Both the position numbers and the translations under genes were made by a program. Below are positions 1 through 64,000 of a stretch of 64,000 bases of DNA, piece by piece (position 1 is the first letter of the stretch; every line of letters begins with the position of its first letter). The DNA comes from Frankia sp. RB7 (GTDB lineage: Bacteria > Pseudomonadota > Alphaproteobacteria > Rhizobiales > Xanthobacteraceae), in NCBI GenBank assembly GCA_030403585.1, contig JAUEPE010000016.1, positions 62,001-126,000 on the forward strand, in the 5' to 3' direction. The notes beneath the pieces are model-generated. The model saw nothing but the letters and a program-made list of their open reading frames with translations, made no database searches and was not told where the DNA came from.

Positions 1-3070
<3,070 letters not shown>

Positions 3071-3572
3071 TTTCCAATCCTCTCCATGCGGCAAGCTGCC
3101 TCACCGCTATCTTCGGCGCACCTTGGGCGTTCCACGGCACCCGCTTCTGGGTCACCGCTCGTCCGCTGCGAGCCGCATTTTCTTAAATTCAGGCCAGGAA
3201 TTCAGACCAAGGCGTTCTTCGTCCCCGAGAACGGCTTTGCCTGTTGTCTCCTGGCGCTCGAAGGCACCGACTTTCGTTGCAATCCCTATGCCGGAACTGC
3301 AAGGAAAATTGAGACAGTCTTCCTGTCCTAACCATCACCTTGCCAAATTTTTGTCTATCACACAAGCGCGCGAAAGTCCCGATTCCCGATCTGTCAATCA
3401 ATCGCTTTCCGAAAGTTGCGCGGCCCCGTTTTTGAAGCAAACACGCCGCGATCCGGCCCAAGCGGCGCCGGAATCCCCAATGAAGCTTCGGATCAGCCCT
3501 TCGAAAGGCGCGCCACGCCGCAAGAAGCGAAAGAGCGCGACCATCCGGGGGCCTGACAGGAGCGTGTCGACC
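3071..3572. other. intergenic region between divergent gltB and the PepSY-like gene
   Basis: About 500 bases holding the two divergent promoters. The plus frame of the downstream gene stays open through this stretch, but those codons lack the composition of neighbouring genes, and the first start followed by a signal peptide is at 3573. No RNA gene, repeat or convincing operator was recognised. Confidence 0.4.
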
Positions 3573-4322
3573 ATGAAGTTTTTCACAGGATGTGTGGCCG
3601 CGGCCACGCTTGCGCTGGCTGCAACCGCTGTTCAGGCGCAGGTTCCGGGGAGCGGCATTTCCGGCGGGGCCATGATCGCGGTGTCGGATTTCGAGGGGCC
3701 TTACGGTCCGCCGGACGCCGCACCACCACCGCCGCCGCGTTACGGCTACGGCTATGGTTATGAGGAACGGGGCCCGGCGCCGTCGTTGCTGCCGGCCACC
3801 GAGGTCTATGCGGTGCTGCGCGAAAACGGCTTCTCGCCGCTGGGCATCCCGCGTCTGCGTGGCGCCGTCTACACCATCGCGGTGATCGACCGCCGCGGCG
3901 ACGACGGCCGGCTCGTGATCGACGCCCGCGACGGGCGGATCATCCGCTTCATGCCGGCCGCGGACGCCTATGGCATGGCGCCGGCCTATGAGGAGCCTTC
4001 GGTTGCACCTTACCGGCCGCAAAGCGCGTTGCCGCCGCCGACCATGGTCCGTGGCGGCCCGCCGCGCCCGCCGGCGCCGATCCCGCATGTCGCCAGCCGC
4101 ACCGTTCCGCTGCCCAAGGCTGCTCCGCAGCGGGGCGAGACACCGATCGCAGCAGCGAAGCCGGCCGAGCAGACTGCACAGCAAGCCCAGGCACCGCAGC
4201 AGACGGCGGCGGTGCAGGCCAAGCCCGTCGAGGTCGCGCCACCGGCAACCGTCGGCCAGGCCAAGCCGTCAGCAACGATCTTGCCGACGCAAGACATGCC
4301 GGCCGCGCAGGGGCTGGATTAG
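3573..4322 (+). CDS. secreted proline/alanine-rich protein with PepSY-like domain
   Basis: A 249-residue exported protein of unknown role. Residues 1-23 form a signal peptide (MKFFTGCVAAATLALAATAVQA), which fixes the start at 3573 behind AGGAG rather than the in-frame ATG at 3480. A Pro/Gly/Tyr stretch follows. At about residues 72-130 is a segment (VYAVLRENGFSPLG, then YTIAVIDRRGDDGRLVIDARDGRII) resembling a PepSY-type fold, which in other proteins binds or inhibits proteases. The C-terminal half is low complexity (Pro, Ala, Gln, Lys), possibly extended or cell-wall associated. The gene stands alone and ends at a strong hairpin terminator. Confidence 0.75.
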   Translation: MKFFTGCVAAATLALAATAVQAQVPGSGISGGAMIAVSDFEGPYGPPDAAPPPPPRYGYGYGYEERGPAPSLLPATEVYAVLRENGFSPLGIPRLRGAVYTIAVIDRRGDDGRLVIDARDGRIIRFMPAADAYGMAPAYEEPSVAPYRPQSALPPPTMVRGGPPRPPAPIPHVASRTVPLPKAAPQRGETPIAAAKPAEQTAQQAQAPQQTAAVQAKPVEVAPPATVGQAKPSATILPTQDMPAAQGLD

Positions 4323-4335
4323 GCCAGGGCAAACA

Positions 4336-4362
4336 AAAGCGCCCGAAGACCTCGGGCGCTTT
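4336..4362. terminator. bidirectional hairpin terminator
   Basis: An 11-bp perfect stem (AAAGCGCCCGA with TCGGGCGCTTT) and a 5-nt loop lie between convergent genes ending at 4322 (plus) and 4383 (minus). The A and T runs inside the stem let it serve both strands. Confidence 0.8.
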
Positions 4363-4382
4363 CGCGTCGCAGCGACTCTGCC

Positions 4383-5153
4383 TCAGCTCCGCGGAAACCC
4401 AGCCGCGTCCAGGATCAAGTTCGCGACGTCCTTCGGATGTGACACCAGCGAGAGGTGGCCGGCGTCGAGCTCGATCGTAGTCGCGTTCATGCGCTTGGCG
4501 AGGAAGCGTTCGAAATCGGGGTTGATGGTGCCATCGTTCTTCGACACCGCGTACCAGCTCGGCTTCGAATGCCAGGCGGCTTCAGTGGTGCGGCCGGCGA
4601 AAATCGAGGCGGCCGTCGGCCACTGCACCGCGTAAAGCTCTTTCGCGCGTTCCGGCGCGACGCCGTTGGCGAAATATTTCAGAAAGGCATCTTCCGAAAG
4701 CTTTGTGGTGCCGTCGCGCTCGACGATGCCGGCGCGCGCCGGTCCCGCCGGAAACTGTTTCGACAGCGCGACAAAATCCTCATTGGCATCGGGGGCGCGC
4801 GCGGCGACGTAGACGAGGCCGATGACCTTCGGATCGGTGCCGACCTGGCTGATCACGGTGCCGCCCCAGGAATGTGCGACCAGCACGGTCGGCCCGTCCT
4901 GCTCGGCCAGCGCGCGCTTGGTCGCCTCGACCGACTCGGCGAGCGATCCCAGCGGATTCTGCACGGCGGTGACGTTGAGGCCTGCGGCCTGAAGGATCGG
5001 GATCACCTCCGACCAGCTCGAGCCGTCGGCCCAGGCGCCATGCACCAGCACGACGTTCTTCGCCTTCACGGACTGCGGGGTCTGCGCATGGGCAAGGCTG
5101 ACGGGAGCCGCCAGCAGGCTCGCGGCGACGAAAAGGCTGCGCCAGAAAGTCAT
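4383..5153 (-). CDS. secreted alpha/beta hydrolase
   Basis: A 256-residue alpha/beta-fold hydrolase exported by a signal peptide (residues 1-23, MTFWRSLFVAASLLAAPVSLAHA). The start at 5153 is supported by CGGAG and the signal peptide, although the frame is open further upstream. The oxyanion motif is VLVHGAWADGSSW (from about residue 35), the nucleophile motif AHSWGG has Ser95, and GHLSLVSHP near the C-terminus carries the catalytic His. The family includes salicylate-esterase-like and EstC-type enzymes; the substrate is unknown. The upstream leader contains four tandem GATGC units. Transcription probably ends at the 4336-4362 terminator. Confidence 0.85.
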   Translation of the reverse strand: MTFWRSLFVAASLLAAPVSLAHAQTPQSVKAKNVVLVHGAWADGSSWSEVIPILQAAGLNVTAVQNPLGSLAESVEATKRALAEQDGPTVLVAHSWGGTVISQVGTDPKVIGLVYVAARAPDANEDFVALSKQFPAGPARAGIVERDGTTKLSEDAFLKYFANGVAPERAKELYAVQWPTAASIFAGRTTEAAWHSKPSWYAVSKNDGTINPDFERFLAKRMNATTIELDAGHLSLVSHPKDVANLILDAAGFPRS

Positions 5154-5236
5154 GATCGTTCTCCGTTTTATTTTTGGGGTCGATACCCAAAAGACGGAGC
5201 GCGAGGTGGCGGCGTTACATGTCCTCACCGCTCTGT

Positions 5237-5256
5237 GATGCGATGCGATGCGATGC
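5237..5256. repeat. tandem (GATGC)x4 microsatellite
   Basis: Four perfect tandem copies of the pentamer GATGC between the Hsp20 terminator and the start of the hydrolase gene at 5153. Copy number may vary, and any effect on hydrolase expression is speculative. Confidence 0.9.
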
Positions 5257-5262
5257 AAAACG

Positions 5263-5293
5263 AAAAAAACGCCCCGGGGCACCGGGGCGTTTT
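5263..5293 (-). terminator. rho-independent terminator of the hsp20 gene
   Basis: An 8-bp GC stem (CGCCCCGG with CCGGGGCG) and 4-nt loop, flanked on the minus strand by a run of seven T, 26 bases beyond the Hsp20 stop codon. Confidence 0.85.
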
Positions 5294-5318
5294 CGCAACC
5301 TGGAAGTTGATGCGCTGC

Positions 5319-5780
5319 TTAGGCGGCGACCGAGTTCTCGATCACCTGCGCGCCTTGCGCACCGGTGTTGATCGCGATCTGGCGCGGCTTCTTGGCTTCG
5401 GGAATCTCGCGCACGAGGTCGACATGGAGCAGGCCGTTCTCGAGCGAAGCGTCCTTTACCTGCACGAAATCGGCAAGCTGGAAGGCCCGCTCGAAGGCAC
5501 GCGCAGCGATGCCGCGGTACAGCACTTCGGCCTTCGAGTTCTCGTTGGCGACTTTCTCGCCCTTGATCGTCAGCGTGTTTTCCTTCGCGACGATCGAGAG
5601 CTCATCCTTGGCGAAGCCGGAGACCGCAACCGTGATGCGGTAGGCGTTCTCGCCGGTGCGCTCGATGTTGTAGGGGGGATAACCGGGGCTGCCGTCCGAG
5701 CTCGTCTGGTCGAGCAGGTTGAAGAGACGGTCGAAGCCGACGGTGGAACGATAGAACGGGGTCAGATCGTAGGTACGCAT
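5319..5780 (-). CDS. small heat-shock protein, Hsp20/IbpA family
   Basis: A 153-residue alpha-crystallin-type chaperone that holds unfolding proteins for later refolding. The N-terminus MRTYDLTPFYRSTVGFDRLF is typical of rhizobial class A small Hsps. The crystallin core runs from about residue 35 to 130 (YPPYNIERTGENAYRITVAV, then GIAARAFERAFQLAD) and ends with ENGLLHVDLVREIPE, followed by an IAI-type tail. The start at 5780 follows GGAGGA. The leader carries a ROSE-like core hairpin that would hide that ribosome-binding site at low temperature. Class A assignment is inferred from motifs. Confidence 0.93.
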   Translation of the reverse strand: MRTYDLTPFYRSTVGFDRLFNLLDQTSSDGSPGYPPYNIERTGENAYRITVAVSGFAKDELSIVAKENTLTIKGEKVANENSKAEVLYRGIAARAFERAFQLADFVQVKDASLENGLLHVDLVREIPEAKKPRQIAINTGAQGAQVIENSVAA

Positions 5781-5890
5781 GGTCAAGTCCTCCATTGAGC
5801 GACTGTTCAGGTAACCCGCCCGCCAATCGGGCCGGGCTTTAGTCTGTGTGCAGCCTGATGTTCCGGGTCCGAAACACTGGTAGCGGCCTG
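5781..5890 (-). promoter_or_regulatory. candidate ROSE-type RNA thermometer in the hsp20 leader
   Basis: On the minus strand, UCGCU (5802-5798) can pair with AGGA of the Shine-Dalgarno sequence (5791-5788), leaving one G unpaired. This is the U(U/C)GCU arrangement known from ROSE thermometers of Bradyrhizobium heat-shock genes. A GC-rich hairpin (GCCCG/CGGGC, near 5815-5835) lies upstream, as in other ROSE leaders. The upstream limit is a guess. Confidence 0.6.
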
Positions 5891-6001
5891 CACCATGATG
5901 ATATGGGTTCAAGGGAACGGCGTTCAAGAGGGCGGTTAATCGCGCCTTTTCGGCGCTCCCGCCCTTGATTTGCAGCCCTTGGCGCCCAAGCACGTCCAAT
6001 C

Positions 6002-6949
6002 ATGACGCTGGTTTCGATTCCGTCCAACCCCGTTCCCGAAGACGTCGTCAGCGGCACCATCAAGACGCCCGACGGTGTCGAACTGCGGTTCGCCCGCTGG
6101 GCGCCGCCGGCGAACCGCAAGGGCACCGTCTGCGTCTTCACCGGGCGCAGCGAGCAGATCGAGAAATATTTCGAGACCGTGCGTGATCTGCGCGACCGCG
6201 GCTTTGCGGTGGCGATGTTCGACTGGCGCGGGCAGGGACATTCCTCGCGCCGCCTGCGCGATCCGCGCAAGGGCTATGTGCGCAACTTCGCCGACTACGA
6301 GATCGACGTCGAGACCTTCGTGCAGCAGGTGGTGCTGCCGGATTGTCCGCCGCCGTTCTTCGCGCTGGCTCATTCCATGGGCGGCGCGGTGCTGCTGCGG
6401 CTGGCGCATGCGCAAAAGCGCTGGTTCGACCGGATGGTGCTGTCTGCGCCGATGATCGACCTGCCCGGTCGCGCCACCTCGTTTCCGGTGCGCGCATTGC
6501 TGAAGACGATGCGGATGCTGGGGCGGGGCGGCGGTTACGTTCCCGGTGGCAGCGACCACATCACCGGGCTGTCTCCCTTCATCAACAATCCCCTGACCAG
6601 CGATCCCGTGCGCTATGCACGCAACGTCGCGATCCTGGAGGAAGACCCGACCCTCGGGCTGGCGTCACCGACTGTCGCTTGGGCCGACACGGCATTCTCG
6701 GCGATGAGCACCTTCAGGGGCATGAACTATCCGTCCGAGATCCGCCAGCCGATCCTGATGCTGGCGGCCTCCAACGACACCGTGGTCTCGACCGCGGCGA
6801 TCGAGGAATTCGCCTATCACTTGCGCGCCGGCTCCCATCTCGTGATTGCCGGCTCCAAGCACGAGATCCTGCAGGAGCAGGACCGCTACCGCTCCCAGTT
6901 CTGGGCCGCATTCGATGCGTTCGTGCCGGGCACGCCGCTGTTCAAGTGA
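6002..6949 (+). CDS. alpha/beta hydrolase, lysophospholipase/monoacylglycerol lipase-like
   Basis: A 315-residue cytoplasmic hydrolase of the PldB/monoacylglycerol lipase group. It has MFDWRGQGHSSR (residues 72-83), the nucleophile elbow LAHSMGG with Ser125, an Asp in LMLAASNDTVVS and a His in GSKHEIL. No signal peptide. It probably cleaves a lysophospholipid, monoglyceride or similar ester; the true substrate is not evident. It starts divergently from the hsp20 gene and is followed by a palindromic repeat. Confidence 0.85.
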   Translation: MTLVSIPSNPVPEDVVSGTIKTPDGVELRFARWAPPANRKGTVCVFTGRSEQIEKYFETVRDLRDRGFAVAMFDWRGQGHSSRRLRDPRKGYVRNFADYEIDVETFVQQVVLPDCPPPFFALAHSMGGAVLLRLAHAQKRWFDRMVLSAPMIDLPGRATSFPVRALLKTMRMLGRGGGYVPGGSDHITGLSPFINNPLTSDPVRYARNVAILEEDPTLGLASPTVAWADTAFSAMSTFRGMNYPSEIRQPILMLAASNDTVVSTAAIEEFAYHLRAGSHLVIAGSKHEILQEQDRYRSQFWAAFDAFVPGTPLFK

Positions 6950-6972
6950 GGGGGCTTCGTCGCTCCATTCTC

Positions 6973-7059
6973 CGTCATTGCGAGGAGCTCTTGCGACGAA
7001 GCAATCCAGGCTGCCTCGGCGGAGACAGTCTGGATTGCTTCGCTGTGCTCGCGATGACG
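6973..7059. repeat. palindromic intergenic repeat, CGTCATTGCGAG family, copy 1
   Basis: Outer arms CGTCATTGCGAG and CTCGCGATGACG, and inner arms AAGCAATCCAG and CTGGATTGCTT, form a long imperfect hairpin. A second copy is at 21953-22033. This is a REP/BIME-like element without coding content. Confidence 0.85.
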
Positions 7060-7104
7060 GTGTGGTTGGATTCCGACCTCTCCCGCAGAGAGGCATACGC
7101 CAAC

Positions 7105-9855
7105 TCACAACGTCTTCAGATACTCGATCAAATCGTAGCGCTCGTCATCGTCCTTGAACATGCGGCCGATCACGCCGTCGCGCTTGGGGTCACCGTCCTT
7201 GCGCTCGAAGGAATGGCCGAGCACGCTGTTGCCCCGGATACCCGCCGAGAACTCCGTTTCGCCCGTCTTGCAGCGCTCGCCGGGGACGACCGCAAAGCCG
7301 ACGTCTTTCGGATCGTAGTCGCGGTGGCCCATGCAGAATTTCGTCGGGCGCTCGTTCTGCGGCTTCAGCAGCCAGAACAGCGATGGCACCGAACCGTTGT
7401 GCAAATAGGGCGCGGTGGCCCAGATGCCGTTCAGCGGGCGCGCCCGATAGCGCGGCTCAGCCGCGGGATTGAGGCAGTTCTTGCGCGCGAGGTTCCATAT
7501 TTTCGCCCGCTCGGCGTCCGGGACCTTTTCGTCGTCCATCCATTTGCGGGCAACGAGGTCGACCACCGTCATGAGACCGAGCGCGTAAACCATTTCGGTC
7601 GGCGCACTCGCGGTCGGGATGTCGCATTGCCACCACTTCTGGAGGTCGGCCGTGTTCACCTTCAGAAAGCCGGGTACGTCGACGATCCTCTTGCTGAGCA
7701 CGAGCGACTGTTCGATGTCCGTCTTGATCTCTCCCTGGGGGATCGTGACTGCGTTCAGGACCTTGCTGTCACCGCTTGGCTCCCAATGTCCCGACGACCA
7801 GAACGCCGGGGTATCAGTGGCCGGCAAATGACATCCGGAGCACATCTCGGCGTAGATCTTGCGGCCATTATCGACCTTGGTTGGATTGATTCTCCACGCG
7901 TCGCCGAGAATCTGCGACGGCCATTTCGGCGCGAGCAGGCCACCGAACTTCGGACCGGTGGACGGGTCGGCCGGCTTGAACGGGTCGGGACCTCTGAGCA
8001 TCTCCTCGATCCAGCCGAGTGTGTCGATGTGAACGGAGGACCGCCAAAGCCTGTCCTCCGGATAAGCGTCGGACAGGTTGAGCAGCGCCGTCACTCCCAG
8101 GGCTTCGCCGGCGTTGCGGATCAGCGGCTGCTCGATCGAGGCGTCGTACTGGGCGAATTTGAACCACGGCACCGTCCAGATCGCGGGATAGCTGACAGGC
8201 GCGTCCTGGGCATGCAGGTTCTTCTCGAACCCCTTGATCCCACTGAGCGCGAGATCCTGCGAGAACACCTGGTTTCCGATACGGTTGAGGGCGTCGAGGC
8301 GGCCGTACCCTTCCTCGGTGTCCTCCTGCTGCTGCTTACCGTCCCAGGTTTTCTTGTGCTTGATCGTGTCGTCGTATTTCTTTTGCCAATCGATCAGGAA
8401 ACTGCCGATCGCGCCGAGCTTCTGCTTGAGCACATCGCGGTCCGCCTTGCTGGCGTCGGGGCCGAGCACGCGATCGGCGAAGCGGTTGAAGCGGAACGGC
8501 ACATAGAGGGTGTAGGCAATGGACAGGCCGGTGGTGAGCTCGAGCTTCTTCAGGTCCGTCATCGCCGGGCCGCCGTCGAAGCGGACGTCGATGCCCTGGT
8601 AGTGGATCTGGCCGGTATGGCAGGCCGCGCAGGTCAGCCCGATCTTGTCCTCTTCGCGGTGGCCCGTTGCGGGATCGACGACGCCGGTCATGCGCGCGAA
8701 GCCGACCGGCAGGCCATCGACATTCTCCGCCGGCGTCCATTTGGTCGACCAGTCCGGCACCTGCGTCGTCTCGTAGACATTGGCGTAGCCGTAGCGGCGC
8801 AGCGTCGTCGTGTCGGTCTGGATCGATTGCGGGCTCGGAATGAAGCCGAAGCGCTCGAGATAGGCGCTGTCCTTCAACATGCCCGGCTTCGAGAACAGGC
8901 GAAGGCGCGGCTGCTCCAGCGCCATGAACCAGTCATAGGGCACCGGGAAGGTCGCGGTGCCCTGGCTGGCGTGGTGGAACCAGTGCCGGTCCTTCAGCGA
9001 CCAGTTTTGCTCGAGCCAATAGGCTGCTGTCGTCTCCGGGAGTATCGGCAGCGGCGGCGGAATGAGCTGCGCGAGAATTCCCTTTTGCGGCAGCACGGCG
9101 CGAACCTGATTGGGGAATTCTGCGACCGCGACCACGGCGGCAAGAACGACAGCGATGAGGGCCGCGACGATCCCGAGCGCCCAGCGAGCCCTGAGCGTGC
9201 AGGTCGACAAAATCGGCTGCGACACGATCCGCTGGTCGATGCGGGCAGGGAATTTGCGCTCGTTGAACAGCGTCCGCACGTCGGCGATGCTGAGGTAGCG
9301 ATCCCCGCCTTCGCCCTTGCCCATGATCTTGAGCAGGATTGGCCATTCGAATTTCATCAGCAGCGGGTAGTACCAGCGCGCGGCGGCGCCGGCGCGCGTG
9401 AGGTTCGCGCGCATGAAGGTGTTGATTTCGGAGGCGTTGAGGCCGGGCTCGCTGCTGCCGGTCTCCGGATCGGTGTAGGCCCGGCCGAAGCCGGCAAGAC
9501 GCGTGATCTCGTCCTCGTCGACCTTGCCATCGACACCGAGAATGCGCGAGCCGGCGCCGAGCTTGTCCAGCGGGCCGCCGCGCAACGCGTCAAGCTGCGC
9601 ACCGGACCAGAGGCTCTTCAGGATGTGACCGACCCCGTTGGCGATCAGCGCCACCCCGCGGACCTGGATCCGGGCCGACACCTTCTTCGCTCCCTGTTCG
9701 CCGCTCGCGTTCGCGATGGTCTGTGACAGCGTGTTGAGCGGGACGGTCCCGCCGTCGACAAAACCCTCGCCGACGAGGCCGCGCAGGAACGGGCAGGGAT
9801 TGTTCGGTGAAACCTGGATCGAGGGGTCGAGGGGCTTGTTGCGGGGGTTATCCAT
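7105..9855 (-). CDS. membrane-anchored di-haem c-type cytochrome (cytochrome c peroxidase/RoxA-like)
   Basis: A 916-residue protein. Residues 1-220 are cytoplasmic, with an early PCP motif (Cys21) and an EF-hand-like loop (VDGKVDEDE, about 108-116). One membrane helix spans about 224-246. A large periplasmic part carries two haem c sites, CAACH (409-413) and CSGCH (672-676), and the ATAPYLHNGSVPSL motif of di-haem peroxidase/RoxA-like proteins near the C-terminus. The likely role is a periplasmic peroxidase or dioxygenase. The N-terminal extension is unusual, and the PCP motif recalls haem-thiolate peroxidases, but that link is weak. Transcribed alone. Confidence 0.85.
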   Translation of the reverse strand: MDNPRNKPLDPSIQVSPNNPCPFLRGLVGEGFVDGGTVPLNTLSQTIANASGEQGAKKVSARIQVRGVALIANGVGHILKSLWSGAQLDALRGGPLDKLGAGSRILGVDGKVDEDEITRLAGFGRAYTDPETGSSEPGLNASEINTFMRANLTRAGAAARWYYPLLMKFEWPILLKIMGKGEGGDRYLSIADVRTLFNERKFPARIDQRIVSQPILSTCTLRARWALGIVAALIAVVLAAVVAVAEFPNQVRAVLPQKGILAQLIPPPLPILPETTAAYWLEQNWSLKDRHWFHHASQGTATFPVPYDWFMALEQPRLRLFSKPGMLKDSAYLERFGFIPSPQSIQTDTTTLRRYGYANVYETTQVPDWSTKWTPAENVDGLPVGFARMTGVVDPATGHREEDKIGLTCAACHTGQIHYQGIDVRFDGGPAMTDLKKLELTTGLSIAYTLYVPFRFNRFADRVLGPDASKADRDVLKQKLGAIGSFLIDWQKKYDDTIKHKKTWDGKQQQEDTEEGYGRLDALNRIGNQVFSQDLALSGIKGFEKNLHAQDAPVSYPAIWTVPWFKFAQYDASIEQPLIRNAGEALGVTALLNLSDAYPEDRLWRSSVHIDTLGWIEEMLRGPDPFKPADPSTGPKFGGLLAPKWPSQILGDAWRINPTKVDNGRKIYAEMCSGCHLPATDTPAFWSSGHWEPSGDSKVLNAVTIPQGEIKTDIEQSLVLSKRIVDVPGFLKVNTADLQKWWQCDIPTASAPTEMVYALGLMTVVDLVARKWMDDEKVPDAERAKIWNLARKNCLNPAAEPRYRARPLNGIWATAPYLHNGSVPSLFWLLKPQNERPTKFCMGHRDYDPKDVGFAVVPGERCKTGETEFSAGIRGNSVLGHSFERKDGDPKRDGVIGRMFKDDDERYDLIEYLKTL

Positions 9856-10072
9856 CGGTCCAAATCCTGTCGGTCACAAAGGCCTGAAACAAACGAATCG
9901 TGCAATGCGGACGCGCCGATCAAGCGCGGAAAGTCCTAATAAAAAGACAGCGGATGCCGCGCTCTTATACTACTTCAGCGTGTGGCGAAGTGTGGCTGAA
10001 TTCGCTCTTGTGTCAATAAAGCCGGGCGTGAGATTGCAGCCCGCGCGTAGGCCTGCCCTCAGGATTTTGCTG

Positions 10073-11869
10073 TCAGGATTCGGCTGCGCGTCTGACGTCG
10101 CTCTGGACCAGAGTGAGCTTGCTGGCCGGGACGCCCGCCTTCAGGAGCCCGTCGCGGTAATGCGCGATGTCCTCGGGCCGCTTCCAGTGAAAATTCCGCA
10201 AATGGCGGTCGACATTCAGGGTGGGATAGTTGCCCATCAGCACACCGGTCGCCTCGACCGCCTCGCCGGTGCGGCCCAATTGCGCCAGCGCCGCAGCGCG
10301 AATCGCAAGCGCCTGCATGTGGTTCGGGTTGACGTAGAGCTGCTCGCGCGCCCACGACAGGGTCGCGTCATACTGGCCGACGAGATAGTGGCTGAAGGCG
10401 TTCAGCGCGGCCCATTGATAGCGCGGGTCGCTATTGTCGCGCTGGGCGGCCATCGAGAACAGCTCGATCGCCTGGCGGTGCTCGCCGATGACGAAATGGC
10501 AGATGCCGAGCACGCCGCGCGCGCCCATGTCGTAGGGGTTGAGCGCGACCGCGCGTTTAGCGGCGTCCATCGCCGCCTCGTCATGGCCTTCCAACGCGTG
10601 CGCCCAGGACAGGATCGAGAACGCAAAGGAGGATCGCGGGTCGAGCCGGACGCTGGTTTCGGCAAGCTGCATCGCTTCGGCCCACATCTCGCGCGTGCCC
10701 TTGACCCAGCCGAACTGGATGCTCTGGATCTGGATCGTGGCGAGATAAGCGTGCGCGATCGACAGTTTGGGCTCGAGCCTGATGGCTTCGCGGAACAGGT
10801 CGACCGCCGCGCTCAAATCCTCCTTGGTCTGCCGGTAGTAATGCGAAAGCCCCTTGAGGAAGCGGTCCCAGGCGGTGACGTCGGTCGAAAGCCGCGCGGG
10901 CGCGGAGGCCTCGGCCCGGACGATCTCGGTGGCGATGGCGGCGGACAGATTGGTGGTGATCTCGTCCTGCATCGCGAAGAGGTCGCCGATGTCGCGATCG
11001 TAGCGGCCGGTCCAGAGCTGCTCGCCGGTCTCTGGCGCGATCAGCTCGGCGGTGACGCGGATCTTGGCGCCGGCGCGCCGCACCGAGCCCTGGATCAGAT
11101 AGGTGGCGTCGATCTCGCGCGCGATCACGCGGGTGCTGACGTTGTTGCCCTTGAAGGCGAAGGTCGAGTTGCGGCTCAGCACGCGGTAGAACGATTGCAG
11201 CGACAGCGCGTGGATCAGATCCTCGGTCAGGCCGTCGGAGAAATATTCATCCTGGGCGTCGCTGAGATTGGCAAACGGCAGCACGCCGACGATGGCGGTG
11301 CGGTATTGCTGCGAGAGTGCCGATCCCTCCTTCAGATCGGGCGCGAGTGCGGTCGCGCCGTCGGGCGTCCAGGTCCAGATCGCGACCGGATCCTTGATGT
11401 TCTTGAAACGATGATTGCCGCCGTCAACCAGCGACACGGTGAGATGCTTGCTCGCTTCCTTGTAAGCCTTGGCCGAGATCGCGAACCCGCCGGGGCTTGC
11501 CACCGATTCGAGGCGGACGGCGATATTGACGTCGTCACCGAACACCTCGTCCTCGTCGGCGATGACGTCACCCATATGAATGCCGAGCCGGAACTGCATG
11601 GTGCGTTCGGCGGGCAGATGGTGATTGCGCTCCGCCATCAGCATCTGCATCGCGATCGCGGCCTCGGCGGCGCCGACGATGGAGGGGAATTCCAGCAGGA
11701 AGCCGTCGCCGGTGTTTTTGACGACGCGGCCGCCGTGATTGAGGATGATCGGATGGATCGCGCTGCGATGGGCCTTGAAGGCGGCATGGGTGCCGGCCTC
11801 GTCAGTGCCCATCATCCGCGAATAGCCGGCGACATCGGCGCAGACGATGGCGGCCAGACGTCTTTCCAT
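10073..11869 (-). CDS. class III adenylate/guanylate cyclase with TolB-like and TPR regions
   Basis: A 598-residue soluble cyclase. Residues 1-170 form the class III catalytic domain: metal Asp in VCADVAGYS, GDG in NTGDGFLLEF, and transition-state Asn and Arg in DDVNIAVRLES. A TolB/FlgO-like segment follows (about 190-310, VGVLPFANLSD, YLIQGSVRRAG), then TPR-like helices to the C-terminus (AIRLEPKLSIAHAYLA, RAVALNPYDMGARGVLGI). This architecture is abundant in Bradyrhizobium. It should make cAMP; the signal read by the TPR region is unknown. The ATG at 11869 follows GAGG. Confidence 0.9.
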   Translation of the reverse strand: MERRLAAIVCADVAGYSRMMGTDEAGTHAAFKAHRSAIHPIILNHGGRVVKNTGDGFLLEFPSIVGAAEAAIAMQMLMAERNHHLPAERTMQFRLGIHMGDVIADEDEVFGDDVNIAVRLESVASPGGFAISAKAYKEASKHLTVSLVDGGNHRFKNIKDPVAIWTWTPDGATALAPDLKEGSALSQQYRTAIVGVLPFANLSDAQDEYFSDGLTEDLIHALSLQSFYRVLSRNSTFAFKGNNVSTRVIAREIDATYLIQGSVRRAGAKIRVTAELIAPETGEQLWTGRYDRDIGDLFAMQDEITTNLSAAIATEIVRAEASAPARLSTDVTAWDRFLKGLSHYYRQTKEDLSAAVDLFREAIRLEPKLSIAHAYLATIQIQSIQFGWVKGTREMWAEAMQLAETSVRLDPRSSFAFSILSWAHALEGHDEAAMDAAKRAVALNPYDMGARGVLGICHFVIGEHRQAIELFSMAAQRDNSDPRYQWAALNAFSHYLVGQYDATLSWAREQLYVNPNHMQALAIRAAALAQLGRTGEAVEATGVLMGNYPTLNVDRHLRNFHWKRPEDIAHYRDGLLKAGVPASKLTLVQSDVRRAAES

Positions 11870-12092
11870 ATCCTCGGAACTCCAAGGGAGAGGAGACAGC
11901 CACCGCGTGGCAGTCGACTCGAATCCCGCATTTCAAGAACCCTGCCTTTATAGAGCAGATGAAGCCGAGCGAAAGTGTGAACCGCATTGCAAATTCGACG
12001 CAAATCCTAAGCATTTCCGGCGGTGGACGGCGGGATGCGAACCGACTAAGGGCAATCCTTTGAGATCGCCCGGCCGGGCGGCGGGAGCTCTC

Positions 12093-12725
12093 ATGCTGGG
12101 CATTCACGAAATCTGGCTCTTCGTCCTGTCGGGCGTGCTGCTCAACATCACGCCGGGGCCGGATTCGGTCTATGTGATCGGCCGCAGCATGCAGATGGGC
12201 TGGCGCGGCGGGGCGGCGGCGGCCTTCGGCATCAGTTGCGGCTGCTTTTTCCATGTCGCGGGCGCCGCGATCGGCCTTTCGGCGCTTCTGATGGCCTCAT
12301 CCACCGCGTTCTCGATCCTGAAGCTGGTCGGCGCGGCCTATCTCGTCCTGACCGGGCTTCAGATGCTGTGGTCGCGGCCGGCGCTGATGGTGGTTAAAGA
12401 TGAGGCCGAGCGGAACTCGCTGCGGCGGGTCTTCCTGCAGGGCGTCTTCACCAATGCGCTCAATCCCAAGGTCGCGCTGTTCTTCCTGGCCTTCCTGCCT
12501 CAATTCGTCGCAGCCGATGCGCCGCACAAGCCGCTCGCCTTCCTGACGCTCGGTCTGATCTTCATCTGCACGGGGACGCTGTGGTGCCTGGTGCTGGCGG
12601 CTTTTGCGGCGAAAGCCGCTCACCGGCTGCGGCAGTCCGAGGGCGTGATCGCCTGGGTCAACCGAGCCCTCGGTGGCCTCTTCATCTATCTCGGCATCCG
12701 CGTCGCCATGCTGGAGACGCGGTAG
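12093..12725 (+). CDS. LysE/RhtB-family amino-acid exporter
   Basis: A 210-residue inner-membrane exporter with about six hydrophobic helices. The family signature is present: LNITPGPDSVYVIGRSMQMG near the N-terminus and GVFTNALNPKVALFFLAFLPQF in the middle. The frame is open further upstream, but the start at 12093 follows GGGAG and matches family length. The substrate (amino acid or homoserine lactone type) cannot be read from sequence. Convergent with the TSUP permease gene; a short CTCATCC/GGATGAG hairpin lies between the stops. Confidence 0.9.
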   Translation: MLGIHEIWLFVLSGVLLNITPGPDSVYVIGRSMQMGWRGGAAAAFGISCGCFFHVAGAAIGLSALLMASSTAFSILKLVGAAYLVLTGLQMLWSRPALMVVKDEAERNSLRRVFLQGVFTNALNPKVALFFLAFLPQFVAADAPHKPLAFLTLGLIFICTGTLWCLVLAAFAAKAAHRLRQSEGVIAWVNRALGGLFIYLGIRVAMLETR

Positions 12726-12752
12726 CTCATCCCAACGGATGAGTGGATCATG

Positions 12753-13505
12753 TCAGACGAATTCCTTCAGCAGCGCGCTGCCGGCCAGATAGACGCCAAG
12801 CAAAATCATCGCGACCAGGAACCAGCGGCGGAACGCTTCCGCAGGCATTTTCGCCCGCACCGATTGGCCCACGAACATGCCGGCAAACGCCGTGGCCATG
12901 GCGACAGTGCCCGGCACGGCATTGGCTGGCGTCAGCAATCCGCCGGCGGTGAGGTTGAACGCGAGCGCCAGCGTTGCGGTGGTGAAGAACACGCCGAGCG
13001 CCTGCACCAGTTCGTCCTTCTCCATGCCGATCGCCTGCATGAACGGCATCGAGGGGATCACCTGCACGCCGGTCGAGGCCGAGATCACGCCGGTGATGAC
13101 GCCAACCACGCCGCCGACCCATTTCTCGTTCTGCGGCGCGACGTGGAACTTGAATGTGCTGAGGCCGATGATGGCGTAGATCACCAGGAGGATGCCGAGC
13201 ACCACAGTGCCGTAGCGGGCATAGGGTCCGGTCAGCGCGCCGGCATTGAGCCAGCAGCCAATCACCGTGCCGATCATCAGCGGCCACAGCCGTCTCAGGA
13301 TGTCGCGCAAATGGGGGCCGACAAACGTCTGCCAGATGTTGGTGACGATGGCGGGCACGATCACGATCGCGATCGCGCGGCTGGGCGCCATGTTCACCGC
13401 GAGCAGGCCCATGGACACCGTCGGCAGGCCGAGCCCGACGACGCCCTTGACGAATCCGGCGACCAGGAAGACGGCGGCGATGAGAATGAGAAGCGGGTCA
13501 ATCAT
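12753..13505 (-). CDS. TSUP (TauE/SafE) family permease
   Basis: A 250-residue membrane protein with about eight helices. The family pattern includes AGFVKGVVGLGLPTVSMGLL near the N-terminus and a related second-half segment (VVGVITGVISASTGVQVIPSMPF). TSUP proteins move sulfite, sulfonates or organic anions across the inner membrane; the substrate here is unknown. The start at 13505 is chosen because membrane sequence begins there. It is divergent from a LysR gene 95 bp away, the usual arrangement for a regulator and its target. Confidence 0.88.
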   Translation of the reverse strand: MIDPLLILIAAVFLVAGFVKGVVGLGLPTVSMGLLAVNMAPSRAIAIVIVPAIVTNIWQTFVGPHLRDILRRLWPLMIGTVIGCWLNAGALTGPYARYGTVVLGILLVIYAIIGLSTFKFHVAPQNEKWVGGVVGVITGVISASTGVQVIPSMPFMQAIGMEKDELVQALGVFFTTATLALAFNLTAGGLLTPANAVPGTVAMATAFAGMFVGQSVRAKMPAEAFRRWFLVAMILLGVYLAGSALLKEFV

Positions 13506-13558
13506 TGGGCCACATTGACCGAAGCCGCGCCCAGGCACAATCTGGAGGTTACGGAGAC

Positions 13559-13581
13559 AGCCTTCGTATCCAGCGAAGGCT
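13559..13581. promoter_or_regulatory. candidate LysR-type operator between TSUP and lysR genes
   Basis: A perfect 8-bp inverted repeat (AGCCTTCG, 7-bp spacer, CGAAGGCT) containing a T-N11-A core (TTCG-N7-CGAA). It lies in the 95-bp divergent intergenic space, just upstream of the lysR ribosome-binding site. Confidence 0.55.
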
Positions 13582-13600
13582 AGGCTCGGAGGAGGCAACG

Positions 13601-14494
13601 ATGCGCTTCGATCTCGTCGATCTCCAGCTCTTCATCGCGGTCGCCGACCAGCGCAGCATCACCCGCGGTGCCGAGCGCTCGCATCTGGCGCTGGCCTCGG
13701 CCAGCGCGCGGATCAAGGGGCTCGAGGAGGCGCTCGGCGTCGCCCTGCTCAAGCGCGGGCGCCGCGGCATCGAGCTGACGGCAGCCGGTGAGAGCCTGCT
13801 CGATCATGCCCGCATCGTCATCCATAACATCGAGGCCTTGCAGGGCGATCTCGCCGCCTATGCCAGCGGCGTGCGTGCGAGCGTGTTGCTGCTTGCCAAC
13901 ACGTCGGGGCTGTCGGAGCACCTGCCGCGGGCGCTCGCGGCGTTCCTGCGCGAGCATCCCGACATCAATGTCGACGTCGAGGAGCGCGAGAGCGCCGACA
14001 TCGCCACCGCGATTGTCAGCGGCGCTGCGGATATCGGCTTCGCGGCGGAGCACGCGCTGCCCGACACCGTCGAACGATTTCTGTTCAGTGAGGACCGGCT
14101 GATGCTGGTGGCCGCGCGCCGAAGCGACCTCGGCAGTCGTCGCCAGATCGACTTCCAGGAGGTGACCGAGCGCGATTTCGTCGGGCTCACGGCGTCGACT
14201 GCGTTGCAGGTTCACATCTCGCGACACGCCGCGAAACTCGGTGCCCGCCTTCGCGTTCGCGCTCGCCTGCGCGATTTCGACGCGATCTGCCAGATGGTCG
14301 CCGCCGATGTCGGGGTTGCCGTCGTTCCGGAAACCGCAGCAAGGCGCTGCGCGCGATCGATGCCGATCGTGGCAATCCGGATCCGTGACGGCTGGGCCAA
14401 TCGAAGGTTGACCATCTGCGCCCGCAGCTTCAAATCGTTGCCGCGCCCGGCCAAGCAATTGGTGGATTATTTGCGCGCCGAAGTTCAGAGGTGA
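13601..14494 (+). CDS. LysR-family transcriptional regulator
   Basis: A 297-residue regulator. Residues 1-60 form the winged helix-turn-helix (LQLFIAVADQRSITRGAERSHLALASASARIKGLE). The rest is a periplasmic-binding-protein-like effector domain (from about 90, VLLLANTSGLSEHLPRALAAFL, and late VAADVGVAVVPE). The start at 13601 follows GGAGGAGG. It probably controls the divergent TSUP permease and itself through the 13559-13581 dyad; the ligand is unknown. It ends at a hairpin shared with the converging hydrolase gene. Confidence 0.92.
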   Translation: MRFDLVDLQLFIAVADQRSITRGAERSHLALASASARIKGLEEALGVALLKRGRRGIELTAAGESLLDHARIVIHNIEALQGDLAAYASGVRASVLLLANTSGLSEHLPRALAAFLREHPDINVDVEERESADIATAIVSGAADIGFAAEHALPDTVERFLFSEDRLMLVAARRSDLGSRRQIDFQEVTERDFVGLTASTALQVHISRHAAKLGARLRVRARLRDFDAICQMVAADVGVAVVPETAARRCARSMPIVAIRIRDGWANRRLTICARSFKSLPRPAKQLVDYLRAEVQR

Positions 14495-14540
14495 GGAGAG
14501 ATGTTGAAGGTCTGGAAACGGCACGCCTCGCCAGAGCTGG

Positions 14541-14566
14541 AAAAGGCCACCCGAAGGTAGCCTTTT
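14541..14566. terminator. bidirectional terminator between lysR and the dienelactone hydrolase gene
   Basis: AAAAGGCCACC and GGTAGCCTTTT form an 11-position stem with one mismatch and a CGAA tetraloop, with A/T runs on both sides, between convergent stop codons. Confidence 0.8.
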
Positions 14567-14570
14567 CTTT

Positions 14571-15365
14571 TCACTTCTTGAGGTCGGCGGCGAAGAACTT
14601 GGTCGCCTCGGCCTTGGCTTCCTGATCCACCTTGGCGTCATATCTGAGCGGCAGGTTGAACTTCTTGCCAAGCTCGGTCGCTTCGGGGTTGGTGAACGCG
14701 TGCACGGCGCCCGGATATTCGATGATCCGATAATCGGCCTTGGCGGCGTCGAAATCCTTCTTGAGCGCGTCGTATTGCTCGCGCTTCACGAAGGGGTCGT
14801 CGGCGCCGTTCAGGATCAGGATTTTCGCCTTGACGGTTCCCGGTGCCGGCGCGGGCGTATTGAGGCCAAGCGATGCGTGATAGCCGGCAACGGCGGCGAG
14901 GTCAGCGCCGGCGCGCGCCATGTTCAAGACCACCGCGCCGCCAAAGCAGTAGCCGACGGCGCCGATCTGCTGGGGATTGACCGACGCCTGTTTGGCAAGT
15001 TGCTCCCGCGCGGCCTTGAAGCGCGACTCCATGGCCGTGGGGTTCTTCATCACCGAACCCGAGAGCGCGCCGGCATCCTTCGGGTTGTCCGCGGTCTTGG
15101 CGTCGCCGTACATGTCGGCAATGAAGGCCGTGTAGCCCTGCTCCGCGAGCTTCCGTGCCTCGTTATGGATGTGAGTGGTGATGCCCCACCATTCGTGCAC
15201 CATCACGATTCCGGGGCGCTTGGCCTGACTGGCGTCGTCGTACACGACGAAGCCCTTCATCGTGGTCTCGCCGTCCGTATAGGTGACCGGCTCCTCCTTG
15301 ATCGCGGCGTTTGCGCTCGTGATCATTGCGATGGCGCAAAATGCGCCCAGTATCATCGTCCGCAT
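14571..15365 (-). CDS. periplasmic dienelactone hydrolase family protein
   Basis: A 264-residue alpha/beta hydrolase with a signal peptide (residues 1-20, ending SANA). The nucleophile is Cys140 in GAVGYCFGG; Asp (NGADDPF) and His (PGAVHAF) complete the triad, and MVHEWWG is the expected early motif. Dienelactone hydrolases open lactone rings in halo-aromatic catabolism, but secreted members are mostly uncharacterised. The ATG at 15365 follows GGGAGG. Confidence 0.9.
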   Translation of the reverse strand: MRTMILGAFCAIAMITSANAAIKEEPVTYTDGETTMKGFVVYDDASQAKRPGIVMVHEWWGITTHIHNEARKLAEQGYTAFIADMYGDAKTADNPKDAGALSGSVMKNPTAMESRFKAAREQLAKQASVNPQQIGAVGYCFGGAVVLNMARAGADLAAVAGYHASLGLNTPAPAPGTVKAKILILNGADDPFVKREQYDALKKDFDAAKADYRIIEYPGAVHAFTNPEATELGKKFNLPLRYDAKVDQEAKAEATKFFAADLKK

Positions 15366-15486
15366 GCTGACCTCCCGGGGGTTTGGCGCAATGACATTGG
15401 CATGCCAGACATTGCTGCGCCAACCGCGAAAGCGGTGGTGTGCGACACAGGGCCGTGATCCCTGACCGGTCGCGATCCCGCCGCCG

Positions 15487-16473
15487 CTACTTCGCCGTCT
15501 CGACGCCGGCGTCCTTGATCACCTTGGCCCACTTCTTGGTCTCATCCGCAATGAATGCGCGAAAATGCTCCGGCTCGTCGCCGATCAGCGCCGCGCCCTG
15601 CTGGGCGAGCTTGTCCTTCACTGCGGGATCCGCCATCGCCTTGGTCGCGAGATCATGCAACGCGGTGACGATCTCTTTCGGCGTGCCCTTCGGCGCGACC
15701 ATGCCGTACCAGTTCTCGATGCGCAGATCGGGAAAGCCCGCTTCCTTCGTGGTCGGCACGTCGGGGGCGGTCGGGGCGCGCTCCACTGATCCGACCGCGA
15801 TCGGCTTCAGGGCGCCGGCCTTGACCTGCGGCAGCAGCACCGGGAGGTCGAGGAACGTCATCTGCACCTGCTGGCCGAGCAGATCGTTCACCGCGGGCGC
15901 GGCGCCGCGGTAGGGCACGTGCACGATGTCGATCTTCGCGGCCAGCTTGAACAATTCGCCGGCGAGATGCGGCAGGCTGCCGGGGCCGGATGAGGCGAAG
16001 TTGAGTTTTCCGGGCTGCGCCTTGGCAAGCGCAATCAATTCGCCGATGTCCTTGGCAGGTACGTTGGTGGCCACGACCAGCATTTCCGGCACGGTCGCGA
16101 CCAGCGTCACCGGGGTCAGGTCACTGAGCGTGTCGTAGGCGACCTTCTCCATGCTCGGGCTGATCGCGAGCGCGCCTGCGGAGGAGATGGCGATGGTGTA
16201 GCCATCGGGCGCGCTCTTGGCGACCGCGTCGGTGCCGAGCACGCCGCCCTGGCCGCCGCGATTGTCGATCAGCACCGGCTGGCCCGCCAGCTCCGACATG
16301 CGCTGGCCGATGACGCGGGCGATGATGTCGTTGGGGCCGCCGGCCGGGAACGGCACGATCAGCTTGATCGGTTTTGCCGGAAAATTCTGCGCCGCCACGG
16401 ACGGCAGCAGCAGAAACAATCCCAGAAACAACCCCAGGAACGATTTAACGAGAAGCCTGCGTGAGATGGTCAT
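15487..16473 (-). CDS. Bug/TctC-family solute-binding protein
   Basis: A 328-residue periplasmic receptor of the tripartite tricarboxylate transporter type. Signal peptide to about residue 28 (ending PSVAA), then FPAKPIKLIVPFPAGGPNDIIAR and NRGGQGGVLGTDAVAKSAPDGYT, both hallmarks of the family. These bind small carboxylates. No TctA or TctB membrane partner is nearby, as is common for Bug proteins. The start follows GGGAGG, 22 bases after the hisN stop, so the two are probably co-transcribed. Confidence 0.92.
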   Translation of the reverse strand: MTISRRLLVKSFLGLFLGLFLLLPSVAAQNFPAKPIKLIVPFPAGGPNDIIARVIGQRMSELAGQPVLIDNRGGQGGVLGTDAVAKSAPDGYTIAISSAGALAISPSMEKVAYDTLSDLTPVTLVATVPEMLVVATNVPAKDIGELIALAKAQPGKLNFASSGPGSLPHLAGELFKLAAKIDIVHVPYRGAAPAVNDLLGQQVQMTFLDLPVLLPQVKAGALKPIAVGSVERAPTAPDVPTTKEAGFPDLRIENWYGMVAPKGTPKEIVTALHDLATKAMADPAVKDKLAQQGAALIGDEPEHFRAFIADETKKWAKVIKDAGVETAK

Positions 16474-16495
16474 GCAAGCCTCCCGCTCGCGCTTG

Positions 16496-17278
16496 TTACT
16501 GGTTGAGCAGTTTCAGCGCTTCTTCGTGCACCCTGGCGTCGCCGGCCGCGACGATGCGGCCGCCACCCTGGGCCGGCTTGCCTTCCCAGGTGGTGACGAC
16601 GCCGCCGGCGCCGGTCACGATCGGGATCAGGGCTGCGATGTCGTAAGGCTTCAGCTCGGTCTCGACCACGAGATCGACATGGCCGGCCGCCAGCATGCAA
16701 TAGGAATAGCAATCGCCGCCATAGCGCGACAGCCGCGTGCCCTGCTCGATCCGGCCGAAAATGGCGCGGTCGCGCTCGTTCATCAGCAGCGGGCTGGTGG
16801 TGTAGGTCGTCGCCTCCGATAGCGAGGCGCAGCGGCGGACCTGGAGCCGGCGCTCGCCGGAGGGGCCTTTATATGTGGCCGAGCCGTTGTCGCCGGAAAA
16901 ACGCTCGCCGATGAAGGGCTGGTGCATCATGCCGTAGACCGGCGTGCCCTTGTGCAGCAGTGCGATCAGCGTGCCCCAGATCGGAAAGCCGCCGATGAAG
17001 GATTTTGTGCCGTCGATGGGGTCGAGCACCCAGACATAGTCGGCGTCCTCGCGCTCATTGCCGAATTCCTCGCCGACGATGCCGTGCTGGGGGAAGCTCG
17101 CCTTGATCAGCCGCCGCATCACCGCTTCGGCCGCGCGGTCGGCTTCCGTCACCGGATCGAAATCCTTGGTCTTGCTCTTGTCGTCGATCGATAGCGAGGT
17201 GCGGAAGAACGGCAGGATGGTCTCGCCAGAGGCGGTGGCAAGTCGTCCGATGAAGGCTGAGAAGTCGATCACCGTCAC
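16496..17278 (-). CDS. hisN: histidinol-phosphatase, inositol monophosphatase family
   Basis: A 260-residue metal-dependent phosphatase. Metal ligands are in GIVGEEFG (about residues 67-74) and VLDPIDGTKSFIGGFP (about 84-99); a third lies in ELKPYDIAALIPIVTGAGG. Close to HisN histidinol-phosphatases, which catalyse the penultimate step of histidine biosynthesis; SuhB/inositol monophosphatase activity is the alternative. The start is GTG at 17278 behind GAGGA. First gene of a likely two-gene unit with the TctC protein. Confidence 0.85.
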   Translation of the reverse strand: MTVIDFSAFIGRLATASGETILPFFRTSLSIDDKSKTKDFDPVTEADRAAEAVMRRLIKASFPQHGIVGEEFGNEREDADYVWVLDPIDGTKSFIGGFPIWGTLIALLHKGTPVYGMMHQPFIGERFSGDNGSATYKGPSGERRLQVRRCASLSEATTYTTSPLLMNERDRAIFGRIEQGTRLSRYGGDCYSYCMLAAGHVDLVVETELKPYDIAALIPIVTGAGGVVTTWEGKPAQGGGRIVAAGDARVHEEALKLLNQ

Positions 17279-17614
17279 GGCGCATCCTCAAAACGAAAGT
17301 CGGGTGAAGCTTTCATCTGCCTAGCTCAAATCGCCTCTCGCGTGCAGCGCTGTCTCGATTTGCACCCTGGTATTTTGAATGCGGATAGCGCCTGCCCCGG
17401 GGCGAGCCATATGCTGGCCAAATATCGATCATTGAGTTGAAAACTTAGTTCCGAACATGCCTCGTTCGTATGCAAATGACTATCAACCCATTGAATTTCC
17501 TTATCAAAGAAACTGAATCTGGGTTTCTCTATGAGCAAATGAGCCATGTGTTTTTGCATGGGAAACGGCTCAAAAGCTCTTGCACTTTGTGCGGCGCGGC
17601 CGCATATTGTTGCG
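17279..17614. other. lower-G+C intergenic region upstream of the candidate sRNA
   Basis: About 330 bases, with 17400-17580 clearly richer in A/T than the surrounding genes. Short frames on both strands lack ribosome-binding sites and recognisable domains. It holds the promoter side of hisN and, at its right end, the sRNA promoter. Confidence 0.4.
17579..17608 (+). promoter_or_regulatory. candidate promoter of the anti-SD small RNA
   Basis: TTGCAC (17580-17585; or CTTGCA read as the alphaproteobacterial -35) is 17 bases from CATATT (17603-17608), predicting initiation near 17615, exactly where the first hairpin begins. Confidence 0.5.
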
Positions 17615-17706
17615 GTGCGGTAGCGCTCCTTGCGTTACCGCTGCCCTCCTTGGGCGTTTCCTCCCTAGACTTGGGCCGCTTCTTCATCAGAAGCGGCCCT
17701 TTTTTC
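17615..17706 (+). ncRNA. candidate trans-acting small RNA with anti-Shine-Dalgarno loops
   Basis: A predicted transcript of about 90 nt. Hairpin 1 has a 9-bp stem (GCGGTAGCG/CGTTACCGC, 17617-17641) with loop CUCCUUG. Hairpin 2 is GCCC/GGGC (17643-17655) with loop UCCUU. A single-stranded UUUCCUCCCU follows. A perfect 10-bp rho-independent terminator with six T closes it (17673-17705). Loops complementary to AAGGAG resemble the CCUCC-loop sRNAs of alphaproteobacteria (cuckoo/suhB-mmgR types). No match to a named family could be verified. Confidence 0.65.
17673..17705 (+). terminator. rho-independent terminator
   Basis: GGGCCGCTTC (17673-17682), a 7-nt loop and GAAGCGGCCC (17690-17699), followed by TTTTTT. 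No protein gene on the plus strand ends nearby, so it marks the 3' end of the small RNA. Confidence 0.9.
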
Positions 17707-17820
17707 TTTGGGCTCTGTTTTCAGTTTAGCGCGCGTGCGCTTGCGAAGCGAAAACGCATTCGCACTTCTCGCAGTGCGCACGATCATTCGAGCAAGATCG
17801 TTCTAGAAAAAGAGTCGCGT

Positions 17821-18711
17821 CTATTCCGCCGCGGCCTGGAACGGCCCGAGATCGCCGAACGGGATCGTGGTCGCCAGCACATCGGCGAGGACGCCGAAGT
17901 CGCTCGCCACCTGCGCAAAGCGCGGGCCGCGCTCGCGCCGGCGCTCGTCCATGTAGATCGCGCGATTGAGCTCGAGCTGCACCGCGTGCAGGCCGCTCGC
18001 CGGGTTGCCGTAATGCTCGGTGATGAAGCCGCCGGCATAGGGCTTGTTGCGGCCGATCGAATAGCCGAGCCCGGTCATGGTCTCCTCGACGCGGTCGGGC
18101 AGCAGCGGCGTACAACTCGTGCCGTAGCGGTCGCCGATCACGATGTCGGGCCGGCGCGGCTCGTCTCTGCTGACGCCGACCGACGGCATCGAATGGCAGT
18201 CGACCAGCACCACGGTGCCGAACATCTGGTGCACCTTGTTGATCAGCCGGCGCAGCGCGCGATGATAAGGCTTGTACAGCGTCTCGATCCGCGCCAGCGC
18301 GTCGTCGACCAGGATGCGGTCGCGATAGATCTCCTGGCCGTCGCCGACCACGCGCGGAATGGTGCCCAGCCCACCCGCGACCCGCATCGAGCGGGTGTTG
18401 GCAAAGCTCGGCAGCCGGCCGGTGAACATGCGGGGGTCGAGCTCATAGGGCTCGCGATTGACGTCGACATAGGAGCGGGGAAAGTTGACTCGCACGGTCG
18501 GAAAGCCGCGACCGCTCAGATGCCCGATCAGCTCGTCCATGAAGGAATCTTCGGACCGCCGCAGTTGCGGCAGGTCGATCCGCGAGGCCGCAAGGAATTC
18601 TTCCGGATAGGTCGAGCCGGAATGGGGCGAGTTGAAGATTACAGGCGCGCGCCACTCGGCGGGCTCCACGATCTCGAAGGCTGGCGACGTGTCGCCGTCA
18701 AACCGGGTCAT
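17821..18711 (-). CDS. N-formylglutamate amidohydrolase family protein
   Basis: A 296-residue hydrolase of the N-formylglutamate deformylase family, which ends some histidine-degradation routes by releasing formate from N-formylglutamate. Conserved features are NSPHSGSTYPEEF near residue 30, FPRSYVDVNREPYELDPRMF, VDCHSMPSVG and the late ITEHYGNP and LELNRAIYMDE. An upstream in-frame TTG at 18762 would add 17 residues; the ATG at 18711 is preferred but its ribosome-binding site is weak. No hut genes are adjacent, so a broader amidohydrolase role is possible. Confidence 0.88.
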   Translation of the reverse strand: MTRFDGDTSPAFEIVEPAEWRAPVIFNSPHSGSTYPEEFLAASRIDLPQLRRSEDSFMDELIGHLSGRGFPTVRVNFPRSYVDVNREPYELDPRMFTGRLPSFANTRSMRVAGGLGTIPRVVGDGQEIYRDRILVDDALARIETLYKPYHRALRRLINKVHQMFGTVVLVDCHSMPSVGVSRDEPRRPDIVIGDRYGTSCTPLLPDRVEETMTGLGYSIGRNKPYAGGFITEHYGNPASGLHAVQLELNRAIYMDERRRERGPRFAQVASDFGVLADVLATTIPFGDLGPFQAAAE

Positions 18712-19052
18712 CTTCTCAGGTTTCGTCCCTTCACGCCGCACGATCCGGCTAAAATCCAGCAAGCCCCAGATCGAGTGATTCGGCCGGTCGAGCGGCTCTT
18801 ATGTGTCGTCATTGTCCGGAATCGCAACCATTCTGCCAAGCGAAAAGATGTGATCGGCCCTGGAACATGTCTTAACCGTGTGGGCAGGGAGGCTGGGACG
18901 CGTGGACGCGGCTCGATTGATTCAGAGCCCGTTCGGGTTCACAACACCCCGGCAGCGCGGCCTTCCCAGGGTAAAGATTTTCACCCCAAATTTACCCTCT
19001 GTCGGGCTTAGTGACCTCTGCAGCATATCCTCTGGGGATCGACATTCCTGCC
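18712..19052. other. intergenic region upstream of cpdR
   Basis: About 340 bases between divergent genes. The clearest element is the 8-bp inverted repeat AGGGTAAA (18968-18975) and TTTACCCT (18991-18998), 55 bases before cpdR, a possible operator. A TTAACC half-site near 18873 recalls CtrA boxes but stands alone. No gene seen. Confidence 0.45.
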
Positions 19053-19412
19053 ATGCCAAAAATCCTGCTCGCCGAAGACGACAACGACATGCGCCGTTTC
19101 CTGGTCAAGGCGCTGGAAAACGCCGGTTTTCAGGTTTCGTCCCATGACAACGGCATGGCCGCCTATCAGCGGTTGCGCGAGGAGCCGTTCGAAATGCTCC
19201 TGACCGACATCGTGATGCCGGAGATGGACGGTATCGAGCTCGCCCGCCGGGCCTCGGAACTCGATCCCGACATCAAGATCATGTTCATCACCGGCTTCGC
19301 CGCGGTCGCCCTGAACTCGGATTCGGACGCTCCCAAGAACGCCAAGGTGCTGTCGAAACCCGTTCACCTGCGCGAATTGGTGAGCGAAGTGAACAAGATG
19401 CTGGCGGCCTAA
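19053..19412 (+). CDS. cpdR: single-domain response regulator CpdR
   Basis: A 119-residue receiver-only protein. The N-terminus MPKILLAEDDNDMRRFLVKA is the CpdR signature. The phospho-acceptor Asp is in LLTDIVMPEMDG, and the conserved Thr and Lys are in FITGFAA and LSKPVHL. In Caulobacter and rhizobia, unphosphorylated CpdR takes ClpXP to the pole and primes destruction of cell-cycle proteins; the CckA-ChpT relay phosphorylates it. The start at 19053 matches the family; a longer frame opens upstream. Confidence 0.93.
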   Translation: MPKILLAEDDNDMRRFLVKALENAGFQVSSHDNGMAAYQRLREEPFEMLLTDIVMPEMDGIELARRASELDPDIKIMFITGFAAVALNSDSDAPKNAKVLSKPVHLRELVSEVNKMLAA

Positions 19413-19487
19413 ATTGGCTCCCTTCCGTCCTTGCACCGGCTCCGCCGAGCCGTTATAGGGACCCCACCCGACGCAAGTGGACTATTA

Positions 19488-19562
19488 GGGCGCGTAGCTC
19501 AGCGGGAGAGCACTACCTTGACATGGTAGGGGTCACAGGTTCGATCCCTGTCGCGCCCACCA
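19488..19562 (+). tRNA. tRNA-Val (GAC)
   Basis: The cloverleaf is complete: acceptor GGGCGCG/CGCGCCC, D-stem GCTC/GAGC, anticodon stem CTACC/GGTAG with loop TTGACAT (anticodon GAC, 19520-19522), T-stem ACAGG/CCTGT with TTCGATC loop, discriminator A and an encoded CCA end. Confidence 0.97.
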
Positions 19563-19592
19563 TCCTTCGCTCGCGATAGCCGAGAGAAGGAT
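19562..19592 (+). terminator. hairpin following tRNA-Val
   Basis: ATCCTTC-g-CTCG, a 7-nt loop and CGAG-a-GAAGGAT form an 11-bp stem with one mismatch directly after the tRNA CCA end. There is no T-run, so it may act in 3' processing or weak termination. Confidence 0.5.
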
Positions 19593-19672
19593 GCCGCGCC
19601 GAAGCCCAAAGGGCGCAGGCGGGTTGCCGCCGCTTCGGCCAGGCAAGCCACGATCCCTTGAATTTGAAGTGC

Positions 19673-19753
19673 GTAGCCCGGATGGAGCGAAGCCCAATCC
19701 GGGGAAACTCACGTCGGTCGTGAAACCCGAATTTCGCTTTGCTCCATCCGGGT
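19673..19753. repeat. palindromic intergenic repeat, GTAGCCCGGATGGAGC family
   Basis: Perfect 12-bp terminal arms CCCGGATGGAGC (19677-19688) and GCTCCATCCGGG (19741-19752) enclose a less regular core, between tRNA-Val and the next gene. REP-like element; no second copy in the window. Confidence 0.8.
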
Positions 19754-19769
19754 CGCGCTTCCTTTCGAC

Positions 19770-21056
19770 TCACGTCAGCGGCAGCAAATGCTCCGGGATC
19801 GGCACTGGGGCTGCCGGCACCAGCGAGGCGACGGAGACGTGCGGCCAGGTCAGGCCGTTGAAATCCAGCATCACCTTCTGCGAGTACTGGATCTGCGTCG
19901 TCGCCACCCGGACGCGGCCGCCGGCAAAAGCCTTGTTGGGCACGAACGGAAGCGTCGCGACGAAACTCGGCACCAGCGGCACCGTGCCCTTCTGCAACGG
20001 CTGGAGGATGATCGGCGGCTCGCCCGACGCGATGCGCGGCACGTCGATGTCGTAAATCACCGTCTCGATCCAGAATACGGCATCCATCTGGAAGGCGTTG
20101 GCGTTGGCACCATTGCCGCCCGGCGGCGGCACCGGCACGCCCTGGAGGAACGCGATGTTCGCGGTACCGCCGGCGAAGTTCGGCGCCTGCGGATGCGGTC
20201 CCGGTGAAGCGACGGCCGGCAACGGACCGCCTGATAGTGGCGTGCCGGGCTTGGTCGAGGTCTCGATGATGATGGTCTGGCTGATGGTCTGATGCGCGAT
20301 CTGATGGCGCAGCACCGTGTTCGGATCGGTGATCATGGCCTGCGTGAGCTTGCCGGAGGCGATCAGCGCGGTGAGATCCTGCGGCAGCCTGCGTGTGGTC
20401 TTGTTGGCCGCGGTCTGATTCTGGAACGTGAACTTGTTGGCCGGATTGCCGCCGAAGAACGGCGTGATGTCGATCGCCGCGATGGTCGGCTTGCCGGCGA
20501 CGGCCGGCAGCGCGGTGCCTTGCGCGGTGACCGTCGTGCCATGCGGGATCGAGGCCATGCGCGCGACGGTGAACGGTTCGTGCGGATTGGTGCTGGACGG
20601 CACCGCGAGCCAGATGCCGGGCTCGAAATGAATGCCGACAGGCGTCCCCGTGGTCACGTCGTTGATGGTCTGCAGATAGGGCACGCCGTTCATGAAAGCA
20701 TCCGCCTGCGGCCCTGAGCCGCGATTGGGAATCGAGCCGAGATTGTTCGAGAACGACATCGTCTCGTCGGTGAGGTTCAGCTCCAGCACGTTGTCGGGCG
20801 GGTCGGTGGTGTTGATCGGTCCCGGCATCTGGGTCGGCGTCGTCGCGCTGTCGGGCCGGAAGATCGTGTTGAACCCCTGTCCCGTGAATGTACCGGCGAA
20901 GGCCGACAGCGGCCCGAGCGTGGGTGGCAGAACGAGCGGCACCGCAGCAGGAGCGACGGCGGCATGCGCGGCAGCCCTGAACACGCTATCGACCTGGTGG
21001 ATGGAGAAGTTTGCGGTCCTGTTGAAGGCGCTGGTAAGCGGCTTGGGTTCGTCCAT
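19770..21056 (-). CDS. hypothetical protein, 428 aa
   Basis: A 428-residue protein of unrecognised function with no signal peptide or membrane helix. It starts MDEPKPLTSAFNRTANFSIHQVDSVFRAAAH and is rich in Pro, Ala, Thr and Asn. Notable segments are GIWLAVPSSTNPHEPFTVARM, FWIETVIYDIDVPRI and FNGLTWPHVSVASL, suggesting a mostly beta-stranded globular protein. The start at 21056 follows AAGGAC; the frame is open upstream with atypical composition. Transcribed alone, towards tRNA-Val. No function is proposed. Confidence 0.75.
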   Translation of the reverse strand: MDEPKPLTSAFNRTANFSIHQVDSVFRAAAHAAVAPAAVPLVLPPTLGPLSAFAGTFTGQGFNTIFRPDSATTPTQMPGPINTTDPPDNVLELNLTDETMSFSNNLGSIPNRGSGPQADAFMNGVPYLQTINDVTTGTPVGIHFEPGIWLAVPSSTNPHEPFTVARMASIPHGTTVTAQGTALPAVAGKPTIAAIDITPFFGGNPANKFTFQNQTAANKTTRRLPQDLTALIASGKLTQAMITDPNTVLRHQIAHQTISQTIIIETSTKPGTPLSGGPLPAVASPGPHPQAPNFAGGTANIAFLQGVPVPPPGGNGANANAFQMDAVFWIETVIYDIDVPRIASGEPPIILQPLQKGTVPLVPSFVATLPFVPNKAFAGGRVRVATTQIQYSQKVMLDFNGLTWPHVSVASLVPAAPVPIPEHLLPLT

Positions 21057-21482
21057 GGGGCGTCCTTTCGATGGTTGCAAACGCGACTGTCGATGCCGGC
21101 GCATTCCCGGGCTGGCGTTCCGCTCTGTGTCAGGCCATGCCACGCGAACGCGCGAGATGGCTGTCGCATCGCCTGATACGGCGAGACGTCGGAGTCTTTC
21201 GAAGCCGATCGCGATCTCTAGGCTCGTCGTCCGTCGCGGGGATCGTTTGTGGCACCCTGCGCGAAAGGACGCTTTGTAAGGAGTGTTCAAAAATGAAATG
21301 ATCGAAACATACGGGGTCGTGCGCCCCGTTCGCCTTGGTTACATCTCGATTATGATACAACCTAAGAGATGCTTCAAGTGTGTTCCATTTCACAAGCGAA
21401 AGAGTCGCAGTCACAAAAGCGATCGGCGTGAACGGCTCGAGGCCCGAGCCCGATCCACATCGCAGTCACGAAGACGAGCAGG
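21057..21482. other. intergenic region, no convincing gene
   Basis: About 425 bases between divergent genes. The part near 21290-21420 is less G+C-rich. A minus frame, 21505-21374, would give a 43-residue peptide with one hydrophobic stretch (MLLGILLVFVTAMWIGLG) but has no ribosome-binding site. Confidence 0.4.
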
Positions 21483-21671
21483 ATGCCCAAGAGCATATCG
21501 GTCATCGAACAGGCAAGAATCCAGGCGCAGGTCCTGGTGCCGCTGATCAAGGCGCTCCAGGCCGAGCTTGGCGAGGCGCGCGCGAAGCGGACGCAGACCA
21601 TCATGCAGGGCGCGGATCATTGCGACTTCCGCTACCGGCGCGTTACGCACGAATCGAAGAAGGGAAAGTGA
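21483..21671 (+). pseudogene. internally deleted L-2-amino-thiazoline-4-carboxylate hydrolase-like remnant
   Basis: A 62-residue frame whose first half (SVIEQARIQAQVLVPLIKAL) resembles the N-terminus and whose end (RTQTIMQGADHCDFRYRR) resembles the C-terminus of the L-2-amino-thiazoline-4-carboxylic acid hydrolase family, normally over 150 residues. The middle is absent, as if removed by an in-frame deletion. The family match is from memory of its motifs. It may still be translated as a short peptide. Confidence 0.45.
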
Positions 21672-21917
21672 ATGATGCGGACGATTTGTCTTTCCGTGGC
21701 GGCTTTAGCGCTGATGGCATCGAGCGCCAATGCGGCGATCATCGACTGGCAGGCCGAGCTGCAACGCTGCCGTGCGCTACGCGAGAGCGTGGCGCCACTG
21801 CTTCAGGCCGGCGAGGGGATCTCCGCGGTGGGGCGCTCCAATCGATCCGTCCGCCGCTGCATCTGGATCCAGCGCATCGCCGTGCGCAAGAAAATCCCCG
21901 GCGCGGAGACGTGGTAA
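21672..21917 (+). CDS. small exported protein
   Basis: An 81-residue protein with a clear signal peptide (MMRTICLSVAALALMASSANA, cleavage about residue 21) and a mature part of about 60 residues holding two Cys (one in LQRCRALRESV, one in RRCIWIQR) that could pair. It starts directly after the stop of the remnant at 21671, so the two may be translated together. Function unknown. Confidence 0.5.
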   Translation: MMRTICLSVAALALMASSANAAIIDWQAELQRCRALRESVAPLLQAGEGISAVGRSNRSVRRCIWIQRIAVRKKIPGAETW

Positions 21918-21952
21918 GGCCGACGTGAGGCCCGCGTCGCAGCTTTACGCTC

Positions 21953-22033
21953 CGTCATTGCGAGCGCAGCAAAGCAATCGAGTATCTTTCCGCGGATGCA
22001 TCTCTGGATTGCTTCGCTGCGCTCGCAATGACG
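21953..22033. repeat. palindromic intergenic repeat, CGTCATTGCGAG family, copy 2
   Basis: Outer arms CGTCATTGCGAGCGCAGC and GCTGCGCTCGCAATGACG, and inner arms AAGCAATC and GATTGCTT, match the copy at 6973-7059. It abuts the 3' end of the AroE-like gene at 22037. Confidence 0.9.
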
Positions 22034-22036
22034 AAC

Positions 22037-22834
22037 TCAAGCAGCGAAATCCCGCCAAAACGCTGTTTGAAGCGGCAGCTGCTGGCGGATCATCGCCACA
22101 CCATCGACGACCTTCAGCCCACGCGCAGCGCAGGCTTCCATGAACCCGGTGCGCCGGGCGGCGATGATGTCGAACACAGCGCAATCTTTCGGCAGCTTGG
22201 CCGGGTCCATCGGCAGCGCATCTGTCGCCTTCAGGCCGAGCGAAGTCGCATTCACGCAAAGACCGGCATCATCAAAGCGCGTATCGAGGTCGATGTCGAG
22301 ATCGGGAAATTGTCCGCGCAGCTTTGCAGCGAGTGCCTCGACCGGGCCGGGGGCCTCGTTGAGAATGCGCAGGCGCCTCACACCACCTGCCGCGAGCGCG
22401 TGGCAGATCGCGCGACCGGCGCCGCCCGCGCCGATCACCACGGCGCGACGTGCGGGATCGAAAATGCCGGCCTCGCGCGCTGCGTTCAGGAAGCCGCCAC
22501 CGTCGAAGGATTCGCCGACGAGCTTTCCGCCCGTCTTGATCCGGATCGTGTTGACCACGCCCTCGAACGCTGCAGCAGGTCCGACCTCGTCGCAAAGCTC
22601 GAACGCGGCCGGCTTGTGCGGCATGGTCAGGTTGAAGCCCGCGGTGCTCGGCGATTTCGCCAATGCACGGATCGTCTCCGTAAGATGCTCCGGCGCGACG
22701 TCCATCACCACCATGTGCCAGTCGAGGCCCTGCTCTTCGAAGTAGGACGTGTAGTAGCGCGGCGCGGCGACGTGTCCTGCCGGATGGGCGAAGATGAAGA
22801 CGGTGCGCGAGGCGCCGGTCGGAAATTTTGTCAT
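22037..22834 (-). CDS. shikimate dehydrogenase-like protein (AroE family)
   Basis: A 265-residue NAD(P)-dependent dehydrogenase of the AroE fold. The substrate domain has GFNLTMPHKPAAF (family motif N(V/L)TxPxK) and an NTI segment; the Rossmann domain has AVVIGAGGAGRAICHAL; C-terminal GVAMIRQQLPLQTAFW is conserved. The N-terminus (SRTVFIFAHPAGHVAAPRYY) differs from true shikimate dehydrogenases. With a transporter 1 base upstream in the same operon, catabolism of a quinate-like or other cyclic polyol substrate is more likely than aromatic biosynthesis. Last gene of the minus-strand cluster. Confidence 0.85.
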   Translation of the reverse strand: MTKFPTGASRTVFIFAHPAGHVAAPRYYTSYFEEQGLDWHMVVMDVAPEHLTETIRALAKSPSTAGFNLTMPHKPAAFELCDEVGPAAAFEGVVNTIRIKTGGKLVGESFDGGGFLNAAREAGIFDPARRAVVIGAGGAGRAICHALAAGGVRRLRILNEAPGPVEALAAKLRGQFPDLDIDLDTRFDDAGLCVNATSLGLKATDALPMDPAKLPKDCAVFDIIAARRTGFMEACAARGLKVVDGVAMIRQQLPLQTAFWRDFAA

Positions 22835-22835
22835 G

Positions 22836-23663
22836 TCAGCCTTTGACGGCGCCGGCCGTGAGCCCGGAGACGAGATAGCGGCGCACCGCGAGCGAGAAGA
22901 CCAGCACCGGCGCCATCACCAGCGAGCCGCCGGCGGCGATCTTGCCCCATTCCCAGCCTTCGTAGTTCATGAAGTTGACGACGGCAACCGGCGCGGTGCG
23001 CGCATTGGTGCGGGTCAGGATCAGCGCGAAGAAGAAGTCGTTCCAGGCATAGAGGAAGCACAGGATCGCGGTCGCGGCGATGCCGGGCGTCACCATCGGC
23101 AGCACGATCTTGGTGAACACCGTGCGCGTCCGCGCGCCGTCGACCAGCGCCGCCTCTTCCAGCGAGACCGGGATGGTGTCGAAGAACGGCTGCATCATCC
23201 AGATCACCAGGGGCAGGTTGAAGCTGGTGTAGACCAGCACGAGGCCGGTGATGGTGTCGAGCAGGCCGATCCAGCGATAGAACAGGAAGAAGGGGATGGT
23301 GAACGCGATCGGCGGCGCCATACGCGTCACCAGGATCGCGAAGCTCAAGCCATGCTTGCCGCCGCCGGACCAGCGCGACAGTGCGTAGGCCGCCGGCACG
23401 CCGAACAGCAGCGCAAGCGCGGTCGACAGCGACGCGCTCAAAAGGCTGTTGACGAAGGAGGCCGAGAACGCGCTGTGCCAGAGCGAGACGTAATTCTCCA
23501 GCGTCGGCGTGAAGATCAGCGGCGGCGGGAATTGCAGGATCTGGTCGTTGGTCTTGAAGCTCATCTGCAACAGCCAGAGGAATGGCGAAAGCAAAATGAG
23601 CAGGGTGACCGTGATCGCGATCAGCCGGCCGGGGGTTGCCTTGCGGAGGGACGACTCGCTCAT
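22836..23663 (-). CDS. ABC transporter permease, MalG/UgpE type
   Basis: A 275-residue inner-membrane permease with six hydrophobic helices. The EAA loop that contacts the ATPase is recognisable as EEAALVDGARTRTVFTKIVLP near residue 165. The MalG-type signature includes MSFKTNDQILQFPPPLIFTPTLENYVSLW near the N-terminus. The ATGA overlap with the upstream permease stop (23660-23663) shows tight coupling. It imports a carbohydrate-like solute with the proteins encoded just upstream; no ATPase gene accompanies it. Confidence 0.92.
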   Translation of the reverse strand: MSESSLRKATPGRLIAITVTLLILLSPFLWLLQMSFKTNDQILQFPPPLIFTPTLENYVSLWHSAFSASFVNSLLSASLSTALALLFGVPAAYALSRWSGGGKHGLSFAILVTRMAPPIAFTIPFFLFYRWIGLLDTITGLVLVYTSFNLPLVIWMMQPFFDTIPVSLEEAALVDGARTRTVFTKIVLPMVTPGIAATAILCFLYAWNDFFFALILTRTNARTAPVAVVNFMNYEGWEWGKIAAGGSLVMAPVLVFSLAVRRYLVSGLTAGAVKG

Positions 23664-24556
23664 GCCAGCGCCTCTCGGCGCCGGCCCATCCAGACCAACC
23701 CTAGGCTGATGCCGCAGACCAGCAGCAGCATCACCACGGTGACCGCACTGGAATAGCCGATCTCGTTGGTGTCGAAGGCGAGGAGATAGGCATAGTAGTT
23801 CGTGACCTCGGTGAGCGTGCCGGGGCCGCCGCCGGTCAACAGGAAGATCAGCGGAAACGCCTTCACGCTGTCGATCAGGCGGAACATGCCTGATATGACG
23901 AGGATCGGCGTGATGAAGGGCAGCGTGACGTACCAGAAGATCTGCAGCTTGCTAGCGCCGTCGACGAGGGCGGCTTCCGAATATTCGTCGGGAATGGTCT
24001 GCAGCGCGGCGAGCACCATCAGGAAGGTGAAGGGTGTCCACTCCCAGGTGTCGGCGATGACGATCGAGGTCAGCGCGAAATCGACGCTGGAGGTCAGTGC
24101 CGGCAGCGTGATGTGCAGCGCTTGCGCCGCGTAATAAAGCGGGCTGATGTCGGGCGCGTAGATCAGCTTCCAGATCACGGCGACCACGATCGGCGGCAGC
24201 ACCATCGGGATCAGGAAGAAGGTGCGGGCGAATTCGACGAAGCGCGACGGCACGTTCAGGAGCAGCGCCAGCCCCATGCCGAGCAGCACCTGGAACAGCA
24301 CGCTCGCGATCGACAGCTTGGCCTGCACGGCCAGCGAGTTGACGAAGCGGGGATCGCCGGGCAACAGGCCATAGTTGCGGAACGGCTCGCTGAAATCGGT
24401 GGCCGAGCCCGGCGTCGTCAGCTGGAACGGCGTCAGGCTGGTCACGACGAGATAGATCGCCGGCAGCACGGCGATCGCGAACAGCACGATCAGGCTCGGT
24501 GTGAGCGCGAAGGCGATGAACCTGCGGCGCTCTCCGTCAATTCCACTCCCGCTCAA
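23660..24556 (-). CDS. ABC transporter permease, MalF/UgpA type
   Basis: A 298-residue partner permease with six helices and an EAA loop (EYSEAALVDGASKLQIFWYVTLP, about residue 195). The frame is open far upstream, through the binding-protein gene, but no ATG lies near the true N-terminus. A TTG at 24556-24554 overlaps the upstream TGA as TTGA, a translational-coupling arrangement, and is taken as the start. MalF-type members start shortly before the first helix, as here (RRRFIAFALTPSLIVLFAIAVLP). Confidence 0.88.
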   Translation of the reverse strand: MSGSGIDGERRRFIAFALTPSLIVLFAIAVLPAIYLVVTSLTPFQLTTPGSATDFSEPFRNYGLLPGDPRFVNSLAVQAKLSIASVLFQVLLGMGLALLLNVPSRFVEFARTFFLIPMVLPPIVVAVIWKLIYAPDISPLYYAAQALHITLPALTSSVDFALTSIVIADTWEWTPFTFLMVLAALQTIPDEYSEAALVDGASKLQIFWYVTLPFITPILVISGMFRLIDSVKAFPLIFLLTGGGPGTLTEVTNYYAYLLAFDTNEIGYSSAVTVVMLLLVCGISLGLVWMGRRREALA

Positions 24557-25905
24557 AGCTTTGTCCCGGCGCGGCGGAGTGCGGCAATCGCCTGGTCTTG
24601 CGCCGCGTTCATCGCGTCCTTGGCGGGCAACTGGCCGGTCGCGACCTGCTCGAACGCCTTGTTGAGGATGTCGCCGACGATCGGGAACTCCTTCGAGGTG
24701 CGATAGGCCATGTAGTTGTCGCCCTTGCCCGGCAGCTCCAGCACCTCGAGATAGAGCGCGCCGAGATCCTGGCCGTTCACAATGTTGAGCTTGCGATAGT
24801 CGTCGCTGGTGATGATCGAGCGGCGGCAGATCGAGGAATGACCGTGCTCCCTCACGAGCTTCATCGACATCTCCGGGCTGAGCGCCCATTTGATGAATTC
24901 CCACGCGGCCTTCTGGTTCTTGGCGTTCTTGGGAATACCGAGCCCCTGGCTGTTCGACGCCGGATAGTCGTGCACCGGACCGGCGGGCGAACGCACCACG
25001 CGCGAGGTGTCCTTCACCTTGCTCTCGTTGGAGAGCAGGATCGGCGTCACCCAGGCGCTGGAGTGGATGAAGATGTTGGAGCGGCCGGTCAGCATCGACT
25101 GCCGCGCCTGGTCCTCGGTGTAGGTCAGAACGCCCGTCGGCGCGCTCTTCAGCAGCTTCGCATAGAACTCGACGCCCTGGATCGCCTCCGGCGTATTCAG
25201 CGCCGGCATGACGTCGCCGGGCGGATTCTTGAAGATGTTGCCGCCAAAGCCCTGGATGTAGGGCGGCAGATTCCAGTTGTGGAGGAACCACGACACCATG
25301 CCGTTGACGCCGTCGGTGCCGTTGATCTCGGCGCAGACCTGCTGAAGCTCGGCGAAGGTCTTCGGGATCTTCAGCCCTTTCTTCTCCATCAGATCCATGC
25401 GCGACAGGCCCATCAGCATGGCGCCGCCTTCCCAGGAATAGCCGTAGGTGGCGCCCTTGGCGTCGCGATAGGGCACCTGCGCGCCGTCGACGAAATCCTT
25501 CGGATTCCAATCGGCCGGCGTCAGATTGGCGTCACCCGTGAACTCGTCGAGATTGGCGAGCAGCCCTGCCGCGATCCAGCGCGTCGCGAGCGTGAAGGTG
25601 ACGTTGACGAAGTCATAGGCCGAGCCGCCCGAGGACAGCTCGAGATTGGCCTGCTGGTTGTAGACCGGCAGGGCCGAGAGCTGGAGGTCGACCTTCATGC
25701 CGGTCTTGTCCTCGAACTCGGGAATGTATTTCTGCAGCAGCGTGAAGAAGCGGTGCTGGAACGAGGCGCCGTGCAAGGTCACGCCGGCAAACGGCTTGGT
25801 CTGCGCGATCAACGGCGCGGGGAACGCCGCCAGCGCCGCGCCTGCGGCGCTTGCTTTCAGCAGTTTGCGGCGGGTGATCGAGCTCGCGCGCGATGTGGTC
25901 TTCAT
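24553..25905 (-). CDS. ABC transporter solute-binding protein, family 1, Tat-exported
   Basis: A 450-residue periplasmic binding protein. The N-terminus has a twin-arginine signal (SITRRKLLKASAAG, hydrophobic core, then PLIAQ), so it is probably exported folded. The mature protein is a carbohydrate-type (SBP_bac_1) receptor with YDFVNVTFTLATRWIAAGLL, YGYSWEGGAMLM and KAAWEFIKWALSPE. The start at 25905 follows GGGAGG. First transporter gene, 32 bases after the GntR stop, so the GntR product probably controls it directly. Substrate unknown; the sulfatase next door suggests a sulfated or carboxylated sugar. Confidence 0.92.
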   Translation of the reverse strand: MKTTSRASSITRRKLLKASAAGAALAAFPAPLIAQTKPFAGVTLHGASFQHRFFTLLQKYIPEFEDKTGMKVDLQLSALPVYNQQANLELSSGGSAYDFVNVTFTLATRWIAAGLLANLDEFTGDANLTPADWNPKDFVDGAQVPYRDAKGATYGYSWEGGAMLMGLSRMDLMEKKGLKIPKTFAELQQVCAEINGTDGVNGMVSWFLHNWNLPPYIQGFGGNIFKNPPGDVMPALNTPEAIQGVEFYAKLLKSAPTGVLTYTEDQARQSMLTGRSNIFIHSSAWVTPILLSNESKVKDTSRVVRSPAGPVHDYPASNSQGLGIPKNAKNQKAAWEFIKWALSPEMSMKLVREHGHSSICRRSIITSDDYRKLNIVNGQDLGALYLEVLELPGKGDNYMAYRTSKEFPIVGDILNKAFEQVATGQLPAKDAMNAAQDQAIAALRRAGTKL

Positions 25906-25937
25906 ATTGTCCTCCCTCAATAGTATTTTTGTCGGCT

Positions 25938-26693
25938 TCAACGCGTCCGCTTGGTGCGGATGGTCTCGTTCTCGGCGTCTTTTTTCTTCTGACGCGACAT
26001 CGCCGAGACGATGTTCTGTTCGGTGAGATCCATCAGCTTGTGCATGGCCTGGCGCGCGCCGTCGGCATTGCGCGCCCAGATCTCGTCGAGCACGGCGCGG
26101 TGATAGGGCAGGCTTTTCCGCGGCGCGCCCGGATTGGTGCTCGACAGATTGAACGACATCCGCAGCGCCGCCGCGACCGTTGCGCCGAAGGCGATCAGGA
26201 AATCGTTGCCAGTGGCGATGAGAATGCCGCGGTGGAATTGCAGATCGGGCTCGGCATAGGCGACGCGGTCCATGCCGGCCGCGTCCATGCCGCGATAGGC
26301 GCGTTCGATCCGCGCAAAATCCTCGTCGGTGCCGCGTGCCGCACAGATCGCGCAGGCCTCCGGCTCGACGATCCGGCGGACCTCCATGATCTGCTTGGCG
26401 AACTCCTGCGTCGGCAGCGCCGACAGCGTCCAGTTCAGCAGCTCCTCGTCGAGCATGTTCCAGTCGAACCGCGCGCGCACATGGGTGCCGGCCTTCTGCT
26501 TCGAGGCGATCAGTCCTTTGCCCTTGAGCAGCGACAGCGCCTCGCGGATCGAGGCGCGGCTGACATCGAAACGGGACGCCAGCTCGATCTCGCGCGGCAG
26601 GATCGTGCCCTCGCGCCAGACGCCGGTCAGGATCATCCGCGCCACGTCGCGCGCGATCGACTGAGGGCTGTCCTTGCTGGAAGATTTTGCCAC
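25938..26693 (-). CDS. GntR-family regulator, FadR/FCD type
   Basis: A 251-residue repressor-type protein. The winged helix-turn-helix (ARDVARMILTGVWREGTILPREIELASRFDVSRASIREALSLLKGKGLI) comes first, then an all-helical FCD ligand domain (from about residue 90) with the metal-binding residues of EPDLQFHRGILIATGN and LPYHRAVLDEI. GTG at 26693 is chosen; an ATG at 26777 is also in frame but would bury the promoter. Divergent from the sulfatase gene; ATGTC-A-GACAT operators lie between. Confidence 0.88.
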   Translation of the reverse strand: MAKSSSKDSPQSIARDVARMILTGVWREGTILPREIELASRFDVSRASIREALSLLKGKGLIASKQKAGTHVRARFDWNMLDEELLNWTLSALPTQEFAKQIMEVRRIVEPEACAICAARGTDEDFARIERAYRGMDAAGMDRVAYAEPDLQFHRGILIATGNDFLIAFGATVAAALRMSFNLSSTNPGAPRKSLPYHRAVLDEIWARNADGARQAMHKLMDLTEQNIVSAMSRQKKKDAENETIRTKRTR

Positions 26694-26718
26694 GTTGATC
26701 CCGGTCTCGTGGAATAAA

Positions 26719-26824
26719 ATGTCTGATTTATTGCGAGTGCGAAGAAGATATCTACGGAATTGGGCTCGAGATCGCAATTAATCAAATCCAGTTCGGTTTG
26801 ACAAGAATTATTATGTCAGACATA
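26719..26824. promoter_or_regulatory. candidate GntR/FCD operators between gntR and the sulfatase gene
   Basis: A perfect 13-bp palindrome TATGTCAGACATA at 26812-26824, and a related imperfect site ATGTCTGAT at 26719-26727. The GTC-N-GAC core fits operators of FadR-subfamily regulators. The first lies 39 bases before the sulfatase start, the second just upstream of gntR. Confidence 0.6.
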
Positions 26825-26862
26825 TTTTCTCTTCAGCCAATCCCGCGCAGGACAGATCAATC

Positions 26863-28290
26863 GTGACAAAGCCCCACATCATCCTGGTCATGACCGACCA
26901 GCAACGCTTCGACACGATCGCCGCGACGGGCCATCCCCATATGAAGACGCCGAATCTCGATCGTCTCGTGAGGGAAGGCGTCTATTTCGACAATTGCTTC
27001 ATCAACGCGCCGAGCTGCGTGCCCTCGCGCGCGGCGCTGTTCTCCGGCTTGTATCCGCATGCATCGGGCGTGCTGAAGAACGGGCAGCACTGGCAGAAGA
27101 CCTGGGTCAGCAATCTCGCTGACGCCGGCTATCATTGCGTCAATGTCGGCAAGATGCACACCATCCCCTATGACGCGAAGGCCGGCTTCCACGAGCGCTT
27201 CGTGGTCGAGAACAAGGATCGCTTCCTCGAGGGGCGCTGGTTCGCCGACGAACTCGACAAGGCCTTTGCCGCGCACAAGCTGACAAAACCGTCGCGCGCC
27301 GGCTATCGCAGCCTGCCGGACTATGGCGACCGCATGGGCGCCTTCACCTGGGAGATGCCGAAATCGCTGCACCCCGATGTCTTCGTCGCCGAGACCGCGA
27401 TGTGGTGGCTGGAGACGCGCCCCAAGCCGGAGGCCCTGTTCATGCAGATCGGTCTGCCCGGACCGCATCCGCCGTATGACCCCTTGCCGGAATATCTCGA
27501 GCACTATCTCGCCCGCAACGACCTTCCTGTGCCGCAGCCGACCGAGGCGGAGATCGAGGGCCTGCCGGCGTATCTGAAAGAAAAGCGCCGCCACGACACC
27601 GAGGTCGACCACGACGCGGTGTCATGGAAGCTCAAGCCGACGCATGACGAGATGCGCCGTCTGCGCGCGCATTACTATGCCAACGTCACCATGATCGACG
27701 AGCAGGTCGGCCGCCTGCTGACGACGCTGGAGGACAAGGGCTATCTCGACAATTGCGTCGTGATCTTCATGTCGGACCATGGCGACAATCTCGGCGAGCA
27801 CGGGCTGAGCCAGAAATGGTCGATGTACGAGCCGGTGACGCGCATCCCGCTGCTGTTCTGGTCGCCGAGCCTGTTCTCCGACAGCCGCCGCATCCGCGGA
27901 AAGTGTCAGCTGTTCGATCTTGCGCCCACCATTCTCGATCTCGCCGGCGCCGAGCATCCAAAGCCGTTCCAGGCCCGCAGCCTGCTGCCGGCGCTGAAGG
28001 GCGAGGAGTGGACCGGCCGCGACTTCGTGTTCTCCGAGCAGGCCGGCGACGTCGCCATGACCGGCGCAAGGCTTATCACCATGGTGCGCGATGATCGCTG
28101 GAAGGTCGTGTTCATCCACGGCGCCGAGGACGGGCAGCTGTTCGATCTCGCGAGCGACCCGCTCGAACAGCACAATCTCTGGGGCGTGCCCGAGCATGCC
28201 GGCGAGATCAGCCGCCTCAAGGACGCCTTCATCGACTGGCGCCAGAACAGCCTGCTCGAGACCATGGACCTGAACGCAGCGGCGCGGTAG
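26863..28290 (+). CDS. sulfatase (formylglycine-dependent)
   Basis: A 475-residue alkaline-phosphatase-superfamily enzyme. HIILVMTDQQRFDTIA supplies the N-terminal metal aspartates. CVPSR (residues 52-56) is the type I sulfatase signature whose Cys52 is converted to formylglycine. VGKMHT, MSDHGDNLGEHGL and a C-terminal LFDLASDPLEQHNL (family DPxExxNL) complete the pattern. No signal peptide, so probably cytoplasmic, acting after import. The start is GTG behind AGGACAG. It is divergent from the GntR-transporter operon and probably in the same regulon; the substrate is unknown (aryl, choline or sugar sulfate). Confidence 0.92.
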   Translation: MTKPHIILVMTDQQRFDTIAATGHPHMKTPNLDRLVREGVYFDNCFINAPSCVPSRAALFSGLYPHASGVLKNGQHWQKTWVSNLADAGYHCVNVGKMHTIPYDAKAGFHERFVVENKDRFLEGRWFADELDKAFAAHKLTKPSRAGYRSLPDYGDRMGAFTWEMPKSLHPDVFVAETAMWWLETRPKPEALFMQIGLPGPHPPYDPLPEYLEHYLARNDLPVPQPTEAEIEGLPAYLKEKRRHDTEVDHDAVSWKLKPTHDEMRRLRAHYYANVTMIDEQVGRLLTTLEDKGYLDNCVVIFMSDHGDNLGEHGLSQKWSMYEPVTRIPLLFWSPSLFSDSRRIRGKCQLFDLAPTILDLAGAEHPKPFQARSLLPALKGEEWTGRDFVFSEQAGDVAMTGARLITMVRDDRWKVVFIHGAEDGQLFDLASDPLEQHNLWGVPEHAGEISRLKDAFIDWRQNSLLETMDLNAAAR

Positions 28291-28299
28291 GTGCGCTCC

Positions 28300-28439
28300 C
28301 TCGCCCCGTTCTTGCGGGGAGAGGGTTGGGGTGAGGGGCTGTCTCGGCGATCGCGGTGAGAGTTGGACCCGCGGAGAGTCCCCCTCACCCGGATTGCATC
28401 TTCGATGCAATCCGACCTCTCCCCGCAAGCGGGGCGAGG
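28300..28439. repeat. long palindromic intergenic element (CTCGCCCCG family)
   Basis: Outer arms CTCGCCCCG...GCGGGGAGAGG and CCTCTCCCCGC...GGGGCGAG are complementary. An internal perfect hairpin GGATTGCATC-TTC-GATGCAATCC is at 28391-28413. It resembles the RIME-type repeats of rhizobia and lies between convergent genes, where it may also stop transcription. Confidence 0.85.
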
Positions 28440-28463
28440 TAAAGAAGCGAGCTCCGCCCGGGA

Positions 28464-29555
28464 TCACCCCACCAAATACTTCTTCACCGCCGCCTCATCC
28501 CATTCAATCCCATTCCCCGGCTCCTCGCCCGGCAGCGCAAATCCATCCTTGATCTTCAGCCGCGTTGAAAGCACCGCGTCGGCCCAGTCGACATATTCCA
28601 GCCAATGCGCTGATGGTGTCACGCAGAGCAGATGCGCGCTGACCTCCGAGAACAGATGCGTCGACATCTCGATGCCGGTGGCATGCGCCAGTGACGCTGC
28701 GCGCATCCAGCCGGTGACGCCGCCAATGCGCTGCACGTCGGGCATCACGTAGTCGCAGGCCTCGGCGGAGAGCGCGGCTTGCATCGAGAACGCGCTGTCG
28801 AAATTCTCTCCGATCTGGACCGGCGTGCGCAGCGCGTCCGCGATGCGGGCGCAGCCCTCATAGTCGTCGTGGCGGGTCGGCTCCTCGATCCAGGTCAGGC
28901 CTTCGTCGTCGAGCATCTCGCCGCGGCGGATCGCCTCGGTCACCGTCAGCGCCTGATTGTAGTCGCACATCAGCGTTACCTCATCGCCGACGGCCTTGCG
29001 CACCGCGCGCACCACGGCTAGATCGTCGCGCGCCTCGGGCCGGCCGACGCGGATCTTTGCGGCCTGAAAGCCCTCGGCCAGCAGCTTGTGGGCTTCCTCG
29101 ACCGCGGCGCCCACCGGCATGATGCCGAGCCCCTTCGAATTGTAAGCCCTCACTGGCTTCGGCGCGCCGCCGAGCAGGCGGGCCAGCGCCAGGCCGCGCG
29201 CGCGGGCCAGCGCGTCCCACGCCGCCATGTCGATGCCGGATTGCGCCAGCCGTTGCAGCCCCGCAAGCCCCAGCAGCGTGAAACGCTGGGTCAGCTTGCG
29301 CTCGATCTCGAACGGCAGCAGCTCTTCGCCGGCGAGCAACTCTGACATTTCCGTGACCATCGCGGTGAGCGGCTTCAGGGCCGACGGCGTGATCGAGAAC
29401 AGATAGGCATGCCCAACCGCGCCCTGGTCGGTCTCGCAGTCGATCAGCACCAGCGGCGCCTTCGCGACCGCGCCGGTCGAGGTCAGAAGCGGCAAATTCA
29501 TCGGCACGATCACGGGGCGCGCATTGAAGCGCTTGATGCGGATGGTCTCGGTCAT
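28464..29555 (-). CDS. enolase-superfamily enzyme, mandelate racemase-like
   Basis: A 363-residue cytoplasmic enzyme that abstracts an alpha-proton from a carboxylate. The closest pattern is mandelate racemase: Asp and Asn of CDYNQALTV, Glu of WIEEPT, Glu of IGENFDS, Asp in MPDVQRIGGVTGW, and His in MSTHLFSEVSAHLL. The Lys-x-Lys pair of racemases reads KIR (AAKIRVGRPE), so the second base is Arg. This suggests a dehydratase or different racemase. The start at 29555 follows GGGAGA. It lies beyond a palindromic repeat from the sulfatase gene; a functional link is possible but unproven. Confidence 0.88.
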   Translation of the reverse strand: MTETIRIKRFNARPVIVPMNLPLLTSTGAVAKAPLVLIDCETDQGAVGHAYLFSITPSALKPLTAMVTEMSELLAGEELLPFEIERKLTQRFTLLGLAGLQRLAQSGIDMAAWDALARARGLALARLLGGAPKPVRAYNSKGLGIMPVGAAVEEAHKLLAEGFQAAKIRVGRPEARDDLAVVRAVRKAVGDEVTLMCDYNQALTVTEAIRRGEMLDDEGLTWIEEPTRHDDYEGCARIADALRTPVQIGENFDSAFSMQAALSAEACDYVMPDVQRIGGVTGWMRAASLAHATGIEMSTHLFSEVSAHLLCVTPSAHWLEYVDWADAVLSTRLKIKDGFALPGEEPGNGIEWDEAAVKKYLVG

Positions 29556-29746
29556 GGGATCTCCCGGCGGGGTGAATGCAGGTTCATGCCCGATCTTAAA
29601 CATTCGTCATGAAACGAAAAGGCGTTTGCCGCGACCACCATGAAATGGGGTTGCGCAAGCTCGCGTTTATTGGCTCTGTGCACGCCGCAAGCCGTGCCGC
29701 AAATCCCAAAGATTTGCGACAAGAACGCACACAACGGAGCCACGCA

Positions 29747-31309
29747 GTGAAACAAGAGATCTCCGAAGAACAGCGCAAGCATGGCATCCTCATTGGAGCC
29801 GTGGTCGCCTTCCTTCTGCTTGCGCTGCCGCTTGCAGTGTGGCTGGACCTGACGGAGCTGAACAAGACCGCGCTTCGCCGGCAAACCGCCGATCTCAATT
29901 CCGTCATATCAAGCGTGCGCAGCTACTATGCGTCCAACGTAGTCGGGCGCGTGCTGGCGAACCCGAACGGCTCGACCAAGGTCGTTCATAATTACGAATC
30001 CATCCCCGGCGCGATCCCGATCCCGGCGACGCTGTCGCTGGAGCTCGGCCGTGTCATCGGCGCGCAGCAGGAGAACATCACCTACCGCTTCGTCTCGGAC
30101 TTCCCGTTCCAGAACCGCGCGCCGCACCAGCTCGACAAATTCGAAAAGGATGCGTTGGCCGCGCTGCGCGCCGATCCCGAGCAGAAGATCTTGGATACCG
30201 AGACCTCGCTGTTCTCCGACAAGGTCCGCCTGGTCGCACCCGTCATCATGGGCCCGGCCTGCGTCAGCTGCCACAACAGCCATCCCGAGAGCCCGAAGAG
30301 GGACTGGAAGGTCGGCGACGTCAGAGGCATCCAGGAAGTCATCATCGCCCAGCCGATCGCCGCTAACATCTTCTCGTTCAAGTTTCTGCTCGCCTATTTC
30401 CTGATCGCCGCCGGCAGCGGCCTCTCGTTCCTGTCGCTGCAGCGCCGCCAGGCGAGCCGCATCAAGGGCATGAACAAGGAGCTCGAATCCGCCAACGACT
30501 TCCTCGCCTCGCTGTCGATGAAGATCTCGCGTTACATTCCACCGCAGGTCTACAAGAGCATCTTCTCCGGCCAGAAAGACGTCACCATCCACACAGAGCG
30601 CAAGAAGCTCACCATCTTCTTCTCCGACATCCAGAATTTCACCGCAACCGCGGAGCGGCTTCAGCCGGAGCTCCTGACCCAGCTCCTCAACGAATATTTC
30701 ACCGAGATGTCGGCGATCGCCCACGAATTTGGCGGCACCATCGACAAATTCATCGGCGATGCCATGCTGATCTTCTTCGGCGATCCCGAGACGAGGGGCG
30801 ATCGCGCCGACGCGCAGGCCTGTCTTCAGATGGCCTGGCGCATGCAGCACCGCCTCACCGAGCTCAACGCGAAATGGCGCGCCTCCGGCATCGAGCTGCC
30901 GTTCAAGGCCCGCATGGGTATCAATTCCGGTTATTGCAATGTCGGTAATTTCGGCAGCAGCGACCGCATGGACTACACCATCATCGGCGCGGAAGCGAAC
31001 CTCGCCGCGCGCCTGCAATCAATCGCCGAGCCCGGCGGCATCGTGCTGAGCTACGAGAGTTTTGCGCTGGTCAGCGACATCGTCCGCGCCCACGCGCTGC
31101 CCGCGATCACCATGAAGGGCATCAGCCGCGAGGTCATTCCCTATTCTGTGGACGCGCTCAACGATGCGTCGGCGGAGAAGAGCGGAATCATCACCGAGCG
31201 TGCGCCGGGGCTGGAGCTCTATCTCGATCCGGCCGTGGTGAAGTCCGGAGATACGGCGAGGGTGCGCTCGCTGCTGGAAAGCGCACTGGCCTCGCTGAAG
31301 CCGGCGTGA
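29747..31309 (+). CDS. membrane receptor adenylate cyclase with haem c-binding (Tll0287-like) sensor domain
   Basis: A 520-residue protein. A first membrane helix (about 13-33) and a second (about 211-231) flank a periplasmic domain of the DUF3365/Tll0287 type with CVSCH (172-176), the site for one covalent haem c. A class III catalytic domain follows: metal Asp294 in FFSDIQNFTA, Asp338 in FIGDAML, and Asn/Arg in GAEANLAARLQ. It probably makes cAMP in response to redox state or a gas at the haem. GTG at 29747 behind CGGAG is preferred; upstream in-frame codons look non-coding. Confidence 0.88.
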   Translation: MKQEISEEQRKHGILIGAVVAFLLLALPLAVWLDLTELNKTALRRQTADLNSVISSVRSYYASNVVGRVLANPNGSTKVVHNYESIPGAIPIPATLSLELGRVIGAQQENITYRFVSDFPFQNRAPHQLDKFEKDALAALRADPEQKILDTETSLFSDKVRLVAPVIMGPACVSCHNSHPESPKRDWKVGDVRGIQEVIIAQPIAANIFSFKFLLAYFLIAAGSGLSFLSLQRRQASRIKGMNKELESANDFLASLSMKISRYIPPQVYKSIFSGQKDVTIHTERKKLTIFFSDIQNFTATAERLQPELLTQLLNEYFTEMSAIAHEFGGTIDKFIGDAMLIFFGDPETRGDRADAQACLQMAWRMQHRLTELNAKWRASGIELPFKARMGINSGYCNVGNFGSSDRMDYTIIGAEANLAARLQSIAEPGGIVLSYESFALVSDIVRAHALPAITMKGISREVIPYSVDALNDASAEKSGIITERAPGLELYLDPAVVKSGDTARVRSLLESALASLKPA

Positions 31310-31364
31310 ATATGGTGGTTGAGTTTTGATTGAGCCCGGATGTTACCCGGAAGCAGGTGCGTCG

Positions 31365-31481
31365 CCTCTCCCGCTTGCGGGAGAGGTCGGCGCGAAGCGC
31401 CGGGTGAGGGTTCTGTCCTCTTGGGGGTTCTCGATTGCGGATGCACCCTCTCCCCAGCCCTCCCCCGCAAGCGGGGGAGGG
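31365..31481. repeat. paired palindromic elements (CCTCTCCCGC and CCCTCCCCCGC hairpins)
   Basis: A perfect hairpin CCTCTCCCGC-TT-GCGGGAGAGG (31365-31386), then CGGCGC-GAA-GCGCCG (31389-31403), then CCCTCCCCCGC-AA-GCGGGGGAGGG (31458-31481). Related in sequence to the 28300-28439 element; BIME-like, between convergent genes. Confidence 0.85.
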
Positions 31482-31539
31482 AGCGCACCTCCTCCGGCGA
31501 TGCAGTCGACTTGTTACAGCGCGAAAAGGTGCGCGTGAC

Positions 31540-32763
31540 TCACCGCGCCGCGCCTTCCGTGAACGCCGTCTCGATCACCGCCCCGAACGGTTGCCAGGAA
31601 CGGCCGTCGAACTGGACCAGCCGCGTCTGCTTGATCGGCAGATAGCTGTCGGGTGACGTATTCATCCTGATGCTGGGCAGGGCAACCGAGGGGTGATAAT
31701 CCCGCAGCGAATCGGCCTGGCGCATGATGTTCTCGCGCGACAAATCGTCGCCGCATTGCTTCAGCACCTGCGTCAGCGCCTCAGCCGCGGCGTAGCCATA
31801 GAGCGCGGCACTGTTGTTCGTGCTTTCGACGTGGTGATATTTATCCATGAAGGCGAACCAGTCCTTCATGGCAGGATCATCTTTCCATGCGGGATCGCTC
31901 GGATCCTTCAGGAAAGCCGTCGAGATCACGCCGGCCGAATTCTGCAGGCCGGCAGGCGCCATCGCATTGGCGATCGAGGCGGAAGCATCGTTCACGATGA
32001 CGACCGGGTGCCAGTTGAGTGCCGCAGCCAGCTTGATCACCTGGGCCGCCGTCGACGGCACGCCGAGAAAGACGAAAACATCGGCGCCCGTGCGCTTGAG
32101 GATCGAGACGTGCCCTTCGAGATGCTCATCCGAGATGTCGAAGGCGATGTCGACGAGGATAAGACGGTTCAGGCTGCCAAGACCTTCCTCGATGCCTTTG
32201 AGGAGCGCGCGTCCGAACTGGTCATTCTGCCACAGCACCACGATCTTGCGATGCGGATAATAGGCCTGGATGTAGTTGGCGTAGATGCGCCCCTCCGACC
32301 GGAACGCCGGCTGCCAGCCCATAGTCCAGGGAAACGCCTTGGCCTGGCTTAGCTCCTCGTCGCCGGAGGCGACGAACAGCTGCGGGACCTTCTTCTCGTT
32401 CAGATACCAGCGCGTGGCCAGATTGCCGGGCGTGCCGAACGATCCGAACATCAACTGCACATTGTCCTTTTCGATCAGGTTGCGGGTCAGCTCCAGCGCG
32501 GTTGCGGGATCGGAATTGTCGTCGCGGGTGATGAAGCGAACTTTGCGGCCGTTGATCCCGCCGCGATCGTTGATCATGTCGAAATAGGCGGCCTCCGCCT
32601 GGCCGATCGCGCCGAATTCCGACAGCGGTCCAGAATACGGCATGAGATTGCCGATGCGGATTTCCTTGTCGGGAGTGGGCTGGTCCGAACGCTGCTCCGA
32701 CATAGCCCCCAGTGAGGCGAGAGCGGCGGTCAAAACAAACAGCAGTCTGCCGGTGACGCGCAT
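31540..32763 (-). CDS. branched-chain amino acid-type ABC binding protein (LivK-like)
   Basis: A 407-residue periplasmic receptor of the Peripla_BP_6 family. A short hydrophobic signal (RLLFVLTAALASLGAM) is followed by EIRIGNLMPYSGPLSEFGAIGQAEAAYF, RFITRDDNSDPATALELTRNLI and VVLWQNDQFGRALLKG, all family-typical. These bind amino acids, amides or aromatic acids. No liv permease or ATPase genes are adjacent. ATG at 32763 (behind AAGG) is preferred; a GTG at 32772 is the alternative. Confidence 0.9.
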   Translation of the reverse strand: MRVTGRLLFVLTAALASLGAMSEQRSDQPTPDKEIRIGNLMPYSGPLSEFGAIGQAEAAYFDMINDRGGINGRKVRFITRDDNSDPATALELTRNLIEKDNVQLMFGSFGTPGNLATRWYLNEKKVPQLFVASGDEELSQAKAFPWTMGWQPAFRSEGRIYANYIQAYYPHRKIVVLWQNDQFGRALLKGIEEGLGSLNRLILVDIAFDISDEHLEGHVSILKRTGADVFVFLGVPSTAAQVIKLAAALNWHPVVIVNDASASIANAMAPAGLQNSAGVISTAFLKDPSDPAWKDDPAMKDWFAFMDKYHHVESTNNSAALYGYAAAEALTQVLKQCGDDLSRENIMRQADSLRDYHPSVALPSIRMNTSPDSYLPIKQTRLVQFDGRSWQPFGAVIETAFTEGAAR

Positions 32764-32926
32764 GCTCGACACCTTGTCGTTGGCCCCTGATAGAGGTCGG
32801 CTCGATCCGCACCAGGGCGAGTTGATCTACGTCAAGCGTTTGGCAATCCTGTGGCTGGGTGGTTCGCCCGATGGAAGCGGCAGGCGTGCTGACACTCCGT
32901 TTGCGACCAGTAGCGTTGCACTAGCC

Positions 32927-33072
32927 CCGTCATCCTGAGGTGCGAGGCTCGCGATGCAGCGCATCGCGGGCAGAGCCTCGAAGGATAGACGGCAACCATT
33001 GCAGCCGAGCGGAGAGAGCTGGGCCGTCGCCCTTCGAGGGCCGCTGAAGAAGCGGCCACCTCAGGGTGACGG
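32927..33072. repeat. palindromic intergenic element (CCGTCATCCTGAGGTG family)
   Basis: Terminal arms CCGTCATCCTGAGGTG and CACCTCAGGGTGACGG pair across 146 bases; inner hairpins include GCGATG...CATCGC and GGCCGCT...AGCGGCC. A distinct sequence family from the other repeats here. Confidence 0.85.
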
Positions 33073-33126
33073 TGATAAACTGATCGTCGCAGCCCGGATT
33101 CGTAGCCCGCATGAACGGACGATATG

Positions 33127-34062
33127 CTACGGCAGCCCGCGCGCCTCCAGCTGATGCACCAACAGCAGCGTCGGCTCCGCGAGGCTGTCGCCCGAACCGT
33201 CCAGCCCAAACGCAGCCGCGATGCCGTCGCGGCTGCGCAGCAGCGTGGCGCGTGGGCAGTGGCCAGCGCCGCACAGCGTCTTCTTCAGGGTTTCGCCCTG
33301 CGCCACGATGTTTGCGGGATCATTCGCGGCCCAGGCCAGCACGATCGGCGCGTCGACATTGAGGATGCCGGGAAACACCGAGCGCTTGTCATATTGAGCG
33401 GCGTCAGTGCCGAGATAGGCCTTCTCGCTGTCGCTGGCGTTCTTGCCGGCGCGATAGATGCCGGACACCAGCACGACCGCCGCGACATCGGCGCGGTCGG
33501 TCTGGAGTTCGGGATGCGCCAGCAGGCTCGCGACATGGAAGGCGCCGGCGCCGTAGCCGACCGCGACGATCTCGCGAGCGTCGCCGTTGAACAGGTCGAT
33601 ATTGCCGTGGATCCAGGACAGCGCCGCCGCGACGTCGGTTGCGCCCATCGGCCAGGTTGCGGTGGGCGCCAGGCGGTAGTTCACGCGTACCCCGATCATG
33701 CCGTTGCGCGCGGCAAAGCACATCGCCTCGTCCTGGATGTCGCGGGACAGCTCCGGCGCGCCGCGGTCGCCGGTGAAGGTGTCGCCGGCCACGAACAGCA
33801 GCACCGGCCGCGGCGTGTCCGCCTTGGTAGCCTCGCTGGTCGCGACGTCGAGCACATTGGCCTCGCTGTCGCCATAGCGCAGGCCGCGCGAGAAGGTCAC
33901 CTGCTCGCACAGCCGTGCGACGCCGCCGGCCGTCGTGTCGTTATCGGTGAGGCCGACCCGGACGAGATTGGACGGCGCGGTCAGCCGCACCGGCAATGGG
34001 CCATGCGCGGAGGCCGCTGTCACGGTCAGAACAAGCAAAAATGCGAGACAATTCTTCATCAT
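33127..34062 (-). CDS. secreted alpha/beta hydrolase-fold protein lacking catalytic residues
   Basis: A 311-residue protein with a signal peptide (MMKNCLAFLLVLTVTAASA) and the outline of a carboxylesterase of the BD-FAE/lipase type (LLFVAGDTFTGD, VRVNYRLAP, GATDVAAALSWIHGNI). The usual HGGG oxyanion motif reads AGDT, the nucleophile elbow reads GYGAG instead of GxSxG, and the region expected to hold the catalytic His has RDGIAAAFG. It is therefore probably not an active serine hydrolase and may bind a ligand or partner. The start is ATG at 34062 or 34059. Confidence 0.8.
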   Translation of the reverse strand: MMKNCLAFLLVLTVTAASAHGPLPVRLTAPSNLVRVGLTDNDTTAGGVARLCEQVTFSRGLRYGDSEANVLDVATSEATKADTPRPVLLFVAGDTFTGDRGAPELSRDIQDEAMCFAARNGMIGVRVNYRLAPTATWPMGATDVAAALSWIHGNIDLFNGDAREIVAVGYGAGAFHVASLLAHPELQTDRADVAAVVLVSGIYRAGKNASDSEKAYLGTDAAQYDKRSVFPGILNVDAPIVLAWAANDPANIVAQGETLKKTLCGAGHCPRATLLRSRDGIAAAFGLDGSGDSLAEPTLLLVHQLEARGLP

Positions 34063-34196
34063 GAGGGTGCCGGCCTTGAGCGCTTCATATTGGTGCGCCG
34101 GTTTGGCCTGTCTTTTCAATTCGCCTTATTACTTGATCTTGTCAGTTCATCTTGCGGCGATTTCACGGCATCCCTGGTTCGCCCCCGCCCGCCCGT

Positions 34197-34718
34197 TCAA
34201 TCTGCCGGCTGGAACGTGCAGTCTGCCCCACTGCCGTCCTTCTGCCTGATGGCATTGGGGTCGATCGTGCAGCTCAGCTTGCTCAGGCTCTCGAAATTCG
34301 ATCCCGCCGCGCCGTCGGGCGGAATGCCGGCCAGAGCCTCCGTCGCGAAGATCTCGTTGGCCGTGGAGCCGTTCACGTTCCTGACCTTCTTGCCGAAGGT
34401 GACCTCGCAGCTGCGCAAGGTGATGTCGACATTGCTGGTGCGGCAGACGATTCTATCAGCGGTCACCACGATCGGCTTTTTGTAGGGGATGTCGGCGTTG
34501 GCGGCGAACAGCATCGCCATCGCCTTCTTCTCGGCGCCCGACAGAATCGGCGACAGCGGCGCGATCACGCCCGCCAGCGCCAGCGCCGTGGAGCCCGAGA
34601 TTTTCGAAGGCGTGGCACCGGATGCACCCGCGACATGGGAGGCGCCGATAGGAACAATTACAAGTGCAAGTGCGATGCAGGCCCAAATCTTGAATTGAGA
34701 CCAAGTCGTGGATTCCAT
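34197..34718 (-). CDS. secreted protein, full-length copy of a partially duplicated gene
   Basis: A 173-residue exported protein of unknown function. After the signal (IWACIALALVIVPIGAS) it has a conserved segment (SGATPSKISGSTALALAGVI, then LFAANADIPY) and a C-terminal part with four Cys that could form disulfides. The start at 34718 follows GGGGGAG, 20 bases after the TIR gene stop. Its first 24 codons are richer in A/T and unlike the start of the truncated copy at 36691-36903, as if supplied by the inserted TIR module. Confidence 0.75.
   Translation of the reverse strand: MESTTWSQFKIWACIALALVIVPIGASHVAGASGATPSKISGSTALALAGVIAPLSPILSGAEKKAMAMLFAANADIPYKKPIVVTADRIVCRTSNVDITLRSCEVTFGKKVRNVNGSTANEIFATEALAGIPPDGAAGSNFESLSKLSCTIDPNAIRQKDGSGADCTFQPAD
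34482..34646. repeat. direct repeat, left copy (165 bp), inside the secreted-protein gene
   Basis: Nearly identical to 36697-36855, with a few substitutions and a 6-bp indel in CATCGCCATCGCC. Both copies encode the same segment of the secreted protein (GASHVAGA to NADIPY), in the same orientation, flanking the TIR-STAND gene. Confidence 0.95.
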
Positions 34719-34738
34719 TCGCGTCACTCCCCCCGTCA

Positions 34739-36613
34739 CTATGCCTCTCGGTAACCCTCAGGTGTCTGATAAGTGGCAATCAGAATCTGCTGAAGCCGTT
34801 CGTCGATCTCTTTGAGCGCCACTGGATCTCGCGCGATATCAACGTCCTCCCTTTTTATCTGAAGAGCGCGACTCTCCAGTTGAAGGTCAAAGAAATCCTT
34901 TCGCTCTATCTTTGAAAGGAGTTCAAGAGCTTCAGTCCAATTTCGCTGCTTAATTGCCTGACGAGACTGCAATTGCCAAGCATCATACTGGCGCCCTGCG
35001 GCCAACGCCAATTCGACCGTTTCCGGAAGAAGTTCCGAAACCCCGTACTCGATGGCAATCGCACACTCGAGGAGGGCTATGCTTACATTGACCGCAGCGA
35101 TGATAAGAGCATCGATTAGATCCGCCCCTAACTGACCATCGTTCATCTTTTTCTCGATCAGCGCCCTCGCTCGTGCAAATAACGTTGTCAACTCGACGTT
35201 TGAGTCTCTCCTGATTCTTGCGGAGACAACTTCAGGAGTGCGGTAGTAGCCACCCTCTCCAAGCTCGATGAGTGAGTAATCGAGCAGATCCCAGACATTG
35301 TCGATGATTTGCTTGTGATCGGGCTGGCTCATCAATTCCGATAACAATGTAAGCGGCAATTTTGGAAACCATCCGAGTGCAGTGAGAATATTTTTTTGAA
35401 GGGGTTCGAGCAATCCGCTGGAAAAAATGGCCTCTAGTGTCTTGTCCTGGAAAGCGTATATGGGCTCCGGATTTAGGTTAATCGAGTCGAAACTCTTGCC
35501 GCTATTCGTAAGATAAGCGACATAGTGAGCTGTAGCCGGATGCCCCCGCACCTTCTTCGAGATGGCGTTGGCAGCTTCAATGTTGAAGTATCGACTGTCA
35601 GTCTTCTTGCTCAATATGTACTGAATGTTTTGCTCGGATAGTTCACCGATTTCGTATTGTCGAACATTTGGAAGATCCGCGAGAGCCTCGGCGGCCAATC
35701 TCCTTTCCGACACATAGATGATGCGGAGGTTTCGTACTTGGTTGGACTGGCGAAATAGTGAGTTCAACCAAGGTTTGAGATTTCTGGCGCGATCTCGAAG
35801 GCCCCACCTAGTACGAAGCACAACGACTTGATTTAGTTCTGCCCAGTGGCCGAGAGACTTCAAGATCGTCAAGGCCTGCTTGTCTGTTTCAAGAGTTTGG
35901 AATGCAGCTATTTGACGCTCTATTTCCTCCTTTGACATTGTTCCGTCCAAGTCCTCCTTAAGACGAAGGTGAATATCGACTGCATCGGCCATGTCGGGCA
36001 GATCAAAGAAAGGTCCAGCATGTCTCATTGCCGGAAAGGAGTCGCGTATGATTTCTCTAGCAAAAGTGGATCGACCCATGCCGGGAATGCCAGTCAGCAA
36101 CAAATGCTGGATCGGAGCGCCGACCTGCGTAGGAGCGGACAATATATCTAGTTCGACCCGGCGGCTTAGGTCTTCGCGACCGACGAACACCTCCTTTACT
36201 TTCTCGGCGATCGATTGACGTTGAAGATATAGAATATTTCTCGCAATATCGTTCACTCGATATTGCGGTGTTGTTGTCATGTAGCGCTGCATCCAAGCAG
36301 GAAGAGTTTTGTAACTCTCTCCGTCAATGGGGCAAACCAAGATCTTGGCTTGTGTGTTTTCAATAACATTGAGTCTCGCCAAATTTTTCTCGAAGTTCAC
36401 CCAGGTTTTTTGCGAGTGGGGCGAGTGAAACAGAACGAAAATGGATGAGTTGCGTACGCCGTGTTCCATCGCGTCCAATGTGGCCTCGCCCGGCTCGATT
36501 GAACGGATGTCGTAGAACGCGCTCGAAACGTCGAGCCTTGCGTAAATCTTTTCGACGAAAGCCTTGTCCTCGCTGGCATGGGAAAGGAATATCTGTCCGG
36601 TAACGGCTGCCAT
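34739..36613 (-). CDS. TIR-STAND NTPase (bacterial NLR-like defence protein)
   Basis: A 624-residue protein. Residues 5-130 form a TIR domain (IFLSHASEDKAFVEKIY, DIRSIEPGE), with WVNFE placing Glu75 where TIR NADases have their catalytic Glu. FVGRED (144-149) starts a STAND/NB-ARC-like ATPase with P-loop GIPGMGRST (175-183, Arg replacing the usual Lys). A winged-helix-like part and helical C-terminal repeats follow. Such proteins sense phage components, oligomerise and deplete NAD+ to abort infection; that role is inferred. G+C is clearly below the neighbours. The start at 36613 follows GAGGG. The gene lies between direct repeats, indicating acquisition. Confidence 0.85.
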   Translation of the reverse strand: MAAVTGQIFLSHASEDKAFVEKIYARLDVSSAFYDIRSIEPGEATLDAMEHGVRNSSIFVLFHSPHSQKTWVNFEKNLARLNVIENTQAKILVCPIDGESYKTLPAWMQRYMTTTPQYRVNDIARNILYLQRQSIAEKVKEVFVGREDLSRRVELDILSAPTQVGAPIQHLLLTGIPGMGRSTFAREIIRDSFPAMRHAGPFFDLPDMADAVDIHLRLKEDLDGTMSKEEIERQIAAFQTLETDKQALTILKSLGHWAELNQVVVLRTRWGLRDRARNLKPWLNSLFRQSNQVRNLRIIYVSERRLAAEALADLPNVRQYEIGELSEQNIQYILSKKTDSRYFNIEAANAISKKVRGHPATAHYVAYLTNSGKSFDSINLNPEPIYAFQDKTLEAIFSSGLLEPLQKNILTALGWFPKLPLTLLSELMSQPDHKQIIDNVWDLLDYSLIELGEGGYYRTPEVVSARIRRDSNVELTTLFARARALIEKKMNDGQLGADLIDALIIAAVNVSIALLECAIAIEYGVSELLPETVELALAAGRQYDAWQLQSRQAIKQRNWTEALELLSKIERKDFFDLQLESRALQIKREDVDIARDPVALKEIDERLQQILIATYQTPEGYREA

Positions 36614-36690
36614 GATCCCTCGCGGTTGATGCTTGTCTGCTTGTCGGGTGAACTGGAGACGAATCAGTGGTCGCGTTGCCTTGGGGATCC

Positions 36691-36903
36691 TCACCAGTAG
36701 GGGATGTCGGCGTTGGCGGCGAACAGCATCGCCTTCTTCTCGGCACCCGAGAGGATCGGCGACAGCGGCGCGATCACGCCCGCCAGCGCCAGCGCGGTGG
36801 AACCCGAGACTTTCGAAGGCGTGGCACCCGACGCACCCGCGACATGGGAGGCGCCGGCCACGAGCATGGCACCGGCGAGGCAGGCCGATATCGTGAGTTT
36901 CAT
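36691..36903 (-). pseudogene. truncated 5' copy of the secreted-protein gene
   Basis: A 70-codon stub, MKLTISACLAGAMLVAGASH to NADIPYW-stop, matching the N-terminal half of the 34197-34718 product after its signal region. Homology stops exactly after the PY codons, where TIR-module sequence begins and a TGA follows. The start at 36903 has a good GAGGAG site and a normal signal peptide, so this is probably the original 5' end of the host gene. A short secreted peptide could still be made. Confidence 0.75.
36697..36855. repeat. direct repeat, right copy (159 bp)
   Basis: Partner of 34482-34646 in the same orientation. The two bracket about 2.05 kb holding the TIR-STAND gene; recombination between them would excise that gene and rebuild one intact secreted-protein gene. 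Confidence 0.95.
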
Positions 36904-37135
36904 GGGCGTCTCTCCTCGAAGGTCACGGCTTCGCCGTCGCGAAAGCGCGTTGAGCCTATGACAGATGGCCCATCTGGGGGAAGGCTGCATTCACAGCTTC
37001 AAGGAGAGTCGCGTGCGGAGAAGTCGCCCGATGTCGGTCGCGGCCGAACCGACGGCGGCCGCGTCGGACGGACGCGGCCGGGTATTCATGTCTGGCACAG
37101 GCGGACGATCGCACGCCTGCGCAAGCGCGGATAGA

Positions 37136-38785
37136 CTAGTTGGTCGGGCCGCCCTGAAGCGCGACGAGCAGCTTGCCGCCATCCGGCACGCCCCAGCCGG
37201 TGCAGGCATCCCATCCCGGCCCCGCCTTGAACTGTCCGCCGAGCAGACCGTCGGTGTCATTGTTGCCGACGGTGATGTCGCGCAGCACGCCGGCCGGACC
37301 GAATTTGGAATAGAGCAGGGCGTTGAAATTGCCGGACCGTGCGCCGTTGGCGGCGTTGATCCGGACGATCAGGCTGGCCCAGAGCGGTGCGGATGCGCTG
37401 GTGCCGCCGACGATGCCGAGCTTGCCGCCCGACATCGTCAGATAGCCCGTTGCCGGATCGGCGTTGGCCGCAACGTCCGGGATCGCGCGTCCGGCAAAGT
37501 GCCCGGGATTGATCGACTTCGGCACGATACCGTTCTGCCAGCTCGGAACCGGCGTGATGTCGCTGACGCCGCCGCCGGTGCCGCTTCCCGGTCCGTCGTT
37601 CCAGACCGTCTCGGTGATCTGCACCTGCTTCCTGGCGTTCGCTCGCGCGTGCAACGACGTTCCGCCCACCGCCAGCACGTAAGGGCTGGTTGCGGGGAAG
37701 TTCACGTGCGCTCGGCCGTCCTGCATCTGCGCTTCCGAGCCGTCGTCTCCGGTGGACACGCAGAACGTGATGCCGAGATGGGCGGCCGCGAGGAAGCTGT
37801 GGTTGCAGTGATCGATCGCCGCCGGTGACCAGATCACGCCGGCATTGTTGAAGGCCTGGTTCTCGTCCCAGCCCCAGCTGATCGAGACGACGGAGGGATC
37901 GTTGACGGAGTCGCTGACGACCTTGGCGAGGCAGTCGACCAGACCCTTCTCGTCGAAGGTCGAGAAATAGGTGGCAATCCTGGCGCCGCCGCCGAGCGCG
38001 CCGGCGACGTCGACGTCCAGCATCACTTCACCGGTCGAATCCGGATCGCCGGCCGGATCGGTCGAGACACCGTCGACCGCGATGACGGCAACCTCCGGCG
38101 CGGGAACGCCGATCTTGCTGAAATAGGCCGCGACGTCAGGAGTCTCCACGCCGCCGCCGAATTCGAGCAGGCCGATGCATTGCTTGCTGGCGTCGACCTG
38201 GGGGAATTTGTAGATGGCGCCGAGCTCGGTCGGAACGAACCAGTGCCGTACTGCGCTGGCAAAATCCGGCTTCGCGCTCTGTGCCGAATGGCGCGAGCGC
38301 CTGAGCACACGGTGGTTGTTCAACCCGAACACGCCGGTGATGGCATCGCCGACCTCGGTCGGGAGGTGCACCGGGCCGGTGCGGGCGTGGAAGTCGCCGA
38401 GATGCGGATGCGAATAGTCGAACAGCGTGACGCCGAAGGCGTCGCTGACGTCGTCGACGGTGCCTGCGATGCCGAGCCTTGCTGCGGCAGGCTCGTTGCG
38501 GGTGACGACGAGCTTGTGCGCCTTGGCAAAATCCTCGATCGACTTGAGGGCCTTGGCGTCGGAGCCGTATTTGCTCTCGAGCTGGTCGCGCGTCATGTAT
38601 TTGCGCGCCTTGGGGAGCTTGTTGTCCAGGTCGGACAGATCAGGCAGATCGGCGGATCGCTTGACGCCGAGCGTCAGCTCGATCCAGCGCTGGCCGTTGG
38701 TTCGGCGCATCGCCTTCGAGCCTGTCGGCAGTTGATGGACAGAGTTGGGAAGTTCGACCATGTGGGGTGTTGCACTAGGGGACAT
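37136..38785 (-). CDS. sedolisin (S53 family) serine-carboxyl protease, kumamolisin-like
   Basis: A 549-residue protease precursor. Residues to about 185 form the pro-kumamolisin activation domain (RWIELTLGVKR, YMTRDQLESKYG, GTVDDVSDAFGVTL). The peptidase domain has Glu and Asp in STGEVMLDVDVAG, the oxyanion Asp in STGDDGSE, Ser463 in GGTSASAPLWA and a C-terminal calcium-site region (PGWDACTGWGVPDG). Sedolisins work at acid pH, usually outside the cell; no classical signal peptide is seen. The ATG at 38785 follows GGAGG. A paralogue lies at 53563-55259. Confidence 0.93.
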   Translation of the reverse strand: MSPSATPHMVELPNSVHQLPTGSKAMRRTNGQRWIELTLGVKRSADLPDLSDLDNKLPKARKYMTRDQLESKYGSDAKALKSIEDFAKAHKLVVTRNEPAAARLGIAGTVDDVSDAFGVTLFDYSHPHLGDFHARTGPVHLPTEVGDAITGVFGLNNHRVLRRSRHSAQSAKPDFASAVRHWFVPTELGAIYKFPQVDASKQCIGLLEFGGGVETPDVAAYFSKIGVPAPEVAVIAVDGVSTDPAGDPDSTGEVMLDVDVAGALGGGARIATYFSTFDEKGLVDCLAKVVSDSVNDPSVVSISWGWDENQAFNNAGVIWSPAAIDHCNHSFLAAAHLGITFCVSTGDDGSEAQMQDGRAHVNFPATSPYVLAVGGTSLHARANARKQVQITETVWNDGPGSGTGGGVSDITPVPSWQNGIVPKSINPGHFAGRAIPDVAANADPATGYLTMSGGKLGIVGGTSASAPLWASLIVRINAANGARSGNFNALLYSKFGPAGVLRDITVGNNDTDGLLGGQFKAGPGWDACTGWGVPDGGKLLVALQGGPTN

Positions 38786-39148
38786 AATATTTCCTCCTTG
38801 TACGGGGTTGGCGCGCTGGGAAAGCGGGAATTGCGAACGCGGGTTCTGTTCGTTCGAAAGGGTTCAGGTGTTCGAAAATGAGTAGTCGTGTGCCGGCAAG
38901 AAAATCGCCGGCACGTCAGTCAACCAAACCTAAAATAGTAAAATGCAGTGATGCATCCTAACAGCGGGATGCGCCGCGCGCGTCTCACAATCGCGTCAAT
39001 TTATCGCAGGCGGGCGTCATCGGTGAGCCAGTCGACCTGACGTAGTTGGCGATCTCACGCAGTTTAATTGTCGCAACCGCCGCGCGTCCGCGATGCACGC
39101 CGGCTGATGTGTCTGAATGCTGGACTGGTGTCCGGCGTTTTGGCTGGC
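38786..39148. other. intergenic region upstream of the sedolisin gene
   Basis: About 360 bases between two minus-strand genes. It holds a perfect 8-bp hairpin GTGCCGGC (38890-38897) / GCCGGCAC (38907-38914), without a T-run on either side. This is either a weak terminator for the DUF3606 gene or a leader structure of the sedolisin gene. The stretch 38925-39010 is richer in A/T and could contain its promoter. Confidence 0.4.
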
Positions 39149-39547
39149 CTACTTCTTCCCGGCGGTCTTCTTCGTTGTCTTCTTGGCCGCCTTCTTCTTC
39201 TTCGCTGCCTTCTGGGCGATCAGATAGGCCTCGACCTTCCTGGAAGAATGGCCGGCGGCGGCGACGGCGGCCTTCAGCTTGGCCGGCGTGATCTTGAACT
39301 TCTTCGACCAGTAGCGGACTTCATAGGCTTCGCTGAGCGCGATCCGGCTCTTGTCGGCGGCGCGGTGCTTCTGCAGCTTGATGTAGTCCTCGACCTTCCT
39401 GGCGGAGTGGCCGACTTTCTTGACGGCGTATTTCAGCTTGGCCGGCGTCACCTTGAATTTCTTCGACCAATAGGCGACTTCGTATTTTTCGGTGAGCGCA
39501 ATCAGCTTGCGGTCTGCCCCGCCCCGCTTGGTCTTGTCGTCGGCCAT
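39149..39547 (-). CDS. tandem DUF3606 protein with lysine-rich histone H1-like tail
   Basis: A 132-residue, very basic protein. Two copies of the DUF3606 unit (LTEKYEVAYWSKKFKVTPAKLKYAVKKVGHSARKVEDYI and the matching ALSEAYEV...SSRKVEAYL) are followed by a tail of Lys/Ala/Thr repeats (AAKKKKAAKKTTKKTAGKK). The tail resembles bacterial H1-like proteins, suggesting DNA or RNA binding, perhaps nucleoid compaction under stress. The start at 39547 fits the first repeat. Function not known for the family. Confidence 0.85.
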   Translation of the reverse strand: MADDKTKRGGADRKLIALTEKYEVAYWSKKFKVTPAKLKYAVKKVGHSARKVEDYIKLQKHRAADKSRIALSEAYEVRYWSKKFKITPAKLKAAVAAAGHSSRKVEAYLIAQKAAKKKKAAKKTTKKTAGKK

Positions 39548-39819
39548 GCTTCTCTCCTGCCCTGAATCGGGTGGAGCCAGTCTAGCATGCAATCCGATTT
39601 TGCACGCAAGCGACAGGCCGCGCGGCGAATGCGCCAGGCGGCCGATTTGTCGCGTCAGGTCAAATGGTTGCGGAGCGCGACCCCGCCTCATCGCTGCAAG
39701 GTCGTTCTACTGTGCATGGGGTTGTTTTCGACTTTTTTGCCATTCGCGCGTCCGTGATGGAACCTAATGCCGGCTGGTGCGACTTATCCATGACACGGGG
39801 AAACACGTGCGAGGCAGTC

Positions 39820-39960
39820 ATGGCACAGAAGCATACCGCCGATCCGGCTGAGATCATGCGGGCGACCGGTCATCCTGAATTGGAATACGCAGCGGGCTGG
39901 ACCATCGCGGGTCTGATCACCATCGGCACCATCGTCGCCGCCTGGGTGTTTGCGATCTAG
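39820..39960 (+). CDS. small single-pass membrane protein
   Basis: A 46-residue protein with a polar N-terminus (MAQKHTADPAEIMRATGHPELEYAAGW) and one C-terminal helix (TIAGLITIGTIVAAWVFAI). The start at 39820 is preceded by GCGAGG. Its stop codon overlaps that of the converging histidine kinase gene in CTAG (39957-39960). Function unknown. Confidence 0.6.
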   Translation: MAQKHTADPAEIMRATGHPELEYAAGWTIAGLITIGTIVAAWVFAI

Positions 39961-41543
39961 GCCGCAGGAAACTGAAGCTCGAAGGCCACGCCCTCCTCGG
40001 AGGGCTCGAGCCTGATCGAGCCGCCATGGCTCGCCATCACAGCGCGCGCGATCGCGAGCCCCATGCCGGTGCCGCCCTGATCGCGCCGGGTCGTGAAGAA
40101 CGCGTCAAAGATCCTGTCGCGGTTCGGCGCCGAGATCGGCTCGCCGTCATTGCTCACTGTCAGAAGCAAGGTGGTCCGCTCGTCGACCGCCTCCAGCCTG
40201 ATTGATGTTGCCTGGTGCCGCATCGCATTGTCGGCGAGATGCGACAGCACGATCAGCGCCTTCTCGCCGGACATGCCGATCGTCCGATCGAGGCTGCCGC
40301 TGGCCTCGATCGAGCTTGCCGGAAACCTGGTCCTGAGGTCGGCGATGACGGGTGCCAACTCCGTCCGCTCGTTTTGCGGCAGGCTTTCGGCCCGCGCCAG
40401 CTCCCGTAGCCGCTGCGCCATCGCCTCCAGCCGCTGGGTGTCCGACAGGATGTTGGCGATGAAGGTCCGTTGCTCGGCCGGCGTCAGCCCTTCGGGCTTG
40501 CCCTGAAACGAATCCTGCAACAGCTCGGCCGCGCCCTTGATCGAGGTGAGCGGCGATTTCAGCTCATGGGTGAGATGGGCCGAGAACGTCGCGATATAGT
40601 CGGAGCGTCGCGCCAGCTGCTCCGCCATGCCGAGAAAGCTGTGCGAGAGCTGCGCGAACTCTCGCGTGCCGTAGTGCCTGAGCGGCCGGAACGCTTCGCG
40701 ATCGCCGCGGCCAATTCTAGCGGCGCGCGCGATCAGCTCCCGCATCGGCAGCGTGATGGTGCGCGAGAACACCAGCCCGATCGCGATCGTCCCAAGGATC
40801 ACGGCGAGTCCCGCCAGCACGAACTTGGCGCGTTCCTGGTAGAGATGGTCGAAGATGTTGCTCGGCGTCCGCGTGGTGTAGATCACGCCTGCGACGCGGT
40901 TGTTGACGATGACGGGCATCGCCGAGAACACGTGCACGCCAAGCCCGCGGCTGAAGGAATAGATCGGCGGCGGCGGCTTGTCCGGCACACGATTGCGCAA
41001 GGTGGCGCGGTATTGGCCGCGCAACGCATCCGCGACTTCCTCGATATGGGCAAGCGACTGCCCGACCTCCTGCCGCCCGGCGATCACCACGCCCTGCGGA
41101 TCGAGGATGCGAAAGCCGGCGAGCGTCACCTTCTGCGTCTCGCGGATGATCGGCGTCAGCTTGGCGCCGATCTCGACATAGGCAGGCTGCGCCGGCCGGG
41201 GCGGGGCCAGCGCATCCGGCCGCCGCCGCAACAGATCATTAGCGGTGAGATCGAGCGCGGGCCGGATCGGCGTGAACTGGTCGCCGGGATCGGGCAGCAC
41301 GTTCGGCGGCACCTCGGGACCGAGCGTCAGGCCGCTGCCGAGCCGGGCTTCGACCTCCTGCGCATAGATCGTCGCGAGCACGCGGCTCTGCGCGATCAGC
41401 TCGGCCTGGGTCTGGCGGATCAGCTGGTTGTCGTAGAGGCGGAAGAAGAACAGGCCGACCAGCGGCAGCACGGCGACAGTCGTCAGCACCGCGAAGATCA
41501 CGAGCCCGAGCGACGGCCGCCATTTGTCGGGCGCGGCGCTCAT
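39957..41543 (-). CDS. sensor histidine kinase (CreC-like)
   Basis: A 528-residue membrane kinase. A first helix (about 12-34) and a second (about 243-262) enclose a periplasmic sensor of about 200 residues. HAMP follows (RTITLPMRELIARAARIGRGD), then the H-box FSAHLTHELKSPLTSIKG, N-box HLADNAMRHQA, and G-boxes NRDRIFDAFFTTRRDQGGTGMGLAI. It autophosphorylates on His and passes phosphate to the regulator encoded just upstream (ATGA overlap at 41540-41543). The signal is unknown; the sensor lacks close resemblance to well-studied ligand domains. Confidence 0.93.
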   Translation of the reverse strand: MSAAPDKWRPSLGLVIFAVLTTVAVLPLVGLFFFRLYDNQLIRQTQAELIAQSRVLATIYAQEVEARLGSGLTLGPEVPPNVLPDPGDQFTPIRPALDLTANDLLRRRPDALAPPRPAQPAYVEIGAKLTPIIRETQKVTLAGFRILDPQGVVIAGRQEVGQSLAHIEEVADALRGQYRATLRNRVPDKPPPPIYSFSRGLGVHVFSAMPVIVNNRVAGVIYTTRTPSNIFDHLYQERAKFVLAGLAVILGTIAIGLVFSRTITLPMRELIARAARIGRGDREAFRPLRHYGTREFAQLSHSFLGMAEQLARRSDYIATFSAHLTHELKSPLTSIKGAAELLQDSFQGKPEGLTPAEQRTFIANILSDTQRLEAMAQRLRELARAESLPQNERTELAPVIADLRTRFPASSIEASGSLDRTIGMSGEKALIVLSHLADNAMRHQATSIRLEAVDERTTLLLTVSNDGEPISAPNRDRIFDAFFTTRRDQGGTGMGLAIARAVMASHGGSIRLEPSEEGVAFELQFPAA

Positions 41544-42244
41544 GCCTCTTTCTCGCAGCGGCCGAGCTTGAAGCCGACGCCATGGATGGTCTCGATCACG
41601 TTGTCGCAGGAAGCCGCGGCGAGCTTGGCGCGGATGTTGCGGATGTGGCTGTCGATGGTGCGGTCGGAAACCTGGATGTTGAGCTGATATGCCGCGCGCA
41701 TCAGCTGCTCGCGGTTGAACACGGATGTCGGCCGGGTCAGGAACGCGCGCAAAATGCCGAACTCGATCGCAGTCAGTTTCAGCGGCGTGCCGGCGAAGGA
41801 CGCCAAATGCTGCTCGGGATCGACCAGCAGGCCGCCTTGCGACAACGCGCCGGGGCCGGCCTTGGCCTCGCCGTTGCGGGGCGCCAGGCGGCGCAGGATG
41901 ACGTTGACCCGCGCCACCAGCTCGCGCGGGCTGAACGGTTTTGTCACGTAATCGTCGCCGCCGATCTCGAGGCCGAGCACGCGATCGATCTCCTCGTCAC
42001 GGGCCGAAAGGAACAGGATCGGCACGTCGGAATTCTTGCGGACCTCGCGGCAGACATCGAGACCGTCGAACTCCGGCATGCCGATGTCGAGCACGATCAG
42101 ATCGGGCCTGTCGGCGGCAAAGCGGCTGAGCGCCTCCTTGCCGTCGCGGGCCTCGATCACGTCCATGCCGGCCTTCTTCAGGGCGACGCGGATGACCTCG
42201 CGGATATGGCCTTCGTCGTCGACGATGAGAATGCGATGCGCCAA
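41540..42244 (-). CDS. OmpR/PhoB-family response regulator (CreB-like)
   Basis: A 234-residue regulator: receiver domain (ILIVDDEGHIREVIRV, phospho-Asp in IVLDIGMPEFDGLD, Lys in VTKPFSPREL) and a winged-helix output domain (LKLTAIEFGILRAFLTRPTSVFNREQLM, RTIDSHIRNIRAKL). The start is TTG at 42244 behind GGAGAG; no ATG fits. It is the partner of the overlapping kinase gene and starts 12 bases after the DUF4173 gene, so all three form one operon. Its targets may include the box-rich promoter at 43757-43868. Confidence 0.92.
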   Translation of the reverse strand: MAHRILIVDDEGHIREVIRVALKKAGMDVIEARDGKEALSRFAADRPDLIVLDIGMPEFDGLDVCREVRKNSDVPILFLSARDEEIDRVLGLEIGGDDYVTKPFSPRELVARVNVILRRLAPRNGEAKAGPGALSQGGLLVDPEQHLASFAGTPLKLTAIEFGILRAFLTRPTSVFNREQLMRAAYQLNIQVSDRTIDSHIRNIRAKLAAASCDNVIETIHGVGFKLGRCEKEA

Positions 42245-42256
42245 AAGTCTCTCCGC

Positions 42257-43756
42257 TCACCCGGCCTGCTGATTGCCGGACTGACCTCTCGCCTCGGCAT
42301 CGAGCCTGCGCTGCAATCGCCAGCTGCGAAAGCCCCAAGCCCGCCATGCCATGTCCAGGCGCTGAGTTTCTACAAGGCGGTCGTGGCATCCAATAAGAGT
42401 GCTGTCGGTGCGAATCTGCATCATCCTCTCGATGGCCGGTAAAGCCTGTGGTCCGAGCTGCGTGAGATAGCGAGTATCGATTGGCATGCCCTTGCCCGAG
42501 ACTTCCCGGCTGTGCGCAATATTATAGTCGGCAATGAACGCGTCGAAGTTCACCAGTGAGCAACTATACACCACGATCGTTAACGCGATCAGGTTGGCGC
42601 CGACAAGCCACCGGTTGGATCTGTCGAGTGCGATGCGGGCCACGATCAGGATCAGCCCCAGCGCCACCAGCCCCATCCAGATGAAGGCCGCGATGCGCCA
42701 GTAGGTCAGCATGTAGATGTCCACGTAGAGATCGAGGCGGAGAATGGAGGAGGCAACCAGAAGAACGTTCTGCCCCACCCAGAGATAAACCAGCGGACGA
42801 ATCACCGTCGACTTCTCAGCCGGCCCGCCCGGACGCATCGCGACCAGCACGAAAGCGGCGGCGAGCAGCGCTGTCGCGATCAGCGGATAGGCGCCGCGAT
42901 GGGCGTAGGCGGCGTAAGTCATGTTGGCCGGCAACGCCACATGGCCCCAGAGATAGAGGCCGTCGAGAATCGATTGCGCCGCAAACAGCAAATTGAACAG
43001 GATCAGCGAACGCAGGATCGTCGACGGTCCCAGGAATTCGATCGGGACGAGGGGCGGAAGCGGCGGCGGCACGGGGACGTCGTTAACATGAGCGGCGACG
43101 ACCTTCTCGCGCCGCCAGCGCACATGGATGAACGGCCAAACCAGCGCCAGCATCGCGGTCCAGAACAGCACGCGTGGGATGCTGACATAGTCGATGATGA
43201 TTTTCGGATTGAGCAGGGACACCCACTGCTCGATGACGGGATTGGCCGCGGCGAACAGTGCGATGAAGATGGCGCTGAGAACCGCGGGTAACAGCCAGAG
43301 TGCGATGCCGCGGGTGAACGCCGACATGTTGAAGATCTGGAGGGCATCGGGGAAGAACCTGAATGGGCCAAGCAGGATGAAGTTGCGCAGTGCGCGGGCG
43401 CGCTCGACGAGCTCGATCGTCTCCGGATTGGTCGCGAGCAGCAGGGCCATGAGCAGCGCGGCGACAAGGATCAGGAACGACAGCGGGTTGAGGTCCTCGA
43501 GGGCCGGCACAAGGCCTGCGACGAGAATGGCAGCGCTGGTCAAAGCGCGACGCAGGTCCAGTGCGGCGTGATTGAACAGCACCGACACGACGGCGATTGC
43601 GATCGCAAAGAGTGAGAGCGACAGGCCAATCCGCTCGCCATAGAACAGCCAGTCCGCGAGCGCGGCCAGCGCCAGTGCGAGCCCGACCTTGGCCGGAATC
43701 GAGGAATGCCCGATTGGCTGGATGTCCGCGGCGATCGTCGAAGCCAGGCTCGTCAT
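42257..43756 (-). CDS. DUF4173-type polytopic membrane protein
   Basis: A 499-residue inner-membrane protein with about ten or more hydrophobic helices (for example VGLALALAALADWLFYG, LIATALLAAAFVLVAM, RIAAFIWMGLVALGLILIVARIAL) and a cytoplasmic linker rich in Pro (VPVPPPLPPLVPIEF). A short soluble C-terminus ends RLDAEARGQSGNQQAG. Matches the DUF4173/DUF4153 group, of unknown role. The start at 43756 is behind AAAAGG. First gene of the operon with the two-component pair, so it may transmit or respond to the same envelope signal. Confidence 0.82.
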   Translation of the reverse strand: MTSLASTIAADIQPIGHSSIPAKVGLALALAALADWLFYGERIGLSLSLFAIAIAVVSVLFNHAALDLRRALTSAAILVAGLVPALEDLNPLSFLILVAALLMALLLATNPETIELVERARALRNFILLGPFRFFPDALQIFNMSAFTRGIALWLLPAVLSAIFIALFAAANPVIEQWVSLLNPKIIIDYVSIPRVLFWTAMLALVWPFIHVRWRREKVVAAHVNDVPVPPPLPPLVPIEFLGPSTILRSLILFNLLFAAQSILDGLYLWGHVALPANMTYAAYAHRGAYPLIATALLAAAFVLVAMRPGGPAEKSTVIRPLVYLWVGQNVLLVASSILRLDLYVDIYMLTYWRIAAFIWMGLVALGLILIVARIALDRSNRWLVGANLIALTIVVYSCSLVNFDAFIADYNIAHSREVSGKGMPIDTRYLTQLGPQALPAIERMMQIRTDSTLIGCHDRLVETQRLDMAWRAWGFRSWRLQRRLDAEARGQSGNQQAG

Positions 43757-43868
43757 GTGCAGATGACCTTTTGTGATGGGTAGCGTCACGAAATCTGCAC
43801 GACCCTTGTGCAGAAGCCGGGATCAACGTCTGCACGGTTTCAGGAGTCTTTTGCAGATTTCGTGCAGG
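43757..43868. promoter_or_regulatory. divergent promoter with repeated GTGCAGA boxes
   Basis: GTGCAGA or its complement occurs at 43757-43763, 43794-43800, 43808-43814 and 43829-43835, with one-base variants at 43852-43858 and 43862-43868. A perfect 13-bp inverted repeat CACGAAATCTGCA / TGCAGATTTCGTG spans 43787-43864. It lies between the DUF4173 operon and the GH3 gene; probably a multi-site operator. Confidence 0.65.
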
Positions 43869-43945
43869 CGCGCTCTTGCCTCTCGCGCATCGCAAATCGC
43901 TTTGATAGGTGCGAAGCATTCGCCACTCCTCGGACGTGACGCATC

Positions 43946-45289
43946 ATGCAATACCTTCGTCGCATCGGCCTGATTCTGCTCTGGCTTGCCGCGCCTCTCC
44001 TCGCATTCGCGGCTGCGAACAAGAACGATCCTTATCTGGTCCCGATGCGCGGCGTTGGAAACATCGCGCTTGTGATCGCGAGCATCGCGATTGCCATCCT
44101 GTTGCTGCGCCGCGGGCGCTGGCGCAGCCTGGCCGGCAAGCTCCTCATCATGCTCTGGTGCCTGCCGCCGATGCTGATGGCGGTGGCGCATCTCAGCTTC
44201 GAGCTGCGCAAGCACGATGTGCTCAGCGCAAGCGTGACCGAGGCGCGTCGGCTCGGCCCCCACTTCATGGTTGGCTATTCCTCCTTCCCTGAAGTCGCGC
44301 GCCTCGCCGAGCAGGGACTGATCGGCGGCGTCTACGTCACCCGGCACAACATTCGCGGCCGAAGCATCGATGCGCTGCGTGCCGAGATCGCTGCGCTGCA
44401 GGACAAGCGGCGTGCAGCCGGCCTGCCGCCGCTGATCGTCGCCGCGGACCAGGAGGGCGGCATCGTCGGGCATCTTGCGCCGCCGCTGACCAAGGTGCCG
44501 GCGCTGGCGACGCTCGCCGGGCTTGCTCCCGATGACCAGCAGGCCAAAGCGGAGGCGTTCGGCCGTATCCACGGCGGCGAGTTCGCCGGTCTCGGCGTCA
44601 ACCTCAATCTCGCGCCGGTGCTCGATCTCAAGCCGCCGCTTCGGCGCAATCGCCTCGATTTCCATACGCTGATCGGCCAGCGCGCGATTGCCACCGATCC
44701 CGTTGTCGTCAGCACGATCGCAAGTGCTTATGTGCGCGGGCTTGAAGAGTCAGGCGTAGGCGCGACACTGAAGCATTTTCCAGGCATCGGCCGCGTACGC
44801 ACCGACACGCATCATTTCAGTGCCGACCTCAATACACCGGTCGGGGAGCTGGAAGCCACGGACTGGCTGCCGTTCCGCGAAGTGCTGTCGCATTCGCATA
44901 GCGCGCTCATGGTTGGCCACATCACGCTCACGGCCGTCGATCCCGACCATGCCGCCTCACATTCAAAGCGCGTCGTCGATGGGATCATCCGCGACAAATG
45001 GGGTTACCAGGGCCTGGTGATGACCGACGATCTCGTGATGGGCGCAATCTATCAGCACGACGTCTGCAAGGCTGTGGTCGAGGCGATCAACGCCAGCGTC
45101 GACCTGCTGCTCGTTGCCTATGACGGCGCGCAGTTCTACCGGATCTTTGGATGCGCGCTCGACGGATCGCGGCAGGGTAAGCTTGATGCGGCGATGCTGC
45201 GTGCGAGCGCCGCGCGATTGGAAAGAGGCTTTCCGATCGAGCAGGCGCGAGCAACCCCAGGCGCCGTCCGCGTCGTTGAGAAGAACTAG
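43946..45289 (+). CDS. GH3-family beta-N-acetylhexosaminidase-like membrane protein
   Basis: A 447-residue protein. The N-terminal 100 residues carry about three hydrophobic helices. The rest is a glycoside hydrolase family 3 domain of the NagZ type: VAADQEGGIVGHL (substrate pocket), LKHFPGIGRVRTDTHH (residue 272 on; NagZ has KHFPGHGDT..DSH, catalytic Asp-His) and MTDDLVMGAI (nucleophile Asp). Expected to release N-acetylglucosamine from cell-wall fragments. NagZ is normally soluble, so membrane anchoring is unusual. Its stop overlaps that of the converging peptide-binding gene in CTAG. Confidence 0.85.
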   Translation: MQYLRRIGLILLWLAAPLLAFAAANKNDPYLVPMRGVGNIALVIASIAIAILLLRRGRWRSLAGKLLIMLWCLPPMLMAVAHLSFELRKHDVLSASVTEARRLGPHFMVGYSSFPEVARLAEQGLIGGVYVTRHNIRGRSIDALRAEIAALQDKRRAAGLPPLIVAADQEGGIVGHLAPPLTKVPALATLAGLAPDDQQAKAEAFGRIHGGEFAGLGVNLNLAPVLDLKPPLRRNRLDFHTLIGQRAIATDPVVVSTIASAYVRGLEESGVGATLKHFPGIGRVRTDTHHFSADLNTPVGELEATDWLPFREVLSHSHSALMVGHITLTAVDPDHAASHSKRVVDGIIRDKWGYQGLVMTDDLVMGAIYQHDVCKAVVEAINASVDLLLVAYDGAQFYRIFGCALDGSRQGKLDAAMLRASAARLERGFPIEQARATPGAVRVVEKN

Positions 45290-46908
45290 CCCTTTGCGAA
45301 CTGACGGTAGTCGGGCTCGCGGTGGAACCAGAATTCGTAACCTGAGATAGCCTTCTGCATGGCGACGTCGTGGATCGGCTGGTTGAGCGGGATCACGGGA
45401 ACCTCGCTCATGCAGAGTGCGACGAAATCCTTCACGGCTTTCTCGTACTCGGCGGCGTCCGTGGTGAAGCGTGCCCTGTCGATCAGGGCGTCCATCGCCT
45501 TGTTCTGGTAGGAGGAGATGTTGAAGATCGAATTGTTGCCGTGGAAATTCCAGTAGAAATAATACTCGGGGTAATCGAGCCAGCCGCTGAAGCGGTTGAG
45601 CGCGAGCGGCAGCTCCTTCTTGTTCAGCGTCGTGCGCCAGTTGGCGCCAGGAATCTTTTCGATCGACGCCTTGATGCCGATCTTGGCGAGACTTTCCTGG
45701 ATCAGGATGGCGGTAGGCTCGCCGACGGTCGCAGTGCCGGTGTCGAGCGACAAAGTCGTCTCCAGGCCGGACTCGAACCCAGCCTCCTTCATCAACGTCT
45801 TGGCTTTGTCGAGATCGGTGACATAGGGAGACGGTTGTGGCCACACCGGCTTTGAGACATCCGCCGTCCCGCCATACATCGGAACCGCGCGCCCGAAGAA
45901 CGCACTGCTCTGGATTTGCTCATAGGGCATCGCCCAGGCGATGGCTTGGCGAAGCTTGACGTTGTCGAACGGCGGCCTTGCCGTGTTCAGCGCGACGTAC
46001 CAGAGCGCGTTGGGGATCGGAACGCCGGAAACCTTGACCTTGCCCTCCTTGATGATCTGCTCGAAATCGCGTGGCGCAAAACCGCTCGACAAATCCGCAT
46101 CGCCCCGCTCCAGCATCGCACGCCGCGTGCCGGCGGAAGGGACGTCGCGCGCGATCACGCGCTTCACTTTCGGCAACGGCCCGCTCTTCCAGTCGTCGAA
46201 CCGCGCCAGCACAGTCTCGCTGCCGGGCTTCCAGCTCTCGATTTTGTAGGCGCCACCGCCGGCTTCGTTGCTCTTCAGCCAGGCCAGCGCCCAGGGATCT
46301 TCCGCTGTCGCGTTCTTCCTGGCGAGATCGGAGTTGATGACGAAGGGCACGACGACCGCGACGTTGAACAGCAGCATCTTGTCTTTTCGCACATAGTTGA
46401 TGCGGAAAGTGTGGTCGTCCACGACCACGAACTGTTCGGGCTTTTCCAGCGATCCCGCCGACATCTGGAAGGTCGGAAAGCCGCCGACCTTGACTGCGCG
46501 GTCGAACGACCATTTGACGTCCTTGGCCGTGACCGGCGCGCCGTCATGGAATTTCGCCTCCGTGCGCAGCTTGAAGGTGCAGGACATGCCGTCGGCGGCG
46601 ACTTCCCAGCTCTCCGCGAGTTCGGGCGCAAGTTTCTCGCGGTCATACGACACCGTCCCGTCGGGCAGAGTCTTCGACGCATAGGTCAACAGCCGGTCGT
46701 AGCAATTCCAGGACAGGCCGTTCACGGTCTGGTTCGAACCGACGCCCTGCATGTCCAGCGAATTCGGCCCGAGCTCCTGCACCACCAGCAGCGTCTCCGT
46801 GCGCCCTTGCGCCGACGCGAAGTGCGGCGCGACGACCGTCATTCCGGCCATGCCCAGGCCGCCGAGCACCACGTTGCGGCGGCTCATGTCGAAAGGTGAT
46901 GCGCTCAT
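45286..46908 (-). CDS. ABC transporter solute-binding protein, family 5 (peptide type), Tat-exported
   Basis: A 540-residue periplasmic receptor. A twin-arginine signal (DMSRRNVVLGGLGMAGMTVVAPHFASAQ) is followed by the SBP family 5 pattern: YDRLLTYA, LAPELAESWEVAADGMSCTFKLR, KFHDGAPVTAKDVKWSFDRA and ALNTARPPFDNVKLRQAIAWAM. These bind peptides, opines or nickel; here the neighbouring dihydropyrimidinase gene, 96 bases upstream, suggests a ureide or hydantoin-like ligand, which is only inference. No permease or ATPase is adjacent. Confidence 0.9.
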   Translation of the reverse strand: MSASPFDMSRRNVVLGGLGMAGMTVVAPHFASAQGRTETLLVVQELGPNSLDMQGVGSNQTVNGLSWNCYDRLLTYASKTLPDGTVSYDREKLAPELAESWEVAADGMSCTFKLRTEAKFHDGAPVTAKDVKWSFDRAVKVGGFPTFQMSAGSLEKPEQFVVVDDHTFRINYVRKDKMLLFNVAVVVPFVINSDLARKNATAEDPWALAWLKSNEAGGGAYKIESWKPGSETVLARFDDWKSGPLPKVKRVIARDVPSAGTRRAMLERGDADLSSGFAPRDFEQIIKEGKVKVSGVPIPNALWYVALNTARPPFDNVKLRQAIAWAMPYEQIQSSAFFGRAVPMYGGTADVSKPVWPQPSPYVTDLDKAKTLMKEAGFESGLETTLSLDTGTATVGEPTAILIQESLAKIGIKASIEKIPGANWRTTLNKKELPLALNRFSGWLDYPEYYFYWNFHGNNSIFNISSYQNKAMDALIDRARFTTDAAEYEKAVKDFVALCMSEVPVIPLNQPIHDVAMQKAISGYEFWFHREPDYRQFAKG

Positions 46909-47004
46909 CGGTGCCTCTTTTGCGAGAAATCTGCGTCATAAAGAGGCAAGGCGCATGCCATCAGCAGCGCTTCATGGCGTCGCGTCCCGCGGGGGATTGC
47001 GTTC

Positions 47005-48459
47005 CTAGGGCGTAACCGCGCCCCGGCTGACGGCGCGCGGGGCGGTCAGATCTTTCCAGGTGGAATTGGCGACATGCACCGGTGAGAAGGCCGGCCGCTC
47101 GACATAATGTCCGTCGCCCGCCTCGGCACGCAGGTCGCCATCTTTCCACACGATGCGACCGCGCGAGAGCGTGGCGGCGGGCCCGCCGGTGCAGGCAAAG
47201 CCTTCGAACACATTGTAGTCGATCCGGCTCATCTGCCGCTTCGCGCTGATCGTCTTCGTCGCCTTGGGATCCCACACCACGATATCGGCATCCGAGCCGA
47301 CGGCGACCGCGCCCTTGCCCGGATAGATGTTGAGGATGCGGGCGATATTCGCCGAAGTCACCGCGACGAACTCTTCCTTCGTCAGCCGCCCCGTGACGAC
47401 GCCCGCGGTCCATAGCAACGCGAGGCGATCTTCCAGGCCGCCGGTGCCGTTCGGGATCTTCCTGAAGTCGTCGAGGCCAAATCGCTTCTGCTCGGTGGTG
47501 AAGGCACAATGGTCGGTCGCGACCACCTGGAGTGAGCCGGATTGCAGGCCTGCCCACAGACTATCCTGATGCGACTTGTTGCGGAACGGCGGCGACATCA
47601 CGCGTTGCGCGGAATGATCCCAGTCCCTGTTCTGATATTCACGCTCGTCGAGCAGTAGATGCTGGATCAGCGGCTCGCCATAGACGCGTTTTCCCGCGGC
47701 CCGCGCCCGCGCGATCGCCTCATGCGCCTCGCGGCAGCTGGTGTGCACGATATAGACCGGCGTGCCGGTCATATCAGCGATCATGATGGCGCGGTTGGTG
47801 GCTTCGCCCTCGACCTCCGGCGGCCGTGAATAGGCGTGGCCCTCGGGGCCGGTGACGCCGCGCGCGATCAGCGCCTCCTGCATCAGGGCGACGACGTCGC
47901 CGTTCTCCGCATGAACGACGGGCATCGCGCCGAGATGGGCGCAGCGCGCGAACGAGTTGTAGAGCTCGTCGTCGTTCACCATCAACGCGCCCTTGTAGGC
48001 CATGAAATGCTTGAAGGTGTTGATGCCGTAGGTTTTGACCACGGTTTCCATCTCGTCATAGATCTGCTTCGACCACGACGTCACCGCCATGTGGAAGCCG
48101 TAGTCGGTCGCCGCCTTCTCGGATTTGTGGCGCCATTCCTGGTAGGCCGCGAGCATCGACTGGCCGGGATCGGGCAGGCAGAAATCCACCACCATGGTGG
48201 TGCCGCCGGTCAGCGCCGCCTTGGTGCCGGATTCGAAATCGTCGGCGGTGACCGTGCCCATGAACGGCATTTCGAGATGGGTGTGTGGATCGATGCCACC
48301 CGGAATGACATAGGCGCCGCCGGCATCGATGATCTCCGCTCCGGTCGGCGCCGCGATCGCTGCGCCGACCGCGACGATGGTGTCGTCCTTGATCAGCACG
48401 TCCGCGCGGCGCGAATGATCATGATTGACGACGGTGCCGCCGCGGATGAGGAGGGACAT
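47005..48459 (-). CDS. hydA: dihydropyrimidinase / D-hydantoinase
   Basis: A 484-residue cyclic amidohydrolase that opens dihydropyrimidine or 5-substituted hydantoin rings. Binuclear metal ligands are visible: GIDPHTHLEMPF (two His), the carboxylated Lys in FMAYKGALM, His in VVHAENGD, His in VYIVHTSCREA, and Asp in VATDHCAF. Length and motifs fit the HydA family. The start at 48459 follows GGAG. Likely co-transcribed with the downstream peptide-type binding protein. No carbamoylase gene is seen, so pathway completion must occur elsewhere. Confidence 0.93.
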   Translation of the reverse strand: MSLLIRGGTVVNHDHSRRADVLIKDDTIVAVGAAIAAPTGAEIIDAGGAYVIPGGIDPHTHLEMPFMGTVTADDFESGTKAALTGGTTMVVDFCLPDPGQSMLAAYQEWRHKSEKAATDYGFHMAVTSWSKQIYDEMETVVKTYGINTFKHFMAYKGALMVNDDELYNSFARCAHLGAMPVVHAENGDVVALMQEALIARGVTGPEGHAYSRPPEVEGEATNRAIMIADMTGTPVYIVHTSCREAHEAIARARAAGKRVYGEPLIQHLLLDEREYQNRDWDHSAQRVMSPPFRNKSHQDSLWAGLQSGSLQVVATDHCAFTTEQKRFGLDDFRKIPNGTGGLEDRLALLWTAGVVTGRLTKEEFVAVTSANIARILNIYPGKGAVAVGSDADIVVWDPKATKTISAKRQMSRIDYNVFEGFACTGGPAATLSRGRIVWKDGDLRAEAGDGHYVERPAFSPVHVANSTWKDLTAPRAVSRGAVTP

Positions 48460-48573
48460 GGGAACTCCGGGAAGAGCAGGGAGGACGGGACGCGGCGAAA
48501 GCTAAGCGGGTCGGCTGCGATGCGACAGACGAAATTTTAGTCAGCCGCCGGCTTCGCTGCGTATTCTCGGCCG

Positions 48574-49182
48574 CTACGCCGCCTGCGCAACTAGCCCGTC
48601 GATCATCGCGCGTACGAGGCTCGCGATCTCCTTGCGCAGCGCCGGCAGGGGAACTGCCACCAGCCTTTGCTCAAGTCCCAGTGCCACCATACCATGCACG
48701 GCCGAGAACAGGCTGCGTGCGGTGATGCCGAGCTCCTCCGCATCTCGCTTCGGCAACAGCGCAGCGAGCGGCTGGTAGATGTGGCGAAACAACTGCAACT
48801 GGTCATCGACCGACCAGTCGGGCAGGGCCTTCTCGGTCTCCATGCGGTGCTCGAACAGGGCGCGCCAGAGCTGGAGATTCTCTGCGGCGAAATCGCAATA
48901 GGCAATTGCGATGCGGACCAGCGTCTCCTTTGGCGATGGATTGCCCGCGCGCACCGCCGCGCTGAGCGCCTCGTCGAGCCGGAGCAGCGTGCGCGAGCCG
49001 ACGCGCAGGACCAGCTCGTCCACATCGGCAACGAGATTGTAGACCGCACCATTGGCGCAGCCGATCTCGCGGGCCAAATCACGGGTTTTCAGGCCGGCCA
49101 AGCCACGGGTCGCGATCATCCGCTCGGCTGACAGAATCAGGTCCGCCCGCTGTTTCTCCCGGCGTTCCAAGGCCTTAGTCAT
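48574..49182 (-). CDS. TetR-family transcriptional regulator
   Basis: A 202-residue regulator. The helix-turn-helix region (LILSAERMIATRGLAGLKTRDLAREIGCANGAVYNLVADVDELV) is residues 15-60; the C-terminal ligand/dimer domain (WHG-type) includes LWRALFEHRM and SLFSAVHGMVALGL. Divergent from the PspA-like operon; three related palindromes (49198-49270) lie between, so it probably represses that operon and itself. The ligand is unknown. Confidence 0.9.
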   Translation of the reverse strand: MTKALERREKQRADLILSAERMIATRGLAGLKTRDLAREIGCANGAVYNLVADVDELVLRVGSRTLLRLDEALSAAVRAGNPSPKETLVRIAIAYCDFAAENLQLWRALFEHRMETEKALPDWSVDDQLQLFRHIYQPLAALLPKRDAEELGITARSLFSAVHGMVALGLEQRLVAVPLPALRKEIASLVRAMIDGLVAQAA

Positions 49183-49197
49183 TCGTTAATCAAAATC

Positions 49198-49270
49198 TTG
49201 AGCGTCGCTCAAATATTTCTTGAACGATGTTCAAGATTGCTGCTACTAATCGTTTGTGAGCAACGCTCAT
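49198..49270. promoter_or_regulatory. three TetR-type operators between tetR and the PspA-like gene
   Basis: Three 15-bp palindromes: TTGAGC-GTC-GCTCAA (49198-49212), TTGAAC-GAT-GTTCAA (49220-49234) and GTGAGC-AAC-GCTCAT (49256-49270). Shared consensus TTGARC-N3-GYTCAA. The last lies just before the PspA-like ribosome-binding site. Confidence 0.7.
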
Positions 49271-49285
49271 AACAGGGAGCTGCAA

Positions 49286-49981
49286 ATGTTCAAGACCGTA
49301 GTCACACTTTTCCGCGGCAGCGTGGCGGCCGCCGGCGAGGAGTTGGAGGACCGCACGGCCCTTCTGATCCTCGACCAGCAGATGCGCGATGCGGCCGGGG
49401 CCGTCGAGCGCAGCAAGCGGACGCTGGCGCTGGCGATCGCGCAGGATCAACAGGAGGGTCGCAAGCTTGAGGCGACCGTCGCTCGCATCGCCGATCTCGA
49501 GACCCGCGCAGTCGCAGCGCTCGATGGCAGCCGTGAGGATCTCGCCAAGGAGGCGGCCGAAGCCATCGCCGGCCTCGAGGCCGACCGCGATGCAGCTCTG
49601 ACGGCGCGTGCATTGTTCGCGACCGAGATCGCCCGGCTGAAGCGGCACGTCGCAACTGCGCAGGCCCGCATCACCGAGCTCGATCGCGGCCGCCGTGTCG
49701 CCCGCGCCTCGGAAGCGGTGCGCTCGCTTCGCCGCTGCGGCATCGAAGCGGCTCGCCCTTACGAATCCACACTGCCGGAAGCGGAGAGCACCCTGAGGCG
49801 GCTGCGCGAACGGCAGCTCGAAGCCCAGGCCGCCGATGACGCGCTGGTCGAGCTCGATGCGGCCACCGGTCCGCTCGCGACCGCTGAGCGACTAGCCGAA
49901 CAGGGCTTTGGTCCCCGGCTCAAGACAACCGCTGACGATGTGCTGGCGCGGTTGAAATCCAAGCGCATGCCCACTGCCTGA
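49286..49981 (+). CDS. PspA/IM30-like coiled-coil protein
   Basis: A 231-residue, almost entirely helical protein of the phage-shock-protein A group. The start MFKTVVTLFRGSVAAAGEELEDRTALLILDQQMRDA matches the amphipathic helix and first helices of PspA, followed by long heptad-rich coiled coil to about residue 170. PspA-type proteins bind and stabilise stressed inner membrane. The ATG at 49286 follows GGGAGC. First gene of a two-gene unit with the YiaA-like protein, under probable TetR control rather than PspF. Confidence 0.85.
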   Translation: MFKTVVTLFRGSVAAAGEELEDRTALLILDQQMRDAAGAVERSKRTLALAIAQDQQEGRKLEATVARIADLETRAVAALDGSREDLAKEAAEAIAGLEADRDAALTARALFATEIARLKRHVATAQARITELDRGRRVARASEAVRSLRRCGIEAARPYESTLPEAESTLRRLRERQLEAQAADDALVELDAATGPLATAERLAEQGFGPRLKTTADDVLARLKSKRMPTA

Positions 49982-50021
49982 TCTCAAACCCAATCATCAA
50001 TCGAACCAACAGGAGACGACC

Positions 50022-50297
50022 ATGAACCAGAACGGCCAACCCCACAGCAGCGCCTGGGTGACCTTCACTTACGCGTCTTTCGCAGCCTCCGCCTTCCTCG
50101 TCGCCATCGGCATCTTCTTCCTGCCGATCGATCTCTGGATGAAGGGATATCTCACGATGGGCATTGTGATGCTGATCCAGACCTGCATCACGCTGACCAA
50201 GACGGTGCGTGACAACCATGAGAGCAGCCGGCTCGTGAACCGCATCGAGGATGCCAAGGCCGAGCGCCTGCTGATGGAAGTCTCGAAAGCCGCTTGA
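50022..50297 (+). CDS. YiaA/YiaB two-helix inner-membrane protein
   Basis: A 91-residue protein with two hydrophobic helices (WVTFTYASFAASAFLVAIGIFFL and GYLTMGIVMLIQTCITLT) joined by a short loop, the YiaAB domain, and a charged C-terminal helix (ESSRLVNRIEDAKAERLLME). The start follows AGGAGA. It is 40 bases after the PspA-like gene; YiaAB and PspA-like proteins may act together at the membrane, an inference from the pairing. Confidence 0.85.
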   Translation: MNQNGQPHSSAWVTFTYASFAASAFLVAIGIFFLPIDLWMKGYLTMGIVMLIQTCITLTKTVRDNHESSRLVNRIEDAKAERLLMEVSKAA

Positions 50298-50547
50298 GCG
50301 AGCGCGCACCAGAACGAGGCTATGTGCGAGGTGAGGCGGCGGATGCTGGAGCATTTGTCGCCTCACGACGGCTGATAGAGTGCTTGGCGCGATGATCGCC
50401 AAGCCTCATATCGCGCCTGCGAAATGCAACCGAGCCATGACGGATCGCGCGGGCGTGCGCTCTTGCGCGTCCGCGCAGGCCGGCGCACTCTGCCGAGGCG
50501 GCGCACAAAAAGAACGCCGCCAATAAAGATTGCCCGAGGAAGCATCC

Positions 50548-51609
50548 ATGGCGGTGACGCGGATCGACTGCGACATCCACCCGGCGGTTGGTGGCACGCG
50601 CACGACGCTGCTTCCTTATCTCAGCGATCACTGGAAAGAGCAGGTGGTGAGCCGCGCCATCGATGGGCTCGACCTCACCTCCTATCCGCCCAGCATGCCG
50701 TTTTCCAGTCGCTCCGATTGGCGGCCGGCCGATGGTACGAAGCCAGGCTCTGATCTGGCGATGGTGCAGAAGGGCGCCTTCGACCAATTGGGCGCGAGCC
50801 ACGCGATCCTCAATGTGCTCTACGGCGCTCAAGCCGTGTTCGATTGCTACATGGCGGCGGACTTCTGCAAGGCGATCAACGACTGGATCGCCGCCGAATG
50901 GCTCTCGCGTGACCCACGCCTGCGCGCCTCCATCGTGGTGCCGATGCAGGCGCCGGATCTCGCCATCGAAGAGATCGAGCGCCGCGCGAGCGACAATCGC
51001 TTCGTCTCCATTCTGGTGCTGGCGCAAGGCGAGACGCTGCTCGGCCGGCGGCATTTCTGGCCGGTCTATCAGCTCGCGGAGAAATACAGGCTGCCGCTCG
51101 CGATCCATGCCGGCACGCAATATCGGCAGGCACCGAGCTCGGCCGGCTGGCCGTCGCATCGCTACGAATATTACTTCGTCGAGGCACAGGCGTTTCAGGC
51201 GCAGATTCTGAGCCTGATCTACGAGGGCGTGTTCGGCAAATATCCCGATCTCAAGGTCGTGCTGATGGAGTCAGGCGTGAGCTGGCTGCCGGCCTTCATG
51301 TGGCGCGCCAACAAGACCTGGCGCGGCGTGCGCGTCGAGGTGCCCTGGGTCGAGCGCGAGCCGGCAGCAATCATCCGCGACAATTTTCGCGTCACCATGC
51401 AGCCGTTCGATGCACCGGGCGACGCCAAAAGCGTCGAGGAGATCATCGACCAGATCGGTTCCGACAAAATGTTCCTGTTCGCGTCCGATTATCCGCACTG
51501 GCAATTCGACGGTGACGATCCGATCCCGCCACATCTGCCAAAGGGCATCATCGACAAGATGTGTGTCGACAATCCGCTGGAGACGTTTCCGCGGCTGTCG
51601 ATCAATTGA
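50548..51609 (+). CDS. amidohydrolase family 2 protein (first of a paralogous pair)
   Basis: A 353-residue TIM-barrel metal hydrolase/decarboxylase (PF04909 type). It begins TRIDCDIHPAVG (one metal His plus Asp where many members have HxH), with His in PLAIHAGTQ, a His-rich stretch around SHRYEYYFVEAQ and Asp in FASDYPHWQFDGDDP. Family members decarboxylate or hydrolyse aromatic and ring-cleavage acids. The start at 50548 follows GAGGA. First gene of an operon with a second amidohydrolase and a Rieske protein. Confidence 0.88.
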   Translation: MAVTRIDCDIHPAVGGTRTTLLPYLSDHWKEQVVSRAIDGLDLTSYPPSMPFSSRSDWRPADGTKPGSDLAMVQKGAFDQLGASHAILNVLYGAQAVFDCYMAADFCKAINDWIAAEWLSRDPRLRASIVVPMQAPDLAIEEIERRASDNRFVSILVLAQGETLLGRRHFWPVYQLAEKYRLPLAIHAGTQYRQAPSSAGWPSHRYEYYFVEAQAFQAQILSLIYEGVFGKYPDLKVVLMESGVSWLPAFMWRANKTWRGVRVEVPWVEREPAAIIRDNFRVTMQPFDAPGDAKSVEEIIDQIGSDKMFLFASDYPHWQFDGDDPIPPHLPKGIIDKMCVDNPLETFPRLSIN

Positions 51610-51624
51610 GTTTTGGAGGTTCGC

Positions 51625-52737
51625 ATGAGTGAAGTCATAGACCGTCCGATGCGTGACGACGAGAAACCCGCCGCCTCACGGCTGCGTATCGTCGATTGCG
51701 ACGTACACCCGAGCCTGCATTCGCTCGACGACCTCAACGAGTTCCTGCCGAAGTGCTGGCAGCAGCATTTGAAGGAATATGGCAGCCATCTGCGCACGCC
51801 CTATCTGTTCACGACGCCCTATCCGCGGTCCGCGCCGCTGATCGCGCGGCGCGACGCCTGGCCACCGACCGGTGGTCCGCCCGGCTCGGATCTCGCCTTC
51901 ATGCAGAAGCAGCATCTCGATCCGCTCGATGTCGAGTTCGGGATCTTGCAGGTGCTCGATCTCTTCATCTTCTCGCAGCAGAGTCTCGAATTCGGCGCGG
52001 CGATCCAGCGCGCCATCAACGACTGGCAGCTGGCGTTCTGGTCGCATCGTGATCCCCGCCTGAAGGCCTCGATCCTGGTCGGGCAGGACGGCACGGATCT
52101 GGCGATCGCCGAGATCGAGCGCTGCGCCAAAATTGGCGAGTACATCCAGATCAACGTCTCGCCGCGCGCCAACGAGCCACTCGGCCGCCGCCGCTACTGG
52201 CCGATCTACGAGCGCGCGCAGGAACTCGACCTTCCGCTCGGCATTCATACGGGCGGCTATGGCGGTCACGCGCCGACCGGCGGCGGCTGGCCGTCCTATT
52301 ATGTCGAAGAGCATCATTCGAACGCGCACACCATCGCGGCGCAGCTCGCAAGCCTCGTCATCGAGGGCGTGCTCGAGCGTTTTCCGAAACTGAAGATCGT
52401 CTTCATCGAGGGCGGATTCGGCTGGGTCCCGGCAGCGGTGTGGCGGATGGACCAGCACTTCGAGCGGTTCCGCAGCGAGGTGCCGCATCTCAAGCGAAAA
52501 CCGTCGGAATATGTCCGTGAGCACTTCTGGTTCACGACGCAGCCGGTCGACGAGCCGGACGAGGCGCGGCATCTGCGCTCGCTGATCGAGTGGGTCGGCA
52601 TCGACCGTCTCTTGTTCTCGTCGGACTATCCGCACTGGGATTTCGACGATCCGCGCTTCGCCTTCAAGACGCCGCTCACCGAGGCCGAGCGGACAAAGAT
52701 TTTCAGCACCAATGCCCGTGCGGTCTACAAGTTCTGA
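51625..52737 (+). CDS. amidohydrolase family 2 protein (second of a paralogous pair)
   Basis: A 370-residue paralogue of the preceding enzyme, sharing VDCDVHPSLHS, RDPRLKASILVG, LGRRRYWPIYERAQ, PLGIHTGGYGG, EHHSNAHTIAAQLASLV and FSSDYPHWDFDDPRF. The start at 51625 is behind TTGGAGG, 15 bases after the previous stop. Two similar subunits in one operon suggest a hetero-oligomer or two consecutive reactions on related acids. Substrate unknown. Confidence 0.88.
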   Translation: MSEVIDRPMRDDEKPAASRLRIVDCDVHPSLHSLDDLNEFLPKCWQQHLKEYGSHLRTPYLFTTPYPRSAPLIARRDAWPPTGGPPGSDLAFMQKQHLDPLDVEFGILQVLDLFIFSQQSLEFGAAIQRAINDWQLAFWSHRDPRLKASILVGQDGTDLAIAEIERCAKIGEYIQINVSPRANEPLGRRRYWPIYERAQELDLPLGIHTGGYGGHAPTGGGWPSYYVEEHHSNAHTIAAQLASLVIEGVLERFPKLKIVFIEGGFGWVPAAVWRMDQHFERFRSEVPHLKRKPSEYVREHFWFTTQPVDEPDEARHLRSLIEWVGIDRLLFSSDYPHWDFDDPRFAFKTPLTEAERTKIFSTNARAVYKF

Positions 52738-52742
52738 TCAAC

Positions 52743-53156
52743 ATGGCCCGTCACATCGTCGCGTCGACTTCAGAGATCCCGCCCGGCGGCAACAAGGTCG
52801 TCGACATCGCGGGCCGCGATATCGTCGTGTTCCATGTCAACGGGGAGTTCTTTGCGCTGTTGAACCGCTGCCCGCATGAAGGCGCGCCGTTGGAGAAGGC
52901 CGCTTGCGTGGCGCGGCTGACCTCGCCCGAGCCCGGCATCTATGAGCGCTCGCGAATCGGGGAGATGCTGCGATGCCCCTGGCACGGCTGGGAATTCGAC
53001 ATGCGCAACGGCCAATCCTGGTTCGATCCGAAACGGGTCAGGATCCGGTCCTATCCGGTCGCGGTGGAACGCGGCGACGAATTGCAGAAGGGCCCGTATG
53101 TCGCCGAGACGTTTCCGGTGCATGTCGAAGACAGCTATGTGATTGTCGAGGTGTGA
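52743..53156 (+). CDS. Rieske [2Fe-2S] ferredoxin-like protein
   Basis: A 137-residue Rieske protein with ligands in CPHEGAPLE and MLRCPWHGWEFD. A 30-residue insertion between the two pairs makes the spacing longer than in common oxygenase ferredoxins. No membrane anchor. It starts 5 bases after the second amidohydrolase gene, so it is in the same operon and probably delivers electrons to an oxygenase acting on the same compound; no oxygenase gene is in the window. Confidence 0.9.
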   Translation: MARHIVASTSEIPPGGNKVVDIAGRDIVVFHVNGEFFALLNRCPHEGAPLEKAACVARLTSPEPGIYERSRIGEMLRCPWHGWEFDMRNGQSWFDPKRVRIRSYPVAVERGDELQKGPYVAETFPVHVEDSYVIVEV

Positions 53157-53230
53157 GATCGCGCATTGCCGATTGAGATTCGACTGCAAGTGCGATATGG
53201 CTCTCGCGCTTTCAGAGGCGGAGACGAGTT

Positions 53231-53437
53231 TTGTCGAAACAATCCCTGCGTGAGGAGGCCGAGCGCCTGATCCGCGAATCGATGGAAAAGAAGGCCATCG
53301 TCGTCAAGCAGGGCTCGACCCGCATCGAGGCCGTCTGCGGCAAGTGCGGCGCGCCAAACCGGGTTCAGGCGGAAAAAGGCCAGAGCCGCGTCAAGTTCGC
53401 CTGCAAGAATTGCGGGCACCAGCAAGAGACGCTGTAG
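53231..53437 (+). CDS. small zinc-ribbon protein
   Basis: A 68-residue protein with two CxxC knuckles (AVCGKCGAPNR and FACKNCGHQQ) that should hold one zinc, after a charged helical N-terminus (LREEAERLIRESMEKKAIVV). The start appears to be TTG at 53231 behind GGAGACGAG; no ATG is in frame. Possible nucleic-acid or protein adaptor. It follows the Rieske gene by 74 bases and may be a separate unit. Confidence 0.65.
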   Translation: MSKQSLREEAERLIRESMEKKAIVVKQGSTRIEAVCGKCGAPNRVQAEKGQSRVKFACKNCGHQQETL

Positions 53438-53562
53438 ATCGAGCCCGGATGTTTTCGTTTGGCTCGCCGGGCTGGCCCCCCGCAAGTCTTCGGACATTTG
53501 ACGCGTTTCGCGATCGACGATAACCTGCAACCTTTGGTCGTGTCGAGAGCGGGGGCTCGGAT

Positions 53563-55259
53563 ATGGCATCAAAGGCTAAGGCGCGTACCGGCCGCCGAGC
53601 GGCCACCAATCGCAAGGCAGCAAAGCGTGACGACAAAGCTGGATCGGCAGGTGCGGTAAAGCGCCCTGTCGTCGTGTCCGGTAGCGCGCGCCCACCCACC
53701 GCGGGGGCCAGGCGTCTGCGCGACGAGAATCCGCGCCGGCACGTCGAGATCACGCTGACGTTGCGTGGACCCAAATTGCCGGACGCCGACAAGCTCGGAG
53801 GTCGAGCGCTGTCGCGAGCCCAGTTCAAGGCGAGATACAGTGCCTCGAAGCGCGACGCCGACAAGTGTCCCAGGTTCTGCGCAAATTCGGACTCAAGGTC
53901 GAGGAAGTGTCGCTCGAGACGCGCAGCATGCGCGTGAGCGGGACCGTCGCGCAGATGGAGACGGCGTTTCTGCCTCGCCTCGGCGTCTATTGGAGCGAGG
54001 ATCAGGGGCAGTTCCGCGATCGGGAGGACGACTACAAGATTCCCGCTTCGCTGAAGAAGATCGTCACTGCGTTGATCGGATTCGGCCAGCGGCGTGTCAT
54101 GTGGCGGAGCAGGGCGAGGATCGGTGCCGGTTTGACGCCGCTCAGCCCGTATTCCCTGGAAGCGCTGTATCATTTTCCGCCCGGGGATGCCGCCGGCCAG
54201 AAGATCGCAATCGCCGAGTTCGGTGGCGGCTATTTTGCCGGGGACCTCGCGCTCCACTGCAAAAGATTCGGCCGCAAGAAGCCCAAGGTCGAGATCGTCT
54301 CGATCAACTGGCCGGTGCGCAACCGCAGGCAAATCGAACAATTGCCAAAGGACGATCGTCAGGACGCGCTCGACGATACCGGCGAAGTGATGATGGACGT
54401 CGAGGTGGCTGCAGGCCTGGCTCCCGGTGCCAAGCTGTCGGTCTATTTTGCGACTTTCGATCAGAAGGGCTGGGTCGATTTATTGAACCGCGTGATCAAG
54501 GACAGGCCGGTGACACTGTCGATAAGCTGGGGGTCTGCGGAGGATTCCACTGATTGGTCGCCGGCGGCACGTACGGCCATCAACGAGCGGCTCCAGGCGG
54601 CAGCCGCGCTGGGCATCACGATCTGCGGTGCCTCCGGCGACGATGGCGCCGGCGACGAGGAGACGGATGGCGCGGCTCACGTGGATTTTCCGAGCTCCAG
54701 CCCGTTCGTTCTCGCGGTCGGCGGCACCATGATTACGCGGCTCGGTGGCGAGGTCACGGAGCAAGTGTGGTGGGAGACGCCGGGGCGGCGCATGAAAGGC
54801 GGAGGAGGGGCAACAGGTGGAGGAGTGAGTGAAGTATTTCGTCGTCCTGCGTGGCAGCGCGGACTCGATATTGCGTCCGTGAACGGCTCCGGTCAGTGGG
54901 GTCGCATCGTGCCTGATATCGCGGCCCTTGCCGGCCCACCCGGCTACGCGATGATCTTCCGCGGCAAACCGGATTATGGCGGTGGGACCAGCGCGTCTGC
55001 ACCGCTGCTGGCCGCGCTCATCGCACGCGTTAATGCGCTTCTGCCGCCGGAGAAGCGGCAGCGCTTCCTCGCGCCCTTGCTCTATCGCAAATCGCCGCTC
55101 GGCCGGCCGACAGGCGATCTTGTCTGCTACGACATCACCATCGGCCACAACGTATCCAGGCCAAAGCCGGGCGTCGGATATGAAGCGAGGCGTGGGTTCG
55201 ACGCGGTGTCCGGCTGGGGCGTGCCGATCGGCACCGCGCTCCTGCTTGCGCTGAGCTGA
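53563..55259 (+). pseudogene. second sedolisin (S53) gene split by a -1 frameshift
   Basis: The first frame (53563 to about 53865) encodes a basic N-terminus and the start of the pro-domain (HVEITLTLRGPKLPDADKLGG, LSRAQFKARYSASKRDADK). The continuation (VSQVLRKFGLKVEEVSLETR) is in the -1 frame from the GTG at 53865 and runs to 55259 with an intact peptidase: DTGEVMMDVEV, SGDDGAGDEE, GGTSASAPLLA and a C-terminal GWGVPIG. One missing G near GACAAGTG explains the break; no slippery heptamer is present. The downstream frame alone could give a 464-residue product lacking most of the pro-domain. Confidence 0.8.
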
Positions 55260-55268
55260 TCGCCTCGG

Positions 55269-56114
55269 CTAACTCCGATCGACGAACTTCTTGAACGCAT
55301 CCGCGTAATCCGGATGCCAGCGCGAAAGCGGCGGGCGGTTCTCGACGATATCGCCGGCGGCCCAGAGCATGCGCTTCTCGTCGAGCGTGCGCGGCACGTC
55401 GTTGTCCGGGCAGAGGATGTAGAAATCGCCAGCTTCCAGCCCCGCCAGCATGAAATCGACGGTCTGCTCCGGCGTCCACGCCCCGGCCGGCTTTTCGGTG
55501 CGGCCGTTCGCGGTGAGCCCGGTGAAAACGAAGCCGGGAATCATCAAATGGGCGGTGACGTGGCAATCCCTGGTGTTGCGCAGCTCGTGCTGAAGCGCTT
55601 CCGTAAACGCCTTCACGCCGGCCTTGGAGACGTTGTAGGCGGGATCGCCGGGCGGGGTGGTGATGCCCTGCTTGGAGCCGGTGTTGATGATCAGGCCGGC
55701 CTTGCCGCGCGCGATCATGTTCGGCGCGAAGATGCGCGCGCCGTTGATGATGCCCCACATGTTGACGCCAATGATGCGCTGCCAATTGTCCGGCTCGCCG
55801 AACAATGTGCTGCCCGGCTGGATGCCGGCATTGTTCATCAGCAGGTCCGTGCCGCCGAAATGCGCGCCCACGGCGCGTTCCAGTTCCGTCACGCTCTCGG
55901 CTTTGCTGACGTCGGCGGCGAAGGTCATCACATGTGTGGCAGAGGTGACGGATGACAGTTTTGTTGCGGCCTCCGCCAGTCGGGCCTCATCGACGTCGGC
56001 GATGCACACCTTCATGCCGGCGCGCGCAAAGGCTGCTGCGGCGGCCAATCCGATGCCGGACGCGCCACCCGTGATCACGGCAACATTGCCTTTGGCGATG
56101 ACAGAATGCGGCAT
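55269..56114 (-). CDS. short-chain dehydrogenase/reductase
   Basis: A 281-residue NAD(P)-dependent oxidoreductase. Cofactor motif TGGASGIG (residues 15-22), NNAG in LLMNNAGIQPGS, catalytic Ser in NTGSKQG, and Tyr/Lys in PAYNVSKAGVKAF. Typical of classical SDRs that oxidise secondary alcohols; substrate unknown. The start at 56114 follows GGAGAA. Converges on the sedolisin gene and is divergent from the aldehyde dehydrogenase. Confidence 0.92.
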   Translation of the reverse strand: MPHSVIAKGNVAVITGGASGIGLAAAAAFARAGMKVCIADVDEARLAEAATKLSSVTSATHVMTFAADVSKAESVTELERAVGAHFGGTDLLMNNAGIQPGSTLFGEPDNWQRIIGVNMWGIINGARIFAPNMIARGKAGLIINTGSKQGITTPPGDPAYNVSKAGVKAFTEALQHELRNTRDCHVTAHLMIPGFVFTGLTANGRTEKPAGAWTPEQTVDFMLAGLEAGDFYILCPDNDVPRTLDEKRMLWAAGDIVENRPPLSRWHPDYADAFKKFVDRS

Positions 56115-56300
56115 GGCTATTCTCCGGGACTGGCTCTTGGTTGAGCTATAACATGGCGTTCGCGCGACCCTGCACAAGCCGGCATGGCAGGGCTTCGTTC
56201 CATGCCGGCTTTACGCCCTTCCGGCGCCGCTGTATTCTGTTTGACCTAACGATCCCGCCCAGATCGAACCCAATCAATCACCTACCCAGGGAGTGCAGCC

Positions 56301-57797
56301 ATGGCTGTGTCGCAGGCTATTCCGATCACGCGCCATCCGTTCGCCAACGGGTCCTACAAGCAGATGTTGATCGACGGGAAGTGGGTGGATGCCGCGTCCG
56401 GCAAGCGCTTCGAGACCCATAACCCTGCCACTGGCGAACTGCTCGCAACCGTCGCCGAAGGCGACAAGGAAGACATCGATCGTGCGGTCGCGGCGGCCCG
56501 CCGCGCTTTCGAGGGATCCTGGAGCAAAGTAAAACCGTTCGAGCGGCAGAACCTGCTGCTCAAGCTCGCCGACCTCGTCGAGAAGAATTTCGACGAATTG
56601 TCGCAGCTCGACACACTCGACATGGGCGCACCGCTCAGCCGCACCCGCGCCTATCGCCTCCGCGCCGTCGGCATGCTGCGTTACTATGCCGGCCAGACCA
56701 CCGCGATCCATGGCGAAACCATCGAGAACTCGCTGCCCGGCGAGATCTTCTCCTACACGCTGAAGGAGCCGGTCGGTGTCGTGGGCGCCATCATTCCCTG
56801 GAACGGCCCGCTCACCGCGACGCTCTGGAAGATCGGGCCCGCGATCGCGACCGGGTGCACCGTGGTGCTGAAGCCCGCCGAAGAGGCGCCGCTGACCTCG
56901 CTGCGCATCGCCGAGCTCGCGATGGAAGCCGGCATTCCGCCCGGCGTCGTCAATGTCGTGCCCGGTTATGGTGAGACCGCGGGCGCCGCGCTCGCTTCGC
57001 ATCATGACGTCGACAAGGTCGCCTTCACCGGCTCGCACGTCACGGGGCAGTCGATCATCCGCGCTTCGGCCGGCAACCTCAAGCGCGTCTCGCTCGAGCT
57101 CGGCGGCAAGTCGCCGGACATCGTGTTCGCCGACGCCGACCTCGATGCCGCAGTTCCCGGGGCGGCGATGGCGGTGTTCGCCAATTCGGGCCAGATCTGC
57201 AGTGCCGGCACGCGCCTGTTTGTCGAGCAGTCGATCTACGAAGAGTTCGTCGGCCGTGTCGCCGAATTCGGCAAGAAGCTGCAGGTCGGCAACGGCCTCG
57301 ATCCCAACACCCAGATCGGCCCGCTGGTCTCCGAGCAGCAGCTCGAACGCGTCACCAGCTATCTCGACATCGGCCAGAAGGAAGGCGCGCGAGCGCTCGC
57401 CGGCGGCGGCCGCGTCACCGAAGGTGCGCTGTCGAAGGGCTTCTTCGTCTCGCCGACGGTCTTTGCAGGCGTTCAGGACAACATGCGCATCGCGCAGGAG
57501 GAGATCTTTGGTCCCGTCATCTCCGCGATCGCGTTCAAGGATATGGACGAACTGGTCAAGCGCGCCAACAACACCACGTTCGGCCTCGGCTCGGGCCTGT
57601 GGACGCGCGACGTCACCAAGGCGCATGCGGTCGCGAAACGCTTGCGCGCCGGCTCGGTGTGGGTGAATTGCTATCAGGCGATGGATCCGGCCGTGCCCTT
57701 CGGCGGCTACAAGATGAGCGGCTATGGCCGCGAGTCCGGCAAGCAGCATGTCGAGGAATATCTCAACGTGAAGGCCGTCTGGATCAAGACGGCGTAA
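56301..57797 (+). CDS. aldehyde dehydrogenase
   Basis: A 498-residue NAD(P)-dependent aldehyde dehydrogenase. Complete family pattern: IIPWNGPLTATLWKIGPAIATG (substrate/cofactor Asn), KPAEEAPLTSLRIAEL, FTGSHVTGQSI, general-base Glu in LELGGKSPDIVF, nucleophile Cys in FANSGQICSAGTRL, and EEIFGPVISAI. It probably oxidises a phenylacetaldehyde-, betaine- or alcohol-derived aldehyde. The start follows AGGGAG. The divergent SDR and downstream OYE reductase suggest a small aldehyde/enone detoxification or catabolic group. Confidence 0.95.
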   Translation: MAVSQAIPITRHPFANGSYKQMLIDGKWVDAASGKRFETHNPATGELLATVAEGDKEDIDRAVAAARRAFEGSWSKVKPFERQNLLLKLADLVEKNFDELSQLDTLDMGAPLSRTRAYRLRAVGMLRYYAGQTTAIHGETIENSLPGEIFSYTLKEPVGVVGAIIPWNGPLTATLWKIGPAIATGCTVVLKPAEEAPLTSLRIAELAMEAGIPPGVVNVVPGYGETAGAALASHHDVDKVAFTGSHVTGQSIIRASAGNLKRVSLELGGKSPDIVFADADLDAAVPGAAMAVFANSGQICSAGTRLFVEQSIYEEFVGRVAEFGKKLQVGNGLDPNTQIGPLVSEQQLERVTSYLDIGQKEGARALAGGGRVTEGALSKGFFVSPTVFAGVQDNMRIAQEEIFGPVISAIAFKDMDELVKRANNTTFGLGSGLWTRDVTKAHAVAKRLRAGSVWVNCYQAMDPAVPFGGYKMSGYGRESGKQHVEEYLNVKAVWIKTA

Positions 57798-57917
57798 TAG
57801 CTGTCCTCTCCCGCGTTCCGCGCGAGGGAATATCTGCTTTTAGTGGGGGCGGCGCCTTTTCCGGTGGCCGCCCCTCGCTATATGATCGGTATCCTTTCAT
57901 CGACATCCGGGGTCCAA

Positions 57918-59045
57918 ATGAAGTTCGAGGCGTTGTTTAGACCGTTGCAGGTCGGTCCGTACAAGCTCGCGCATCGCGTCGCGATGGCGCCGCTGACGCG
58001 CATGCGCGCCGAGCGCGAGAGCTTTTCGCCGCGGCCGCTCAACGCCGAATATTACGGCCAACGCGCGACGCCGGGCGGTTTGCTGATCGCTGAAGCTTCG
58101 CCCGTGCTCTCGCACGGCCGCGGCAATCCGGCGACCCCCGGCATCTATTCAGAGGCGCAGATCGCCGGTTGGCGCAAGGTGGTCGATGCCGTGCACGCCA
58201 AGGGCGGCATCATCTTCCTCCAGCTCTGGCATGTCGGCCGCGTCTCGCATTCGTCCTATCATGGCGGGCAGCTGCCGGTCTCGGCCTCGGCGATTCCGAT
58301 CAAGGCCGAAGGCATGAAGGCCATGACCGCCGACGGCAAGATCGCCGACTACGAGACGCCGCGCGCGCTGGAGACCGACGAGGTCAAGGGCGTAGTCGAG
58401 GCATTCCGGCAGGGTGCGAAGAACGCGCTCGCCGCGGGCTTCGACGGCGTCGAGATCCACGGCGCCAACGGCTATTTGCTCGAGCAGTTCTTGCAGTCGC
58501 GCAGCAACCAGCGCACCGATCAATATGGCGGTTCGGTCGAGAATCGGACCCGCCTGCTGCTCGAAGTGACCCAGGCTGCGATTGATGTCTGGGGTGCAAA
58601 CCGCGTCGGCGTGCGGCTGTCGCCTCACGGCATCGCCAATGATTCCGCCGAGCCCGACCCGATGCCGCTCTACACCCATGTCGTGAAGGCGCTCGACAAG
58701 CTCGGTCTTGCCTATCTGCATTTCATCGAGCCGCGCTCCAGCGGCGCCGGCCGCGCCGACGTCCATTGGGAGAATGTGCCGTCGGCCATGGTGCTGTTCC
58801 GTCCGCACTACAGCGGCGTGCTGATGACCGCCGGCGGGTTTACCGGCGAGACGGCGAATGCCGCGATCGTCGATGGCCACGCCGACATCATCGCCTTCGG
58901 CCGCATCTTCATCTCCAACCCCGATCTGCCGCGGCGCCTGGAGCACGACTACCCGATCACGCCGTACAACCGCGCCACGTTCTATGGCGGCGAGGAGAAG
59001 GGGTATACGGATTACCCGGTCTATGACGAGCTGACGCCGGCGTAG
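57918..59045 (+). CDS. Old Yellow Enzyme-family FMN reductase (NemA-like)
   Basis: A 375-residue flavin enzyme of the N-ethylmaleimide/xenobiotic reductase class. APLTRMRAERE near residue 25, FLQLWHVGRVSH, the substrate-binding HGANGYLLEQFLQSRSNQRTD and YGGSVENRTR, and the late AFGRIFISNPDLPRRL are hallmarks. It reduces activated C=C bonds or nitro-groups with NAD(P)H. The start at 57918 matches the family; the frame is open upstream. It ends just before a palindromic repeat. Confidence 0.94.
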   Translation: MKFEALFRPLQVGPYKLAHRVAMAPLTRMRAERESFSPRPLNAEYYGQRATPGGLLIAEASPVLSHGRGNPATPGIYSEAQIAGWRKVVDAVHAKGGIIFLQLWHVGRVSHSSYHGGQLPVSASAIPIKAEGMKAMTADGKIADYETPRALETDEVKGVVEAFRQGAKNALAAGFDGVEIHGANGYLLEQFLQSRSNQRTDQYGGSVENRTRLLLEVTQAAIDVWGANRVGVRLSPHGIANDSAEPDPMPLYTHVVKALDKLGLAYLHFIEPRSSGAGRADVHWENVPSAMVLFRPHYSGVLMTAGGFTGETANAAIVDGHADIIAFGRIFISNPDLPRRLEHDYPITPYNRATFYGGEEKGYTDYPVYDELTPA

Positions 59046-59052
59046 GATCTGC

Positions 59053-59158
59053 CGTCATTCCGGGGCGACGCGGAGCGTCGAGCCCGGAATCCATCCCGCC
59101 TCCATGTATGCCGCCCGATGGATCCGGGCTCGCGACTTCGTCGCGCTCCGGAATGACG
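59053..59158. repeat. palindromic intergenic element (CGTCATTCCGGGGC family)
   Basis: Terminal arms CGTCATTCCGG and CCGGAATGACG, with inner GAGCCCGGAATCCATC and GATGGATCCGGGCTC pairing. A family distinct from the CGTCATTGCGAG repeats, though the outer bases are alike. Confidence 0.85.
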
Positions 59159-59193
59159 ATCGTGTATTGTCCCAATGACGATGGGGAGGCACA

Positions 59194-59697
59194 ATGGCCA
59201 AAGCCGCAGTCGCCGCAGGAACCGCCACCGGTCAATGCCTCTGCGGCAAGGTCACCTTCGAGATCGACATCCCCGCGCGCTGGGCCTGGCACGATCACTC
59301 TGCCACCAGCCGTCGCGCTCACGGCGCGGCCTACGCCACCTATGTCGGCAGCTGGAAGAAGCGGTTTCGGATCACCTCCGGCAAGACCGCGCTGACCCGC
59401 TACGAGGACAAGGCGACCAAGACCGCGCGCAGCTTCTGCTCGCATTGCGGCACGCCGATCGCCTATGAGCGCCCGCGCGGCCCGCACATGGTCAACATCC
59501 CCCGCGCTCTGTTCAAGGAGCGCACCGGGCGCCAGCCGCTCTATCACATCGCGATCGAGGAGCTGCAGGAATGGACTTACACCGGCGAGCCGCTGGTGCC
59601 GCTGAAGGGCTTTCCCGGCGTGGTCTGGCAGCGCTCGAAAAAGAAGAAGCGCGCGGGTGGCGAGGATCCGTTCGAATTGGGGCGCGAGGAGATCTAG
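59194..59697 (+). CDS. GFA/CENP-V-like protein lacking the central zinc cysteines
   Basis: A 167-residue protein with the fold signature of glutathione-dependent formaldehyde-activating enzymes: GQCLCGKVTFEI (first Cys pair) and ARSFCSHCGTPIAYE (second pair). Where the family has a CHCxxCR segment for the catalytic zinc, this protein reads WHDHSATSRR, with no Cys. The structural zinc should remain, but catalysis on S-hydroxymethylglutathione is doubtful. The C-terminus has a basic stretch (RSKKKKRAGG). The start at 59194 follows GGGGAGG. Confidence 0.82.
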   Translation: MAKAAVAAGTATGQCLCGKVTFEIDIPARWAWHDHSATSRRAHGAAYATYVGSWKKRFRITSGKTALTRYEDKATKTARSFCSHCGTPIAYERPRGPHMVNIPRALFKERTGRQPLYHIAIEELQEWTYTGEPLVPLKGFPGVVWQRSKKKKRAGGEDPFELGREEI

Positions 59698-59802
59698 CGC
59701 GTCTCTCCCACGCAACGCAGCCATGACCGCGCTTCCTTGCGCGCGTCCCGCGACTTCGGCCATCATGCCGCCGCCCGCGGTAACGTCCGCGCAGGAGGAA
59801 AC

Positions 59803-61464
59803 ATGAAGAACAAGATCACCGGCCGCTCCGCCTTTCTCGCGCTGCTCAAGGACGAGGGCATCACGCATCTGTTCGGCAATCCCGGCACCACCGAGCTGCC
59901 GATCATGCATGCGCTGAAGGACCATCCAGATCTCACCTATGTGATGGCGATGCAGGAGAGCCTCGTGGTGGCGATCGCGGATGGCTACAGCCGCGCCTCC
60001 GGCAAGCTCGTTGCCTGCAACGTCCATGTCGCGCCCGGCCTCGGCAACGCCATGGGCTCGCTCTACAACGCCCAGTTCACGGGCACACCGATGATTTTGA
60101 CCGCGGGCCAGCAGGAGCAGGGCCATGGCCTGATGGAGCCGGTGCTTTACGGTCCCTTGGTGCGCATGGCCGAGCCGCTGGTGAAATGGGCGGTGGAGGT
60201 GACGCGGCTGGAGGACCTGCCGCGTATCGTGCGCCGCGCCGCCAAGGTCGCGATGACGCCGCCGACCGGGCCGGTGTTCATCTCGCTGCCGGGCGACATC
60301 CTCAACAGCGAAGCCGGCATCGATCTCGGCCGCTCCACCCGCATCGATGCACGCGTAAGGCCATCCGATGAGGCGCTGAAGGCCTTTGCCGCGCGGCTGC
60401 TGAAGGCCGAACGACCCGTGATCGTCACCATGGACGAGGTGGTCAAGAGCGACGCGCTGAAGGAGGCGGCTGAACTCGCCGAACTGCTCGGCGCAGCCGC
60501 TTACCAATCCTCGACGCCCTATGGCTCGCACTTTCTGTCGGAGAGCCCGAGCTTCGCCGGTACGCTGGCTCGCGTGCAGAAGGTCGCGCGCGATACGCTC
60601 GCGCCTTACGATCTGCTGATCGCGCTCGGCGGGGATCCCCTGCGGATGTCGGTTTATAGCGAGGTCGATGCGCTGCCGGATGGGCTTGGCATCGTGCAGG
60701 TCGGTCTCGTCGATTGGGAGATCGCCAAGAACTACGGTGCCGAGATCGCACTGAAGGCGGATCTGAAGGAAACGCTGCGCGCGCTGATCCCGGTGCTCAA
60801 AGAGATTGGCGGTGCCGTGCTGGCAAGCCGCGCAAAACAGCGGCTCGCGGAGCTTGCGCCGAAGAACTGGACCGCGCGCCGCACCGCTTTGGTCGAGCAG
60901 ATCGGCAAGAGCGCGGGACGTGCGCCGATCGATCCAGATTTTCTCGTGCTGCAAATGGTCGAGGCGATGCCCGACCATGCCATTCTTGTCGACGAAGGTC
61001 TCACCTCCAGTCGCCAGATCACGGCGCTACGCCCGCACCGCGACCGCTACGGCTATCACGGCCTTGCCTCTGGCGGCATCGGTTGGGGCCTGCCGGCCTC
61101 GGTCGGCGCCAGTATCGCCAATCCGGATCGGCCCGTCGTGTGTTTTTCCGGCGACGGCAGCGCGATGTATTCGATCCAGGCGCTGTGGACGGCGGCGCAT
61201 CACAAGTTGCCGCTCAATGTCGTCATCGCCAACAATGGCGGCTACCGCATCATCAAGCAGCGCCTGCTCGCCTTCCATGGTGACGACAATTATGTCGGCA
61301 TGGATTTTGTCGATCCGCCCGTGGATTTCGCAGGCGTGGCGAAGGCACTCGGCTGCGAGGCGATCAAGATCAGCGATCCCCGCGAATTGAAGGCGACGCT
61401 GTCGTCGGCGTTCGGGCGGCCGGGGACGAAGCTGATCGAGGTGATGGTGGACGGGAAGGTGTAG
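59803..61464 (+). CDS. ThDP-dependent decarboxylase, benzoylformate decarboxylase-like
   Basis: A 553-residue thiamine-diphosphate enzyme. ITHLFGNPGTTELP near residue 20, the activating Glu in AMQESLVVAIADGYSRASG, SGGIGWGLPASVGASIA and the ThDP/Mg motif GDGSAMYSIQALWTAAHH...NNGGY follow benzoylformate decarboxylase most closely. It probably decarboxylates an aryl or alkyl 2-oxo acid to an aldehyde. An aldehyde dehydrogenase gene 2 kb upstream could take the product. The start follows GGAGGAA; upstream in-frame codons are ignored. Confidence 0.9.
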   Translation: MKNKITGRSAFLALLKDEGITHLFGNPGTTELPIMHALKDHPDLTYVMAMQESLVVAIADGYSRASGKLVACNVHVAPGLGNAMGSLYNAQFTGTPMILTAGQQEQGHGLMEPVLYGPLVRMAEPLVKWAVEVTRLEDLPRIVRRAAKVAMTPPTGPVFISLPGDILNSEAGIDLGRSTRIDARVRPSDEALKAFAARLLKAERPVIVTMDEVVKSDALKEAAELAELLGAAAYQSSTPYGSHFLSESPSFAGTLARVQKVARDTLAPYDLLIALGGDPLRMSVYSEVDALPDGLGIVQVGLVDWEIAKNYGAEIALKADLKETLRALIPVLKEIGGAVLASRAKQRLAELAPKNWTARRTALVEQIGKSAGRAPIDPDFLVLQMVEAMPDHAILVDEGLTSSRQITALRPHRDRYGYHGLASGGIGWGLPASVGASIANPDRPVVCFSGDGSAMYSIQALWTAAHHKLPLNVVIANNGGYRIIKQRLLAFHGDDNYVGMDFVDPPVDFAGVAKALGCEAIKISDPRELKATLSSAFGRPGTKLIEVMVDGKV

Positions 61465-61495
61465 CCCTGCTGTCGTCCCGGCGAAGTGGTCGCAG

Positions 61496-62875
61496 CTACC
61501 CCTTCTTCCCCACCCGATACCCCGCCGCAGGATGCGGCGCCTCAAGCCGCGCGCGCCCATCGCCGAACAGCTTCTCCCGCAGCGTGCCCTTCGCGTATTC
61601 CGGTTTGTACCGGCCGCGCCTGGTCAGCTCCGGCACCAGCATGTCGGCGATGTCCTCAAAATCGCCGGGCGAGATCGCAAACGCAACGTTGAGGCCGTCG
61701 ACGTCGGTCTTCTCGAACCAATCCTCGATCTTGTCAGCGACGCTTTCCGGCGTGCCCACAACGACCGGGCCGGCGCCGCCGATACCGACATGTTCGATGA
61801 CGTCGCGCACGGTCCAGACGCGGTCTGGGTCGCCGCGGGTGACGTTGTCCAGCGCGCTGCGACCGGCGTCGTTCTGGACGTGACGGACCTGCTGGTCGAG
61901 CTCATAACCGGAGAAGTCGATGCCGGTCCATCCCGACATCAGGGCGAGCGCGCCCTCGGGGCTGATATGCGACCGGTAGTCGGCATATTTCGCCGCGGCT
62001 TCGGCTTCGGTGTTGCCGAGTATGATGGTCATCATGTTGAACATGAGTATCTCGGCCGGGTTGCGGCCGAGCGCGGCGGCCTCCTGGCGGATCGCGGAGA
62101 CCCGCGGCGCAATGATCTTGGCCGACGGTCCCGACATGAACACGCATTCGGCATGCTTGGCGGCGAACTGCCGCCCGCGCGGCGAGGTGCCGGCCTGGTA
62201 CAGCACGGGCGTACGCTGCGGCGACGGTTCGCTGAGATGGATGGTGTTGTTGATGCGGTAGTTCGCGCTCTCATGATTGACGCGATGAACTTTGCTGGGA
62301 TCAGTGAAGATGCCGCGCTTGCGATCGCGCAGCACGGCGTCGTCCTCCCAGCTTCCCTCCCAGAGCTTGTAGACCACCTCCATATATTCGTCGGCGATGT
62401 CGTAGCGATCGTCGTGCCCGATCTGCTTGTCCTTGCCGGCCCCACGCGCAGCGCTGTCGAGATAGCCGGTGACGACGTTCCAACCGATCCGCCCCTCGGT
62501 CAGATGGTCGAGCGTCGACATCCGCCGCGCGAACGGGTAGGGCGGCTCGAACGACAAATTGCTGGTGACGCCGAAGCCCAAATTCTTGGTGACCGCGGCC
62601 ATCGCCGAGAGCAGCAGCAGCGGCTCGTTCGACGGCGTCTGCGCCGCGTTGCGCAAGGCTGCGTCAGGGCTGTTGCCATAGACGTCGTAGACGCCGAGCA
62701 CGTCGGCAAGGAACAGTCCGTCGAAACGGCCGCGTTCCAGCGTCTTGGCGAGATCAATCCAGTAGGGCAGACGGTTATATTCGGCGGTGCGGTCGCGCGG
62801 ATGGGTCCACAGGCCCGGTGATTGATGCGCGACGCAATTCATCGCAAATGCGTTGAGCCTGATCTGCTTGGCCAT
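61496..62875 (-). CDS. LLM-class FMN-dependent monooxygenase (NtaA/SnaA/DszA type)
   Basis: A 459-residue bacterial luciferase-like monooxygenase. RLNAFAMNCVAHQSPGLWTHP at the N-terminus, FDGLFLADVLGVYDVYG, GFGVTSNLSFEPPYPFARRMSTLDHLTEGRIGWNVVTGY and LYQAGTSPRGRQFAAKHAECVF are diagnostic of the nitrilotriacetate/dibenzothiophene sulfone monooxygenase group. It needs FMNH2 from a separate reductase, not seen here. The ATG at 62875 follows GGGGGAC. Substrate unknown; possibly C-S or C-N bond cleavage. Confidence 0.92.
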   Translation of the reverse strand: MAKQIRLNAFAMNCVAHQSPGLWTHPRDRTAEYNRLPYWIDLAKTLERGRFDGLFLADVLGVYDVYGNSPDAALRNAAQTPSNEPLLLLSAMAAVTKNLGFGVTSNLSFEPPYPFARRMSTLDHLTEGRIGWNVVTGYLDSAARGAGKDKQIGHDDRYDIADEYMEVVYKLWEGSWEDDAVLRDRKRGIFTDPSKVHRVNHESANYRINNTIHLSEPSPQRTPVLYQAGTSPRGRQFAAKHAECVFMSGPSAKIIAPRVSAIRQEAAALGRNPAEILMFNMMTIILGNTEAEAAAKYADYRSHISPEGALALMSGWTGIDFSGYELDQQVRHVQNDAGRSALDNVTRGDPDRVWTVRDVIEHVGIGGAGPVVVGTPESVADKIEDWFEKTDVDGLNVAFAISPGDFEDIADMLVPELTRRGRYKPEYAKGTLREKLFGDGRARLEAPHPAAGYRVGKKG

Positions 62876-62959
62876 GCTGGTCCCCCGGCGCCCTGTACTG
62901 AGCGCTCTTCGAATGATAGACGTGCGCCCCAACTTGGCGACGTTCTTGCATATAATCGG

Positions 62960-63041
62960 CCCTTGGCAAGGGCCAAAAATAGAAAGGCTTGCGACCTTGG
63001 CAAGGCCAAATTCAGCGGCACTCCCGCCCTTGGCAAGCCAA
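62960..63041. repeat. three iterated TTGGC-GCCAA palindromes
   Basis: CCTTGGCAAGGGCCAA (62961-62976), CCTTGGCAAGGCCAA (62995-63009) and CCTTGGCAAGCCAA (63028-63041) begin 34 and 33 bases apart. Each holds TTGGC and GCCAA arms with a 2-4 base spacer. They lie between the divergent LLM and M20 genes and look like tandem operators. Confidence 0.65.
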
Positions 63042-63162
63042 TCTCAAGAGAGCAAGAACGAAAACGCAAGAACGACCCAAGAGCTGCCCAAGTCCCCGCC
63101 ACTTTCGAGGCCCAGTGTAGCCCGCTACGCTCTCCCGCCTCGAAACCTTGAAAAAGCAGGTA

Positions 63163-64000
63163 ATGACCAGAGCTGACGCCATCGCCCGCGCCCGGGACGA
63201 CTTCAAATCCGGCGCGTTCCTCGCCGAACTCGACCGCCGCGTCGGCTTCAAGACCGAAAGCCAGAATCCGTCGCGTGGCCCCGAGCTGCGCGCCTATCTG
63301 GAACAGGAGATGGTGCCGGCTTTCGCCGCGCTCGATTTCACCAGCCGCCTGGTCGAATCCCCGAGCGGCAAGGCGCCGTTTCTGTTTGCCGAGCATCACG
63401 AGAGTGCGTCGCTGCCGACCGTGCTGATCTATGGCCATGGCGACGTCGTCGACGGCATGGAGGGCGAGTGGCGCGACGGCCGCGATCCCTGGCGCACGAC
63501 GACAGCGGGCACGCGGCTCTATGGCCGCGGCACCGCCGACAACAAGGGCCAGCACAGCATCAACATGGCCGCGCTCCGCGCGGTGCGCGAAGCCCGCGGC
63601 GGCAAGCTCGGGTTCAATGCCAAATTCATCGTCGAGATGGGCGAGGAGATCGGCTCGCCTGATCTCGGCAAGGTCTGCGACCTCAACCGCGACGCGCTGA
63701 AGGCCGACCTGTTCATGGCCTCCGACGGGCCGCGTCTGTCCGCCGACCGGCCGACGCTGTTCCTCGGCTGTCGTGGCGGCATCCGCATCCATCTCGACGT
63801 GAATTTACGCGATGGCGGTCATCATTCCGGCAATTGGGGCGGCGTGCTCGCCAACCCCGCGACCATCCTCGTCAACGCGATTTCGACGCTGGTCGACAGC
63901 CACGGCCGGCTTCAGCTCGACGCTCTGAAGCCTCCGCGGCTCACCAACCAGATCCGCAGCTATCTTGCCGATGTGCAGGTGGTGCCGACTGAGGACGAGC
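63163..64000 (+). CDS. M20-family metallopeptidase/deacylase, 3' end cut by window edge
   Basis: The first 279 residues of a zinc peptidase of the ArgE/DapE/CPG2 group. IYGHGDVVDGMEGEWRDGRDPW supplies the first metal His and Asp, YGRGTADNKGQ the bridging Asp, and VEMGEEIGSPDL the catalytic and metal Glu residues. CRGGIRIHLDV leads into the dimerisation domain. It probably hydrolyses an amide of an amino acid. The start at 63163 is behind AGCAGG. Divergent from the LLM monooxygenase, across the iterated palindromes. Confidence 0.92.
   Translation, partial: MTRADAIARARDDFKSGAFLAELDRRVGFKTESQNPSRGPELRAYLEQEMVPAFAALDFTSRLVESPSGKAPFLFAEHHESASLPTVLIYGHGDVVDGMEGEWRDGRDPWRTTTAGTRLYGRGTADNKGQHSINMAALRAVREARGGKLGFNAKFIVEMGEEIGSPDLGKVCDLNRDALKADLFMASDGPRLSADRPTLFLGCRGGIRIHLDVNLRDGGHHSGNWGGVLANPATILVNAISTLVDSHGRLQLDALKPPRLTNQIRSYLADVQVVPTEDE

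What the first reader, a model, noticed from the sequence alone, without database searches (positions are those of the whole stretch)
34482..36855. Defence-type gene bracketed by direct repeats of a host gene
The TIR-STAND gene and about 2.05 kb of lower-G+C DNA lie between two same-orientation copies (165 and 159 bp) of one segment of a secreted-protein gene. Recombination between them would remove the module and rebuild an intact host gene. That makes a simple, transposase-free way to gain and lose a defence gene. No recombinase or terminal inverted repeats are visible.
Basis: partly seen in the sequence, partly recalled or inferred. Interest (0 to 1): 0.85.

Follow-up and report, generated by a model that had tools for sequence, protein, structure and literature searches.

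The report
Defence gene scarred into host gene
In one Bradyrhizobium genome a foreign antiviral-type (TIR-STAND) gene sits between a truncated and a complete copy of a host secreted-protein gene; this looks like the scar of a one-time acquisition by homology-assisted recombination, a known kind of event, and not like a demonstrated reversible switch.

Summary
Two same-orientation copies (34482-34647 and 36697-36856, 92% identical) of part of a secreted-protein gene flank about 2.05 kb of low-G+C DNA (50% against 63%) holding one TIR-STAND gene. The insertion is derived: relatives carry one gene at this locus and no TIR gene, and B. campsiandrae aligns across the empty site in one 3.47-kb block.

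The copies are not a target-site duplication. The left one is the complete gene, but its first ~90 bp, abutting the TIR stop codon, are a foreign 5'-end allele otherwise seen in the japonicum/liaoningense group; its body is native-type. The right one is the local 5'-end allele, cut off mid-gene. Seven of their eight substitutions are silent, so they probably diverged mostly while both were functional.

Best explanation: one-sided homologous recombination. Donor DNA with TIR beside a variant 5' end was joined by homology on one side and illegitimately (or by single crossover of a circle) on the other. The host gene survived with a new signal peptide, probably in an operon behind TIR.

Excision through the repeats is possible in principle, but no sampled genome shows it. 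Gain is supported; "gain and lose" is not.

The parts
34197..34718 (-). Complete secreted-protein gene (left copy), 173 aa, B-type signal peptide MESTTWSQFKIWACI..., native-type body
   Evidence: no Pfam or NCBIfam family
34482..34647 (-). Left copy of the direct repeat, inside the complete gene
34637..34655 (-). Interval in which the left copy switches from B-type 5' end to native-type (A-clade) body
   Evidence: diagnostic sites
34648..34739 (-). B-type 5' end with ribosome-binding site, abutting the TIR stop codon; first 68 coding bases 46% G+C
34739..36613 (-). TIR-STAND gene, 624 aa, shortened TPR region, 49.6% G+C
36614..36696 (-). TIR leader, no match elsewhere in 266 genus genomes beyond chance; ends at the non-homologous joint 36696/36697
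36697..36856 (-). Right copy of the direct repeat, with an in-frame 6-nt deletion
36691..36903 (-). Truncated secreted-protein gene (right copy), A-type signal peptide MKLTISACLAGAM..., stop just past the joint
36952..36965 (-). Conserved leader element TCTGTCATAGGCTC, the only copy in the window; probable part of the host promoter or leader

Best explanation
A foreign TIR-STAND gene was acquired by recombination with homology on one side. Shown: a single-copy gene in relatives, a foreign insert present in this genome only, a B-type 5' end fused to the TIR stop codon, a native-type body behind it, and a joint at 36696/36697 where host-gene sequence meets sequence of no known homology. Inferred: the incoming DNA carried the TIR gene directly upstream of a variant (B-type) 5' end of the host gene; it was joined to the resident gene by homology (at 34637-34655 or further left), and its other end was joined without homology inside the resident A-type gene (homology-facilitated illegitimate recombination), or it was a circle with a piece of the gene that entered by one crossover. 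Either leaves a partial same-orientation duplication as a scar. The host gene stayed intact with a new signal peptide. Since its conserved leader element now lies only before the truncated copy, TIR and the complete gene are probably transcribed together from the host promoter (inferred). That the protein senses phage and depletes NAD+ is general knowledge of TIR-STAND proteins, not tested here.
For: Single copy and no TIR in 57 relative loci, and one contiguous 3472-bp alignment of the joined flanks to B. campsiandrae L035; 156 of 266 genus genomes have the gene, only this one has two real copies. The left 5' end scores 53 on average to B-type relatives, 18 to A-type and 19 for shuffles, while the right 5' end scores 91 to A-type and 40 to B-type. 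The left copy switches from B to A states between 34655 and 34637. L and R differ by 8 substitutions, 7 silent (P about 0.001-0.002 without constraint), so they look like alleles of two strains. E. coli single crossovers leave 109-950-bp target duplications (PMC3240628); HFIR was proposed for module insertion in Vibrio (PMC5361080).
Against: No donor with TIR beside a B-type gene was found, so the incoming molecule is hypothetical. The repeat is short (8 substitutions), and the right copy carries most derived changes, so some decay after insertion is possible. A B-type 5' end with an A-type body needs either a crossover exactly at the repeat edge or an unsampled mosaic donor. HFIR and single crossover cannot be told apart from the present anatomy.
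Confidence: 0.66

Rival explanations
1. Reversible, transposase-free defence cassette: recombination between the 160-bp repeats regularly removes the TIR module and rebuilds the host gene, and the module is regained by the same route.
For: Repeats in the same orientation with identical runs of 41, 37 and 24 bp, and an in-frame intact gene after crossing over.
Against: Only 1 of 266 genus genomes has the module. No relative carries the right copy's 2-codon deletion. Genes found next to the gene in other strains are ordinary ones by Pfam (PFK, ABC transporter, kinases, DUF2254). TIR homologues elsewhere lack host-gene repeats. The empty sites are explained as the ancestral state.
Confidence: 0.12
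2. Duplication first: the host gene was duplicated in tandem, a TIR gene entered between the copies, and the upstream copy was truncated.
For: L and R are closer to each other (8/160) than to any sampled relative (14 or more).
Against: No genus genome has two complete genes. The left 5' end is of another type than the right one and of all close relatives.
Confidence: 0.12
3. Relic of an integrative element that targets this gene and carries a stand-in 5' end, with its recombinase lost or supplied in trans.
For: The stand-in 5' end adjoins the TIR stop codon and has a similar low G+C (46%; mostly 59-62% in B-type relatives), as if carried together for long.
Against: No recombinase, no terminal repeats, no second integration, no relative of the TIR gene in the viral contigs, and homologues on other replicons have other surroundings.
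Confidence: 0.08

Closest known systems
Homology-facilitated illegitimate recombination (HFIR) and single-crossover integration with partial target duplication (PMC3240628; Acinetobacter, Pneumococcus, P. stutzeri work cited there)
   Same: Foreign DNA joined by homology on one side; in E. coli single crossovers duplicated 109-950 bp of the target
   Different: Inferred from a natural genome, donor unknown; cargo is a defence-type gene and the host gene kept a complete copy with a swapped signal peptide
Module insertion in Vibrio cholerae T6SS clusters (PMC5361080)
   Same: New genes inserted next to a homologous anchor leaving a displaced remnant of the old gene; HFIR proposed
   Different: There effector-immunity pairs and arrays; here one TIR-STAND gene at a secreted-protein gene, one event
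Variable segments flanked by direct repeats (PMC2884548)
   Same: 10-18% of variable segments in the species studied are flanked by direct repeats; HFIR offered as an explanation of dimorphic loci
   Different: Most of those repeats are under 30 bp; here about 160 bp of coding sequence
TIR-NLR / TIR-STAND proteins (PADLOC PDLC03015; PDB 9m0n, 824 aa)
   Same: TIR domain followed by a nucleotide-binding domain; match over residues 8-331
   Different: Lacks about 240 residues of TPR region against its nearest homologue; P-loop lysine is arginine as in its two nearest homologues

Membership tests
HFIR or single-crossover insertion scar | Foreign segment absent from the orthologous site of relatives | tested here: met
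   57 of 57 loci with one gene and no TIR; contiguous empty-site alignment in L035
HFIR or single-crossover insertion scar | One end joined within homology (allele switch inside homologous sequence) | tested here: met
   B-to-A switch between 34655 and 34637 in the left copy
HFIR or single-crossover insertion scar | Other end joined without homology | tested here: inconclusive
   36614-36696 has no match beyond chance in 266 genomes, but the donor sequence is unknown
HFIR or single-crossover insertion scar | Donor molecule known, RecA dependence | not testable with these tools
   Needs a donor genome and experiment
Transposon or integrative element | Recombinase gene, terminal repeats or target-site duplication | tested here: not met
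   One gene only; no terminal inverted repeats; the copies are different alleles, not a duplicated target
TIR-NLR (TIR-STAND) | TIR domain with catalytic glutamate | tested here: met
   TIR_2 E = 4.6e-15; E75 in WVNFE invariant in three homologues; catalytic role assigned from general knowledge
TIR-NLR (TIR-STAND) | STAND-type nucleotide-binding domain | tested here: met
   phmmer to 9m0n residues 8-331, E = 7e-13; AAA_16 only below its Pfam cut-off; P-loop K to R
TIR-NLR (TIR-STAND) | C-terminal repeat (TPR) sensor region | tested here: inconclusive
   About 240 residues of this region missing against G558; C-terminus kept
TIR-NLR (TIR-STAND) | Anti-phage activity | not testable with these tools
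   Needs an experiment

The most novel reading that the evidence does not exclude
The TIR gene and the stand-in 5' end form a portable unit that enters this host gene by homology alone, keeps the gene working under a swapped signal peptide, borrows its promoter, and can later leave precisely through the 160-bp repeats: a recombinase-free defence cassette.
Probability: 0.08. Interest if true: 0.65.

Novelty: new member of a known kind. Interest (0 to 1): 0.36.

Why it matters
It is a readable example of how a single immune-type gene can enter a chromosome without an integrase: one joint is an allele switch and the other a cut through the gene. The insert supplied a new start for the gene it broke, so acquisition cost the host little and may have placed the newcomer under a host promoter. 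If the repeats also allow loss, it would be a minimal model for turnover of isolated defence genes; that part is untested.

Tried and rejected
Target-site duplication by a transposase: rejected, the copies have different 5' ends and differ mainly at silent sites. Old paralogues: rejected, relatives have one gene. A defence hot spot at this site: ten proteins encoded near the gene in relatives were tested with Pfam and none is annotated as defence (not scanned with PADLOC). The same arrangement around TIR homologues on four other replicons: no host-gene repeats (the repeats on the Acetobacter plasmid are probably the IS5 copies annotated there). A viral carrier: no relative of the TIR protein in the viral contigs. 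The double match in G236: two adjacent, frame-shifted pieces of one gene. Promoter and terminator patterns in the module: about chance level. No structure was predicted; the sequence match to a solved TIR-NLR was judged enough.

Full report
Observation. The repeats are as described: 34482-34647 and 36697-36856, 152/166 identical with one 6-nt gap, no third copy in the window. The DNA between has 50.1% G+C against 63.4% for the window. All genes concerned lie on the minus strand. In reading order they are a 5' fragment of a secreted-protein gene (36903 to the stop at 36691), the TIR gene (36613-34739, 624 aa), and a complete secreted-protein gene (34718-34197), followed by a carboxylesterase-type gene. 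Upstream lies a gene with the Pro-kumamolisin and subtilase domains, called S53-type peptidase here.

The locus in relatives. The secreted-protein gene was found in 156 of 266 genus genomes, and apart from G236 only the window's genome has two matches; the two matches in G236 are adjacent pieces of one broken gene. In 57 loci from named genomes, each has one copy, none has TIR, and 48 have the esterase gene within 400 bp. Where the S53-type gene is still adjacent (L033, L035, L038, L040), no insert is present. Joining the window flanks at one repeat copy gives a sequence that aligns to B. campsiandrae (L035) in one block of 3472 bp at 88%. The insert is therefore best read as a gain. Close TIR relatives are absent from the genus: the only two other matches are 25-28% identical.

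The two 5' ends. The gene body is conserved in the genus but the signal peptides come in several types. The right, truncated copy has the A-type end (MKLTISACLAG...), as in the closest relatives. The left copy has a B-type end (MESTTWSQFKIWACI...), seen otherwise in japonicum, liaoningense, barranii and related strains, where an amine-oxidase gene is usually upstream. Local alignment scores of the left 92 bp are 53 on average to B-type, 18 to A-type and 19 for shuffles. The B-type match runs up to 34739, where the TIR stop codon begins. At sites that separate A from B, the left copy is B at 34655 and A at 34637 and at all later diagnostic sites. So the left copy is a mosaic whose switch lies at the edge of the repeat. 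This explains why the repeat ends there: it is where the two alleles cease to be alike, not the end of a duplicated target.

Age and order. The copies differ by 8 substitutions, 7 of them silent, plus an in-frame 2-codon gap. Without constraint, at least 7 of 8 silent changes has a probability of about 0.001-0.002. Most of the divergence therefore seems to predate the truncation, which points to alleles of two strains brought together. They are nevertheless closer to each other (8/160) than to any sampled relative (14 or more), and most derived changes are on the right copy. The sample is small, so some later decay is not excluded.

Mechanism. One homologous and one apparently non-homologous joint is the signature of homology-facilitated illegitimate recombination. 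A single crossover with a circle that carries a piece of the gene would give the same anatomy. In E. coli conjugation experiments, single crossovers that duplicated 109-950 bp of the target were commoner than true HFIR (PMC3240628). HFIR was proposed for module insertion in Vibrio T6SS clusters (PMC5361080). A comparison of genomes within species found 10-18% of variable segments flanked by direct repeats, mostly under 30 bp, and offered homology-assisted illegitimate recombination for dimorphic loci (PMC2884548). The present case fits this known class; the step from anatomy to mechanism is inference.

Expression. The leader element TCTGTCATAGGCTC is found, with up to three mismatches, in 29 of the 71 compared gene sequences, in A- and B-type strains; in the window it occurs once, before the truncated copy. 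TIR starts about 78 bp after the truncated frame ends, and the complete gene starts 20 bp after the TIR stop. One transcript from the host promoter is likely but untested. Promoter and terminator patterns in the module are at chance level.

The TIR protein. It matches TIR_2 and PADLOC TIR-NLR and, over residues 8-331, the 824-aa protein of structure 9m0n. The nearest homologues found are in another family of the order (G558, 49% over 510 residues) and on an Acetobacter plasmid (41%). Against G558 it lacks about 240 residues of the TPR-like region, in frame, while the C-terminus is kept. The usual P-loop lysine is arginine here and in both homologues. A 75%-identical remnant of the C-terminal part lies in a low-G+C patch in G824, another genus of the family.

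Gain without a recombinase is supported. Reversible gain and loss is possible in sequence but has no evidence. The finding is a good example of a known kind of event.

Noticed in passing
34739-36613: The TIR-STAND protein lacks about 240 residues of the TPR-like region, in frame, against its closest homologue, but keeps the same C-terminal end.
   Followed up: partly
36071-36098 (P-loop of the TIR gene, approximate): Walker A reads GIPGMGRST, with arginine for the usual lysine; also arginine in the G558 and Acetobacter homologues.
   Followed up: partly
L107:8588-9032 (genome G824): A remnant with 75% identity to the C-terminal part of the TIR protein lies alone in a 51% G+C patch of another genus of the family.
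   Followed up: partly
L009-L088, secreted-protein gene: The same core gene carries several unrelated-looking signal peptides and upstream neighbours across the genus, suggesting repeated exchange of its 5' end.
   Followed up: partly
L036, L034, L037, L040, L047, L084, upstream of the gene: Different ordinary genes (PFK, ABC transporter, histidine kinases, DUF2254, adenylate cyclase with AAA and TPR) occupy the stretch upstream of the A-type gene in different strains.
   Followed up: partly
39149-39691: Small lysine- and alanine-rich protein with an internal repeat (39225-39370 and 39384-39529, 74% identical) and a histone-like tail, conserved in many relatives.
   Followed up: no
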